Source: a virus. From it: 45,470 bases of DNA. The DNA lies in IMG/VR virus record IMGVR_UViG_3300047557_004089, positions 1 through 45,470 of that record; one strand, 5' to 3'. The translations under genes and the position numbers were made by a program. This document shows, piece by piece, positions 1-45,470 of this stretch; position 1 is the first letter of the stretch, and the number at the start of each line of letters is the position of its first letter. The notes under the pieces are model-generated. The model was not told the DNA's origin and did no database searches. It saw only the letters and a program-made list of their open reading frames with translations.

Positions 1-3000
1 TTCCTGAAGTTCCTGTTGTACCCGAGGTTCCCGAAGTTCCACTAGTTCCTGTAGTACCCGAAGAGCCACTCGTTCCTGATGAACCTGAAGTTCCACTTGT
101 ACCCGAAGAACCACTTGTTCCTGTGGTTCCACTTGTTCCCGATGTACCAGTTGTTCCGCTTGAACCTGAAGTACCAGAAGTGCCACTACTACCTGATGTT
201 CCGCTAGTACCTGTTGTACCGCTAGTTCCTGAAGTACCTGACGTTCCACTAGTACCCGTTGTACCCGAAGAACCACTTGTTCCTGAAGAACCACTGGTAC
301 CCGAGGTACCGCTAGTTCCTGAAGTTCCTGATGTGCCCGAAGTACCTGTTGTACCCGAGGTTCCCGACGTTCCGCTAGTTCCTGAAGAACCACTTGTCCC
401 TGAAGTCCCACTTGAACCTGAAGTTCCACTTGTTCCTGTTGTACCCGATGTTCCACTAGTACCCGTAGTTCCTGAAGAGCCACTTGTTCCCGAAGAACCT
501 GAAGTTCCACTTGTGCCTGTTGTTCCTGAAGTACCTGAAGTACCTGTGGTTCCTGACGTTCCACTTGAACCTGATGTACCACTAGTACCAGAAGTACCTG
601 TAGTTCCGCTTGTTCCTGATGTTCCACTAGTCCCTGTAGTACCTGATGTTCCACTTGTACCCGATGTTCCACTAGTACCCGTAGTTCCTGAAGAGCCACT
701 TGTTCCTGATGAACCTGAGGTTCCACTTGTACCGGTTGTTCCTGATGTACCTGATGTTCCTGTAGTTCCCGACGTACCACTTGAACCTGACGTTCCGCTA
801 GTACCAGAAGTACCGCTAGTTCCTGATGTTCCACTTGAACCTGATGTTCCACTAGTTCCTGTGGTACCACTTGTTCCACTAGTTCCTGTAGTCCCTGAAG
901 TACCACTCGAACCTGAAGTACCTGAAGTACCCGATGTTCCGGATGTTCCACTAGTGCCTGAAGTACCTGTTGTACCCGATGTTCCAGAACTACCTGATGT
1001 TCCGCTCGTACCACTCGAACCTGAAGTGCCCGAAGTCCCACTAGTTCCCGATGTTCCGGATGTTCCACTAGTGCCTGAAGTACCTGTTGTACCCGATGTT
1101 CCAGAACTACCTGATGTTCCGCTCGTACCACTTGAACCTGAAGTACCTGAAGTTCCACTAGTACCTGAAGTTCCACTTGTACCCGTTGTTCCTGAAGTTC
1201 CACTTGTACCCGTAGTACCCGAAGTTCCTGAAGTGCCTGATGTACCACTTGTACCTGAAGTACCTGTAGTGCCTGAGGTACCACTCGTTCCACTAGTTCC
1301 TGTCGTACCCGATGTTCCAGAACTACCTGATGTTCCACTTGTACCTGAAGTACCCGAGGTTCCACTAGTTCCAGTTGTACCCGAAGTACCACTCGTTCCT
1401 GATGAACCCGAAGTCCCACTCGTACCCGTTGTTCCTGAAGTACCACTAGTTCCTGAAGTACCACTAGTTCCTGAAGTTCCGCTCGTACCTGAAGTGCCTG
1501 ATGTACCACTAGTACCCGAAGTTCCTGAAGTTCCTGAAGTGCCACTGGTTCCTGATGAACCTGAAGTTCCACTTGTACCCGTTGTTCCTGAAGTACCACT
1601 AGTTCCTGAAGTACCTGTGGTACCAGAAGTGCCTGAAGTTCCTGATGTTCCTGAGGTACCACTAGTTCCTGATGTACCTGAAGTACCGCTTGTTCCTGTT
1701 GTACCCGAAGTTCCACTTGTTCCTGATGTACCTGTAGTACCTGAAGTTCCACTTGTACCTGATGTACCACTCGTACCTGAAGTTCCACTTGTACCTGATG
1801 TACCAGTTGTACCTGAAGTTCCACTCGTTCCTGTTGTACCTGAAGTACCGCTAGTTCCTGAACTACCAGATGTCCCACTTGTACCCGAAGTACCAGTAGT
1901 ACCACTAGTTCCACTTGTTCCTGTAGTACCGCTAGTTCCACTTGAACCTGATGTTCCACTAGTTCCTGTAGTTCCTGACGTACCACTTGTTCCTGAAGTT
2001 CCACTAGTACCTGTTGTACCCGAAGTACCTGATGTTCCACTTGTTCCTGTAGTACCGCTAGTTCCTGAGGTACCGCTAGTTCCGGTCGTACCTGATGTAC
2101 CACTTGTTCCTGAAGTTCCAGTTGTACCGGAAGTACCTGATGTACCAGACGACCCACTCGTTCCGCTTGTACCCGATGTGCCTGTTGTACCACTTGTTCC
2201 TGAAGTACCTGTTGTACCGCTAGTTCCTGAAGTACCCGAGGTTCCACTTGTACCCGATGTTCCATCAATACCACTCGTGCCAGATGTTCCTGAGGTTCCA
2301 CTTGTACCTGTTGTTCCTGAAGTCCCACTTGTACCACTTGTACCCGTAGTACCCGAAGTTCCTGAAGAGCCACTTGTTCCTGATGAACCTGAAGTTCCAC
2401 TTGTTCCTGAAGTACCCGAAGTACCTGATGTTCCGCTAGTTCCCGACGTACCTGAAGAGCCACTTGTTCCTGTTGTACCTGATGTACCACTAGTTCCCGA
2501 GGTACCACTTGTTCCTGTTGTACCTGAAGTTCCACTTGTACCCGTTGTACCTGAAGAGCCACTTGTTCCTGAAGTACCTGATGTACCATCTATACCACTT
2601 GTTCCACTTGAACCTGATGTTCCACTAGTTCCTGTAGTTCCTGATGTACCACTTGTACCTGAAGTACCCGTTGTGCCTGAAGTTCCACTAGTTCCTGTAG
2701 TTCCTGATGTACCACTCGTACCACTTGTTCCTGTTGTACCTGATGTACCTGAAGTTCCAGTTGTACCTGAAGTTCCACTTGTTCCTGATGTACCGGTTGT
2801 ACCTGAAGTTCCGCTTGTACCTGAAGTCCCAGTTGTACCTGAAGTTCCTGAAGAACCTGATGTACCACTAGTTCCTGTAGTACCACTCGTACCCGAAGTA
2901 CCACTTGTACCTGAGGTTCCACTCGTGCCTGTGGTGCCTGATGTACCGCTAGTTCCCGAAGTACCTGTTGTACCACTAGTTCCTGAAGTACCCGAGGTTC

Positions 3001-6000
3001 CACTTGTACCCGATGTTCCATCAATACCACTCGTGCCAGATGTACCTGAAGTTCCACTTGTACCTGATGTACCTGTTGTACCGCTAGTTCCTGAAGTACC
3101 TGAAGTTCCACTTGAACCAGATGTACCACTTGTTCCTGAGGTTCCTGTAGTGCCTGAGGTTCCACTTGTACCAGATGTACCACTTGTTCCTGAGGTTCCC
3201 GAGCTACCACTTGTACCTGATGTGCCTGAAGTACCACTTGAACCTGCAATATTTGCAGCTAAAGTTGTTACAATATTTGAGAGAGTTGAATTTCTCATCT
3301 CAATATTGAAGGAAGTATTGTTACCCGTAGTTGTTGCGTAAATACTAACTCTAATTCTTGAGTTGATTGACGCTAAAACATATGAAGGGACGTATTGACT
3401 ATAAATGTAGTTGTTCTGTGTTGTGGTTATAATAGTAGCAGATGCCGAAGTTCCCGATGCAATATTAGCAATCAGTGTTGTACCGTCTGATTGCATCTCA
3501 TCAATAGCAATCCAATATTTAAGGTCACCTGTACCAGCAAGTTTTCGAGCAAATAGGTTACTAATCCACAATCCAGGTATTATTGTCGTAGTATCCAACG
3601 CTGTTGCTGGAGATACAAATTGAACAATCTTAACCTCCCCGTCTGCAGGGTCGAAATTTGATGTCGTAATCGTTGTTTGTGTACCTGTATTCGGGAATAA
3701 TATCAAATCATCCGTAATCAAGGAAGCAATTGGTACTGTTTGGGTAGCTGTTGGTCCATCATAGTAGAAAACTAAACCACTTGATATACCACTGACACCT
3801 GACGTTCCTGACGTTCCGCTCGAACCACTAGTTCCTGAAGAACCCGAAGTACCTGATGAACCACTTGTCCCTGAAGAACCTGAAGTACCACTAGTTCCTG
3901 AAGTACCTGTTGTACCCGAAGTTCCTGAAGTACCTGACGTTCCAGTAGTCCCTGAGGTACCGCTAGTACCCGAAGTTCCACTAGTTCCTGTTGTACCTGA
4001 TGTACCACTTGTACCAGAAGTACCTGTTGTACCAGAAGTTCCACTTGTTCCTGAAGTACCACTTGTTCCTGAAGTACCACTAGTTCCTGAGGTACCGCTA
4101 GTACCTGAAGTACCACTAGTTCCTGTCGTTCCTGAAGTACCACTAGTTCCTGAGGTACCGCTAGTTCCTGTTGTACCTGAAGTTCCTGATGTTCCACTAG
4201 TGCCTGAGGTTCCTGAAGTTCCAGAAGTACCTGTCGTTCCAGAAGTACCACTAGTTCCACTTGTACCCGAAGTTCCACTTGAGCCTGAAGTACCACTTGT
4301 TCCTGATGTACCATCTATACCACTCGTTCCACTTGAACCTGACGTTCCACTTGTTCCCGTGGTACCTGAAGTTCCTGACGTACCACTTGTTCCTGTTGTT
4401 CCACTAGTACCTGAAGTTCCTGACGTACCACTTGTTCCTGTTGTTCCACTAGTACCTGAAGTTCCTGACGTACCACTTGTTCCTGTTGTTCCACTAGTAC
4501 CTGAGGTTCCTGTCGTACCTGATGTACCACTTGTTCCCGTTGTACCTGATGTTCCCGAAGTTCCTCTAGTACCAGTCGTTCCTGAAGTTCCACTTGTTCC
4601 TGTCGTACCTGACGTTCCTGAAGTACCTGATGTTCCTGAAGTACCATCGATTCCACTCGTGCCAGAAGTTCCACTCGTTCCTGTCGTACCTGAAGTACCT
4701 GAAGTTCCTGAAGTACCATCAATTCCACTTGTACCCGAAGTTCCACTAGTTCCTGTCGTACCGCTTGTACCTGAGGTTCCTGAAGTTCCGCTAGTACCAG
4801 TCGTTCCTGAAGTTCCACTTGTTCCTGTTGTACCTGAGGTTCCTGAAGTTCCACTTGTACCCGTAGTTCCTGAAGTCCCACTAGTTCCTGAAGTACCAGT
4901 CGTTCCTGAAGTTCCACTCGTTCCTGAAGTTCCTGTTGTACCTGAAGTACCACTAGTTCCTGATGTACCATCTATTCCACTAGTACCACTTGAACCCGAG
5001 GTTCCACTAGTACCACTCGTTCCTGAAGTTCCTGTTGTACCTGAAGTACCACTAGTTCCTGATGTACCATCTATTCCACTTGTACCACTTGAACCTGAAG
5101 TTCCACTAGTACCTGTTGTACCTGAAGTACCACTGGTTCCTGTTGTTCCCGAAGTTCCTGAAGTACCACTCGTTCCTGTTGTTCCTGACGTTCCTGACGT
5201 TCCTGTTGTGCCTGATGTTCCTGAAGTGCCACTACTTCCTGATGTTCCAGATGTACCACTTGTACCTGAAGTCCCATCAATTCCACTCGTACCGCTTGAA
5301 CCTGAAGTTCCACTAGTACCTGAAGTGCCCGTTGTTCCCGAAGTACCTGATGTACCTGTAGTTCCTGATGTACCGCTAGTTCCTGAGGTACCTGTAGTTC
5401 CCGAAGTACCACTTGTTCCTGAGGTTCCTGTTGTTCCTGAAGTTCCACTCGTACCGGATGTTCCTGTTGTGCCACTTGTTCCAGATGTGCCGGAAGTTCC
5501 ATCAACTCCACTTGTACCACTAGTTCCTGTAGTACCTGATGTACCACTAGTCCCTGAGGTGCCTGTAGTTCCTGAAGTACCTGATGTACCGGTGGTTCCA
5601 CTCGTACCTGAAGTTCCACTTGTTCCTGTTGTTCCACTTGAACCTGATGTTCCTGTAGTACCTGATGTACCACTTGTGCCGGTTGTACCTGATGTACCAC
5701 TCGTTCCTGTTGTGCCCGAAGTTCCTGAAGTGCCCGATGTACCACTAGTTCCTGAAGTTCCCGATGTACCACTAGTTCCTGTAGTACCTGATGTCCCACT
5801 TGTACCGGACGTACCAGTTGTCCCTGATGTTCCACTTGTTCCTGTACTTCCTGAAGTACCTGATGTTCCGTTTACACCACTTAATCCTGAAGTGCCAGCA
5901 CTTCCACTTGTACCTGATGTTCCCGATGTTCCATCAATTCCGCTAGTACCTGAAGTTCCCGATGTACCGGATGTACCTGACGTACCAGAAGTTCCCGATG

Positions 6001-8692
6001 TACCGTCAATTCCACTTGTTCCTGATGTTCCTGTCGTACCCGAAGTACCTGATGTTCCACTTGTTCCTGTTGTACCCGAAGTTCCACTCGTTCCAGTTGT
6101 TCCTGAAGTTCCTGAGGTTCCCGAAGTCCCCGATGTTCCATCAACACCACTTGTTCCACTAGTTCCTGTAGTACCTGAAGTACCGGATGTTCCACTTGTT
6201 CCTGTTGTACCTGATGTCCCACTAGTACCTGAAGTTCCAGTTGTTCCTGATGTTCCTGAAGTACCTGTTGTTCCTGATGTTCCACTTGTTCCTGAAGTAC
6301 CATCAATACCACTCGTACCCGAAGTACCACTAGTTCCTGAAGTACCACTTGTACCTGAGGTTCCTGAAGTGCCATCAATACCACTTGTTCCTGATGTACC
6401 TGTTGTTCCGCTTGTACCGGATGTCCCTGAAGTACCATCAACACCACTCGTTCCTGAGGTACCTGTTGTACCGCTCGTTCCTGAGGTTCCTGTTGTACCG
6501 CTTGTTCCTGAGGTTCCTGAGGTTCCTGTCGTTCCTGAAGTTCCACTTGTTCCTGTTGTACCTGAGGTACCTGAAGTTCCGTCTACACCACTTGTTCCTG
6601 AAGTACCACTAGTTCCTGTCGTGCCACTTGTACCTGATGTGCCTGAAGTACCATCAACACCGCTTGTTCCTGAAGTTCCTGTTGTACCTGAAGTCCCACT
6701 TGTTCCTGAAGTACCTGAAGTACCACTTGTTCCCGTAGTACCTGAAGTTCCACTTGTACCTGAAGTTCCGCTTGTTCCCGTAGTACCACTAGTACCTGAA
6801 GTTCCTGAAGTACCCGAGGTACCACTTGTTCCTGATGTTCCACTAATTCCGCTTGTTCCTGATGTACCATCCAATCCTGATGTTCCAGATGTACCCGAAG
6901 TTCCGGTAGTACCTGAAGTACCACTTGTTCCTGAAGTACCCGAAGTTCCTGTTGTACCGCTTGTTCCTGAAGTTCCGTTGACTCCTGATGAACCACTTGT
7001 GCCTGAAGTTCCGTCAATTCCACTAGTTCCACTTGTTCCTGAAGTACCCGAGGTTCCTGTTGTACCGCTTGTTCCTGAAGTTCCATTGATTCCTGAAGTG
7101 CCACTCGTACCTGAAGTTCCATTGATACCTGAACTACCACTTGTCCCTGAAGTACCATCGATACCTGAAGTACCACTCGTTCCTGATGTACCGCTTGTTC
7201 CAGATGTACCGGCAGTTCCGTCAACTCCACTTAAACCTGAAGAACCACTTGTCCCTGAGGTACCTGTTGTACCTGATGAACCACTAGTACCTGAAGAACC
7301 ATCAATTCCGGAAGTACCATCAACACCTGAACTACCACTTGTTCCTGATGTACCATCTACTCCACTAGTACCCGAGGAACCATCAATTCCACTTGTTCCT
7401 GAGGTGCCATCTAATCCTGATGTACCCGAAGTACCATCGATTCCTGAAGTACCTGATGTTCCATCTATTCCGCTAGTACCCGATGTTCCGTCCACTCCAC
7501 TAGTACCTGAAGTACCATTAGTCCCCGAAATGCCTGAACTACCACTTGTTCCCGAAGTACCATCCAATCCTGATGTACCTGAAGTACCATTGATTCCTGA
7601 AGTACCTGAGCTACCATCAATTCCGCTAGTCCCACTTGAGCCTGAGGTCCCATCAAGTCCACTTGTACCACTTGTTCCATCAAGTCCGCTTGTTCCTGAA
7701 GTTCCATTCAATCCACTTGAACCTGAAGTTCCACTTGTACCACTTATTCCTGAAGTCCCGCTTGAACCTGATGTACCATTTATTCCTGAAGAACCTGAGG
7801 TTCCAGAAGTACCTGAGCTTGTTGCAGTACCTGTAATTGTTACAGTTATATTTCCACTACCATTGTTTGTTACTGAAGCCCCTACGAAAGTCATTCCAGT
7901 AACCGCAGAAACTGTTGTTACTCCATCACCTACTTGTAAGTCCGCACCACTAAATCCAGCTATAGAAATGGATGTACCATCACTACTGTTGAGCGTTAAG
8001 ATTTTTGTACCCGAATCGAAAGTACCACCTGTGACTGGTGCTGTAAATCCTGTGATTGTTATAGTACCTCCTGTACTATTTTCTAATTCGACATAGTTGG
8101 CATTTGGTGTTGTCGCAGAAAAATATGTTCCACCTGTGATTTGAACGTCAGTGGTATAAACTTTTCTCCAACGAGCAGTTGTTGCAGTCGCACCGGCTAT
8201 ACCTTCAATAGTTGAACCTGTCCAAGCATTAATAAAAGTTTGTCCCGCAGCAGAACGATTGTTAACGGCAGTAGAGTACTCTGTAACGGTAATTGCCGAA
8301 GCACCGGTTAAACCTGTTACATTACCAAACAGAGTACTATAATTGTCAATATGGTATTGATAAACTTGGTCAGTTTCATAAACGTAAACCTGCATTCCAA
8401 GTCTCCTACGTCCTGAAGATATATTATCAGAATTAAGTTGGATAATATCAGGAGAAAACGCTGAACCCGTCCCTTTAGTGAAAGCGATGGGTATGGTATT
8501 ACCCGAATTTTGAATCAAAGTTGGATAAGTCGCAGCTGTTAATACAAGCTCCAAATCTGAGAGGTTGTAAACTTCCATATAACCCCCCGTTTGTAAAACA
8601 GAGAAATTAGTGCCAAAAACTGAGGTAGAAGCTACCGATTCTGGACCTGATTGCTGTGATGAACTTATAGGGTTCTTATAGAGAGAAGACAT
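1..8692 (-). CDS. Giant Gly-X-Y (collagen-like, Gly-Thr-Ser) tail fibre protein, C-terminus outside window
   Basis: The reading frame starts at ATG 8692 and stays open to the left edge, about 2897 codons without a stop, so the C-terminus is not seen. Residues 1-294 are a non-repetitive domain beginning MSSLYKNPISSS, probably the virion-attachment part. Residues about 295-1637 are roughly 447 consecutive Gly-X-Y triplets, almost all G-T-S, G-T-T or G-S-S with scattered G-I-D, G-V-D, G-L-N and G-I-N. Residues about 1638-1814 (3250-3780) are a second globular segment. About 360 more triplets follow to the window edge. Strict Gly every third residue is the collagen signature, but proline is almost absent, so triple-helix formation is inferred. 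It is the last gene visible in the tail block, which fits a long host-contact fibre. The repeat is also open in other frames; the Gly-X-Y frame is chosen because it alone joins the globular domains and start codon. Confidence 0.85.
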   Translation of the reverse strand, partial: MSSLYKNPISSSQQSGPESVASTSVFGTNFSVLQTGGYMEVYNLSDLELVLTAATYPTLIQNSGNTIPIAFTKGTGSAFSPDIIQLNSDNISSGRRRLGMQVYVYETDQVYQYHIDNYSTLFGNVTGLTGASAITVTEYSTAVNNRSAAGQTFINAWTGSTIEGIAGATATTARWRKVYTTDVQITGGTYFSATTPNANYVELENSTGGTITITGFTAPVTGGTFDSGTKILTLNSSDGTSISIAGFSGADLQVGDGVTTVSAVTGMTFVGASVTNNGSGNITVTITGTATSSGTSGTSGSSGINGTSGSSGTSGISGTSGTSGSSGLNGTSGTSGLDGTSGTSGLDGTSGSSGTSGIDGSSGTSGINGTSGTSGLDGTSGTSGSSGISGTNGTSGTSGVDGTSGTSGIDGTSGTSGIDGTSGTSGLDGTSGTSGIDGSSGTSGVDGTSGTSGSSGVDGTSGIDGSSGTSGSSGTTGTSGTSGSSGLSGVDGTAGTSGTSGTSGTSGTSGIDGTSGTSGSSGINGTSGTSGTSGINGTSGTSGTTGTSGTSGTSGTSGIDGTSGTSGSSGVNGTSGTSGTTGTSGTSGTSGTSGTTGTSGTSGTSGLDGTSGTSGISGTSGTSGTSGTSGTSGTSGTTGTSGTSGTSGTSGTTGTSGTSGTSGTSGTSGTTGTSGTSGVDGTSGTSGTSGTTGTSGTSGTSGVDGTSGTSGTTGTSGTSGTTGTSGTSGTSGTTGTSGTSGTTGTSGTSGVDGTSGTSGTSGTTGTSGTSGIDGTSGTSGTSGTSGTSGTSGTSGIDGTSGTSGTSGTTGTSGTSGTTGTSGTSGTSGTTGTSGTSGTSGTTGTSGTSGVDGTSGTSGTSGTSGTTGTSGTSGTTGTSGTSGTSGTTGTSGTSGIDGTSGTSGTSGTSGTSGTSGTSGIDGTSGTSGTSGSAGTSGLSGVNGTSGTSGSTGTSGTSGTTGTSGTSGTSGTTGTSGTSGTSGTSGTSGTSGTSGTTGTSGTSGTTGTSGTSGTTGTSGSSGTTGTSGTSGTSGTTGTSGTSGTTGTSGTSGTSGTTGTSGTSGVDGTSGTSGTSGTTGTSGTSGTSGTTGTSGTSGTSGTTGTSGTSGTSGTTGTSGTSGTTGTSGTSGTSGSSGTSGIDGTSGTSGTSGTSGSSGTSGTSGTTGTSGTSGTTGTSGTSGTSGTTGTSGTSGTTGTSGTSGSSGTSGIDGTSGTSGTSGTTGTSGTSGTSGTSGSSGTSGIDGTSGTSGTSGTTGTSGTSGTSGTTGTSGTSGTSGTTGTSGTSGTSGTTGTSGTSGTTGTSGTSGTSGTSGTTGTSGTSGTSGIDGTSGTSGTSGTTGTSGTSGTSGIDGTSGTSGTSGTSGTTGTSGTSGTTGTRGTSGTSGTTGTSGTSGTTGTSGTSGTTGTSGTSGTSGTSGTTGTSGTSGTSGTSGTTGTSGTSGTSGTTGTSGTSGSSGTSGIDGTSGTSGTSGSSGTSGTSGTSGTSGTTGTSGTSGTSGTSGTSGTSGTTGTSGTSGTSGTSGTTGTSGTSGTSGTSGTSGTSGTSGTSGTSGTSGTTGTSGTSGTSGTTGTSGTSGTSGTSGTTGTSGTSGTSGTTGTSGTSGTSGSSGTSGSSGTSGSSGTSGSSGTSGTSGVSGISSGLVFYYDGPTATQTVPIASLITDDLILFPNTGTQTTITTSNFDPADGEVKIVQFVSPATALDTTTIIPGLWISNLFARKLAGTGDLKYWIAIDEMQSDGTTLIANIASGTSASATIITTTQNNYIYSQYVPSYVLASINSRIRVSIYATTTGNNTSFNIEMRNSTLSNIVTTLAANIAGSSGTSGTSGTSGSSGTSGTSGTSGTSGTSGTTGTSGTSGTSGSSGTSGTSGTSGTTGTSGTSGTSGTSGTSGIDGTSGTSGTSGTSGTSGTTGTSGTSGTSGTTGTSGTSGTSGTSGTSGTTGTSGTSGSSGTSGTTGTSGTSGTSGTTGTSGTSGTSGTTGTSGTSGTTGTSGTSGTSGTTGTSGTSGTTGTSGTSGTSGTTGTSGTSGSSGTSGIDGTSGTSGTSGSSGTTGTSGTSGTTGTSGTSGTSGTSGTTGTSGSSGTSGTSGTSGTSGTSGTSGTSGSSGTSGSSGTSGTTGTSGTSGTSGTTGTSGTSGTSGTSGIDGTSGTSGTSGTSGTSGTTGTSGTSGTTGTSGTSGTSGSSGTSGTSGTTGTSGTSGTSGTTGTSGTSGTSGTTGTSGTSGTSGTTGTSGTSGTSGTSGTTGTSGTSGSSGTSGTTGTSGTSGTTGTSGTSGTSGSSGTSGTSGTTGTSGTSGTTGTSGTSGTSGTSGTSGTSGTSGTTGTSGTSGTSGTTGTSGTSGTSGTSGTSGTSGTSGTSGTTGTSGTSGTSGTTGTSGTSGSSGTSGTSGTSGTSGTSGTSGTSGTSGTSGTSGTSGTSGTSGTTGTSGTSGSSGTSGTSGTTGTSGTSGTSGTSGTSGSSGTSGTTGTSGTSGTSGTTGTSGTSGTSGTSGTSGTTGTSGTSGTTGTSGTSGTSGTSGTSGSSGTSGTSGSSGTSGTTGTSGTSGTSGTSGTSGTSGTSGSSGTSGTSGSSGTSGTTGTSGTSGTSGTSGTSGTSGSSGTSGTTGTSGTSGTTGTSGTSGSSGTSGTSGTSGTSGTSGSSGTSGTTGTSGTSGTTGTSGTSGSSGTSGSSGTTGTSGTSGTSGTSGTTGTSGTSGTSGTTGTSGTSGTSGSSGTSGTTGTSGTSGTTGTSGTSGSSGTSGSSGTTGTSGTSGTTGTSGTSGSSGTSGTSGSSGTSGTSGTSGTTGTSGTSGTSGTSGTSGTSGSSGTSGSSGTTGTSGTSGTSGTSGTTGTSGTSGSSGTSGTSGSSGTTGTSGTSGTTGTSGSSGTSGTSGSSGTSGSSGTTGTSGTSGTSGTTGTSG
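930..1132 (-). repeat. Tandem duplication, 117-bp period, inside collagen-like region
   Basis: Bases 930-1015 and 1047-1132 are identical over 86 bases and are offset by 117 bases, which is exactly 13 Gly-X-Y triplets. The flanking triplets differ by synonymous changes, so this looks like a recent in-frame duplication. Confidence 0.85.
2220..3043 (-). repeat. Dispersed 68-bp direct repeat inside collagen-like region
   Basis: Bases 2220-2287 and 2976-3043 are identical over 68 bases and are offset by 756 bases (84 triplets). Each copy contains a G-I-D triplet that interrupts the G-T-S run. Such exact copies stand out because most triplets here are synonymously scrambled. Confidence 0.8.
4365..4499 (-). 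repeat. Perfect triple tandem repeat, 45-bp unit
   Basis: Three identical 45-base units lie at 4365-4409, 4410-4454 and 4455-4499, each encoding five Gly-X-Y triplets. The next unit begins the same way but diverges after a few bases. This is the cleanest minisatellite in the window and implies recent slippage or unequal recombination. Confidence 0.9.
4914..5080 (-). repeat. Tandem duplication, 99-bp period, inside collagen-like region
   Basis: Bases 4914-4981 and 5013-5080 are identical over 68 bases with a 99-base offset (11 triplets). The frame is preserved. Each copy ends with a G-I-D triplet. Confidence 0.85.
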
Positions 8693-8718
8693 TAGCGATT
8701 TTTTTTTAATTCATTTTT

Positions 8719-8726
8719 TATTTATG
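8719..8726 (-). promoter_or_regulatory. Possible T4-type late promoter (CATAAATA) before the giant fibre gene
   Basis: On the minus strand the sequence CATAAATA lies 26 bases before ATG 8692 and overlaps the stop codon of the preceding gene. T4-family late promoters consist mainly of TATAAATA near -10, so this is a near match in the right orientation. The region is A/T-rich and chance occurrence is possible. Confidence 0.35.
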
Positions 8727-9720
8727 ATTTGCTTTCACCTTTGATAAATATTGATGCACCCAAAGGAAGGTTAGCAATTGCAGGTAAATTAACGAGTTCT
8801 GTCATCCAAAGAACTCGATAGGTTCCGGTAGGAATTGCACATCCCGATGGGACTGTTACGTTTACCGAAGAGTTAATAATATCAGGAATTCCACCATTAG
8901 ATATGTCAGAAGTACAAGGAGTACCTGTACCCACGTCCAAAGTCATATTATTAAGAGTTCCACCAACACCCGCAAGTGGTAACCAAACTGAGTAAACGTA
9001 TTGTATATTAGGATTGACGGATGAAGTAGTAATTTCTACCGTACCAAAAGTATATTGAGATTGGTTACATCCGAATGAATCGGTTCCTGAACCTGAAGCT
9101 TGACGAATTCCACCCTTGAGAGTACCAACGTCTGATATGAAGTTTCCTGAACCACCAGCCCAATCAGTATACTGAACGTAAATGTTAAGGTCACTAGCGT
9201 AGTTTGGTCCCGCAGGATAACTTCCTGAGTTAGCATATCCGTAATAGTTGACAGCACCGTTGGTGAACATGTAGTTACCCAAGTTAGCCTGAGATGTTGC
9301 ATCCTGAGGTTCAGGGAAAATGTATGCCGAATAAACAGGACCTGGTGAAGATGAAGGTGTTGGAGTAGGTGTAACAGTTCCTGTTGGTGTTACACTTGGA
9401 GAAACTCCTGGAGTCGGTGTTATTGTAGGTGTTATTGATGGTGTTGGTGTAGGTGTTGCTGTTGGAGTTGGTGTAGGTGTATTACTTGGTGCAACACCAA
9501 AACAAATGGTAACCCCATCAATCATTTCATTTCTTGTTACCCCCACGTATACTGCGGTTTCCCCTGTAGAACCCGTATAAACGTCAAAAGGACCTATAGC
9601 GTCCGATTCTGCAGGGAGTCTGACTATAAAACACTGATATCCCGTAACCTCTATCTGTTGCTCGACAGAAGTATCACATCCCGTGGCTGTATTAACTACA
9701 ATAATTGACTCTAACGACAT
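8722..9720 (-). CDS. Tail fibre or appendage protein with Thr-Pro linker
   Basis: 332 residues. Residues 1-80 form a small domain starting [14 protein letters not shown]. Residues about 81-127 are a low-complexity Thr/Pro/Ser linker (runs of [10 protein letters not shown] type). Residues about 128-332 are a second domain rich in Gly, Asn, Tyr and aromatic beta-type sequence with several cysteines. I do not recognise either domain. Two domains joined by an extended TP linker are typical of phage appendages and surface proteins. It lies between the Cys-rich 122-residue gene and the giant collagen-like fibre, so a role as fibre connector or receptor-binding partner is inferred. The leader has no Shine-Dalgarno sequence. 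A similar TP linker occurs in the 1201-residue and 2398-residue proteins. Confidence 0.75.
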
Positions 9721-9732
9721 GGCATTTTAACA

Positions 9733-9739
9733 ATAAATA
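9733..9739 (-). promoter_or_regulatory. TATTTAT motif upstream of 9720 gene
   Basis: TATTTAT reads on the minus strand 12 bases before ATG 9720, in a 57-base gap between genes. The same motif precedes four other transcription-unit starts in the window. It may be a promoter element; function is inferred only from recurrence. Confidence 0.25.
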
Positions 9740-9777
9740 CAATGACCTGAGCCTTTTTATTATTCCGAAAAATATAA

Positions 9778-10146
9778 TTAAACAATTAGAGTCAATGATG
9801 ACTCAGGTGTACAAGTCGCAGCTTCCGCAGTGAAATCAAATGTACAAGATGACTCGGTTACAGATATATTAACAACACAAGAAGCAAGTTGTACTGAAAT
9901 GTCAAATCCACAACCAAATGTACAATCTAAAATGGCAAATTTTTCACACCCATTGTTGTCAACAAGTTTGAGCATGATGGCAGGTGCACTGTTGAATAAA
10001 GATGGTGGATAGAATCTTGCAGCGGGTGGAATAACACCTGTATTTGTGATGGTTCCAATCAGACTTTGATTGTTACCATAAACGTCTGCAACGTATACCA
10101 AAATTGGTACTGCCCCTGATACTGATTCAATTCTTACTTGTGTCAT
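9778..10146 (-). CDS. Small Cys-rich virion-type protein, function unknown
   Basis: 122 residues starting MTQVRIESVSGAVP. It looks like beta-rich secreted or virion sequence without signal peptide or membrane segment. The second half holds six cysteines spaced as in small disulfide-bonded domains (for example CEKFAILDCTFGCG). I do not recognise the family. It starts 6 bases after the stop codon of the 1201-residue SprB-repeat gene and is therefore probably co-transcribed and translated with it. The Cys-rich style matches the N-terminal part of its upstream neighbour, suggesting that it decorates or caps the same appendage. Confidence 0.7.
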   Translation of the reverse strand: MTQVRIESVSGAVPILVYVADVYGNNQSLIGTITNTGVIPPAARFYPPSLFNSAPAIMLKLVDNNGCEKFAILDCTFGCGFDISVQLASCVVNISVTESSCTFDFTAEAATCTPESSLTLIV

Positions 10147-10152
10147 TTCTTA

Positions 10153-13100
10153 TCAACAATTAGGGTCGATTAGGGTATATTCTGTTACAAATCCTGAACC
10201 GTCAATTACCACCCAATAGTTTACACTACTTGGTCCTGTAACTGTCGTGAAATCTCCCACGATGTAATTACCCGCAAACATCGGTCCATTACCAGGAGTG
10301 TTCGAAAAACCTACATAGGTTCCAACATTCAGAGGATTCGCAAAATTACTTCCGTACGCTGTGCTTGTTTGGTCTGAACCATTCCACCAATCACATATCA
10401 AAGTCTTAGCCGCCGCGGCGTTTGCTATACTGTTGGTTGTTATTGTTGGTAAGAGGTCGTAGGACACTTGATAAATAAAGGAGGTAGACAAATTTAATCC
10501 AGGTGTCATACTAGGTGTTGGTGTCAAGGTTTTGGTGGGAGTTACTGTGGGAGTGACTGAGGTCGAAGGTGTAACTGATGGTGTAACTGATTTTGTTGGC
10601 GTAACACTTGGGGTCAAAGAAACACTTGGAGTTATACTTGGGGTAATAGTTGGTGTTGCAGTTGGGCTTGGAGTTGGTGGAACCGTAGATTCACATTCAA
10701 TGTCATAAACAATTACCAATTCAACAATAATTTGTTGGTCAATAATTGAACTGCTTGGGTCGGCTTTGATTGTAATCTGATTATTCAATGGGTCAATAAC
10801 CACATCTACAATACCAACAATACTTTCCAACATATTTTCGATTGTGGTGTACCAAAGGTTGTCACTTGGTACATCAATCAAACTTGTTCCATTGTAGAAT
10901 GAGTTTGTTAACACTGTACCTTGTGGTTGAACCTGTACTTTAGCGATGTATTCAGCATTCAAAAGAACACAACCTGTAAATCCTGAAGTCAAATCCGCAA
11001 ACCCGTCGTTTAGAATTTGAATAATTCCACATTTTGTTGGTGAAACAATTACAAACTCATCACTACCCATTGTGTAAGTCTGGAAAGAAACATATGTTTG
11101 TGTACATTCAATAGTTGTCAGTGCACCAAATGAACAATTATTAGCATCTTGAATAACTAAACTGTAGGTTCCCCCTGTTAAATTATTCACCGTTATTTGT
11201 TGCGGATTAGATGGGATATTTGGTGACCAATTAAACGTAAATGGCGGAGTTCCTTGAGAAATCAATGCAGTAATACTACCCTGATTTCCTGTTCCACAAG
11301 AAGTAGAATATAATGAGAACTGAACAGGGTTACTTCCGAACATTGTGAACGGAACTTCAATGGTACACCCTGTGTTGTCTGTAACACCAATTAAATGTTG
11401 TCCATTTGAAACGTTGTTGTAACTTACAACCGTAAGGCTCGAATTGATAATTGTTTGAACACCATCAATACTATATGTCAATGGTAATTCGTAACCACCT
11501 GATACGGTAATCTCAATAGTTCCATTCGACAATCCACAAGTCGAGGGGATAATAGAATAAGTGACCGCAAACTTATCTTCTGAAACTAAAGTAACTTCTT
11601 GAGTGTAGACACATCCTGTGGAATCTTGAACAAACACCGAGTAAGTTCCAGGTCCAAGGTTTGAAAATACCTCTACCGTTTGATTTGTTGTAATTGCCGT
11701 AGAATCTCCGTCGGGATTTACTAAAGTTATGATGTAAGGAGAAACTCCTCCCACCAAAGACACAGTTATTTGTCCGTCATTTGAATTACAAGTTGAATTC
11801 TGTGTTGAAACCAAAACAGAGGAAACTCCACCCGCGCTTTGAAGTGTAGTACCAACATAGATTTGACAAAGTCCTGCGTCGGTAACAACAAAGTTATAGG
11901 TTCCGTTTGATAAGTTATTAATTGTAAACGAAGTGGCGTAAGTGATTAAAACTTCACCTGTCGAAGCCGAATAATAATAAGGTGCCGTTCCATCAACAAT
12001 ATTCAATGTGAGAGAACCATTCGCATCGTAACATGTAGGATTAACGGCTGTGAATGAACCAAAAGCCAAAGGTTCAATATCTACAACACTTCCTTGTTTT
12101 GTTGTTGAACATCCACCCGAATCCGTTACTTGAACAGAGTAAACCCCTGCGGTGAGTCCTGTAATAGAACTCGTGGTTTTACCATTACTCCACAGATAAG
12201 TATATGGGGCATTTCCAGTTAAACCTGTAACATATATTTTACCAATATCATTATTTCCATTACATGCAGAATTTGGTACAACATACAAACCAAAATCTAA
12301 TGGATTTGAATCTTGGATAATAAAGGTTGAACTTGTACCTTGACCCCCACTTGTATCAGTGGCAATAATATAGTAGACTCCCGCACTTAAATTTGAGAAG
12401 ATACCGTAAGGTTGAAGTGATGTGACTGTACTAACTAACGTGTCCGTTGAGTCGTAAAGGTCATAAGTAACGTAGGATGTTGTTGAAGTTGTTGTTGCAG
12501 TAACAGCTCCGTTGTCCAAACCACAAGTTGTTGGGTCTACATTAACAATTGAAACACAAATACAACTTCCAACAGTTACGTTTATAAAAAACTGACTGTT
12601 GGTTGGCACTGCAGAGTCATTGGCTCTAACAAGATAAGTTCCTGGAAGTAAGTTTGTTTTGTAGTTACCTAAACCTAAATTAGGACTGTACCAATCAAAC
12701 GTATAAGGTGGAACACCTCCACTAGCGACAATTTCAACCGTACCAAATCCTGTTTCACACGCTCCCGTTATTTCTAACGTGTAATCAAAAACATTTCCAT
12801 TACCAAAAGAAGATGACGATGGTGTTAATGTTGGTGTTGGTGTACTACTGGGAGAACCTCCAGGTGTTGGAGTTGGAGTTTTTGTGAGAGTTGGTGTTGG
12901 TGTTAAACTTGTTGACGGTGTAGGAGTTGGAGTAGGAGTCTTTGTAGGAGTCGGTGAAGGACAAACCGCAGTCGGATTGAACGCTAAACAATCTCCACAA
13001 TCAAAATAAGTACCATTAATTGTATCAGTTCCAGAGTTCCATACATACGATGAATAAGGACCTGGTAAAGACGCCACCGCTTCAGTACATCCCGTAAAAT

Positions 13101-13758
13101 TAAGGCTCGGAATTTCTAAAAAATAGAAATTACCAGGACCGACAAACAAGTCAATTCCTGATATAACTTCGTATTGAATTGCTGGTGTACAACAACCACT
13201 AAAGTAATAAACATATCCAGGTGTCACCGTGGGTGTGGGTGTTGGTGATGGTGAAGGTTCCGTACAAGGGAATGCCGCTGTACAACCTCCACATCCATCA
13301 TAACCAGCAATTAAGTTTACACCCCCAGAACCTCCGTAAGACTGAAGAGTCCAACATTTATCATTGTATCTGAAAGAAACTGTACCTGGTGTGTACGTAC
13401 TTGGGACACTGGCTTGAAGGGTATCTGTACCATCACAGCAATTAACTAAAATTGCGTTTGCAAAACTAGATACAATTGGGCAACTACCCCCATAATCCAA
13501 GGTACATTGAACGCAATCAGCAGTACCATTTGTTATTGTTTGAAAATTAGTGATGGCATAATTGTATACAGTCCCCACAGGTGATGTGACCGCAGAAAAA
13601 CAAACGTTTCCATTTACAGGGTCAAGCGAAACATAGGTTGGACCAACCGCAAAATTAGAATTAGGAACTCCGTCTATGGTTGGGTTACATACCGAAAACG
13701 ACTTTGTTGGTGGAGTTTCACTACAACAAACTAAGTACTTATTATTACTACAAGGCAT
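10153..13758 (-). CDS. Large tail/appendage protein with SprB-type repeats and Thr-Pro linkers
   Basis: 1201 residues. Residues 1-165 are Cys-rich (MPCSNNKYLVCCS start). A TP linker follows near 167-178, another Cys-rich segment to about 264, and a second TP linker at about 264-313. Residues about 326-890 contain about seven repeats that match the SprB repeat style: an opening T-C-x-x-x-x-G motif, a central GG-x-P-Y-x-x-x-W or similar, then a G-x-Y-x-x-x-V-x-D-x-x-G-C ending (clearest: LTAGVYSVQVTDSGGC). A domain at about 890-1020 and a third TP linker (about 1026-1085) precede the C-terminal domain. SprB is the mobile surface adhesin of gliding Flavobacteriia. In a phage tail gene cluster these Ig-like repeats most likely form an extended adhesive arm. 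TGATG overlap couples it to the upstream 991-residue gene. Confidence 0.8.
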   Translation of the reverse strand: MPCSNNKYLVCCSETPPTKSFSVCNPTIDGVPNSNFAVGPTYVSLDPVNGNVCFSAVTSPVGTVYNYAITNFQTITNGTADCVQCTLDYGGSCPIVSSFANAILVNCCDGTDTLQASVPSTYTPGTVSFRYNDKCWTLQSYGGSGGVNLIAGYDGCGGCTAAFPCTEPSPSPTPTPTVTPGYVYYFSGCCTPAIQYEVISGIDLFVGPGNFYFLEIPSLNFTGCTEAVASLPGPYSSYVWNSGTDTINGTYFDCGDCLAFNPTAVCPSPTPTKTPTPTPTPSTSLTPTPTLTKTPTPTPGGSPSSTPTPTLTPSSSSFGNGNVFDYTLEITGACETGFGTVEIVASGGVPPYTFDWYSPNLGLGNYKTNLLPGTYLVRANDSAVPTNSQFFINVTVGSCICVSIVNVDPTTCGLDNGAVTATTTSTTSYVTYDLYDSTDTLVSTVTSLQPYGIFSNLSAGVYYIIATDTSGGQGTSSTFIIQDSNPLDFGLYVVPNSACNGNNDIGKIYVTGLTGNAPYTYLWSNGKTTSSITGLTAGVYSVQVTDSGGCSTTKQGSVVDIEPLAFGSFTAVNPTCYDANGSLTLNIVDGTAPYYYSASTGEVLITYATSFTINNLSNGTYNFVVTDAGLCQIYVGTTLQSAGGVSSVLVSTQNSTCNSNDGQITVSLVGGVSPYIITLVNPDGDSTAITTNQTVEVFSNLGPGTYSVFVQDSTGCVYTQEVTLVSEDKFAVTYSIIPSTCGLSNGTIEITVSGGYELPLTYSIDGVQTIINSSLTVVSYNNVSNGQHLIGVTDNTGCTIEVPFTMFGSNPVQFSLYSTSCGTGNQGSITALISQGTPPFTFNWSPNIPSNPQQITVNNLTGGTYSLVIQDANNCSFGALTTIECTQTYVSFQTYTMGSDEFVIVSPTKCGIIQILNDGFADLTSGFTGCVLLNAEYIAKVQVQPQGTVLTNSFYNGTSLIDVPSDNLWYTTIENMLESIVGIVDVVIDPLNNQITIKADPSSSIIDQQIIVELVIVYDIECESTVPPTPSPTATPTITPSITPSVSLTPSVTPTKSVTPSVTPSTSVTPTVTPTKTLTPTPSMTPGLNLSTSFIYQVSYDLLPTITTNSIANAAAAKTLICDWWNGSDQTSTAYGSNFANPLNVGTYVGFSNTPGNGPMFAGNYIVGDFTTVTGPSSVNYWVVIDGSGFVTEYTLIDPNC

Positions 13759-16733
13759 CAGTCACAATTAATACTTAAGTTTATCCCGACACTAAGGGTT
13801 ACAGATTCTACGGTGTTATTACTCACAGTCTTTAAATTCGTTACTGTCAAGTTATTACCATTCAAGGTATAAGTGTAGCCGTATTGGTAAAGTAGATAAA
13901 GATTATCAATTAAAGTTTGCCTCCAAAGTGCAGTTGTTGGAGCATCGGCAATTCCATAACCTGTGTAGAACATAACACTAAATATTGTCTGAGAACCAAC
14001 TGTCAAAGTCATGTACCACTCTGAACTTATCGTATCCTGCACACATTCAGTATAAGTCAGGTTATTTGTCGTCAAAAAGTTATTAACCCTATTATTGAGA
14101 ATCGATGCAAAATCCGACACGGTTTCATCACCATTCAACCACGGATAAATAAAGAAGGTTGCATATTGGGTATTACAATCGTAGTCAAATATATTGGAAA
14201 TAATGAAACAAGGTTGTGCCGGTACTGGTACAATCTGACAACCACGTTGTCTTCTGTAAACAAATTTTTGTTTGTGGAAGATAGAGTTTTCTAACTTTAT
14301 TCCCCCCATCCAAAGAGTTGTTGCAGGAATCATCTGTTCGATAAGTCTTGTCCAATAAGGACCTAAGGCATCAACGTACTCAATCAACTTTTGGTATGTG
14401 TATTTGTTTGTTGGAATACCTACGGTCTGTTCAGATTCCAAGTATTTCCAAAAAATAGATTGTAGTGTTGGATATCCACCCGTCTTACCATCTGTGATGT
14501 ATAGACGGTTACGAGTGTTAATCATGTTCTGCCAAAAAGTTTGACTGAATTCAAAGAATGTTTTCTTCTGTGGCTCAGGGTCGATGAACGTATCATCAAT
14601 ACCACCGGGTGACGGGTAGTTAGCCGTAAAACCTGACTCAGGAATTGGGTAGTTATATTGTCTTGACATGTCCCAAACGTCATAAGTAAATCCTTGTCCG
14701 ACGTTTAGGTGTATATCAACATTCTTTACGTTGAGAACCAACTTTTCGGTTTGAGTATAGTAGTAGGCTTCGTATCCCGCTTGGGTGTCAATTCTTAATT
14801 TGTCATCGGTGTCTAACCAAGATTTCTTATTGTCAGGCACTCTCTGTAATTTGAACCCATCAATCATATATGGGAATTGTTCGTATCTGTTCAAATAAAT
14901 TCCACCATAGGTAAAAGGTTGAAGTGACGTCTGAACATCAAAGTTTTGTCCAGTAAAGACATCACCTGTAACAGTAACTTGGTCAGGACTTCTGTGTTGT
15001 GGCGTTTGTTCGTACCAACCCGCACCTTCTTGGAAGAATACTCCGTTGTCACCAAGTGGTGTCGGTGCTTGTGGGAAACCCTCTGCGTCAACAGGGTAGT
15101 CGGCTCTTTGAACGTTTACATCAGTGAATGTGGTGTTTGTTGTAAATGCCGTGAATGTTTGACCTTTGATTTTAAATGTATCACCTGGTTGAAGTGCGGG
15201 AACCTCGTTGATATAAGTTCCCCCCGATAGGGAAGCGTATTGTAAATCAAACTTAGCCATATCAATTTTTTGGTCCGCTAAGTAGATGTATTCGTTGTAA
15301 TCAATAAGTGCGTCAGGTGCTCCAATTAATCTCAACAAAAATTCGATTGAACGTCTTGTACCTTTTGACTTGAAAAGATATGCCGAGTTAAGAATAAGAT
15401 TTCTATAGAATTGATAGTTAAGTTCTGTTGGAGTTTGTGAACGGGCGTAACCTGGAAATTCCAAAGATGGTGTGGTTCCAAAAACACTATCTAAGAAGTT
15501 TTCATTGGTAATTGGTGAGAAATTATTTTCCCAACCCAAAGTTTGAGACAAATTAAATAATAATTGTGATGGAATGTCGTTCTGTGGGAAGTAATTTACA
15601 TTATTCATGTATGCCAAGGCATCGATGAATTGTTTGATTTGGTCAAAACTTCTTCCATAAATTTGTAGAACTTTTTCAACTTTGTGTCCCAATGTATCAA
15701 ACTCTTTGATTGAATCTGTAACCAAAAATCTTGAAACTAAGTTGGTTTTGAACGAATCCAAATTCGTTGCTAAATCAGCCAACTGAGCCAAGTAATCATC
15801 AAACTTCGTTGAACGAATATCTAAGTTCCATGTTCCATCTTTTGGGAATGTAACTTGAACATAACCCGTGTAGAATTGTCCGGCTTCGTTCTGAAGTGGT
15901 ACTTGGAAACTGGCGGTGTATTCAGGTTGAATCAACCTGTTCATCAAAAATTTCTCTACCTCGTCAAAGTCTTCAGAAAAAACCTTATCAACCGTAAGGT
16001 TATTGGGACGAACAAGGTAATTGTCTTGTGTTGTTGTTATTCCATTGAATGGTTCACCTTCCACAACCAACTCAATGTATCCGGTTGTCAAACTAACTGA
16101 CGGAGTGAACCCAACCACAGGGTACAACACTCCTTGGTAATCTAAAACGTAACTGAGATATGTCTTTGTAAAATCTCTATATTCTGAAGTGACAATTTCA
16201 CGAACCATCATATTGGTTGTGGCACTAACAGAATATTCAATCATAAATGGATTGAATATGTTACTGGCAGGAATTCTAAAAGTTGTTTCGTTGTCTACAG
16301 GATTAAATGAAATGTTGGTTGCCGTTTGTCCTGTTGTAAAGTCGGGCATTACGTATCTAACATCTAAAGCCGCTGGGAAAAAATTGATAATCTTATTTAC
16401 CGAGACACTTAACCTTTTATTCAAAGAACCGTATAGGGAAAAGTTAAGTACTTGTGAAACATCATAGTTTGGATAAACCCTAAATTGTGTTTGTTGAATT
16501 CTTCTACTTTCCTCTAAAGATTGTAAATCCAAATCCTCCAAAGATATCGGATTTGAAAAGGTGCCTATGGAAAAGGTTCTATTAACTTTTTCAGTGACAC
16601 TACTTGTAAAATCAAACACAGACGTAGTTAGTCCACCACCCTCGACAAGTTGTAAACCTACAATGTTGTCAAAGGTACCGATACCCGTGCCAGGTGCAGG
16701 TGGGTAGAAAAACTTTGTCGTATTAACCGCCAT
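13758..16733 (-). CDS. Baseplate wedge/tail protein with gpI-like segment
   Basis: 991 residues starting MAVNTTKFFYPPAP. Residues about 440-480 contain an aromatic, Leu-rich stretch with KSKGTRRSIEFLLRLIGAP. This resembles the K-x-KGT...L...LG segment of P2 tail protein I-type baseplate proteins, which link the wedge to the tail fibre. The middle (about 500-800) is beta- and aromatic-rich. The C-terminal 150 residues form a separate, partly Cys-containing domain. The start overlaps the stop of the upstream gene (TAATG) and the stop overlaps the next start (TGATG), so it is translated as part of a coupled chain. Its place after gp25, gp6 and other wedge candidates and before the fibre genes fits a wedge-to-fibre adaptor. 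The exact T4 equivalent is uncertain. Confidence 0.7.
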   Translation of the reverse strand: MAVNTTKFFYPPAPGTGIGTFDNIVGLQLVEGGGLTTSVFDFTSSVTEKVNRTFSIGTFSNPISLEDLDLQSLEESRRIQQTQFRVYPNYDVSQVLNFSLYGSLNKRLSVSVNKIINFFPAALDVRYVMPDFTTGQTATNISFNPVDNETTFRIPASNIFNPFMIEYSVSATTNMMVREIVTSEYRDFTKTYLSYVLDYQGVLYPVVGFTPSVSLTTGYIELVVEGEPFNGITTTQDNYLVRPNNLTVDKVFSEDFDEVEKFLMNRLIQPEYTASFQVPLQNEAGQFYTGYVQVTFPKDGTWNLDIRSTKFDDYLAQLADLATNLDSFKTNLVSRFLVTDSIKEFDTLGHKVEKVLQIYGRSFDQIKQFIDALAYMNNVNYFPQNDIPSQLLFNLSQTLGWENNFSPITNENFLDSVFGTTPSLEFPGYARSQTPTELNYQFYRNLILNSAYLFKSKGTRRSIEFLLRLIGAPDALIDYNEYIYLADQKIDMAKFDLQYASLSGGTYINEVPALQPGDTFKIKGQTFTAFTTNTTFTDVNVQRADYPVDAEGFPQAPTPLGDNGVFFQEGAGWYEQTPQHRSPDQVTVTGDVFTGQNFDVQTSLQPFTYGGIYLNRYEQFPYMIDGFKLQRVPDNKKSWLDTDDKLRIDTQAGYEAYYYTQTEKLVLNVKNVDIHLNVGQGFTYDVWDMSRQYNYPIPESGFTANYPSPGGIDDTFIDPEPQKKTFFEFSQTFWQNMINTRNRLYITDGKTGGYPTLQSIFWKYLESEQTVGIPTNKYTYQKLIEYVDALGPYWTRLIEQMIPATTLWMGGIKLENSIFHKQKFVYRRQRGCQIVPVPAQPCFIISNIFDYDCNTQYATFFIYPWLNGDETVSDFASILNNRVNNFLTTNNLTYTECVQDTISSEWYMTLTVGSQTIFSVMFYTGYGIADAPTTALWRQTLIDNLYLLYQYGYTYTLNGNNLTVTNLKTVSNNTVESVTLSVGINLSINCD

Positions 16734-17641
16734 TATCCAGTAATCGTGGTGAAGTTTTTAGTGTAATCAATATTAGCACCTCTATCCTGACGAACCTCGT
16801 AAAGAAGTTCATTGAATTGGTCACGAATTTCGTAAAGGTTGTATTGCTTGTAAATGTTGTTTTGAGTATCGTAAATTGTGTAAACACCATCTTCAATACT
16901 CTTGGTCTGATTTCCGTAAAGGGCAATTGCAAGAGACGACACATCATATTCAACCATATCAATCTCAATTGTAGTTGGGTTGAAGAAAGTATTAGAAATA
17001 ATAATACTCTGACCCGGTTGTCCGATGTATGGTGTAGCATTTGGTCTGTTCGTAGGTGACGAAGAAGGTGAAACAGTTAAGAAAATCAAATTCGATGCAC
17101 CATCAACATAACGATAACGAATAGCTTTTTGTGAAGTATTCGTTTGGTTTACAACAACAGGTTCACAGTAAAATGAAGAAGTTACAATTCTGAAGAAATT
17201 CGGAATCTTAGAACCATCAGCATTTAGGTATTCAATTCTAAATCCAATCAGACCCTGAGGTACAAACTTGTTTCTGTATTGGCTCGGTACATTGGTAATA
17301 TCAATGATTATTCCTTTTACGTTGGGGAGAGCACTTAAGACACCACAATCTGTAATTGATGTTCTGATTTGTGCGGGACGAATCATCAACGTGTAGATAC
17401 CCACCGCGTTGAACTCCTCAGCAGGAAGAGTTAAGTTATAGAGTCCACCCAATACTTCCACACCAGCATTTCCGCCAGTTTGACTATTATTGAAGTAAGG
17501 TCTCAAAATTGATGGTGCATCCAAAGTTTTCAAAACGAAATCTTCAGTCACATCTCTTGAAGGTGTGTAGTTCAGAATAATTTCTACATCTTCAGGAGAA
17601 ACATCCGCCGGTCTTATTGTTCCGTAGGTTCCAATTGCCAT
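16733..17641 (-). CDS. Structural (baseplate/tail) protein, function unknown
   Basis: 302 residues starting MAIGTYGTIRPADVSPEDVEI. The first 60 residues form an acidic N-terminal region, the remainder is beta-rich and includes a short SPSSSPTNRP linker near residue 190-200. No signal peptide or membrane segment. I do not recognise a named family. It opens a new coupled run of genes (16733 TAATG overlap with the 991-residue gene) after a 29-base gap that contains a TATTTAT motif. By position it is a baseplate-periphery component; the function is inferred only from the neighbours. Confidence 0.65.
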   Translation of the reverse strand: MAIGTYGTIRPADVSPEDVEIILNYTPSRDVTEDFVLKTLDAPSILRPYFNNSQTGGNAGVEVLGGLYNLTLPAEEFNAVGIYTLMIRPAQIRTSITDCGVLSALPNVKGIIIDITNVPSQYRNKFVPQGLIGFRIEYLNADGSKIPNFFRIVTSSFYCEPVVVNQTNTSQKAIRYRYVDGASNLIFLTVSPSSSPTNRPNATPYIGQPGQSIIISNTFFNPTTIEIDMVEYDVSSLAIALYGNQTKSIEDGVYTIYDTQNNIYKQYNLYEIRDQFNELLYEVRQDRGANIDYTKNFTTITG

Positions 17642-17661
17642 CTTTTATCTGTGTTATTTTT

Positions 17662-17668
17662 ATAAATA
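17662..17668 (-). promoter_or_regulatory. TATTTAT motif upstream of 17641 gene
   Basis: TATTTAT reads on the minus strand 20 bases before ATG 17641, within the 29-base gap after the PKD-like gene. It belongs to the recurrent set at 9733, 26161, 28562 and 37708. Promoter function is inferred. Confidence 0.25.
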
Positions 17669-17670
17669 GT

Positions 17671-18765
17671 TTATGCCTTTTTTTCTATGAGAAAATATCC
17701 ATATCCATAATTGAGCATTTCGGATAAATTATCAATTTCCCCAAGTCTTCTTATTTGTTCGTAACCTGTATTCTTTCCCCTTTCAACATAAAGGTCTGTG
17801 GTAATCTGTGGTTGGTCCACAATTTTTATTAAAATTTCCTCCTTTGTAATGGGAACTGCCGTAATTGATTCTGAGGTAAATCCACTACTATTTTGGAAAT
17901 AAATTGTTTGTCCATCCACATAATCATAGTAATTAACATCTTGAATTGTGTAGGCTGTGTATATCGGATTCATATCCGTGATTGCCCCCAAGATTCCATC
18001 ACCCCCAATTACAGGTACTCCAACCATATATTCTTGTTGTCCGTAAAGAGCAAGTTCAGTAATCCTCGAAGGTCCCTCTCCCGAAACGATAAACGGAACA
18101 GTTGTATAATCTTCACTGACCTGTTGTGCCACGGTGTTTTCTTGGTCTCCTGTGAAGATGTAGTTATAACTTACAGGAGTCGATGCCCAACTTCCTCCCA
18201 AAGGAGTGAAAAACGCAGTGCCTTTTGGATTGATAATTACAGCGTTGGTATAGGGAACCTGTATTTTTTTGGTGACAGTATTAATACCAAAACTTGTTGT
18301 TTGTTTAAGGGTAATGGTATAACCCGAAGTGATTGAAGGATACGTGTGGTTAAGTGTATCTGTAACCATTGTTTCCAAAGGAGAACCATCACCCCAATCC
18401 ACTTGATACGCAGAAAACTCCAAGAAATTCTTAGCCCTGTCTGAAGTATTCAAAACGGTATAGACATAAGGAGTAACGGTATTGGACGAGAAATAAAAGT
18501 TCGTCACCACATCGGCTTGTTCTGCAGCACCATCGAAAGGAGAATAATATCCCATGTCGATGGTTGTTTGTGTCAACATAATAGGAACAGTAAGACCTGT
18601 CATCACAGATGCCCCGTTGATTCCACTTGTTAGGACTTGAGTCATTGAGGAATAAACCCCAACCTGTACCGCACGTAATGTTGTACCATCTTGTACCAAA
18701 GCGGTTTGAATACTCAAATCACTTTGAATATTTGCAGGACCTACAACAAATCTATAATCCGTCAT
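17671..18765 (-). CDS. Structural protein with PKD-like domain
   Basis: 364 residues starting MTDYRFVVGPANIQSD. Residues about 118-152 contain VDWGDGSP, then an L-N-H-T-Y and a G-Y-T-I-T-L strand. This is the WGDGS...HxY...GxYxxxL pattern of PKD (Ig-like) domains, which occur in extracellular adhesins. The rest is beta-rich and not recognised; the C-terminus (about 325-364) looks helical. ATGA overlap (18762-18765) couples it to the upstream 283-residue gene. A baseplate-periphery or fibre-attachment role is inferred from context. Confidence 0.7.
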   Translation of the reverse strand: MTDYRFVVGPANIQSDLSIQTALVQDGTTLRAVQVGVYSSMTQVLTSGINGASVMTGLTVPIMLTQTTIDMGYYSPFDGAAEQADVVTNFYFSSNTVTPYVYTVLNTSDRAKNFLEFSAYQVDWGDGSPLETMVTDTLNHTYPSITSGYTITLKQTTSFGINTVTKKIQVPYTNAVIINPKGTAFFTPLGGSWASTPVSYNYIFTGDQENTVAQQVSEDYTTVPFIVSGEGPSRITELALYGQQEYMVGVPVIGGDGILGAITDMNPIYTAYTIQDVNYYDYVDGQTIYFQNSSGFTSESITAVPITKEEILIKIVDQPQITTDLYVERGKNTGYEQIRRLGEIDNLSEMLNYGYGYFLIEKKA

Positions 18766-19613
18766 GGGGTAACGTATTCATACCATTTTATGGGAACACT
18801 TGTCCCCACCCTTTCAAAACTGATTGTGTCGTAAACCGTATAAGTTTGAGTTGGGTAATCCAAAACTACTTGGTAGTAAAAGTTAAACACTTGGTTTGGT
18901 GAAAAACTATTAGTTACTTGAAGGGCTTGTGGACGGTTAATCATACGAATAAAAGTACCCGTCTTGGCATCCCAAAACTTACACGACATATAAAACGTAT
19001 TGATATTAACATACGTTCTTGTCTTCACCCAATAGATGAAATACCCCTTTCTATCACCAACCCAATCCAATTTGTACTGAGGTTTTTTGATTGTCACATT
19101 GGTACCCTGCATAACCGCAGGCATTCTTTCCCCTTGAGTTGTCGGTAAAATAATTGTCAAATAGTTTGTTTGGTCACTCTCAACAGGAGTATCATAAAAA
19201 TCCAACTTGAAAAAACTATTCTTAAACCCGTTGGAAAAGTAATAGACCTCATCCGTGTTGAATCCCAAAGCCCTGTAATCCAAAACCCAATTAGATACCG
19301 AACTCTGACCGTTTACACTACCCCCCGAAAAGAATCTGAACTCGTAGTTGATGTCGGTAATAATATCAGGGGAACCAGGTACCGGAACAGGATTTTGATT
19401 TACCGACCTTTGAATAGGTCTTGTATGTCCTGAATGAGAAAAACGGTCAGTCTCAAAATCAATTGGTCTACCCGCAACCTCAGCAGTGATTTTGTTTTCA
19501 ATCGCAGTAATCTCATTCTCGGGGTCCAACAAATCCCAATCCAACATCACAGGAATCTGAATTACTCGGTCCTGATTACGTGGTATGGTCAATTGAATTT
19601 TATTCACAGTCAT
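18762..19613 (-). CDS. Structural (baseplate/tail) protein, function unknown
   Basis: 283 residues starting MTVNKIQLTIPRNQDR. Aromatic-rich beta-type sequence with no signal peptide, membrane segment or recognised motif. The N-terminal 40 residues contain an acidic segment (DLLDPENEITAIENK). The gene overlaps the upstream 574-residue gene by 14 bases and the downstream PKD-like gene by 4 bases, so it is made in a coupled set with them. Stoichiometric assembly with these partners in the baseplate wedge is inferred, not shown. Confidence 0.65.
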   Translation of the reverse strand: MTVNKIQLTIPRNQDRVIQIPVMLDWDLLDPENEITAIENKITAEVAGRPIDFETDRFSHSGHTRPIQRSVNQNPVPVPGSPDIITDINYEFRFFSGGSVNGQSSVSNWVLDYRALGFNTDEVYYFSNGFKNSFFKLDFYDTPVESDQTNYLTIILPTTQGERMPAVMQGTNVTIKKPQYKLDWVGDRKGYFIYWVKTRTYVNINTFYMSCKFWDAKTGTFIRMINRPQALQVTNSFSPNQVFNFYYQVVLDYPTQTYTVYDTISFERVGTSVPIKWYEYVTP

Positions 19614-21294
19614 CGATGATTGGTTGAATGTCTAAGTTTACTCCGAATGGAACGGCTTGATAGTTACTTCCCTCAGGAATTAATCTGAAGAAACTATTTT
19701 CAAAAGGATAATGAGCCTGATTCAAATATGGGTAGTTAACGCCCCTATCCAAGTTGTCGAACTCACCATATAAATAAGGTTCCCTCCAACGAAACTCTTG
19801 GTCTGTCTCTGAAAAATACGCCCAAGAAGGAATGTTCTCCACCTGAGTTGCAGGTGCAGTCTCAACATAGTTAGAGTAATATTTCAAAGTCATCGGAAGA
19901 TGGGGGAAATAATAGTAACCTTGGGGGTTCGAATTAGGTTGATTTACCGTAGCAAAAATGTTTTGATTAAACTTAATTTTTTGTACGTAGGGTGAAACAA
20001 CTCGTTCCACTTGGTAGTAATCATTGAACTCACAAAAGTCACCGTCAAGAATATCTCCTTGATTCAATACTCGGTTGTAGTAAAAAGTGTAGGTTCTGTT
20101 GGTAGTTTTGTTGTAAGACAAAAATCCAATGTTTGTGTTAGATAAAAGGTTATTATCATCCCACCAAGCACTAACATCTTTATTAATATTGAACAACCAA
20201 CCCTGTTTCAAACCGGTCCCATTGAAAGGTTGGTTAAAATATCCACTGTAACCTTTATTTACAACTGTTAAAAAGATTTCATTGATTTCCTGTTTCAAAT
20301 TATTAGTAAGTCCTGTCAAAACCAAATCTTCAGAAAGAGTGAAATCATAGTTCAATGAACTTGTTTTCTGAGAAATTCTAGTAACATTATTTGGTGTTAT
20401 GGAACTAAACTCTAACTTTTTTTCGTTTTGAAGTGCATTTAATTCGAATCCTGTTTTAGTCACCTCAATATCGTTTTGATTTTTGAGAACTCTATGTTGA
20501 CGAATGTAATATTTTGAACGAGTTTCAATAGGGTTATCGGCTTCTACAACTCTTCTAAAAGTACCCGTTCTACCATTGAAGAATGTGTTTCCCGTATAAC
20601 CTAAATTTTGGATGTTGAAAACATAATCACTACTGCCATAGTTTTGATTTCCCAAAGATAATACGTCAAACAAAAATTGTCCCTCGTAATCAAATGATAA
20701 CTCAACAAATTCATTTGCAGTCAGACCATGAGGTACAGGACACTGAAATGAAATTGTATTAAGTCCCCCCTCTGAAGAGTTCGATATTACAAATGGAATA
20801 CCATCTTGAGCAACCCAATTTACTGTTTTGTTTTCAATATTAACTTGAAGTTGCTTGGTATAGTCATTCTGATATGGGTAGGTAATGTAATATGTCCAGT
20901 TGTAAGTGTAAGCACTCTTAGGAACATAATTGATATGCCCGTCTGAAACGTTTGGTCTGAAAAAATCAAATTCATAATACTGTGGATAACCTTTCCAAAC
21001 CCCACTTACTTTTGATTGTATGGGTTCTACGTAGTATAAGAAATCTTTAAAAGGAGAATATTCTGTAGTACCTGTTAGAGTATTGTCGTAAATAAAGTTA
21101 ACTTTGAAAGTTGGTCTGAAATTTTGGCTCGCTTGTCTTTCGTCAGTATAAAGTTGTTGTAGGTTGAGGGTAGTGTTACGTACAAACTGAACCATTTCCT
21201 CTTGTTTTTCTTCAAGAGAAATGTTCACTTGTTGGTCAACAGTTGGTGCCGACTTATACTGTAAAGAAGAGGGTATTATTGTAAAATCACTCAT
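19600..21294 (-). CDS. Structural (baseplate wedge region) protein, function unknown
   Basis: About 564 residues when read from ATG 21294 (MSDFTIIPSSLQYKS). An earlier in-frame ATG at 21324 would add 10 residues but overlap the upstream gene by 38 bases. The chosen start gives a compact 8-base overlap (ATGAGTGA) and a plausible N-terminus. The sequence is rich in Tyr, Phe, Asn and Pro as in baseplate proteins, with no membrane segment. A helical stretch at about residues 30-55 is followed by beta-rich domains, and a P-H-G-L-T-A-N-E-F-V motif lies near residue 190. I do not recognise the family. In T4 the genes after 6 are 7, 8, 9 and 10, so a gp8- or gp10-like wedge role is possible but not demonstrated by sequence. 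Confidence 0.65.
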   Translation of the reverse strand: MSDFTIIPSSLQYKSAPTVDQQVNISLEEKQEEMVQFVRNTTLNLQQLYTDERQASQNFRPTFKVNFIYDNTLTGTTEYSPFKDFLYYVEPIQSKVSGVWKGYPQYYEFDFFRPNVSDGHINYVPKSAYTYNWTYYITYPYQNDYTKQLQVNIENKTVNWVAQDGIPFVISNSSEGGLNTISFQCPVPHGLTANEFVELSFDYEGQFLFDVLSLGNQNYGSSDYVFNIQNLGYTGNTFFNGRTGTFRRVVEADNPIETRSKYYIRQHRVLKNQNDIEVTKTGFELNALQNEKKLEFSSITPNNVTRISQKTSSLNYDFTLSEDLVLTGLTNNLKQEINEIFLTVVNKGYSGYFNQPFNGTGLKQGWLFNINKDVSAWWDDNNLLSNTNIGFLSYNKTTNRTYTFYYNRVLNQGDILDGDFCEFNDYYQVERVVSPYVQKIKFNQNIFATVNQPNSNPQGYYYFPHLPMTLKYYSNYVETAPATQVENIPSWAYFSETDQEFRWREPYLYGEFDNLDRGVNYPYLNQAHYPFENSFFRLIPEGSNYQAVPFGVNLDIQPIIDDCE

Positions 21295-24200
21295 CGGATA
21301 AATAGAAACTCTTAAATCTGTCAAGAGCTGTTGCCCCGTTTATCAAACCAAAATAGAAATGGTTTGGTGCACCAACCAAGAAAGTTGATGGGTAATTTCC
21401 ATTATTAATACTTACGTTCCCATTGTTGTCAGCATTCCAAATATAACCTCTAGCGAATGTGTCGTTAAGTTGGGAGTTTGAACCAATAAAGTAAGTTGGC
21501 TGTGCCTGTCTTGTTCTGTCTAAATTTTGATAGTAATCTGCAAAAATTCCTGTCGTTGCAGTTTCCCAGTTATTTGATTGACTACCAAAAATATTAGGCA
21601 AATTAGCAGGTGGATTTGTTTTCCATCTATAGAATGGAACTTTTTGAGATTTGATACCATAAACATATGGGAAAGCGTTTGCAGTTGGTGAGGGTCTAAA
21701 TAAAATTCTTCCAGGTGAAATAAAATCTTTATATTGTAAATCTTCAGTTGTAGATGAGAAGAATACACCTAAAGTCATTTCACCATTTGGATTTGACAAA
21801 TAATAAATTGGATTGTCAGGGTCATTAGGTGCATTTGAATAAGTTTCAGGTGAAAACTTGATTACACCAAATTCTGAGTTTATTGACATCAACTGTGCTA
21901 AGTCACCATCAACTCTTTCTCCAGGTCTTGAGAAGAAAGAATCAATTGCCAAATTCGCTAATACTGTTGAACCTAAAGCGTTGTACGTTGGAAGTAGGTA
22001 TAAAGTGAAAAATCTCGAAGATGAAACTCTCGAAATAACGTATAGATTAACCAAATCAGATTGGTCTCCATAACTTGTGGGTGTTAATTGGTTTACAACA
22101 TACCCACTATCCGAAGGGTTCAGGGATAACTCAGCAAATATTTGACTCTTAGGTCCTAAATTTATTAAGGTGGTTGGGTACAATAAATTTTTTGTATTCA
22201 GAGAACCCGTCAATGCTTGAGCAGTTCTTCCAATAAACTGACTTGTTGAGAAGTTGTAAGGACTACTTCTATAATAATAATTGTTAGTTTCATCATCATA
22301 AAAAACTAAATCTTTACAATAAAGAACATCCGCTAATTGATTATTTGCACCGTAAATTGGTTTGATTTGAATTGGGAAGGCAAACAAACTTCCATTCACC
22401 CAGTTGTTTGTAAATGTTTGAGACAGTATTCCCCTACACAACGCATAGAACAATCTATATCTAAGGGACCATTCAGAGAATGCTCTGAGGTCTCTCTCAA
22501 TGTTTTCTGATAATGAACCTTGGTCTTTACCGAATCTATAACACCCGTTTTCAACATAATCGTTGTTACTACAATTAGTTGAAACTCCAAAGGTAGAACC
22601 TTCTCCACTATAACAATACAAACTAACCATACTGTTACAATCGAATGTGTCTACTACGTTAGATTGAGCCGGTAAATCTTCAATGTCAGGACTTACTGTA
22701 CTAGCACCCGTATTGTATTGTTGAGCAGTTAAAGTAGCACTACCAGGAATTATTTCATAAACTTGGAACCCAGCATATTGTTGAAATAATGGAACAATAC
22801 TCTCCCAATCTCCCGTCCATAAATCAGAAATAGGTAGTCTATCACTCCTCATAATATTGTTGACTTTACTAGTAATCGATGTTTGTCCCGTACCCGTGAA
22901 TTCTGGTAATAAAGCAAGACTAAAATAGTCTATTTCAACATCATTCGGTCCATTACCCGGTAAGTCTCTCATGTAATAATAGCTTACACCCGATAAATCA
23001 TCCGATGAAATATACTTTGCAGGAGGAGTGTTAGTTCCTATACCCGTACCAACAAACGCATTGTTTGCGGACACACTTGTCATACACGTTACTCCATTAA
23101 TAGTTGGTCGATTAAAAAGGAATGCAACAGACCCCATGGGTTGTAAGGTACTAGTGTTAGTGTTTTTGATTCTGTAGTTATTAAAATCTAGTGTTGCATC
23201 AATTGCACTGAAATAACCCGTGTTGTAAGTCGTAAATGAAGAGAATCCTGTACCCGCCTCAAAGAAGTATGACGAGTTGTAAATATTATTTTGAACCTTG
23301 TGATTTTGAACTGAATTACCTCCCGATGGTACACTTTGAATTGGCACATTTAATCTTGTTTCCGCAGTAAATGTGATTGCGTTTTCATTCGTGTAACCAA
23401 ATAACTTACCTACCCCATACTTGTTTTTATACAGAGGTGAGTATGGGTCAACACCTCTTTGTAAAATTATAATGTATTGGTTCTCAAAATTGTTGAAAAT
23501 ATCTTCATAATTGTAGTCAGCAACAAACCCATTTGTTATGGGATTTCTCCAGTTCACAATAACATCTCTTGATGAGTATAAAACTTCAACATCTGACTGT
23601 AAAATATTAGGTAAACTTCCAACAGGTGATGAAGTATTCCAAATTTGTCTTGCTTGTGAAATTGTCATACCAGTTAAAACTTGGTAATATTCAATGTCCA
23701 TCGGAAAGTTGTAATTGGTTATATCAGAACCTTGACTCAACAAATAACTTATTGGTGCAGATTGAGTAGTTTGGCTAGTTGCATACCTTACTTGTACCGT
23801 ACCTCCATTTGGAAGTTTTGTGGTTCCAGTAATCCCTTGTTTTAGTAAAGTTCCACCTAAAGGTTCAGGATAAAAATAATTCGGGTCTCTACTACTAATT
23901 GGATTCACAAAAGTAAGTAAAGTTCCCGGAGCATAATTTTGTTCTGAAAGAAACGTAAGAGTATTGTCAAAGTGACTTACAGTCGTGTTCGAGGGATTAT
24001 CAAATGAAACACTAATTTTATTTAATCCATCAAAAAATTTCTTTCTTCCATTGAAGATATTAATTCTTTCAGCTAAAGGGAGGTCATAAGAATAGGAAAA
24101 TAGTTTGAGGGAATTTGTATTGAAACTGGCTGATTGGTCAGGAATACCAACAGTCACAGACTCCGTAGTTCTTACTTCACCTCTGACTTGAAAATTTGCA

Positions 24201-26146
24201 GTCCTTGTACCAATTGTTTGTGAAAAAGCCAAAGCAACGGCATTCTTGTTTGCCTCTGATATTTGGTTTTGGTCATCAAACTGATAAGGTAGATTGGTTG
24301 CTAACAAACCTTCTGTATAATAAGTTGCATTTGACAGTTGACTAAAAGTTGTCAGAACTTCAGAAGTAGTTGAAGAGGCATAAGTCGAATTATCACAAGA
24401 ACATCCCTGACACTCGGGATAAGTCAACATTGGTAAACCAAATCCTCTGAGTTGAGAACCACCAACAGATAGTTGGGTTAATTTATTTACGATTTGATAG
24501 ATAATAATTATGACAGGAAAAATGACTTGGAAAAGTTGTAAAATCAAAGAAAACAAAAAGTAAATCAAGTCAAAATTCTTGAACCCTTCATTAACAGGAA
24601 ATTTGTTAACTGTTGATGCACATTCATTGTCATCAATTTCTTTGATTCCAACAAATCTACCTCTACCCCCAACACCAAGACTAAATACTGGTGGTAAATT
24701 TCTTTTGTATTGGTCAATCAAAGATGAAACAGTGTAAACCTTATTGTAATTGAACTCGTAGAAAGTGTCCTCACAATTGAATATTTCTGTCTCACGTCTT
24801 GTTTGAAGTGCTCCTGAATAACCTTGTGTATACCCAGTCCAATCTAAACCAAAATAATACGAACTCGCTAACTGTCTTTGGATTGTTGTGTTATTAGAAT
24901 AGTTTGGGTCCGAAGTTGACGTAACCCAACCCATTTCCCTTACGTTTGGTAACAAATAATACGGTCTTTTAACTTGTTCAATATTTGAAGATGGTTGTTG
25001 CCATTTAACTTTGAATCTGTATTTTGCCTTTGTGGGAATACCGACTGTAGGGTCATTACTAAAAATTCTTGTACCGTCTTCAGCTGTTGTTACGTAATCC
25101 AAGTTCATTGGAAGTTCAGTCAACCATGTTCCATTTTCGTCAATTACGTTACCCGAATTTTCAAGTCTGTATTCCTCTAAAATAGGTCTACCCTGATTGT
25201 CTTGGAAAATAGTTTGTCTGATAGCTAAAATTTGACCAGGTCCTGCTTGTAATTCACATAGATTACCAAAGTTATCTTTAGGTTTACAACCTGAGCTTAA
25301 AATACTTGGTGGAATATTTGTTTGTATTCTCGGTGCATTGACTCTGTATTTGTCTATTGTCGAAAACATGGAACCCATAAAGACAGAAGACGGGGATATC
25401 TCAATGTTCGCCTCACTTCTTAAATCAAAATCAACACGATTTACTGCCGCTTGGCACTGTGAAGGGTCACCCCAAAATGGGCTAACCTCGAATTGTTTTC
25501 TCAATGAAACAATTTGAGGTAAAGTATCAATGTCAGGAGAGGATAAAAATCTGTCACCAGCAACTTGTTCAGCTGTGGCTCTACCCATTCTTATTAAATC
25601 TTGAGGTGTTAAGGAAAATTCTCCGATATCACTCAAATCTAAATCCATTAGAATTGTTTGAACCCCAACAGGAACACCAAAAATCATATAGTCCCCACTC
25701 TCGTTTGTTTTTACGGTATACTTGTAATACTTGTCATAAATTTCTCCTACGAGTGGGTCTTTCAAGATATCATCCCTTGTGGGAAATGTTCCTGTGGCGG
25801 CATGGTTTGTATACGATGGGGTATATGGAAGAACGTTAAATCTGTAACCATCGGTATTTCTATCATCAGGATTTACGTAAGGATATACCGCAACAATTTC
25901 TTCGTTAACCGCATCAGTTTCAAGAATAGGAACAAAAATGGTTACCTTTACGTTTGGTACACCGAGTCCACTATTTGCAACCACTCTACCAACAACAACC
26001 CCATATTGAGAACAGTCACGGTTGTAAACATCCGCTTGACCAATCTGGAGGGAGAGAATTTCTAAGAATTCGAAATCTTGGTCTAACTCAAATGATAGAG
26101 ATTTGTTGATACCAACGTCAGTTTTTATCCTGTAAGATTTTCCCAT
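21287..26146 (-). CDS. Very large baseplate-region protein with carboxypeptidase-regulatory-like domain and a membrane-like helix
   Basis: 1619 residues starting MGKSYRIKTDVGINKSLS. Residues about 45-175 contain GRVVANSGLGVPNVKVTIFVP and a later G-D-Y-x-x-x-G-V-P-V-G strand, the look of a carboxypeptidase-regulatory-like (CNA-B/transthyretin type) domain. Residues about 524-557 are a very hydrophobic stretch (LIYFLFSLILQLFQVIF, then PVIIIIYQIV) resembling a membrane helix. A Cys cluster (CQGCSC) follows near residue 575. The rest is long beta-rich sequence. It directly follows gp6 and sits where T4 has gene 7, so a wedge scaffold role is the best contextual guess. A hairpin and a TATTTAT motif lie just upstream, so this gene may begin its own transcript. 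Confidence 0.7.
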   Translation of the reverse strand: MGKSYRIKTDVGINKSLSFELDQDFEFLEILSLQIGQADVYNRDCSQYGVVVGRVVANSGLGVPNVKVTIFVPILETDAVNEEIVAVYPYVNPDDRNTDGYRFNVLPYTPSYTNHAATGTFPTRDDILKDPLVGEIYDKYYKYTVKTNESGDYMIFGVPVGVQTILMDLDLSDIGEFSLTPQDLIRMGRATAEQVAGDRFLSSPDIDTLPQIVSLRKQFEVSPFWGDPSQCQAAVNRVDFDLRSEANIEISPSSVFMGSMFSTIDKYRVNAPRIQTNIPPSILSSGCKPKDNFGNLCELQAGPGQILAIRQTIFQDNQGRPILEEYRLENSGNVIDENGTWLTELPMNLDYVTTAEDGTRIFSNDPTVGIPTKAKYRFKVKWQQPSSNIEQVKRPYYLLPNVREMGWVTSTSDPNYSNNTTIQRQLASSYYFGLDWTGYTQGYSGALQTRRETEIFNCEDTFYEFNYNKVYTVSSLIDQYKRNLPPVFSLGVGGRGRFVGIKEIDDNECASTVNKFPVNEGFKNFDLIYFLFSLILQLFQVIFPVIIIIYQIVNKLTQLSVGGSQLRGFGLPMLTYPECQGCSCDNSTYASSTTSEVLTTFSQLSNATYYTEGLLATNLPYQFDDQNQISEANKNAVALAFSQTIGTRTANFQVRGEVRTTESVTVGIPDQSASFNTNSLKLFSYSYDLPLAERINIFNGRKKFFDGLNKISVSFDNPSNTTVSHFDNTLTFLSEQNYAPGTLLTFVNPISSRDPNYFYPEPLGGTLLKQGITGTTKLPNGGTVQVRYATSQTTQSAPISYLLSQGSDITNYNFPMDIEYYQVLTGMTISQARQIWNTSSPVGSLPNILQSDVEVLYSSRDVIVNWRNPITNGFVADYNYEDIFNNFENQYIIILQRGVDPYSPLYKNKYGVGKLFGYTNENAITFTAETRLNVPIQSVPSGGNSVQNHKVQNNIYNSSYFFEAGTGFSSFTTYNTGYFSAIDATLDFNNYRIKNTNTSTLQPMGSVAFLFNRPTINGVTCMTSVSANNAFVGTGIGTNTPPAKYISSDDLSGVSYYYMRDLPGNGPNDVEIDYFSLALLPEFTGTGQTSITSKVNNIMRSDRLPISDLWTGDWESIVPLFQQYAGFQVYEIIPGSATLTAQQYNTGASTVSPDIEDLPAQSNVVDTFDCNSMVSLYCYSGEGSTFGVSTNCSNNDYVENGCYRFGKDQGSLSENIERDLRAFSEWSLRYRLFYALCRGILSQTFTNNWVNGSLFAFPIQIKPIYGANNQLADVLYCKDLVFYDDETNNYYYRSSPYNFSTSQFIGRTAQALTGSLNTKNLLYPTTLINLGPKSQIFAELSLNPSDSGYVVNQLTPTSYGDQSDLVNLYVISRVSSSRFFTLYLLPTYNALGSTVLANLAIDSFFSRPGERVDGDLAQLMSINSEFGVIKFSPETYSNAPNDPDNPIYYLSNPNGEMTLGVFFSSTTEDLQYKDFISPGRILFRPSPTANAFPYVYGIKSQKVPFYRWKTNPPANLPNIFGSQSNNWETATTGIFADYYQNLDRTRQAQPTYFIGSNSQLNDTFARGYIWNADNNGNVSINNGNYPSTFLVGAPNHFYFGLINGATALDRFKSFYLSDE

Positions 26147-26160
26147 TCAGACTTTTTCAA

Positions 26161-26167
26161 ATAAATA
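26161..26167 (-). promoter_or_regulatory. TATTTAT motif upstream of 26146 gene
   Basis: TATTTAT reads on the minus strand 14 bases before ATG 26146, immediately after the hairpin at 26174-26197. A motif placed between a terminator-like hairpin and a start codon is a reasonable promoter candidate. No experimental basis. Confidence 0.3.
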
Positions 26168-26173
26168 GTTATT

Positions 26174-26197
26174 TTGGGTTTTTCTTAGAAAACCCAA
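26174..26197 (-). terminator. Hairpin after gp6-like gene, possible terminator
   Basis: A 9-bp perfect inverted repeat (TTGGGTTTT / AAAACCCAA) with a 6-base loop lies 45 bases after the stop of the gp6-like gene. It is followed on the minus strand by A/T-rich sequence but not by a long T-run, so termination may be partial. Confidence 0.55.
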
Positions 26198-26241
26198 TAT
26201 CATAAAGAAAATATACCCTGATGGAAAATTAAATAAAGGTG

Positions 26242-28080
26242 TTAAGAAAAAGAAACATTTTGGAAGTTCTTGACCTTAACCTTGATGTCCTTTTGAGGAA
26301 ATCTTACTTGATATGCTTGGTTTGGTTGTGCAAATAAAGTATCATCTACAGGTTGAATAATTCTTAGTTCCGGGTCAGAATAACTCATCGAAGTTTGAGC
26401 TGAAGAATATTGTCCCCCAACTTTATTTTCGATTACTAAATCCGCAACGGTAATTACACCTGTTTGTTGTTGAACAATTGTTCTAAGTTCTGATAAATAA
26501 ACATTTTGTCCAAGTTGTCTAAACTGAGGGTCCATGTAAGCTGAGATTCTATTAACAATCTCCGAAATAATTTGACCTGAATTTTGTGTTGCATCTAACA
26601 CCACAGAAATTTCGATTCCTAAATCAAGAACTTCAGCAGATGTAACCTGAATATAGTCATTCATCATTCTATAGTTGGACAAATAATTTGCAACATTTTG
26701 TCTCAATGTATTCGAAACAATTGGTGTTAATTTTCCTGAGGTATCGTATGACAATAAACTGATAACAATCTTGTTATTATTTTCGGTTATAGCCACCTTG
26801 GCAGGTGCACCAAATTGTGCTGGCATTGTTCTCAATAAAGAGTCATAATCATTAACTGTTACCGCTCTTTTTTGAGCTGCAAAGTTAAACGTTACATAAT
26901 TTCTAACTTCCTCAACTGATGGTGGATTTGCACCTCCAATAGCCGCAGTAACGTTATTACACCTCAAAGATTGAATAACACTATTGTTAATATTCTGAGA
27001 TGGTCCATTAACAAAGAAAGTCACGGTACCAACTTGGTTGATAACATTTGTTCCTAAGTTTGTTGCCAATCCACCACCAACTCTATATTGAACAAACAAA
27101 GTAGTGTTTGGAATAAGAGTTGAACCTAAAGAAAAATTGTTTTGGATGGTCTGTAATGTCACAGGTAATCCCAAAGTGGTAAAGGCATTCAATTGGTCTT
27201 GAGCAGATGTTGAACCACCTCCGAATGTCATTTTCATGAAACCTTCGGGGGTAAACTCTGTAATGAATCTGTTGTTCGTTTGAATGTATCTTCCAACCTT
27301 TACACCTGGTTGGTCTGAAACTTTTGTTGGGTCTTCTATGAATATCCTATCTTCGGCTAACGCATCAACTTCATACCATCTATTCTCAACACCCAAGAAT
27401 TCTGCAGCAGTTGGTACGTTGGTATAGTTAGTTCCGTTCTTAAGAAGAACACTCGTAACACCAAGAACATTCTTATCAGGTAAGAAAAGTTCAAAGAATG
27501 GTTTTACGTCACTGGCATTGATTACTCTTTTGAAAACTTTTGTTAGACCATTAACAACTTGTTCTCTTTTAGTGATGGTATAGTTAACAAGGTTTCCATT
27601 TCCATCAAAGTTTGGAATCTTTAATCTATTGGGAAAACCTTGTGAATTATACGGTGATGCAAAATCCACATCATATTGAGTTTCAAACACAATACCCGCA
27701 CCAAAGACTTGAGACCCTCTTGTTAATGTTCCCAAATATCTTTCGTCCTCCTTGTCTCCAAATGCAGGAACAGTAATTGAGAAGTCTACCAAAGATACTG
27801 AAGGTCTTTGACCTGGTATCTTTAATCCATAAGTTCTTGCTATATTATAGATTGACGACCTTTGTTGTGCATATTGAAGAACCGTTTCTTGGATACTTCT
27901 ATCAATATGGTAGTGAAGGTTGTCGGCGACAGCGGCGTTCAAATCCAAAAATACTGAGAATACCGAAGCATCATTGAAATCCTGAATCAATTCAGGATAA
28001 TATGTTCTTACGTAGTTTTGGAGTTCAATCCTAATACTTTCGTAATCTCGTACTGTATAGGATATTTTGTTGTTTGCCAT
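26242..28080 (-). CDS. 6: Baseplate wedge protein gp6-like (baseplate J family)
   Basis: 612 residues, close to the 660 of T4 gp6. The N-terminus contains YTVRDYESIRIELQNYVR and then a D-F-N-D-A-S-x-x-S-V-F-L-D-L-N-A-A-V-A-D-N-L-x-Y-H-I-D-R segment typical of gp6/baseplate J-like proteins. The C-terminal third has the R-A-V-T-V-N-D-Y-x-S-L-L-R motif followed by a repeat-like fold region. gp6 forms the ring of dimers that joins the wedges in the baseplate and drives its hexagon-to-star change. It starts 5 bases after the gp25 stop, matching the wedge-gene cluster of other myoviruses. The leader is AT-rich with no Shine-Dalgarno. Confidence 0.88.
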   Translation of the reverse strand: MANNKISYTVRDYESIRIELQNYVRTYYPELIQDFNDASVFSVFLDLNAAVADNLHYHIDRSIQETVLQYAQQRSSIYNIARTYGLKIPGQRPSVSLVDFSITVPAFGDKEDERYLGTLTRGSQVFGAGIVFETQYDVDFASPYNSQGFPNRLKIPNFDGNGNLVNYTITKREQVVNGLTKVFKRVINASDVKPFFELFLPDKNVLGVTSVLLKNGTNYTNVPTAAEFLGVENRWYEVDALAEDRIFIEDPTKVSDQPGVKVGRYIQTNNRFITEFTPEGFMKMTFGGGSTSAQDQLNAFTTLGLPVTLQTIQNNFSLGSTLIPNTTLFVQYRVGGGLATNLGTNVINQVGTVTFFVNGPSQNINNSVIQSLRCNNVTAAIGGANPPSVEEVRNYVTFNFAAQKRAVTVNDYDSLLRTMPAQFGAPAKVAITENNNKIVISLLSYDTSGKLTPIVSNTLRQNVANYLSNYRMMNDYIQVTSAEVLDLGIEISVVLDATQNSGQIISEIVNRISAYMDPQFRQLGQNVYLSELRTIVQQQTGVITVADLVIENKVGGQYSSAQTSMSYSDPELRIIQPVDDTLFAQPNQAYQVRFPQKDIKVKVKNFQNVSFS

Positions 28081-28085
28081 ATATG

Positions 28086-28556
28086 TTAAATATTGAGGAT
28101 GACAAAATCACTCTGAGCAAAAGCCAAGTTGTCAACTGAAAAATCTATTCTTACTTTAGCGGTATATTCAGATGTTCCTTTACCAGGTACCCTATACGGA
28201 GTATTTGCATCTTGAGCGAGTTGTGCTCTCCCTTGAGCATTTTCTACCTCCACAGAAGGGTCTGCTGGCTCGATGGTTATGTTATTAATCAACAAATTGG
28301 GAATATACTTAGATACCGAATCTCGAATATCCGCTTCAATTGCATTGAAGGTGAGTCCATCATAAGGTTCAAATAAAAATTCATATATCCGAGTTCCAAA
28401 ATCAGGGAGAAAATATCTTGAACCTTTTCTTGTTAACAACAAATGAATCAAATCACTTTTGATTTGTGCATATTGTGTTTCAGTCAAAAGTAAGAAATCC
28501 CCTTGAGTTGAATCTTGGAAGGGAAATGCTAAACCATATGTAATTCCATCTGCCAT
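28086..28556 (-). CDS. 25: Baseplate wedge protein gp25-like
   Basis: 156 residues from ATG 28556 (MADGITYGLAFPFQDS). An in-frame ATG at 28610 would add 18 hydrophobic residues but lies inside the terminator hairpin, so it is rejected. The core LLLTRKGSRYFLPDFGTRIY, followed by E-F-L-F-E-P, matches the GPW/gp25 family motif (R-G-x-R-x-x-x-P-x-F-G-T). gp25 is a conserved wedge protein near the sheath start in T4 and in type VI secretion/contractile injection systems. It is followed after 5 bases by gp6. The upstream sequence contains a terminator (28600-28621) and a TATTTAT motif, so a transcription unit for baseplate genes probably starts here. Confidence 0.92.
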   Translation of the reverse strand: MADGITYGLAFPFQDSTQGDFLLLTETQYAQIKSDLIHLLLTRKGSRYFLPDFGTRIYEFLFEPYDGLTFNAIEADIRDSVSKYIPNLLINNITIEPADPSVEVENAQGRAQLAQDANTPYRVPGKGTSEYTAKVRIDFSVDNLAFAQSDFVILNI

Positions 28557-28561
28557 ATCAG

Positions 28562-28568
28562 ATAAATA
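28562..28568 (-). promoter_or_regulatory. TATTTAT motif upstream of gp25-like gene
   Basis: TATTTAT reads on the minus strand 5 bases before ATG 28556 and downstream of the strong terminator at 28600-28621. This placement suggests a start of a new transcript for the baseplate genes. The very short distance to ATG would give an almost leaderless mRNA if this were a -10 element. Confidence 0.3.
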
Positions 28569-28599
28569 TACCCTGAAACTTTTTATAATAAAACAAAAA

Positions 28600-28621
28600 A
28601 CCCAACACATATGTGTCGGGT
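28600..28621 (-). terminator. Rho-independent terminator after nrdA
   Basis: On the minus strand the arms ACCCGACACAT and ATGTGTTGGGT form an 11-bp stem followed directly by a run of Ts. One pair is G-U in minus-strand RNA but would be a C/A mismatch in plus-strand RNA, which supports minus-strand use. It separates the ribonucleotide reductase genes from the baseplate genes. Confidence 0.9.
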
Positions 28622-28648
28622 TTCTTTTTTTAATGAGTATTTCAACTT

Positions 28649-30355
28649 TTAAGCCTCACAAGCCACACAATGTAAGTCATTAACATTGAGTTTCTTTCTT
28701 GCAAAAGCTTGAGCCGAGTTCATTGAGTGTTGATAGTAGAGTGTCTTGACTCCAAGTTGCCAAGCGTCAACCAACAATTTATTGACATCCTTGGTTGGCA
28801 TGTCAGGTGAAATCATAAGGTTGAGTGACTGTGCTTGGTCAATGTAATCTTGTCTTACCGCCGCTTGGTTGATAATCGATGACTGGTTGATTTCAGCGAA
28901 AGTTCTGAAAACATCTTTTTGTTCTTCTGTTAAGAAGTCCAAATGTTGAACCGAACCATCGTGTTTTTTAATACTCTCCCAAGTTGTTTTGTTATCTTTA
29001 CCAAGTTCACCCAAAAGTTTTTTCAACACCGGGTTCTTGATAGTAACCTTGAGTTTTGCCACGTCTTTCACATAACAATTTGACCAAATTGGTTCAATTG
29101 ATTGTGATACCTGACCCAAGATAAATGCCGAGGAAGTAGTTGGTGCAATCGCATTTAGGGTAACATTTCTTCTTCCATATCCTACCAAGGTTTCGGGTTC
29201 ACCAAAGATTTTAGCCAACTCTCCTGAAGCCTTGTAGGACTTTTCTTTAATCAATTTGAAAACTTCAACATTCAATCTTGCCGTTTCACGACTGTCGAAT
29301 GGGAGGTTTTTAGATTGAAGAAGTGAGTGCCAACCCAAAACACCAAGACCGAGAGCTCTTTGTCTTTTAGCGAAGTTGTACGCCTTTTCAAGGTAGAAAA
29401 ACGCTCTTTTACCTTCCAAGGTTCCGTTGTCTCTGATATTTTCAATCTTTGTCAAAAACTCCGACACAACCGCATCGAGGAAGTAAATCATCATTTCAAC
29501 AGCATCGGTGTCTTTCCACTCATCATAGTGAAGAAGATTCATAGAGGACAAAACACAAACAAACGATTCTTCTTCAGAGTTGTGAAGTGCAATCTCGGAA
29601 CAAAGATTTGAGTTATAGATTTTCATGTCCTTATCCTTGTACACCTCAGGTGCCTTGTTATTCATCGTATCGGTGAACATAATGTATGGATAACCAATCT
29701 CACCTCGTCTTTGAATTACTTTAGCCCAAATTGCACGTTTCTCTTTGTCACCATCAATCATTTCTTCCATGAACTGGTCGGTTACAGTAACCGCGTGAGT
29801 CAAATCTTGAATAGGGAATCCTTCGGTTCCAATTTCCAAGAACTCCATGATGTCAGGGTGTTCTACAGGAAGGTAAGGAGAGAATCGTCCTCTACGGGTT
29901 GAACCCTGAGAGATGTTGTCCACCACACTTTGGAACAAGTTCATAAAGTGAACCGAACCGGGTGCGTGTCCATTGTCAGTGATTTCCGCACCACGACCAC
30001 GGATATTTCCGAAATAACCGGAAGTTCCTCCACCCATCTTACTCATTTCACCTACTTCAGCCTGAGTGTAAAGGATTGACTCAATATTGTCACCTACGTT
30101 GGAACCAAAACAACTTACAGGTAAACCTCTTTTCTTTCCGAAGTTTGCCCATACAGGAGAAGAAAGTGAGTACCACCCCTTACCCATATATTCGTAGAAC
30201 TTTTCTGCAAATCCTTCCATTCCAAGAAGTTTCTCTGCGTGTTCTGCAATTGTTTTAATTCTGTCCAAAGGTTCTTCACCCTCACTCAAATATCCTCTGC
30301 GGAGAAATGTAATTGACTCATCATTAATCCAGTCAAAAGGTTGTCTATTTTCCAT
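28649..30355 (-). CDS. nrdA: Class I ribonucleotide reductase large subunit (NrdA), lacking ATP-cone
   Basis: 568 residues, much shorter than the about 750 of E. coli or T4 NrdA because it begins directly with the catalytic domain and lacks the N-terminal ATP-cone. All catalytic residues are visible: C82 (LPVSCFGSN), N250-x-C252-x-E254 (NSNLCSE), C267, the radical-transfer pair Y540-Y541, and the C-terminal redox pair C563-x-x-C566 (HCVACEA). It reduces ribonucleoside diphosphates to supply dNTPs for phage replication in the cytoplasm. It follows nrdB by 21 bases, and a strong terminator lies after its stop. The activity-controlling ATP-cone is instead on the adjacent NrdB, so the pair looks complete and co-evolved. 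Confidence 0.96.
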   Translation of the reverse strand: MENRQPFDWINDESITFLRRGYLSEGEEPLDRIKTIAEHAEKLLGMEGFAEKFYEYMGKGWYSLSSPVWANFGKKRGLPVSCFGSNVGDNIESILYTQAEVGEMSKMGGGTSGYFGNIRGRGAEITDNGHAPGSVHFMNLFQSVVDNISQGSTRRGRFSPYLPVEHPDIMEFLEIGTEGFPIQDLTHAVTVTDQFMEEMIDGDKEKRAIWAKVIQRRGEIGYPYIMFTDTMNNKAPEVYKDKDMKIYNSNLCSEIALHNSEEESFVCVLSSMNLLHYDEWKDTDAVEMMIYFLDAVVSEFLTKIENIRDNGTLEGKRAFFYLEKAYNFAKRQRALGLGVLGWHSLLQSKNLPFDSRETARLNVEVFKLIKEKSYKASGELAKIFGEPETLVGYGRRNVTLNAIAPTTSSAFILGQVSQSIEPIWSNCYVKDVAKLKVTIKNPVLKKLLGELGKDNKTTWESIKKHDGSVQHLDFLTEEQKDVFRTFAEINQSSIINQAAVRQDYIDQAQSLNLMISPDMPTKDVNKLLVDAWQLGVKTLYYQHSMNSAQAFARKKLNVNDLHCVACEA

Positions 30356-30376
30356 ATTATTTTAGAAGTTTTTAAA

Positions 30377-31657
30377 TTAGAATAGGTCGTTAAGTGTAAT
30401 TGATTTTGATTTTTTACTGTAGTTGATACTTCTTTTATTGAAGAAGTCGGTATGTTTGGTTGTTAAGATTTCATCATCAAACCATTCCGTAGTCTCCAAT
30501 AACTTTTCATCAATTTCAAAAATATTTTCTATTCCTATAGAATTCAAAGATACGTTGAAACGATGTTTAATAAATTCAATTGTTTGAGCTTTCGTAAGAA
30601 AATCTAAATCTCCTTTTTCAAAAATCCAATCAATGATTTCTGATTCCGCCTCGAAGGCGTCTTTGGTTGCTTCAACCAAGTCTTCAATCAACTCAGGAGT
30701 CCACCAACTTGGGTTTTCCTTTTTAATAAGGTTAACCAAGTCAAAACCGAATTCAGCGTGAATGTTTTCTTCTTTTGAGGTTGCCTCAACAGCGTTACTC
30801 ATACCTTTGAGAACATTCTTGTGTTTGTTGAACGACATGATTACCAAGAACTGAGAGAATAATGATACGTTTTCAACAAACATTGAAAACAAAACAACCG
30901 ATTCAAAGTAATCTTGGTTTTCAACTGATTTGGAATTTGAGATAGACTTTTCCAAGTACTTAATTCTTCTTCTGATTGCCGGTACTTCCAACAAGTTCTC
31001 GAATTCTCTGTTCAATCCCAACAACTGAATCAAGTGAGAGTACGCATCAGCGTGTCTGACCTCTGATTCTGCGAATGTTGCTCCCACACTACCGATTTCG
31101 GGTTTTGGTAATCTCTTGTAGATATCACCCCAAAAGGTCTTAACCGCAATCTCGATTTGAGAAATCGCCAACATAGCCCTCTGTACCGCCATTTGTTCCT
31201 TCTCATTTAAGTGAACTTTGAAGTCCTGAATGTCTGAAGTAAAATTGAATTCAGTGTGAACCCAATAAGAGTGACGAATCGCATCCACATACTCAACCAA
31301 ATTAGGATATTCGTAGGGTTTGAGGTTAATTCTTTTTGTAAAAATGTTTGGTTGATGCTTTGAACGATAAATGATGTATTCTTTAGCAACATCATTAAGA
31401 CCGTTGTCCATCAACTTGTTTTCCACCATGTCGTGAATTTCATCAACATGTGGGATGTAGATTTTGTTATTTCTAAAAATACTTTTCTTAGTTAAACGAG
31501 CAATCTTTTCTGCCATCTCGTGGTCAACTTTACCCGTAGAGTTCATTGCCTTGAGAACCGCCTTTTCGATTTTGTTTTCCTCGAAAGGTACTTTATCACC
31601 ACTTCTTTTGATTACGTAACGTGGTTCGTTAGAATTAATAATATCTGAATTATTCAT
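30377..31657 (-). CDS. nrdB: Class I ribonucleotide reductase radical subunit (NrdB) with N-terminal ATP-cone
   Basis: 426 residues. Residues about 14-100 are an ATP-cone (YVIKRSGDKVPFEENKIEKA), which normally lies on NrdA. Residues about 115-400 are the ferritin-like radical domain. Metal ligands are D142, E199, H202 (EVRH), E262, E297 and H300 (EENIH). Y206, four residues after H202, occupies the radical-tyrosine position. Y413 and the C-terminal DLF tail fit contact with NrdA. ATP-cone NrdB proteins are known from Bacteroidota such as Leeuwenhoekiella blandensis, where the domain turns the enzyme off with dATP through the small subunit. Gene order is nrdB then nrdA. The metal type (Fe, Mn or mixed) cannot be told from sequence. 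Confidence 0.95.
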   Translation of the reverse strand: MNNSDIINSNEPRYVIKRSGDKVPFEENKIEKAVLKAMNSTGKVDHEMAEKIARLTKKSIFRNNKIYIPHVDEIHDMVENKLMDNGLNDVAKEYIIYRSKHQPNIFTKRINLKPYEYPNLVEYVDAIRHSYWVHTEFNFTSDIQDFKVHLNEKEQMAVQRAMLAISQIEIAVKTFWGDIYKRLPKPEIGSVGATFAESEVRHADAYSHLIQLLGLNREFENLLEVPAIRRRIKYLEKSISNSKSVENQDYFESVVLFSMFVENVSLFSQFLVIMSFNKHKNVLKGMSNAVEATSKEENIHAEFGFDLVNLIKKENPSWWTPELIEDLVEATKDAFEAESEIIDWIFEKGDLDFLTKAQTIEFIKHRFNVSLNSIGIENIFEIDEKLLETTEWFDDEILTTKHTDFFNKRSINYSKKSKSITLNDLF

Positions 31658-31690
31658 AGTTTTGACTTTTAATAAATTTTTACAAGAGAA

Positions 31691-33070
31691 TTATCGAGGT
31701 TGCTGTTGTTCTCTTTGACGACGTTTTTCCATAAGTTCTCTTACCCTATCGCCCTTCTTCTGTTCTTGATTCTCTTCGAATCCAAGGAATGTAATCGATG
31801 ACTCAGTGTCAATTTCTAACAACTCGTTATCGAACTTACAGTTCTCGAACACGATTCCATCTTGCCCAAGTCGAGACTTTGTAATTGCGATGGTAGCCAA
31901 CTTCAACTCTTTTTGTTGTAGTGTCTTTGCCACCGATATAATCACGTGTCCCACTTGTGCCTTTTTGATTGAGCCACCCATTTGGTCTGTAGTCACAACC
32001 TCAGAAGAGATTGAAGAACGGTTTCCTTGAGTTGCCGTCCATCCTGCAATTCCGAGTTCATGACACATAGCCTCAAAGTGTCTCATCACAGAACCTTCTG
32101 CTTTCCATTCATCCGTCTTCAGATTGTCAGGAACAACACAGTCGATATAATCCAAAGTAATCATATCAATTTTTGTTCCGTCTGCAATCATCTTACGAAC
32201 TTGGTTTTTTATCTGATTCATTGTCATTGTATCAGAGGGTAGTTTTTTAAGAATCAGTCTGTTTGGCATCGTATTCTTAATCTCTTCGACTTTTGACATA
32301 ACCTCTTCTTTTTTCAGAGCGAGGTTATCGGGTTCAATACCCGTCCAAATGGTAAAGTGTTTTCTTTGGATAATTTTTGGGTTGTCCTCAAAAAATATCT
32401 GTAAAACATTGTACCCCAAATTGAACGCGGTGTTCGCAATCTTGGTCATCAAAGTTGTTTTTCCAACCCCAGTTGGAGCCAATATAACTCCGATTTCCCC
32501 TTTTGCTAAACCACCTTTAAGGAGTCTATCAATACCCTCGATTCCCATCGGAATCGGATGTCTGAAGTCATCGTTGAGAACGTCGTCTAAACCTGTGAAG
32601 ATATCTGTAAGTCCAGTTTCTCTTTCTCCAACTTGAAGTGCCTCTCTTACCATACCTTCAACAGCATCGTAAGATTCAAAATCACCTTGGTCGATGATTT
32701 TTTGAGCTTTGTTCATCGCCTTCTGAAGTTCTTGTTGTTTACAGAACTTCAAAGCTTTTTCCTGAACAAAGGGAGCACCTTCGAACGGAGCCTCTTGGAT
32801 TTGTTTGAGAGTATCGACAACAATCTTCAATGCCAACTCTTGAGAAATTTCCGTCTTGGCAATTTGTTCCAAGGTTTCAAAGTTGGGAGTTGTTTGGTAT
32901 TTTCCGTAATATTCACGGACCATTTGTACAATCAACTTGAAGTACTTGTTGTCGAAATAAGAGGATTCTAAAACATCGATAATGGATTGTGCGAACTCTT
33001 TGTCTGTAATGATTTGGTTGATTAATTGTAGTTGAAATGTATTTCCGAGGTATTCAAAATTCTTATTCAT
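31691..33070 (-). CDS. 41: Replicative DNA helicase, DnaB/gp41-like
   Basis: 459 residues, similar to T4 gp41 (475). The N-terminal domain (about 1-150) is helical as in DnaB-type helicases. Then RecA-like helicase domain: Walker A APTGVGKTT at 198-206 (K204) and Walker B MITLDYID ending near 310. A Q-G-N-R-S-S motif near 355 and a K-S-R-L-G-Q-D-G motif near 405 (arginine-finger region) complete the family pattern. It unwinds the lagging-strand template at the phage fork as a hexamer. It lies between the RNase H/unknown pair and nrdBA, with short gaps. The C-terminal tail is Gln/Arg/Lys-rich (REQQQPR). No primase gene is visible in the window. Confidence 0.92.
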   Translation of the reverse strand: MNKNFEYLGNTFQLQLINQIITDKEFAQSIIDVLESSYFDNKYFKLIVQMVREYYGKYQTTPNFETLEQIAKTEISQELALKIVVDTLKQIQEAPFEGAPFVQEKALKFCKQQELQKAMNKAQKIIDQGDFESYDAVEGMVREALQVGERETGLTDIFTGLDDVLNDDFRHPIPMGIEGIDRLLKGGLAKGEIGVILAPTGVGKTTLMTKIANTAFNLGYNVLQIFFEDNPKIIQRKHFTIWTGIEPDNLALKKEEVMSKVEEIKNTMPNRLILKKLPSDTMTMNQIKNQVRKMIADGTKIDMITLDYIDCVVPDNLKTDEWKAEGSVMRHFEAMCHELGIAGWTATQGNRSSISSEVVTTDQMGGSIKKAQVGHVIISVAKTLQQKELKLATIAITKSRLGQDGIVFENCKFDNELLEIDTESSITFLGFEENQEQKKGDRVRELMEKRRQREQQQPR

Positions 33071-33094
33071 AGAGTCGCGTGTATCAATTAAATA

Positions 33095-33547
33095 TTACCG
33101 AGAAAGGTCATATCCAAGAAGCGAGTAAGACAAATTTTCGCCTGAAAAAATGTCAGTCAAACCCTTCAAAATATTTTTCAGGCTGGGACGTACGTCAACC
33201 GTATATCTTACTTTTGGAGGGAACATTTTACCATCAAAAATACGGTGAAAAATAATTTCATCGGAAATTTTGACATACATATTGAAGTTCTCAGGACCAT
33301 CAGTATTTGAGGTATTCATCAAGTCAGGGTCCAAGAAAATCGCCTCTTGATTATCAAGCATGTAGGTGACGGTTTTCATTTTAAGGTCATCCACCAAGAT
33401 ACCCTCAATGTCCTTCATCATCTCATGAAGTTGAACAGAACGACGTGCCTTTGGATTATAGTTACGTACGTTATAAAATCTCTGAACAACGATGTTTTCA
33501 TTCAGAGTCAAAAGGAATTCCATCTTTACTACGGATTCTTCTTTCAT
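33095..33547 (-). CDS. Conserved phage protein of unknown function, coupled to RNase H
   Basis: 150 residues starting MKEESVVKMEFLLTLNENIVV; a second possible ATG is at residue 9. Alpha/beta soluble protein with an N-terminal beta strand run, then Y-N-P-K-A-R-R-S-V-Q-L-H-E-M and a D-D-L-K-M-K segment. No signal peptide or membrane segment. The start overlaps the RNase H stop by 4 bases (ATGA) and helicase follows after 24 bases. The gene is embedded in the replication block, so a replication accessory role is likely, but the sequence itself does not reveal one. Confidence 0.7.
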   Translation of the reverse strand: MKEESVVKMEFLLTLNENIVVQRFYNVRNYNPKARRSVQLHEMMKDIEGILVDDLKMKTVTYMLDNQEAIFLDPDLMNTSNTDGPENFNMYVKISDEIIFHRIFDGKMFPPKVRYTVDVRPSLKNILKGLTDIFSGENLSYSLLGYDLSR

Positions 33548-34557
33548 AATTGTGATTGATTTTGTTGATTAAAATTACGTTTTTCTTTACGAGTTAGTTT
33601 CATAAAAGGTTTTAAAAAATCTACAAAAGCCTCGTCATCTTTTGGTAGATATTTGAAGAAACCATCCTGTGTCATCATGACAATTATATTACGGAAATTC
33701 CGACCTTCAGGGTCAAGAGATTCTGAATAATATTGTTCAACGATAAGTTTAGCTTCCTCGGTGATAAGTGGATTTTTTAAGTCCACAATGGTTTGGTTTG
33801 TTATGTAAAATTTTTCACCTAGTTCTCCATTTTTAGTTACACCTTGTAAAATATTCCTCAAGACAACTTCCTTGTGTTCTTTAACCAATTCTTTTGTCTT
33901 TGTTAAAATATCATCAACAGAAATAACGTTTTCAAGCACCTCAGGAAAAAATTTCACAAAAGTTTTTTCACCCAACAACTTAATGCCGTCAATGTTGTCA
34001 GACTTGTCACCCATCAATACTTTTGTCGCAAAAACATTCTGATGGGGGATAAAATAATCCCCCATTTTGACTCGGTCCCCGTAAACATATGTTTCTTTTT
34101 TTATGGGAGAAAAAACCGATGTTTTTTCGCTAACAAGTTGCAATAAATCTTTGTCAGAAGAAAGAATAGTTTTTTCTTCATCTTCAGAAATAAAACAATA
34201 ATAAGCAATTAAGTCATCTGACTCATTTTTTTCGACTTCAATTTGTCGGACGAAACATTCCTCAAGATACTCCTTGGTTCGTTTTTTTTGAGAATAATAT
34301 GATTCGAGTTTTGCCTCGTTCATATCATTCCTACGATTCAGTTTGTACTGAGGATATAACTCACGTCTATGGGAGGAGTTATTAACTCCATCCCAAAAGA
34401 CAATGATTTTGTCGTACTCGTTTCGGTCCAGTTGCCGACGAAGGGTGTTAAGGAAATGGAATACACCCCCAATGTGATTTCCTTCCACGAATAAGTCCTT
34501 GACTCCGTGGAATCCGATTTTAAATAGATTATCTCCATCAACAAGTAGTGTTCTCAC
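33544..34557 (-). CDS. rnh: RNase H / 5'-3' exonuclease (FEN family)
   Basis: 337 residues with a GTG start at 34557. It carries the metal-binding residues of the T4 RNase H/FEN family: D7 and D9 (LLVDGDN), D56 (FWDG), E112, D114 and D115 (ESDD), D135 and D137 (SSDKD), and D184 and D187 (MGDKSDN). The last pair is followed by the helix-hairpin-helix-like G-I-K-L-L-G-E-K. A K/R-rich arch region follows D56. This enzyme removes RNA primers and adjacent DNA from lagging-strand fragments. It lies 11 bases after uvsX and overlaps the next gene by 4 bases. I saw no earlier ATG in frame, so the GTG start is accepted. Confidence 0.93.
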   Translation of the reverse strand: MRTLLVDGDNLFKIGFHGVKDLFVEGNHIGGVFHFLNTLRRQLDRNEYDKIIVFWDGVNNSSHRRELYPQYKLNRRNDMNEAKLESYYSQKKRTKEYLEECFVRQIEVEKNESDDLIAYYCFISEDEEKTILSSDKDLLQLVSEKTSVFSPIKKETYVYGDRVKMGDYFIPHQNVFATKVLMGDKSDNIDGIKLLGEKTFVKFFPEVLENVISVDDILTKTKELVKEHKEVVLRNILQGVTKNGELGEKFYITNQTIVDLKNPLITEEAKLIVEQYYSESLDPEGRNFRNIIVMMTQDGFFKYLPKDDEAFVDFLKPFMKLTRKEKRNFNQQNQSQL

Positions 34558-34568
34558 AAGAAGGCAAA

Positions 34569-35576
34569 TTAATTGTCTTCTTTTTCTTCCTTCAACACAA
34601 AGTCCCCATCAGAACCGATTATCTCTTTCCAATAATCTGAGTACTCTTTCTTATAAGCTTCAATCGATGCTTTCTCCTCTGCAGCTTCCTTACCTGCCAA
34701 GAAACCGTGGGGGGTAACAATAATCTTTCCGTCTTCATAACCCAATCCGTTGATGTGGTTTTTCATGACAGAGATTTTGGTACGAGAGGCGAACTTAACA
34801 GTGCGCTTATCCTTAGTTGCTGTAATCTTTGTTGTACCCGCACCTTTTTGGTTTCCAAACAAGAATACCAAAGAAGAGTTGAGCCAAACAGACTCACCAC
34901 CCTTAGCCTTAATCTTCGGTTGTCCAAAAGGATTATCAGGGAGTTCTACCCAAGGTTGGTTAACAATAATCAAGGAGTTCTCAAACTTGGAATCCGCTTT
35001 ACGTGAGCCCGAAATTCTTTGGTTGATACCCATACCAATCTTGTCAGATAGAACCGAAGCGTTATGTTGTTTACCACCCTTGCCTTCATAGGTCATCTTA
35101 CAGGGCACAGACCCCACAGAATCCCACAGGAAACACAAACTATAGTCGAGCTCACCCTTCTCTTGGGCATCCAACAAATCGTTGATGTAATCGGTGATTT
35201 GTTCGATGTACTCGAAGTTGTTATTGAAGATAAAGAACCCGTCCCAATCCAATTCACCGGTCTCAGGGTCAACCACTTCCTCACACTGAAGTCCCATAAG
35301 ACGAGCGTGTTCAAAACTCCATTTCTGTTCGGTGATAATAAACACAGGAAGAATTTCTTTCTTCTGAGCATCCACCGCAGTCTTAATCATTGCGGTTGTT
35401 TTTCCTGTGTCAGAGTGACCCAAGAACATGTTGATGTGTCCGATAGCAGGACCGGGAAGACCCACCGCGTCCAAAAACTCTTGACCACAATCAAAGAAAC
35501 GTTGTGGTTTGTATTTGGCTGAAGTGGAAAACTTCTTCTTTATTGAACCAAAATCATTCTGTTTTTTGATTGCCAT
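34569..35576 (-). CDS. uvsX: UvsX/RecA-like recombinase
   Basis: 335 residues, shorter than T4 UvsX (391). Walker A is GHSDTGKTT (53-61, K59) and Walker B is SLCFLWDSVGS near 146-156 (D152). A conserved I-I-V-N-Q-P-W segment lies near 220, and a V-W-L-N-S-S-L-V-F segment follows. It coats ssDNA to drive strand exchange and recombination-dependent replication, normally working with gp32 and the helicase, both nearby here. The start overlaps the end of the upstream 78-residue gene by 23 bases. The C-terminus is acidic/Lys-rich (LKEEKEDN). Confidence 0.94.
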   Translation of the reverse strand: MAIKKQNDFGSIKKKFSTSAKYKPQRFFDCGQEFLDAVGLPGPAIGHINMFLGHSDTGKTTAMIKTAVDAQKKEILPVFIITEQKWSFEHARLMGLQCEEVVDPETGELDWDGFFIFNNNFEYIEQITDYINDLLDAQEKGELDYSLCFLWDSVGSVPCKMTYEGKGGKQHNASVLSDKIGMGINQRISGSRKADSKFENSLIIVNQPWVELPDNPFGQPKIKAKGGESVWLNSSLVFLFGNQKGAGTTKITATKDKRTVKFASRTKISVMKNHINGLGYEDGKIIVTPHGFLAGKEAAEEKASIEAYKKEYSDYWKEIIGSDGDFVLKEEKEDN

Positions 35577-35790
35577 TGTATTTCCAAAATTCTGTTAGGG
35601 TTTGTAACTTATCACTTGCATTGGCTAACTTCTCAACAAAGTTATCCATCTCTTCCAACATTTGGGGATGTTCTCCAATACCCGCAGCATTCTCAAGATA
35701 AATCATAAGAGTTGCCTCGGCTTCCAAAATCTCAGCCTCATACTTTCGTTTGAGACTGTTAATCATTTTTTCTCTTGTTTCTTTTGTCAT
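35554..35790 (-). CDS. Small helical protein of unknown function between gp32 and uvsX
   Basis: 78 residues starting MTKETREKMINSLKRKYEAE. Nearly all predicted helix with Glu/Lys heptad-like character (E-A-E-I-L-E-A-E-A-T-L-M). No recognised domain. It follows the gp32 terminator by 17 bases and overlaps uvsX by 23 bases, so it is probably read with uvsX. A recombination-accessory role is only a guess from position. Confidence 0.65.
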   Translation of the reverse strand: MTKETREKMINSLKRKYEAEILEAEATLMIYLENAAGIGEHPQMLEEMDNFVEKLANASDKLQTLTEFWKYNGNQKTE

Positions 35791-35807
35791 TGTAATAAAA
35801 AGTAAAA

Positions 35808-35828
35808 GGGGCAGACAACGTCTGCCCC
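35808..35828 (-). terminator. Rho-independent terminator after gp32-like gene
   Basis: A perfect 9-bp GC-rich stem (GGGGCAGAC / GTCTGCCCC) with a 3-base loop is followed on the minus strand by TTTTACTTTTT. It starts 6 bases after the stop codon of the gp32-like gene. It would let gp32 be made in excess and lower read-through into uvsX. Confidence 0.9.
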
Positions 35829-35834
35829 GTTAGA

Positions 35835-36695
35835 TTAGAACGGTAGGTCCTCGTCAGCAGGTGAGTCAGCTTGGGGGTCTTTGTAGGAAGTAGAAGAACT
35901 ACTTGAACTTGAACCTCCATAGGTTTCAGTTCCCTCTTCATCGTTACCGTAAACATAACCACCTTTGTCGCTATCCCAACGTGGTACTTCACCACGAGCA
36001 ATCGCCTCAAGGTACTCAACAGGTTTTTTAGAATATACATCCAACCAGGTCAATTCATCATCAACCCACTCTTTCATCACCTTAGCATCTTCGTGAATTG
36101 GGGTGGGGTCATCATACATTACAGTTGATACGGTAGTGTACGCAGCACCCTTTGGGGTTTTTTGTTTGGTGAGTTCGATAATCAAATCACGTCCTTTGTC
36201 GGGGTCGGTAATATCACCTTTATTACGCCAAATAGGAATAATCTTATCTAAGATACCTTCGTTTTTGTAATTGTGTTTGAAACGCCAAAACTTTACACCA
36301 TCTTCCTCAGCATCACGGTCAACAACTTTTACAATGTAAAACTTACGTGACTTGTATTGTTTTGCCAATTCTTTGTCTGATTCTTTACCAGTTGACATAA
36401 GTTCTTCATAAACTTCGTTGAGTGGTGAACGTTCGTTGTCATTCTTACCCGGGTCGTAAAACTTTTGCCATTTACCACCTACTTGGATTTCATGATACCA
36501 AGCCTCCTTGAAAGGTGAACTACCATCTTTGGTAGGGAGGATACGAACACGACGTGTGCCCGAATTTGATTTGTCATCCAAGATAAGAGCGAAGTATTTC
36601 TTCATTCTCTCGTCCTGTGACATCTTTCCCTGTCCACCACCACTGGCTTGTTGGGATTTTTCATACTGTGCTAAAACTGCATCTAAAGAACTCAT
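35835..36695 (-). CDS. 32: Single-stranded DNA-binding protein, gp32-like
   Basis: 286 residues (T4 gp32 has 301). The N-terminal segment MSSLDAVLAQYEKSQ is followed by a basic/Gly-rich stretch, then the OB-type core with R-R-V-R-I-L-P, K-F-Y-D-P and F-W-R-F-K-H-N-Y-K motifs. A Ser-rich spacer (near 260-270) leads to an acidic tail. The protein has no cysteine at all, so the zinc site of T4 gp32 is missing. The tail ends DEDLPF, which resembles the DDDIPF tip of bacterial SSB that recruits partner enzymes. It protects ssDNA during replication and recombination. Own terminators lie on both sides (36776-36795 and 35808-35828), so expression is likely independent and high. Confidence 0.92.
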   Translation of the reverse strand: MSSLDAVLAQYEKSQQASGGGQGKMSQDERMKKYFALILDDKSNSGTRRVRILPTKDGSSPFKEAWYHEIQVGGKWQKFYDPGKNDNERSPLNEVYEELMSTGKESDKELAKQYKSRKFYIVKVVDRDAEEDGVKFWRFKHNYKNEGILDKIIPIWRNKGDITDPDKGRDLIIELTKQKTPKGAAYTTVSTVMYDDPTPIHEDAKVMKEWVDDELTWLDVYSKKPVEYLEAIARGEVPRWDSDKGGYVYGNDEEGTETYGGSSSSSSSTSYKDPQADSPADEDLPF

Positions 36696-36775
36696 AGGAA
36701 ATAAAAAATTAAGTTAGTTGTTTAATGTTAATAAAAAAAATGAACGTAGTCAAATTCTATCATGAAAATAAAAAA
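36696..36775 (-). promoter_or_regulatory. Leader/promoter region of gp32-like gene
   Basis: This A/T-rich segment lies between the upstream terminator and ATG 36695. On the minus strand it contains TAGAATTTGAC, close to the Bacteroidota -7 element TAnnTTTG but with one extra base. There is no Shine-Dalgarno sequence before the ATG; the last bases are TTATTTCCT. A promoter here is required by the terminator layout, but its exact elements are uncertain. Confidence 0.4.
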
Positions 36776-36795
36776 GGGTTGTGTTACCACAACCC
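36776..36795 (-). terminator. Rho-independent terminator between the 212-residue gene and gp32
   Basis: An 8-bp perfect stem (GGGTTGTG / CACAACCC) with a 4-base loop is followed on the minus strand by TTTTTTATTTT. It lies 27 bases after the stop at 36823. The 80 bases between it and the gp32 start are A/T-rich and probably hold the gp32 promoter. Confidence 0.9.
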
Positions 36796-36822
36796 CAAAT
36801 ATAATCATGTTTCCATAGAAAA

Positions 36823-37461
36823 TCAGTACTTGAATGGATTTTTGTATCCATCATCGAAGGCGTCAAACGTCTTCTTGATTTCCGCAGGAGAAATACTTTC
36901 AACCTCATCTGAAGTCAAAACGTATTCGTGTTTACCCGCCTTTTCGAAGTCATCTTTCTTGTCTTCAAAGAAGTCGGTTAACTTTTGATTGAAAGGTCCT
37001 GAGTCCAAACTTCTGAGTTCAAGTTTCTCTTGTGGAGTCTTCTCTCTATACTTTTCAATTTTAGTTTCAATGTCGTTTAACTTGTTAACCAAATTATCCA
37101 TGTCAGCAAGTTTTGTTTCAAGATTATTCAAATAACCAAACAACTGTTGGAAATAGTCGTCTTGTTTTTTCTCGATACCTTTTTGTGAGTTTACCAAATC
37201 TGTAATCTCCAATTCTTCTGTACCACTACCTTCTGTCTCTTGAGACTCTCCCTCTCCATCGATTTTTTCAACCTCAGTGTCTTGAGCCACATCGATTTTC
37301 ACGGGAGGTGTATTAGGTTGGGTGGGGGTTTCCTCAGCACCAACCTCAGGAGTCGCAGGTGCATCTGCTGGTTCCAAAGCCAAATCGGCTTGCTCAGTGA
37401 TATACTTGTTAATTTTGTGGTGTCTTTCGATTTCTCTTAAAATCTTTTTGTCGATTTCCAT
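36823..37461 (-). CDS. Acidic coiled-coil protein of unknown function
   Basis: 212 residues starting MEIDKKILREIERHHKINK. Residues about 1-25 are a basic helix. Residues about 27-85 are a disordered Pro/Glu/Thr segment. Residues about 90-145 are a heptad-type coiled coil (F-G-Y-L-N-N-L-E-T-K-L-A-D-M). A compact C-terminal region ends DGYKNPFKY and includes an E-Y-V-L-T-S-D-E-V segment. The layout suggests an oligomeric scaffold or assembly chaperone, but no family is recognised. It starts 5 bases after the 74-residue gene and ends at a terminator, so it closes the hub transcription unit. Confidence 0.7.
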   Translation of the reverse strand: MEIDKKILREIERHHKINKYITEQADLALEPADAPATPEVGAEETPTQPNTPPVKIDVAQDTEVEKIDGEGESQETEGSGTEELEITDLVNSQKGIEKKQDDYFQQLFGYLNNLETKLADMDNLVNKLNDIETKIEKYREKTPQEKLELRSLDSGPFNQKLTDFFEDKKDDFEKAGKHEYVLTSDEVESISPAEIKKTFDAFDDGYKNPFKY

Positions 37462-37466
37462 TTTGA

Positions 37467-37691
37467 TTAGCCGTTTAATAATGTCTTTATACCGTGAGCA
37501 GTTTCAACTTTTACTTTTCTGTTAGCTGTTACAGAATGTCCGGCTCTTTCAATTAACCCATCTCTTTCACGAACGACATAACAATCCCCCGTGTCAAGGT
37601 CACAAACTTCAGTTGTACCATCACCATTACTCCTTGAGGAAATTCTGGCGTTTTTACCAAGGTACTGGTTCAATTTCATATTTAAATCCAT
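37467..37691 (-). CDS. Small protein of unknown function after the hub gene
   Basis: 74 residues starting MDLNMKLNQYLGKNARISS; an alternative ATG is residue 5. Beta-rich, soluble, with two cysteines in E-V-C-D-L-D-T-G-D-C-Y. No recognised domain. In T4 a small PAAR spike-tip gene (5.4) lies close after the hub gene, but I see no PAAR pattern here, so that idea is not adopted. A TATTTAT motif sits 16 bases before its ATG. Confidence 0.6.
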   Translation of the reverse strand: MDLNMKLNQYLGKNARISSRSNGDGTTEVCDLDTGDCYVVRERDGLIERAGHSVTANRKVKVETAHGIKTLLNG

Positions 37692-37707
37692 AGTCTAAGA
37701 TTTTACT

Positions 37708-37714
37708 ATAAATA
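37708..37714 (-). promoter_or_regulatory. TATTTAT motif upstream of 37691 gene
   Basis: TATTTAT reads on the minus strand 16 bases before ATG 37691, in the 41-base gap after the giant hub-region gene. It is one of five such motifs before minus-strand genes here. Promoter function is inferred. Confidence 0.25.
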
Positions 37715-37732
37715 TCCACTTATACACAAACA

Positions 37733-40700
37733 TCAACAATTTGCACCTGTTAAGTCACAAGTAGTACCTTCCAATACGATTGTTCTACCATTAGTTCCGT
37801 TCGGATAGCATTCACAACACGGATTTTGAAGAATGGTTTGCATGTCATTCGAATCTATAATGTCATCAGGTTTATAACCGTAATCGGGACAATCGTAAGG
37901 AATAATGGACCTTAGAAATGGGAAGTTGTAAGTTCTTGTTGGAGTTGTTACCGAAACCATGAAAATAACTGAATAGTCCGGTTTATTCCGAGTAATATCA
38001 CTTAATGCCAATCTGAAACCATTCAAAGCTGAGGTAAAGTTACCTTCAGAAGCCGTTGTACCAGCGGACAAAGTGAAGTTGGAAATGGTCAAGTTTCCAA
38101 CGATTCCACTACCTACTATGTAGATTCTTGCAGGGTAAGATTGACTTAAAGTTGTGGCGATTCTAAATAGTCCGGTAAGGTTGTCAGTAGTAGTACCATA
38201 ACCAATTCGTAACAAAGTTCCACCACCCGTTATTTGTAAATTACTCAACAGAATGTCATCAGAACTTTGTGGTACTTGATTTGTTGAACTTGGAGTTGGT
38301 GTTGGTACTGGATTTCCTGTGTTTGGTCCCACACCAAAAGTGAAGACAACGTTTGATGGAGTTGGGGTACAAGTTGGAACTATTGAGCTTGTAGTATTAA
38401 CATTATTCGCCTGAGGTGATGGTTGTGGGGTCGGTATAATTGGGATATTAGAAGTGAAAGGAGGAGTTTCCTTTTGTTGGAGTTTGTCGATTAACAACTT
38501 CGCCTTTACCAATGAAGCAGCAATATCAGTATTCCTTGTTTGACTAACACCAGTCGGGTACGGCCAATTTTGGAGATAGAATGTTTCCAAAGACTTCTGT
38601 CGAATTTGACCAATTTTGTCTCTGAGTCTATCCCTCATGAATTGTAAAAATTCCGAAGTCGATGCGAACATGGCTACCGGCACAGAATTTTTAGTACCTT
38701 GATTGGTTTGGAAATTTCTACATGAATATGTTCTCAAGAAATATTTTTCAATCAAATCTGAATAATTGTACTCCAAAGTAACTTTACCATAGTTGTTATC
38801 GTATCCATTAAATCTATTGTCACTGAAACTCGAAACATAACAAATACAGAATATCACAAACTGCAGATTTTGGTCAGGTGTTACGTTTTTAATTTCTTGA
38901 TATAGTTGTTCCGCATTCAATTTTGTATCAGTACCCGCAACACTTTGGAATCCTAAAACATCTAAATAAGGGTAATCCTTCACTTTAGCAGTACAAGAGT
39001 TTTGTTCTGCAGTAGTTGTGTTTGGATTTGTCGATTGATTAGCATTCTTCTGTTGTGTTGTTGTGGAAGCGGTGACGTTGTCTTTTCTTTGTTTAACCGC
39101 ACTAATTACTTTAGAAACTAAATTCTTGTTGATACTCATCAAATAGTTGTCAATCAATGGTAAATCAAAAACACTTTGTCTTATACCTGTGAATGCCGTT
39201 TGGAAAGTACCAGGTGTAACAGTATGATTAACTTCTGTAATCATATAAGAACCATTAAACATGGGAACATGTCTCAAGTTGAAATACATTGTTGGTTGAA
39301 TCAATGCATTACCAAAAGCGACAACCTCACAGTTGTAACTCATGTTCTTGTAGATGTTATACAAAGAAACGTTCTGTGTTGCAGTATTTCTACCCGAAGC
39401 GAAGTCAGCCATCTGATTTATTTGTTGAATTGACTCCGAAGTTGCTTTACCCATGTTTTGGTCAACTCTGAACGAATAGAAGATATTTTGGTTTCTTGTT
39501 CCAATATCAACATTAAAACCTACAACCTTGTTATTCAACAACGTATTTACATTTTCCTCTTGTCTTACAAGAGGGTTGTTGTTGGCTCTAATATCAAAGG
39601 CATCACTTCTGAATAAGAAGTTTTTATTTCCTTTCATATCCAAATAACTCGAAGGTCGACCACTATAAAAACAAATGAGTTTCGGTCCCGAGTTTCTGTA
39701 ATCAACATTCAAGAAAGTCCCCCACATGTCATTGGCAAAATTTTGTGGAGTTTGGTCGGCATCATTTGCATTATTACCGGCAACATCCTGAGTTTGGTTG
39801 TAGAAGTTGACATAAGCAGGTAACGGCATGACAGAAAAATGATTCTTGGTTAGAATACCCGCCAAGAATACAAACACACTCATGTTATAGTTAATTGATT
39901 CTGCATCTGTGATTCTTTCCAAATCAAAGATGTCAATTAATATTTTTTGTCCTATATCACGTGAAGCTCGGTCTAAAAACATTACATCTTCAAACAAGGA
40001 ACTTTCTCTGAAATTGGACCCCGCAATCCATTTATCATTAAGGGCTTTGAAAACCTCATATAATTCGACCTTTGGTTGAGTACCATCGAATTGTGATTGT
40101 ATAGAACCTTCCGATATTTGACTAATTTCAGGTAACCCTTTCTGAGTTAGAATAATTGTTTGGTTTAATGTTTGGTCAAAGAAATCTTGATATCCATTCA
40201 AGTATCCTTGTAATTGACCAGCAAAATCTTGAGCCGTTAAATTTGGATTATCAAGTTTCTGAGTCGCGTATAATTTTACCAATTGACTTAACTCCGTCGC
40301 ATTGAATTCATTGAATTGAATATTTGATGAAATGAAAAAGTCTGTAATGTACGAACTGTTACCTATGTAGTTTAACTCCGGTATTGTCGAAAATCCAACA
40401 TTCAAATCCAAAGCTTCCCATGCGTTTTGATTAAGTGTACGGGATATTAGGAACGTTGTTGCCCCACCACCATCAGGTAACGAACCTTGTACATATGGGC
40501 TAAACGGTATTGGGTCCGCAACTGTTAGGTTACCGGTGACGTAACTGATATAAGATTCAACAGTTCTTCTACGGTATACCGTAGGGTTACCCATTCTAAG
40601 TGCAACATCATAACCCATAAGGTTTTGTAACTTAGCAACAACACTTCCAAACTGATTATCAATTATTTTAATAAATAAATCTTCATCATCAGAATAACTT

Positions 40701-43700
40701 GGTGGTAAAGGAACACTCATCAATTCTCTGAAAAGCCCTTGAAAGTTTTTGTAGATGTAATCTGTGTCTTGGAAAGATTGTCCGACTCCTCGATTTGTTG
40801 TTGAAACTGTCGGGTCTAAGATTGCCAATGGGTCAACGACTGTGTCATTTTTGTAATTCGACACAGACTGAGAGAATTTCAAAAATTCCTCTTCTAATTT
40901 GTCTAACACACTTCTTTCAAAAACTGAAAACATATCGTCGATTGCAGAATAGTTTTGAGTAAAGCCCAACGAATTAGTTTTCAAATCAAAAGCCGGTGTT
41001 GTTCCAACCAATGGAATTAAATTCAAATATTCATCATAGGCAGGTCTTACAATATCCGAAGAATCAAAATAACCATAGTTTGGCATTTTCCAAAATAATC
41101 TCACCGAACCATTATAAACTGAGGAGTTGTTATAAAGGTCTTGACCTAAAACTCCTTGTACTGAGTAACAAGCTTCTCTTACTTCGTTTTGTTGTGTTCC
41201 AAAAGAAGGTAAAATGTAATAGTTTACTTGAGGTGTTGCGGCAGGATTATCACACGTGAGTATATTGGGGTCCGAACTTGGAATACCATCAGGAATAATA
41301 CAACTATAAGTGTACATGTTGACCACGGCTACCTGACCAAACGCGTTCAATCCATTTGTATTAATATTTGAGTCAACAAGATTTTGTACTTTTAATCCAT
41401 TACTGATTGATTGGTTAATTTCAGAATCAGAGTAGTTTGTGTAAAGATTACTCCCATTTAAGAAGTAATTGAAATCGTTAATAGCCTTTGGATAAAAACC
41501 AACACTCAAGTCGGTGTATTGAACACCAAGAACGTTAGTTTGATTTTGAAGTTGGATATTACCAATATTCAAGTTGTAAACTTTATTTGTATTACCACCA
41601 ATCGGGTCGAAATTTTGTGCAAAATTGAAATCAGTCCAAACAGGACTCAAAATATCCGTTTGTAGTGCACCACTCTGTATGTAGGTTTTGTACCTATGCC
41701 ATATCGAACCATATTTTAAAACCCACACGTAAGGAACTTTATGAATTGCACCGAATTTTTTGAAGGAAGCAAAAATGTAATCAAGTGAAACCGTTACGTT
41801 GTTATCATAACTCTTGTATTTTTCTCTGAACGTCGCAAGAGGTAAAGAATTAATAAAAAGGTATGCTGCAGCTGTGTAAGGATTAACAACGTTGTTCTTT
41901 TCATTTTGTACACCAACCAAAATTGAATTAACAAAATATGGTGTATTCAACATCGAAGTCGTTCTTTCGAAAGGTAATGTCTCGTTGTTCCCCCTAATAA
42001 TACCTTCCGTGGGTAATAAATTATCAACAGTGCGATTTACGTAAAAATTGGTTAAATTGTTCGCAGGATTCGGTGAAGTAGTTGATAAATAATTGAAACT
42101 TGTAACAGGTCTTATGTTCGTTACATTATTAACTTCAGTAAAATTTGAAATTAAATTTTTTGGTTCGAAGATTTTGTAAGTTCTACTTGTGTTGTTTGCA
42201 TTGGCAACATCACCAACTGCAAGATATCCATTTAGGTTAGTTACATTCCAAAGTTGGTTTGTAAAAGGATATGTGTCAATAAACTGAACTTGGTTGGTTA
42301 TTGTCGAACCTAAAAGTTCTTTTACGGTGTCTTCCCCAGGTAAATTTGTATCAGGAGCTAAAATCAAACTTGATAACGAATCCGTAGATAAAATACTAAA
42401 ATTATTTGCAACTTCCCTTCTCAAGTATTCCGTTACAAATATGTCTCTGATGAACTCTTGCCAAAAAGTGCCTGTCCCCTGATTTGAAAAGTTTTCTAAA
42501 TTAGCCTCGTAATTTGCTGAAGTTAAAACGGTATTTTTCAATTTGTTTATCAAATACGGACTACTAACTCCCAAAGAAGAAATAATGTTACCTGCCTCCA
42601 ATGAACCTATTGTAGTAATCAGAGATGTTTTTATTGGGCTATTAATTAACCTTCCAAAACCTGTATAGAAAGAATACATAAATTGTCTTTCATAGATTTC
42701 ATAAAAAAATCTTAACTCTTCCGTATTCCTGTAAGCCAAGTTTACAAGTGGAAATTCAATCGCATTTAAATTTAATTTTGTAGAAACTTGTGCATCGTTT
42801 TGTTGAGGCGGTCTTTGGTTAATTGAGGTCAATCTTTGGGCAGTACCTTTCAAATATTCTTCAACAAATTCTACTTCCGGCCATTTATCGTACAAGAACC
42901 CTTTTGTCAAATTTACTATTGATGGGTCACCAGGATACGCTAACTCATACTTGTTTTTATTTTGGTCAGTATTTTCGACAAACACCTGAGGCCATGGGTA
43001 TACAAAAACTTCAGAGTTTTCTACCGCAGCTTGGTCTGCGTTTGCAGCATATTGGACTCTATCAACACCATCACTATTGGGGACTGACGTATCATTTCTG
43101 AATATAATACTTTTTCTTACGGGGTCAGTTTTAACATTCCACGCCTTCTCATGGACCTCATCCATTAGACGAATGAATGCTTCCGTCGAAGCCATAATAA
43201 CCGCACTGATATTACGTATAGTTGGTCTAAAACCAATACCTGTATCGGAACTAATTATTTTTGCCGAAAGTTCTTCTGTGATACGATTTTCTTCTTGGTT
43301 TACAATTTTATCCAAATCACCCTCCATGGCTCGTATAAGCGTATCGAACCTTTGGGGACCCACAAAACTAAAGAAAGGTTGTTTAACTTCTTTCAATCCG
43401 TCAGGAGTTAATTCAACAGTAATAAAAAATAAACGTTGATATTGTTGTTTTACAAAGTCAGACACTTGTTGAGGTGTTGGTGCCAAGATTCCTGTTTGGA
43501 AACTTATCGTACGTGTCCAATCTATCAAAGACGGGTCAAGTTGAATGTAAAAAGTATCTTTATTAATTGAATTAGTAATCTTGAAATTCTTCTGTGCGGA
43601 TTTCCCGTAAGTACTATTTTCCGATAACCGAGTGTTATAGGTTTGAGTAATTGCAGTAAGTTCTGAAAGTGCTTGTTGTCTTCGTTCAGGACCCAACTCA

Positions 43701-44929
43701 GTCTTAAATGCGTAAATTTCTTGTCCAGTGTTCTGTAAAACATAAGGGCGGTCATTCACGTATTTGGTAAACCAAGAATCCGCACCACCTCTTATTTTAT
43801 TATAATACTCTTTAAGTGTTTTGCGATATGTTTCTGCTTCAGTAAGGGCTTGGAGGTCTACTTTATTGTATGACGCAACAATTTTTTCTTGGAAATTCTT
43901 TAAACGATATCCTAACTCTGGTAAAGTTAATTCGGGAAAATCCTGTGGTATTAGCCCTTTAACTTTATATTCATTGTATATTTCCCTTATCTTTTGATAC
44001 CCTTTTGAACTTATAACTGTTTCGGAGGTTGAGTAATCTGAATTTTGAGCATCAAGTGAATTTGCCAATTGTGAATTCAATTGACCTCTTGTTGTCGCAT
44101 CATTTTGTTGACTATCTACCGGAGTTCTCGTTACATTATACGTTGTGGTGTACATGTTAGGTAACGCAGTGAGGTGACCTAAAGTAATTTCATTAAGGAT
44201 ATTGTATTTGTATCCGAAAAATTTACAAGTAATTTGATAATTCCCACTGAATGTGTTGAATCGAGCATTGAACGTGTGGAGGTTCAGTTGATATCTTATC
44301 GCCTGTCCATACCAACCTTTTAGAGTAAGATAGAATTGTGGATAGGGTAACTGAAAAAATGCGGCATATGGTGATTGGTCCCCTTGTTCAAAAAGTGCCC
44401 TACCTTGAACATCCTCTAATTCTATTGTAACTTCAGGCACAAAATTCAAACTCGTTCTAACAGAAATTTGAGTAATTCCCAAGAGTCCTGGGTCTATTGT
44501 CATTCCCCTTTCATCTGTTGAAATGGACTGTTTGTAAAAAGTAGTACCGTCTGGGTTAGATACAATTGCTTCATTCCTTTGGAGACGAGCCTGTCCATTA
44601 ATTGAACCGAGACCTGTCAAGTCATCGTAATAACCTGAATTTAGGAATTGGTCGTTGTTTGGTTTAAGAAAATTAATCTTCGCAATTGAAATTGTTCTTA
44701 TGTTGTCTTGCGGAGTTCCTCCAACGGCAAGTTTTGTTCTTGGAAGTAAATCTACTTCCAAATTAGCAAACATTACCAAGTTTTCGTGGTCAACCAAACG
44801 TTCTTGAATGATTTTTTGACCATTGGTAGCGTTTGTTGAAGTCTTGTTTGGGTCTACAAGAATGATGTTATTGTAAGCCTCTTCAACAAAGATGTTCCCT
44901 GAGTTATCTGAAAGTCCATTACCTGCCAT
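37733..44929 (-). CDS. Giant baseplate hub-region protein (2398 residues)
   Basis: 2398 residues starting MAGNGLSDNSGNIFVEEAYN. Residues about 160-260 contain P-Y-P-Q-F-Y-L-T-L-K-G-W-Y-G and F-F-G-Y-K-Y-N-I-L-N-E-I, resembling the tube-contacting start of hub proteins. Residues about 1780-1920 end with MITEVNHTVTPGTFQTAFTG, a beta-rich motif like the ends of gp27/VgrG-type hub domains. Residues about 1975-2150 form a helical domain with a faint lysozyme-superfamily look. A Thr/Pro linker (about 2155-2225) and a Cys-rich C-terminus follow. T4 order 53-5-6 supports a gp5/gp27 functional analogue. It overlaps the gp53-like gene by 11 bases. T4 gp5 and gp27 together are under 1000 residues, so most of this protein is unexplained. 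Confidence 0.65.
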   Translation of the reverse strand: MAGNGLSDNSGNIFVEEAYNNIILVDPNKTSTNATNGQKIIQERLVDHENLVMFANLEVDLLPRTKLAVGGTPQDNIRTISIAKINFLKPNNDQFLNSGYYDDLTGLGSINGQARLQRNEAIVSNPDGTTFYKQSISTDERGMTIDPGLLGITQISVRTSLNFVPEVTIELEDVQGRALFEQGDQSPYAAFFQLPYPQFYLTLKGWYGQAIRYQLNLHTFNARFNTFSGNYQITCKFFGYKYNILNEITLGHLTALPNMYTTTYNVTRTPVDSQQNDATTRGQLNSQLANSLDAQNSDYSTSETVISSKGYQKIREIYNEYKVKGLIPQDFPELTLPELGYRLKNFQEKIVASYNKVDLQALTEAETYRKTLKEYYNKIRGGADSWFTKYVNDRPYVLQNTGQEIYAFKTELGPERRQQALSELTAITQTYNTRLSENSTYGKSAQKNFKITNSINKDTFYIQLDPSLIDWTRTISFQTGILAPTPQQVSDFVKQQYQRLFFITVELTPDGLKEVKQPFFSFVGPQRFDTLIRAMEGDLDKIVNQEENRITEELSAKIISSDTGIGFRPTIRNISAVIMASTEAFIRLMDEVHEKAWNVKTDPVRKSIIFRNDTSVPNSDGVDRVQYAANADQAAVENSEVFVYPWPQVFVENTDQNKNKYELAYPGDPSIVNLTKGFLYDKWPEVEFVEEYLKGTAQRLTSINQRPPQQNDAQVSTKLNLNAIEFPLVNLAYRNTEELRFFYEIYERQFMYSFYTGFGRLINSPIKTSLITTIGSLEAGNIISSLGVSSPYLINKLKNTVLTSANYEANLENFSNQGTGTFWQEFIRDIFVTEYLRREVANNFSILSTDSLSSLILAPDTNLPGEDTVKELLGSTITNQVQFIDTYPFTNQLWNVTNLNGYLAVGDVANANNTSRTYKIFEPKNLISNFTEVNNVTNIRPVTSFNYLSTTSPNPANNLTNFYVNRTVDNLLPTEGIIRGNNETLPFERTTSMLNTPYFVNSILVGVQNEKNNVVNPYTAAAYLFINSLPLATFREKYKSYDNNVTVSLDYIFASFKKFGAIHKVPYVWVLKYGSIWHRYKTYIQSGALQTDILSPVWTDFNFAQNFDPIGGNTNKVYNLNIGNIQLQNQTNVLGVQYTDLSVGFYPKAINDFNYFLNGSNLYTNYSDSEINQSISNGLKVQNLVDSNINTNGLNAFGQVAVVNMYTYSCIIPDGIPSSDPNILTCDNPAATPQVNYYILPSFGTQQNEVREACYSVQGVLGQDLYNNSSVYNGSVRLFWKMPNYGYFDSSDIVRPAYDEYLNLIPLVGTTPAFDLKTNSLGFTQNYSAIDDMFSVFERSVLDKLEEEFLKFSQSVSNYKNDTVVDPLAILDPTVSTTNRGVGQSFQDTDYIYKNFQGLFRELMSVPLPPSYSDDEDLFIKIIDNQFGSVVAKLQNLMGYDVALRMGNPTVYRRRTVESYISYVTGNLTVADPIPFSPYVQGSLPDGGGATTFLISRTLNQNAWEALDLNVGFSTIPELNYIGNSSYITDFFISSNIQFNEFNATELSQLVKLYATQKLDNPNLTAQDFAGQLQGYLNGYQDFFDQTLNQTIILTQKGLPEISQISEGSIQSQFDGTQPKVELYEVFKALNDKWIAGSNFRESSLFEDVMFLDRASRDIGQKILIDIFDLERITDAESINYNMSVFVFLAGILTKNHFSVMPLPAYVNFYNQTQDVAGNNANDADQTPQNFANDMWGTFLNVDYRNSGPKLICFYSGRPSSYLDMKGNKNFLFRSDAFDIRANNNPLVRQEENVNTLLNNKVVGFNVDIGTRNQNIFYSFRVDQNMGKATSESIQQINQMADFASGRNTATQNVSLYNIYKNMSYNCEVVAFGNALIQPTMYFNLRHVPMFNGSYMITEVNHTVTPGTFQTAFTGIRQSVFDLPLIDNYLMSINKNLVSKVISAVKQRKDNVTASTTTQQKNANQSTNPNTTTAEQNSCTAKVKDYPYLDVLGFQSVAGTDTKLNAEQLYQEIKNVTPDQNLQFVIFCICYVSSFSDNRFNGYDNNYGKVTLEYNYSDLIEKYFLRTYSCRNFQTNQGTKNSVPVAMFASTSEFLQFMRDRLRDKIGQIRQKSLETFYLQNWPYPTGVSQTRNTDIAASLVKAKLLIDKLQQKETPPFTSNIPIIPTPQPSPQANNVNTTSSIVPTCTPTPSNVVFTFGVGPNTGNPVPTPTPSSTNQVPQSSDDILLSNLQITGGGTLLRIGYGTTTDNLTGLFRIATTLSQSYPARIYIVGSGIVGNLTISNFTLSAGTTASEGNFTSALNGFRLALSDITRNKPDYSVIFMVSVTTPTRTYNFPFLRSIIPYDCPDYGYKPDDIIDSNDMQTILQNPCCECYPNGTNGRTIVLEGTTCDLTGANC

Positions 44930-45242
44930 AATAATAGAAGTAGTTTTCTACCGAAGCTTTGTAATCTTGTAAAGAAGCCACCAAAGGAAATGGAATAGTG
45001 AGAATTGCCCCGTCGTATATGTTGTTTTCTAATCCACCGAATTGAGGATTGGCTTGAAGAATCAACCAACCAAAAAATGGTGAACCGTAAAATTCTTGAG
45101 AAGCCCTGTCTAATCTACTCCTACCTACTTTATAGACAAAGACCTTGTCTGTTGGCTTAGGGTCAATAGTTACAAATGGAACAACTGTTTGTTGTCCATT
45201 TACCAAGAACTGGTTATACCTGTTGTAATATTGAAACGGCAT
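44919..45242 (-). CDS. 53: LysM-like baseplate wedge protein, gp53-like
   Basis: 107 residues starting MPFQYYNRYNQFLVNG. The C-terminal two thirds show a LysM-like pattern: S-R-L-D-R-A-S-Q-E-F-Y-G then W-L-I-L-Q-A-N-P and a final G-A-I-L-T-I-P-F-P. T4 gp53 carries a LysM-like domain and binds the inner wedge; this protein is shorter (T4: 196) and may keep only that domain plus a short lead. It starts 1 base after the stop of the partial upstream gene and overlaps the giant hub-region gene by 11 bases. Role in joining wedges around the hub is inferred from family and order. Confidence 0.75.
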   Translation of the reverse strand: MPFQYYNRYNQFLVNGQQTVVPFVTIDPKPTDKVFVYKVGRSRLDRASQEFYGSPFFGWLILQANPQFGGLENNIYDGAILTIPFPLVASLQDYKASVENYFYYYGR

Positions 45243-45243
45243 A

Positions 45244-45470
45244 TTATAACAATTGAACCTTTGGTGTTATGACATTTGCAGATTCGTTTGCCCAAGTTGC
45301 AATGTCCGTGTTGGTGTTATTCTTGAGTCCCAAGTTTTTAATTAGAATTTTCCTAAGACTAGAAGGTGACGCATCTTTTTCATAAGTAAACACTCTCTTT
45401 TTTTCTGGTGAGAATGGGGTGTAAACTATAAAGTTTTTGAGTTTGTCATTACTAATTGTTGTGATGAATG
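45244..45470 (-). CDS. Partial CDS at right edge, function unknown
   Basis: An open frame enters from the right edge and ends at TAA 45246-45244, giving 75 visible C-terminal residues. They are basic and partly helical (K-N-F-I-V-Y-T-P-F-S-P-E-K-K-R-V near the start, ending T-P-K-V-Q-L-L). The stop is one base before the ATG of the gp53-like gene, which is the tight spacing used throughout this strand. The start and most of the protein lie outside the window. No family is recognised; a tail or baseplate gene is expected from context. Confidence 0.65.
   Translation of the reverse strand, partial: FITTISNDKLKNFIVYTPFSPEKKRVFTYEKDASPSSLRKILIKNLGLKNNTNTDIATWANESANVITPKVQLL

Follow-up and report, generated by a model that had tools for sequence, protein, structure and literature searches.

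We analyzed a single IMG/VR virus record of 45,470 bases (the window), and every gene covered below is encoded on its minus strand (Table 1).

Table 1. Features of the window and their positions
Feature	Positions	Strand	Remarks
Giant collagen-like tail fiber gene	2..8692	minus	ATG start, no stop, 2897+ aa, 3' end lost at contig edge
Fiber N-terminal domain, aa 1-292	7816..8692	minus	Common to 60 IMG/VR loci; likely attachment end
GXY block 1, aa 294-1637	3782..7813	minus	448 triplets without proline, by triplet count
Interposed all-beta domain, aa 1638-1816	3245..3781	minus	179 aa; 77-78% identity to L302/L303; jelly-roll-like low-confidence model
GXY block 2, aa 1817-2896	5..3244	minus	At least 360 triplets; reaches contig edge
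332-aa protein with Thr-Pro-rich linker	8722..9720	minus	Homologue directly upstream of fiber in relatives
1201-aa fiber-like protein	10153..13758	minus	Thr-Pro linkers plus 4 SprB repeats, a lead to Bacteroidota
Baseplate wedge (gp6-like) and gp25-like genes	26242..28610	minus	Put fiber at end of myovirus baseplate operon

Both Gly-X-Y blocks of the fiber are unbroken. The triplets are GTS (576), GTT (119), and GSS (60), followed by Gly-(Ile/Val/Leu)-Asp as the next biggest class (34 of 808). Position X holds Thr (698), Ser (62), and Ile/Val/Leu (48), and position Y holds Ser (643 of the 705 serines of the fiber), Thr (120), Asp (34), and Asn (8). This asymmetry is strict, with Ile/Val/Leu found only at X and Asp/Asn only at Y. 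A sequence-only reading had described about 807 triplets in two blocks, made nearly exclusively of G-T-S, G-T-T, and G-S-S with almost no proline, in a protein of at least 2897 residues with a missing C terminus. Our counts bear this out: there are 808 triplets (448 + 360), 755 of them (93%) in those three classes, no proline among 1616 X/Y residues, and a reading frame from 8692 to 2 that is open at the contig edge after 2897 residues. The 179-residue noncollagenous domain between the blocks did not figure in that reading. The only Pfam family found on the fiber was Collagen (PF01391), at 1016 bits against a cutoff of 27.2. Gly occupies every third residue without a break, as in that family, but the X and Y positions are not Pro rich or charged in the manner of the collagens known from bacteria and phages, since they include just 1 Arg and 34 Asp.

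An assembly artifact was judged unlikely, based on a second IMG/VR contig (L002) and on closed genes of the same build on other contigs. All 4127 bases that align between the window and L002, which may or may not share the window's sample, are identical; they cover 361 triplets, and the alignment has a single 9-base indel. The frame contains no stop codon either, the other fault that could have undone the sequence-only reading. Two relatives, L056 and L057, are equal at 7724 of 7731 positions outside a single 117-base indel, which amounts to 13 triplets. These single indels in near-identical arrays show that array length is polymorphic and array sequence hardly so.

No glycine is lost at any of the 808 positions, even though the array draws on all four Gly codons. 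Among the one-base neighbors of the X/Y codons, Pro makes up 12.5% and Ala 15.7% (together 28%), yet these were found 0 and 2 times in 1616 positions, which share a duplication history and are not independent trials. Thus, the absence of proline does not come from a lack of mutational access. The window has no glycine break, and neither do 8 of the 11 relatives tested. The other three are L003 with 1 break, L302 with 2, and L425 with 18, which are all Gly-to-Ala and keep the register. GTT triplets are spaced as well: in the window they never lie 1 or 2 triplets apart (about 17.4 expected for each) and their spacing peaks at 3 to 4 triplets, a supra-period of 9 to 12 residues. Likewise, triplets with a non-Ser Y residue lie 1 or 2 apart only 2 times and 1 time, against 34 expected. 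The GTT supra-period may just mirror duplication units of 27 and 36 bases.

We compared the fiber with its relatives by domain. Among the 60 IMG/VR loci with the N-terminal domain, 29 have visible GXY arrays and 31 do not (8 of the 31 are cut by a contig edge). The 29 arrays contain no Pro, except for L012 and L055-L058, with a maximum of 6 residues. The N-terminal domain shares 61% identity with L425 and 62% with L432. It gave no match in INPHARED at an E value of 0.01 and no convincing match in the PDB, and its model was poor (pLDDT 51.7), with no Foldseek match at E <= 0.001. The middle domain was modeled as a low-confidence beta sandwich (pLDDT 58.2), nearest by Foldseek to VP2, TNF-like, and lectin jelly rolls and by VIA to other sandwiches, which is at most suggestive of a trimeric jelly roll.

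The relative L425 is complete, with the 332-aa homologue, a 3343-aa fiber of 882 triplets, a beta module, and a tip domain. L432 is built like L425, with the N-terminal domain, 332-aa homologue, and tip domain. L431 has upstream genes as in the window (991-aa and 1201-aa homologues), then a shorter GTS fiber with an L425-type tip, and L303 carries both the window's middle domain and that tip. The C-terminal ends of L005 and L037 are a different domain from the L425/L432 tip. Middle and C-terminal modules occur in both GXY and non-GXY fibers, which points to a modular tail fiber whose collagen-like shaft can be exchanged for other modules. The relatives also suggest that a tip domain lies beyond the window's contig edge.

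The neighborhood is consistent with a myovirus tail fiber. The 332-aa homologue lies directly upstream of the fiber in L425 (40% over 210 aa), L432, L302, L005, and many other N-terminal relatives, and homologues of the 1201-aa protein lie upstream of the fiber in L431 and many N-terminal relatives. As expected for a myovirus tail fiber, the gene lies at the end of the baseplate cluster and its product has a shared N-terminal domain and a variable distal part. We regard its identity as a fiber as near certain. The wedge protein matches six phage records, four of them Flavobacterium phage immuto (26.8%), and the L425 tip domain matches an annotated tail fiber-like protein of the same phage at 56.9%. 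Tips of this type were found in 45 phage records, mostly of cyanophages, and in immuto. The host is probably a member of the Bacteroidota.

Proline-free arrays are a minority class rather than a singularity. A pattern search supplied a sample of 118 viral Gly-X-Y arrays; among these listed matches, 25 had less than 2% Pro, 9 had less than 2% Pro and more than 60% T/S/N, and the longest had 646 triplets. This fits the view of the sequence-only reading that phage collagens usually rely on Pro or charge. A GTS x6 pattern matched at least 120 stretches. In bacterial genomes, a GGNWSNWSN x8 pattern matched at least 119 stretches, few of which were long T/S arrays. The window array is among the longest met, together with those of L425 and L424 (1015 triplets), each in one gene. 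We noticed no paper on a proline-free GTS phage fiber or a phage Aah/TibC in the open-licence literature, covered mostly as titles and abstract openings.

In five relatives (L425, L432, L431, L303, and L034), the fiber is directly followed by a convergent, multidomain glycosyltransferase of 974 to 1451 aa. In the first three, the convergent gene starts 26 to 50 bases past the fiber stop. An FkbM methyltransferase or methyltransferase/GT34 gene adjoins the enzyme in L425, L432, and L303; in L425, FkbM and the 1451-aa enzyme are both convergent. The C-terminal or middle part of the enzyme is Aah/TibC-like, with a fused GT4 domain. Of the 18 glycosyltransferases tested from the vicinity of proline-free arrays, 14 exceeded the NCBI equivalog cutoff for TIGR04414 (200 bits), at 205 to 288 bits; those of L442, L443, L445, and L424 stayed below it. 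The L432 domain had TibC as its sole PDB match at E <= 0.01 (1.6e-51), and the next PDB family reached just 5e-4 with a profile. INPHARED matches to the enzyme came from 4 of 50,697 records.

Aah and TibC O-heptosylate serines of bacterial adhesins, and the TibC acceptor is serine rather than threonine, on a beta-helix (excerpt of PMC4358343). The same excerpt assigns D110 as catalytic base, T226, K230, W305, and R286 as sugar contacts, and cysteines to an iron finger (PMC4358343). In an alignment to PDB 4rap, L432 keeps D110, T226, K230, W305, and the iron-finger Cys 339/342/358/370, and these columns were invariant in sets of 12 and 8 phage proteins. R286 is not kept, with Thr at that column in L432. 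We therefore call the enzyme TibC-like, and its donor may differ. In L561, L549, and L584, where no array is visible, genes resembling HldE kinase, HldE adenylyltransferase, and HldD epimerase face the enzyme, with scores below equivalog cutoffs.

We assessed the association of array and enzyme from both sides, with loci that are related, so that the tests are not independent. The tip domain as bait gave 290 relatives, of which 80 were kept and 58 analyzed, 2 of these being set aside as fragments; the phmmer queries were taken from array neighbors. A glycosyltransferase homologue lies within 9 kb downstream in all 14 same-tip loci with a proline-free array, versus 0 of 42 same-tip fibers without one. 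In 10 of the 14, it is convergent and starts 26 to 50 bases past the stop; in L435, L440, and L441, one FkbM gene comes first. In L439 it lies 4.0 kb from the fiber, and L442, L443, and L445 have non-TibC glycosyltransferases on the same strand, 3.5 to 6.7 kb away.

In 39 control loci, a query-free Pfam search of the 135 downstream ORFs that do not exceed 900 aa found a glycosyltransferase family in 1, among the 25 families listed; the result for ORFs of at least 600 aa was 0 of 29. In 11 array loci, PF00534 was found in 12 of 39 downstream ORFs and the 2OG-Fe(II) domain PF13640 in 1 of 39, without PLOD. Fisher's test of 11/11 array versus 1/39 control loci gave 3e-10, with a true significance that is lower because the loci are related. 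The enzyme as bait gave 419 relatives, 80 kept and 50 of them nonduplicates, with flanks of up to 10 kb. A proline-free T/S array lies in the flank of 27 of these 50 loci, and the nearest array is convergent on the 3' side of the enzyme in 27/27. The other 23 have no array in the flank, some flanks being short.

We found little support for a general enrichment of glycosyltransferases by proline-free arrays. In records with proline-free versus Pro-type arrays, PF00535 showed no enrichment (8/50 versus 15/50) and PF00534 weakly favored it (12 versus 6 of 50), and glycosyltransferases are equally common with non-GXY fibers. A no-bait check based on sequence starts, with Pfam/NCBIfam on part, found a glycosyltransferase in the first two downstream ORFs of 4/45 GTS loci (L118, L089, L131, and L227) versus 3/52 Pro-type loci (L271, L290, and L182), which is no difference. 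GT25, the animal collagen galactosyltransferase family, is truly near the fiber in L427, L131, and L430 but over its cutoff in 7/50 records, a count that includes L128 and L089, added after being seen. No PLOD-GT/2OG-Fe(II) oxygenase occurred among the Pfam-scanned fiber neighbors, and one further scan found it only beside the Pro-type array L290. The glycosyltransferase association is seen only with the TibC-like enzyme.

Other fiber loci have no detected enzyme. The window and L002/L003 gave no match to PF00535, PF00534, PF11397, PF01755, or TIGR04414; these contigs end inside the array, and such a result is as it must be if the gene sits past the contig edge. By analogy to the relatives, a convergent TibC-like gene possibly lies there. 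The complete fibers L005, L010, L037, L038, L056, and L057 have no enzyme within 2.1 to 6.6 kb downstream. Among complete fibers from the N-terminal search, the enzyme adjoins only L034 (= L033), and among nine distinct complete fibers with the window's N-terminal domain it accompanies three (L034, L425, and L432). Upstream gene order is ruled out as a predictor of the enzyme, as L005 and the non-GXY loci L019-L024 have the same upstream genes as the window. Of the 50 family records, two have TIGR04414, and each of these carries an array; the Pro-rich array L271 also has a TibC-like neighbor (206.5 bits). The sequence-only reading had offered three options: a triple helix lacking proline, Thr/Ser glycosylation, and a different Gly-rich helix. 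Of these, glycosylation gained independent support from the convergent Aah/TibC-like gene of some relatives; no such gene was found in other complete relatives or the window. The search it had proposed for phage O-glycosyltransferases succeeded for the 14 relatives' proteins above the TIGR04414 cutoff and was negative in the window for the five families named.

The arrays, modules, and gene order, and the enzyme family in some relatives, are observed and lead to a mechanism to which we give an even chance: the distal tail fiber is a collagen-like tether whose Y-position serines are O-glycosylated by a phage TibC-like enzyme. The N-terminal domain would join the fiber to the baseplate of a large myovirus, and two or more Gly-Thr-Ser shafts interrupted by beta domains would form a very long, thin, trimeric tether ending in a C-terminal tip domain for host binding. 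At the collagen rise of 0.286 nm per residue, 808 triplets x 3 would span about 0.69 micrometer (~0.7). The shaft is likely collagen-like. Since it lacks proline and has almost no charge that could hold a helix, we propose that it is stabilized by serine O-glycosylation, which would also keep it soluble. Sugars of collagen sit at the Y position. In this phage, the sugar would be added in the host cytoplasm by an enzyme encoded past the fiber, beyond the contig edge, that fuses a GT4 domain to an Aah/TibC-like protein O-glycosyltransferase and would act on the shaft. In enzyme-bearing relatives, TibC-like O-glycosylation is the best-supported way to make the shaft work. Our estimate is held at this level by the lack of a window match, 3/9 complete fibers, 2/50 TIGR04414 records, uninformative general glycosyltransferases, L271, and the beta-helix acceptor of known enzymes. 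A fuller version falls slightly short of even: a proline-free "glyco-collagen" of 0.5 to 0.8 micrometer, with a helix stabilized by heptoses, or sugars of a similar kind, that a phage Aah/TibC-type enzyme attaches to serines in their hundreds, and with phage heptose-nucleotide synthesis in some lineages.

The glycosyltransferases could instead act on host surface glycans, in DNA hypermodification, or on the Thr-Pro-linker proteins or beta/tip domains, which we consider unlikely, although it is the usual explanation of phage glycosyltransferases (excerpts of PMC12619734 and PMC10202952). The enzyme tracks tip type as well as array, and related phages with non-GXY fibers carry PF00535 (9/20) and PF11397 (9/20). 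However, TIGR04414 is absent from the 20 non-GXY records covered, the 42 same-tip controls showed no downstream homologue, and the enzyme converges on the array in every array-bearing case. The characterized Aah/TibC enzymes modify an adhesin protein (excerpt of PMC4358343).

Rather unlikely, in our estimate, is a bare proline-free triple helix, for which length, hydration of Thr/Ser hydroxyls, and trimerizing beta domains would suffice at low environmental temperature. The unbroken glycines, the strict X/Y asymmetry, and several complete relatives without a TibC-like neighbor agree with it. Low-Pro bacterial collagen Scl2.28 folds (35.6 C; excerpt of PMC8968730), as does the unglycosylated phage collagen EPclA (excerpt of PMC3368898), but these depend on charge or Pro, which are nearly absent here. 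A bare helix also leaves the TibC-like neighbor of other relatives unexplained. Host-guest data rank Thr at X and Ser at Y as poor collagen residues, which counts against it further. Least probable is a shaft that is not a triple helix, such as a polyglycine-II/PPII bundle or an extended glycosylated mucin-like brush: the missing Pro, the 18 in-register breaks of L425, and the GTT supra-period would suit it, but the window and 8/11 relatives have no Gly break and the supra-period may just reflect duplication units.

The glycosylated tether has partial precedents. Genes for Aah and TibC are paired with those of their adhesins, a likeness to the phage relatives. AIDA-I/Aah and TibA/TibC (the BAHT system) further share a large, Ser/Thr-rich, repetitive adhesin and an enzyme of the same equivalog family, but the acceptor is an autotransporter beta-helix (excerpt of PMC4358343), where here it would be a phage Gly-X-Y array. 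The relatives' enzyme also differs in its fusion to GT4 and other domains, its convergent gene, and the loss of R286 in L432. The new claim is a substrate switch of this family to a Gly-X-Y array. Among glycosylated collagens, BclA has a Gly-Pro-Thr repeat, and to our knowledge neither BclA nor the mimivirus collagens are proline free. BclA spore filaments and mimivirus collagens are alike as glycosylated collagen-like surface proteins (excerpts of PMC8968730 and PMC4691112). Mimivirus also encodes its own modifying enzyme, but makes and glucosylates hydroxylysine (PMC4691112, in part). The E. coli prophage fibers EPclA/EPclB are likewise modular, with a Gly-X-Y shaft, trimerizing ends, and attachment and binding ends; however, nearly half of their X residues are Pro and X/Y residues are charged, against 0 Pro and 1 Arg in the window, and recombinant EPclA was unglycosylated (excerpt of PMC3368898). 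The window fiber has far longer arrays and other end domains.

If the glycosylated tether is correct, sugar would stabilize a collagen-like fiber in place of proline or hydroxyproline, a testable answer to how bacteria and phages without prolyl hydroxylase make collagen. Phages would own a dedicated virion protein-glycosylation pair like AIDA-I/Aah, and some of the aquatic-phage glycosyltransferases that now lack an explanation would gain a function. A tether several times the virion tail length would suggest a mechanism of host reach and offer materials work a genetically encodable, length-variable fiber.

The arrays also show codon-level structure. Adjacent triplets tend not to reuse a codon class: between neighboring GTS triplets, serine switches between AGY and TCN at 0.70 versus 0.48 expected, and a codon-to-codon chain predicts just 0.48. 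Gly codon identity in neighboring triplets is 0.79 of expected across the fiber family; at lag 2 there is no pooled Gly or Ser effect, and single blocks vary. Serine alternation also occurs in L425 and L303, with none in L424, L428, or the GTS arrays of other phages (0.467 versus 0.473). The pattern would follow from any of anti-slippage selection, tRNA alternation, or an ancestral unit of 18 bases; as proof of anti-slippage selection it falls short, since the ancestral unit suffices too. Exact repeats of 18 to 54 bases in the window far exceed codon-shuffled controls; thus, duplication also makes the arrays grow.

Genes encoding PF11397 GlcNAc-transferases were present in 11 of 50 records of the giant fibre's family (those of L027, L042, L052, L034, L041 and six others), versus none of 14 control genomes. 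Nine of these 11 carry fibres without a Gly-X-Y array.

The TibC-like glycosyltransferase is faced in L561, L549 and L584 by phage genes resembling HldE kinase, HldE adenylyltransferase and HldD epimerase, the last scored in L561 only.

On the L290 viral contig, a Gly-Pro-Thr-type array adjoins a protein that combines GT25, PLOD-GT and 2OG-Fe(II) oxygenase domains, and the two resemble a collagen hydroxylase/glycosyltransferase pair. Proline-free arrays are not the only ones with a TibC-like glycosyltransferase beside them: one (206.5 bits) adjoins the Pro-rich GPI/GPQ array of L271.

Adjacent Gly-Thr-Ser triplets of the window's fibre switch synonymous codons at lag 1, between AGY and TCN for Ser and between GGT and GGA for Gly; most arrays in the family show this alternation. 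In L425, a complete relative, 18 Gly-to-Ala breaks within the array's 3' portion keep register and recur in the context SSATSG/TSATSG.

The SprB domain, found in another window protein, takes its name from a gliding-motility adhesin.

Coordinates of arrays and associated genes
Feature	Location	Strand
Window Gly-X-Y blocks	3782-7813; 5-3244	-
L425 fibre gene with Gly-to-Ala breaks	L425:1233-11264	
Oxygenase-domain protein (607 aa)	L290:2798-4621	-
Phage baseplate-proximal protein, four SprB repeats	window 10153-13758	-
Hld-like phage genes	L561:8150-10695; L549:8147-10395; L584:11597-13854
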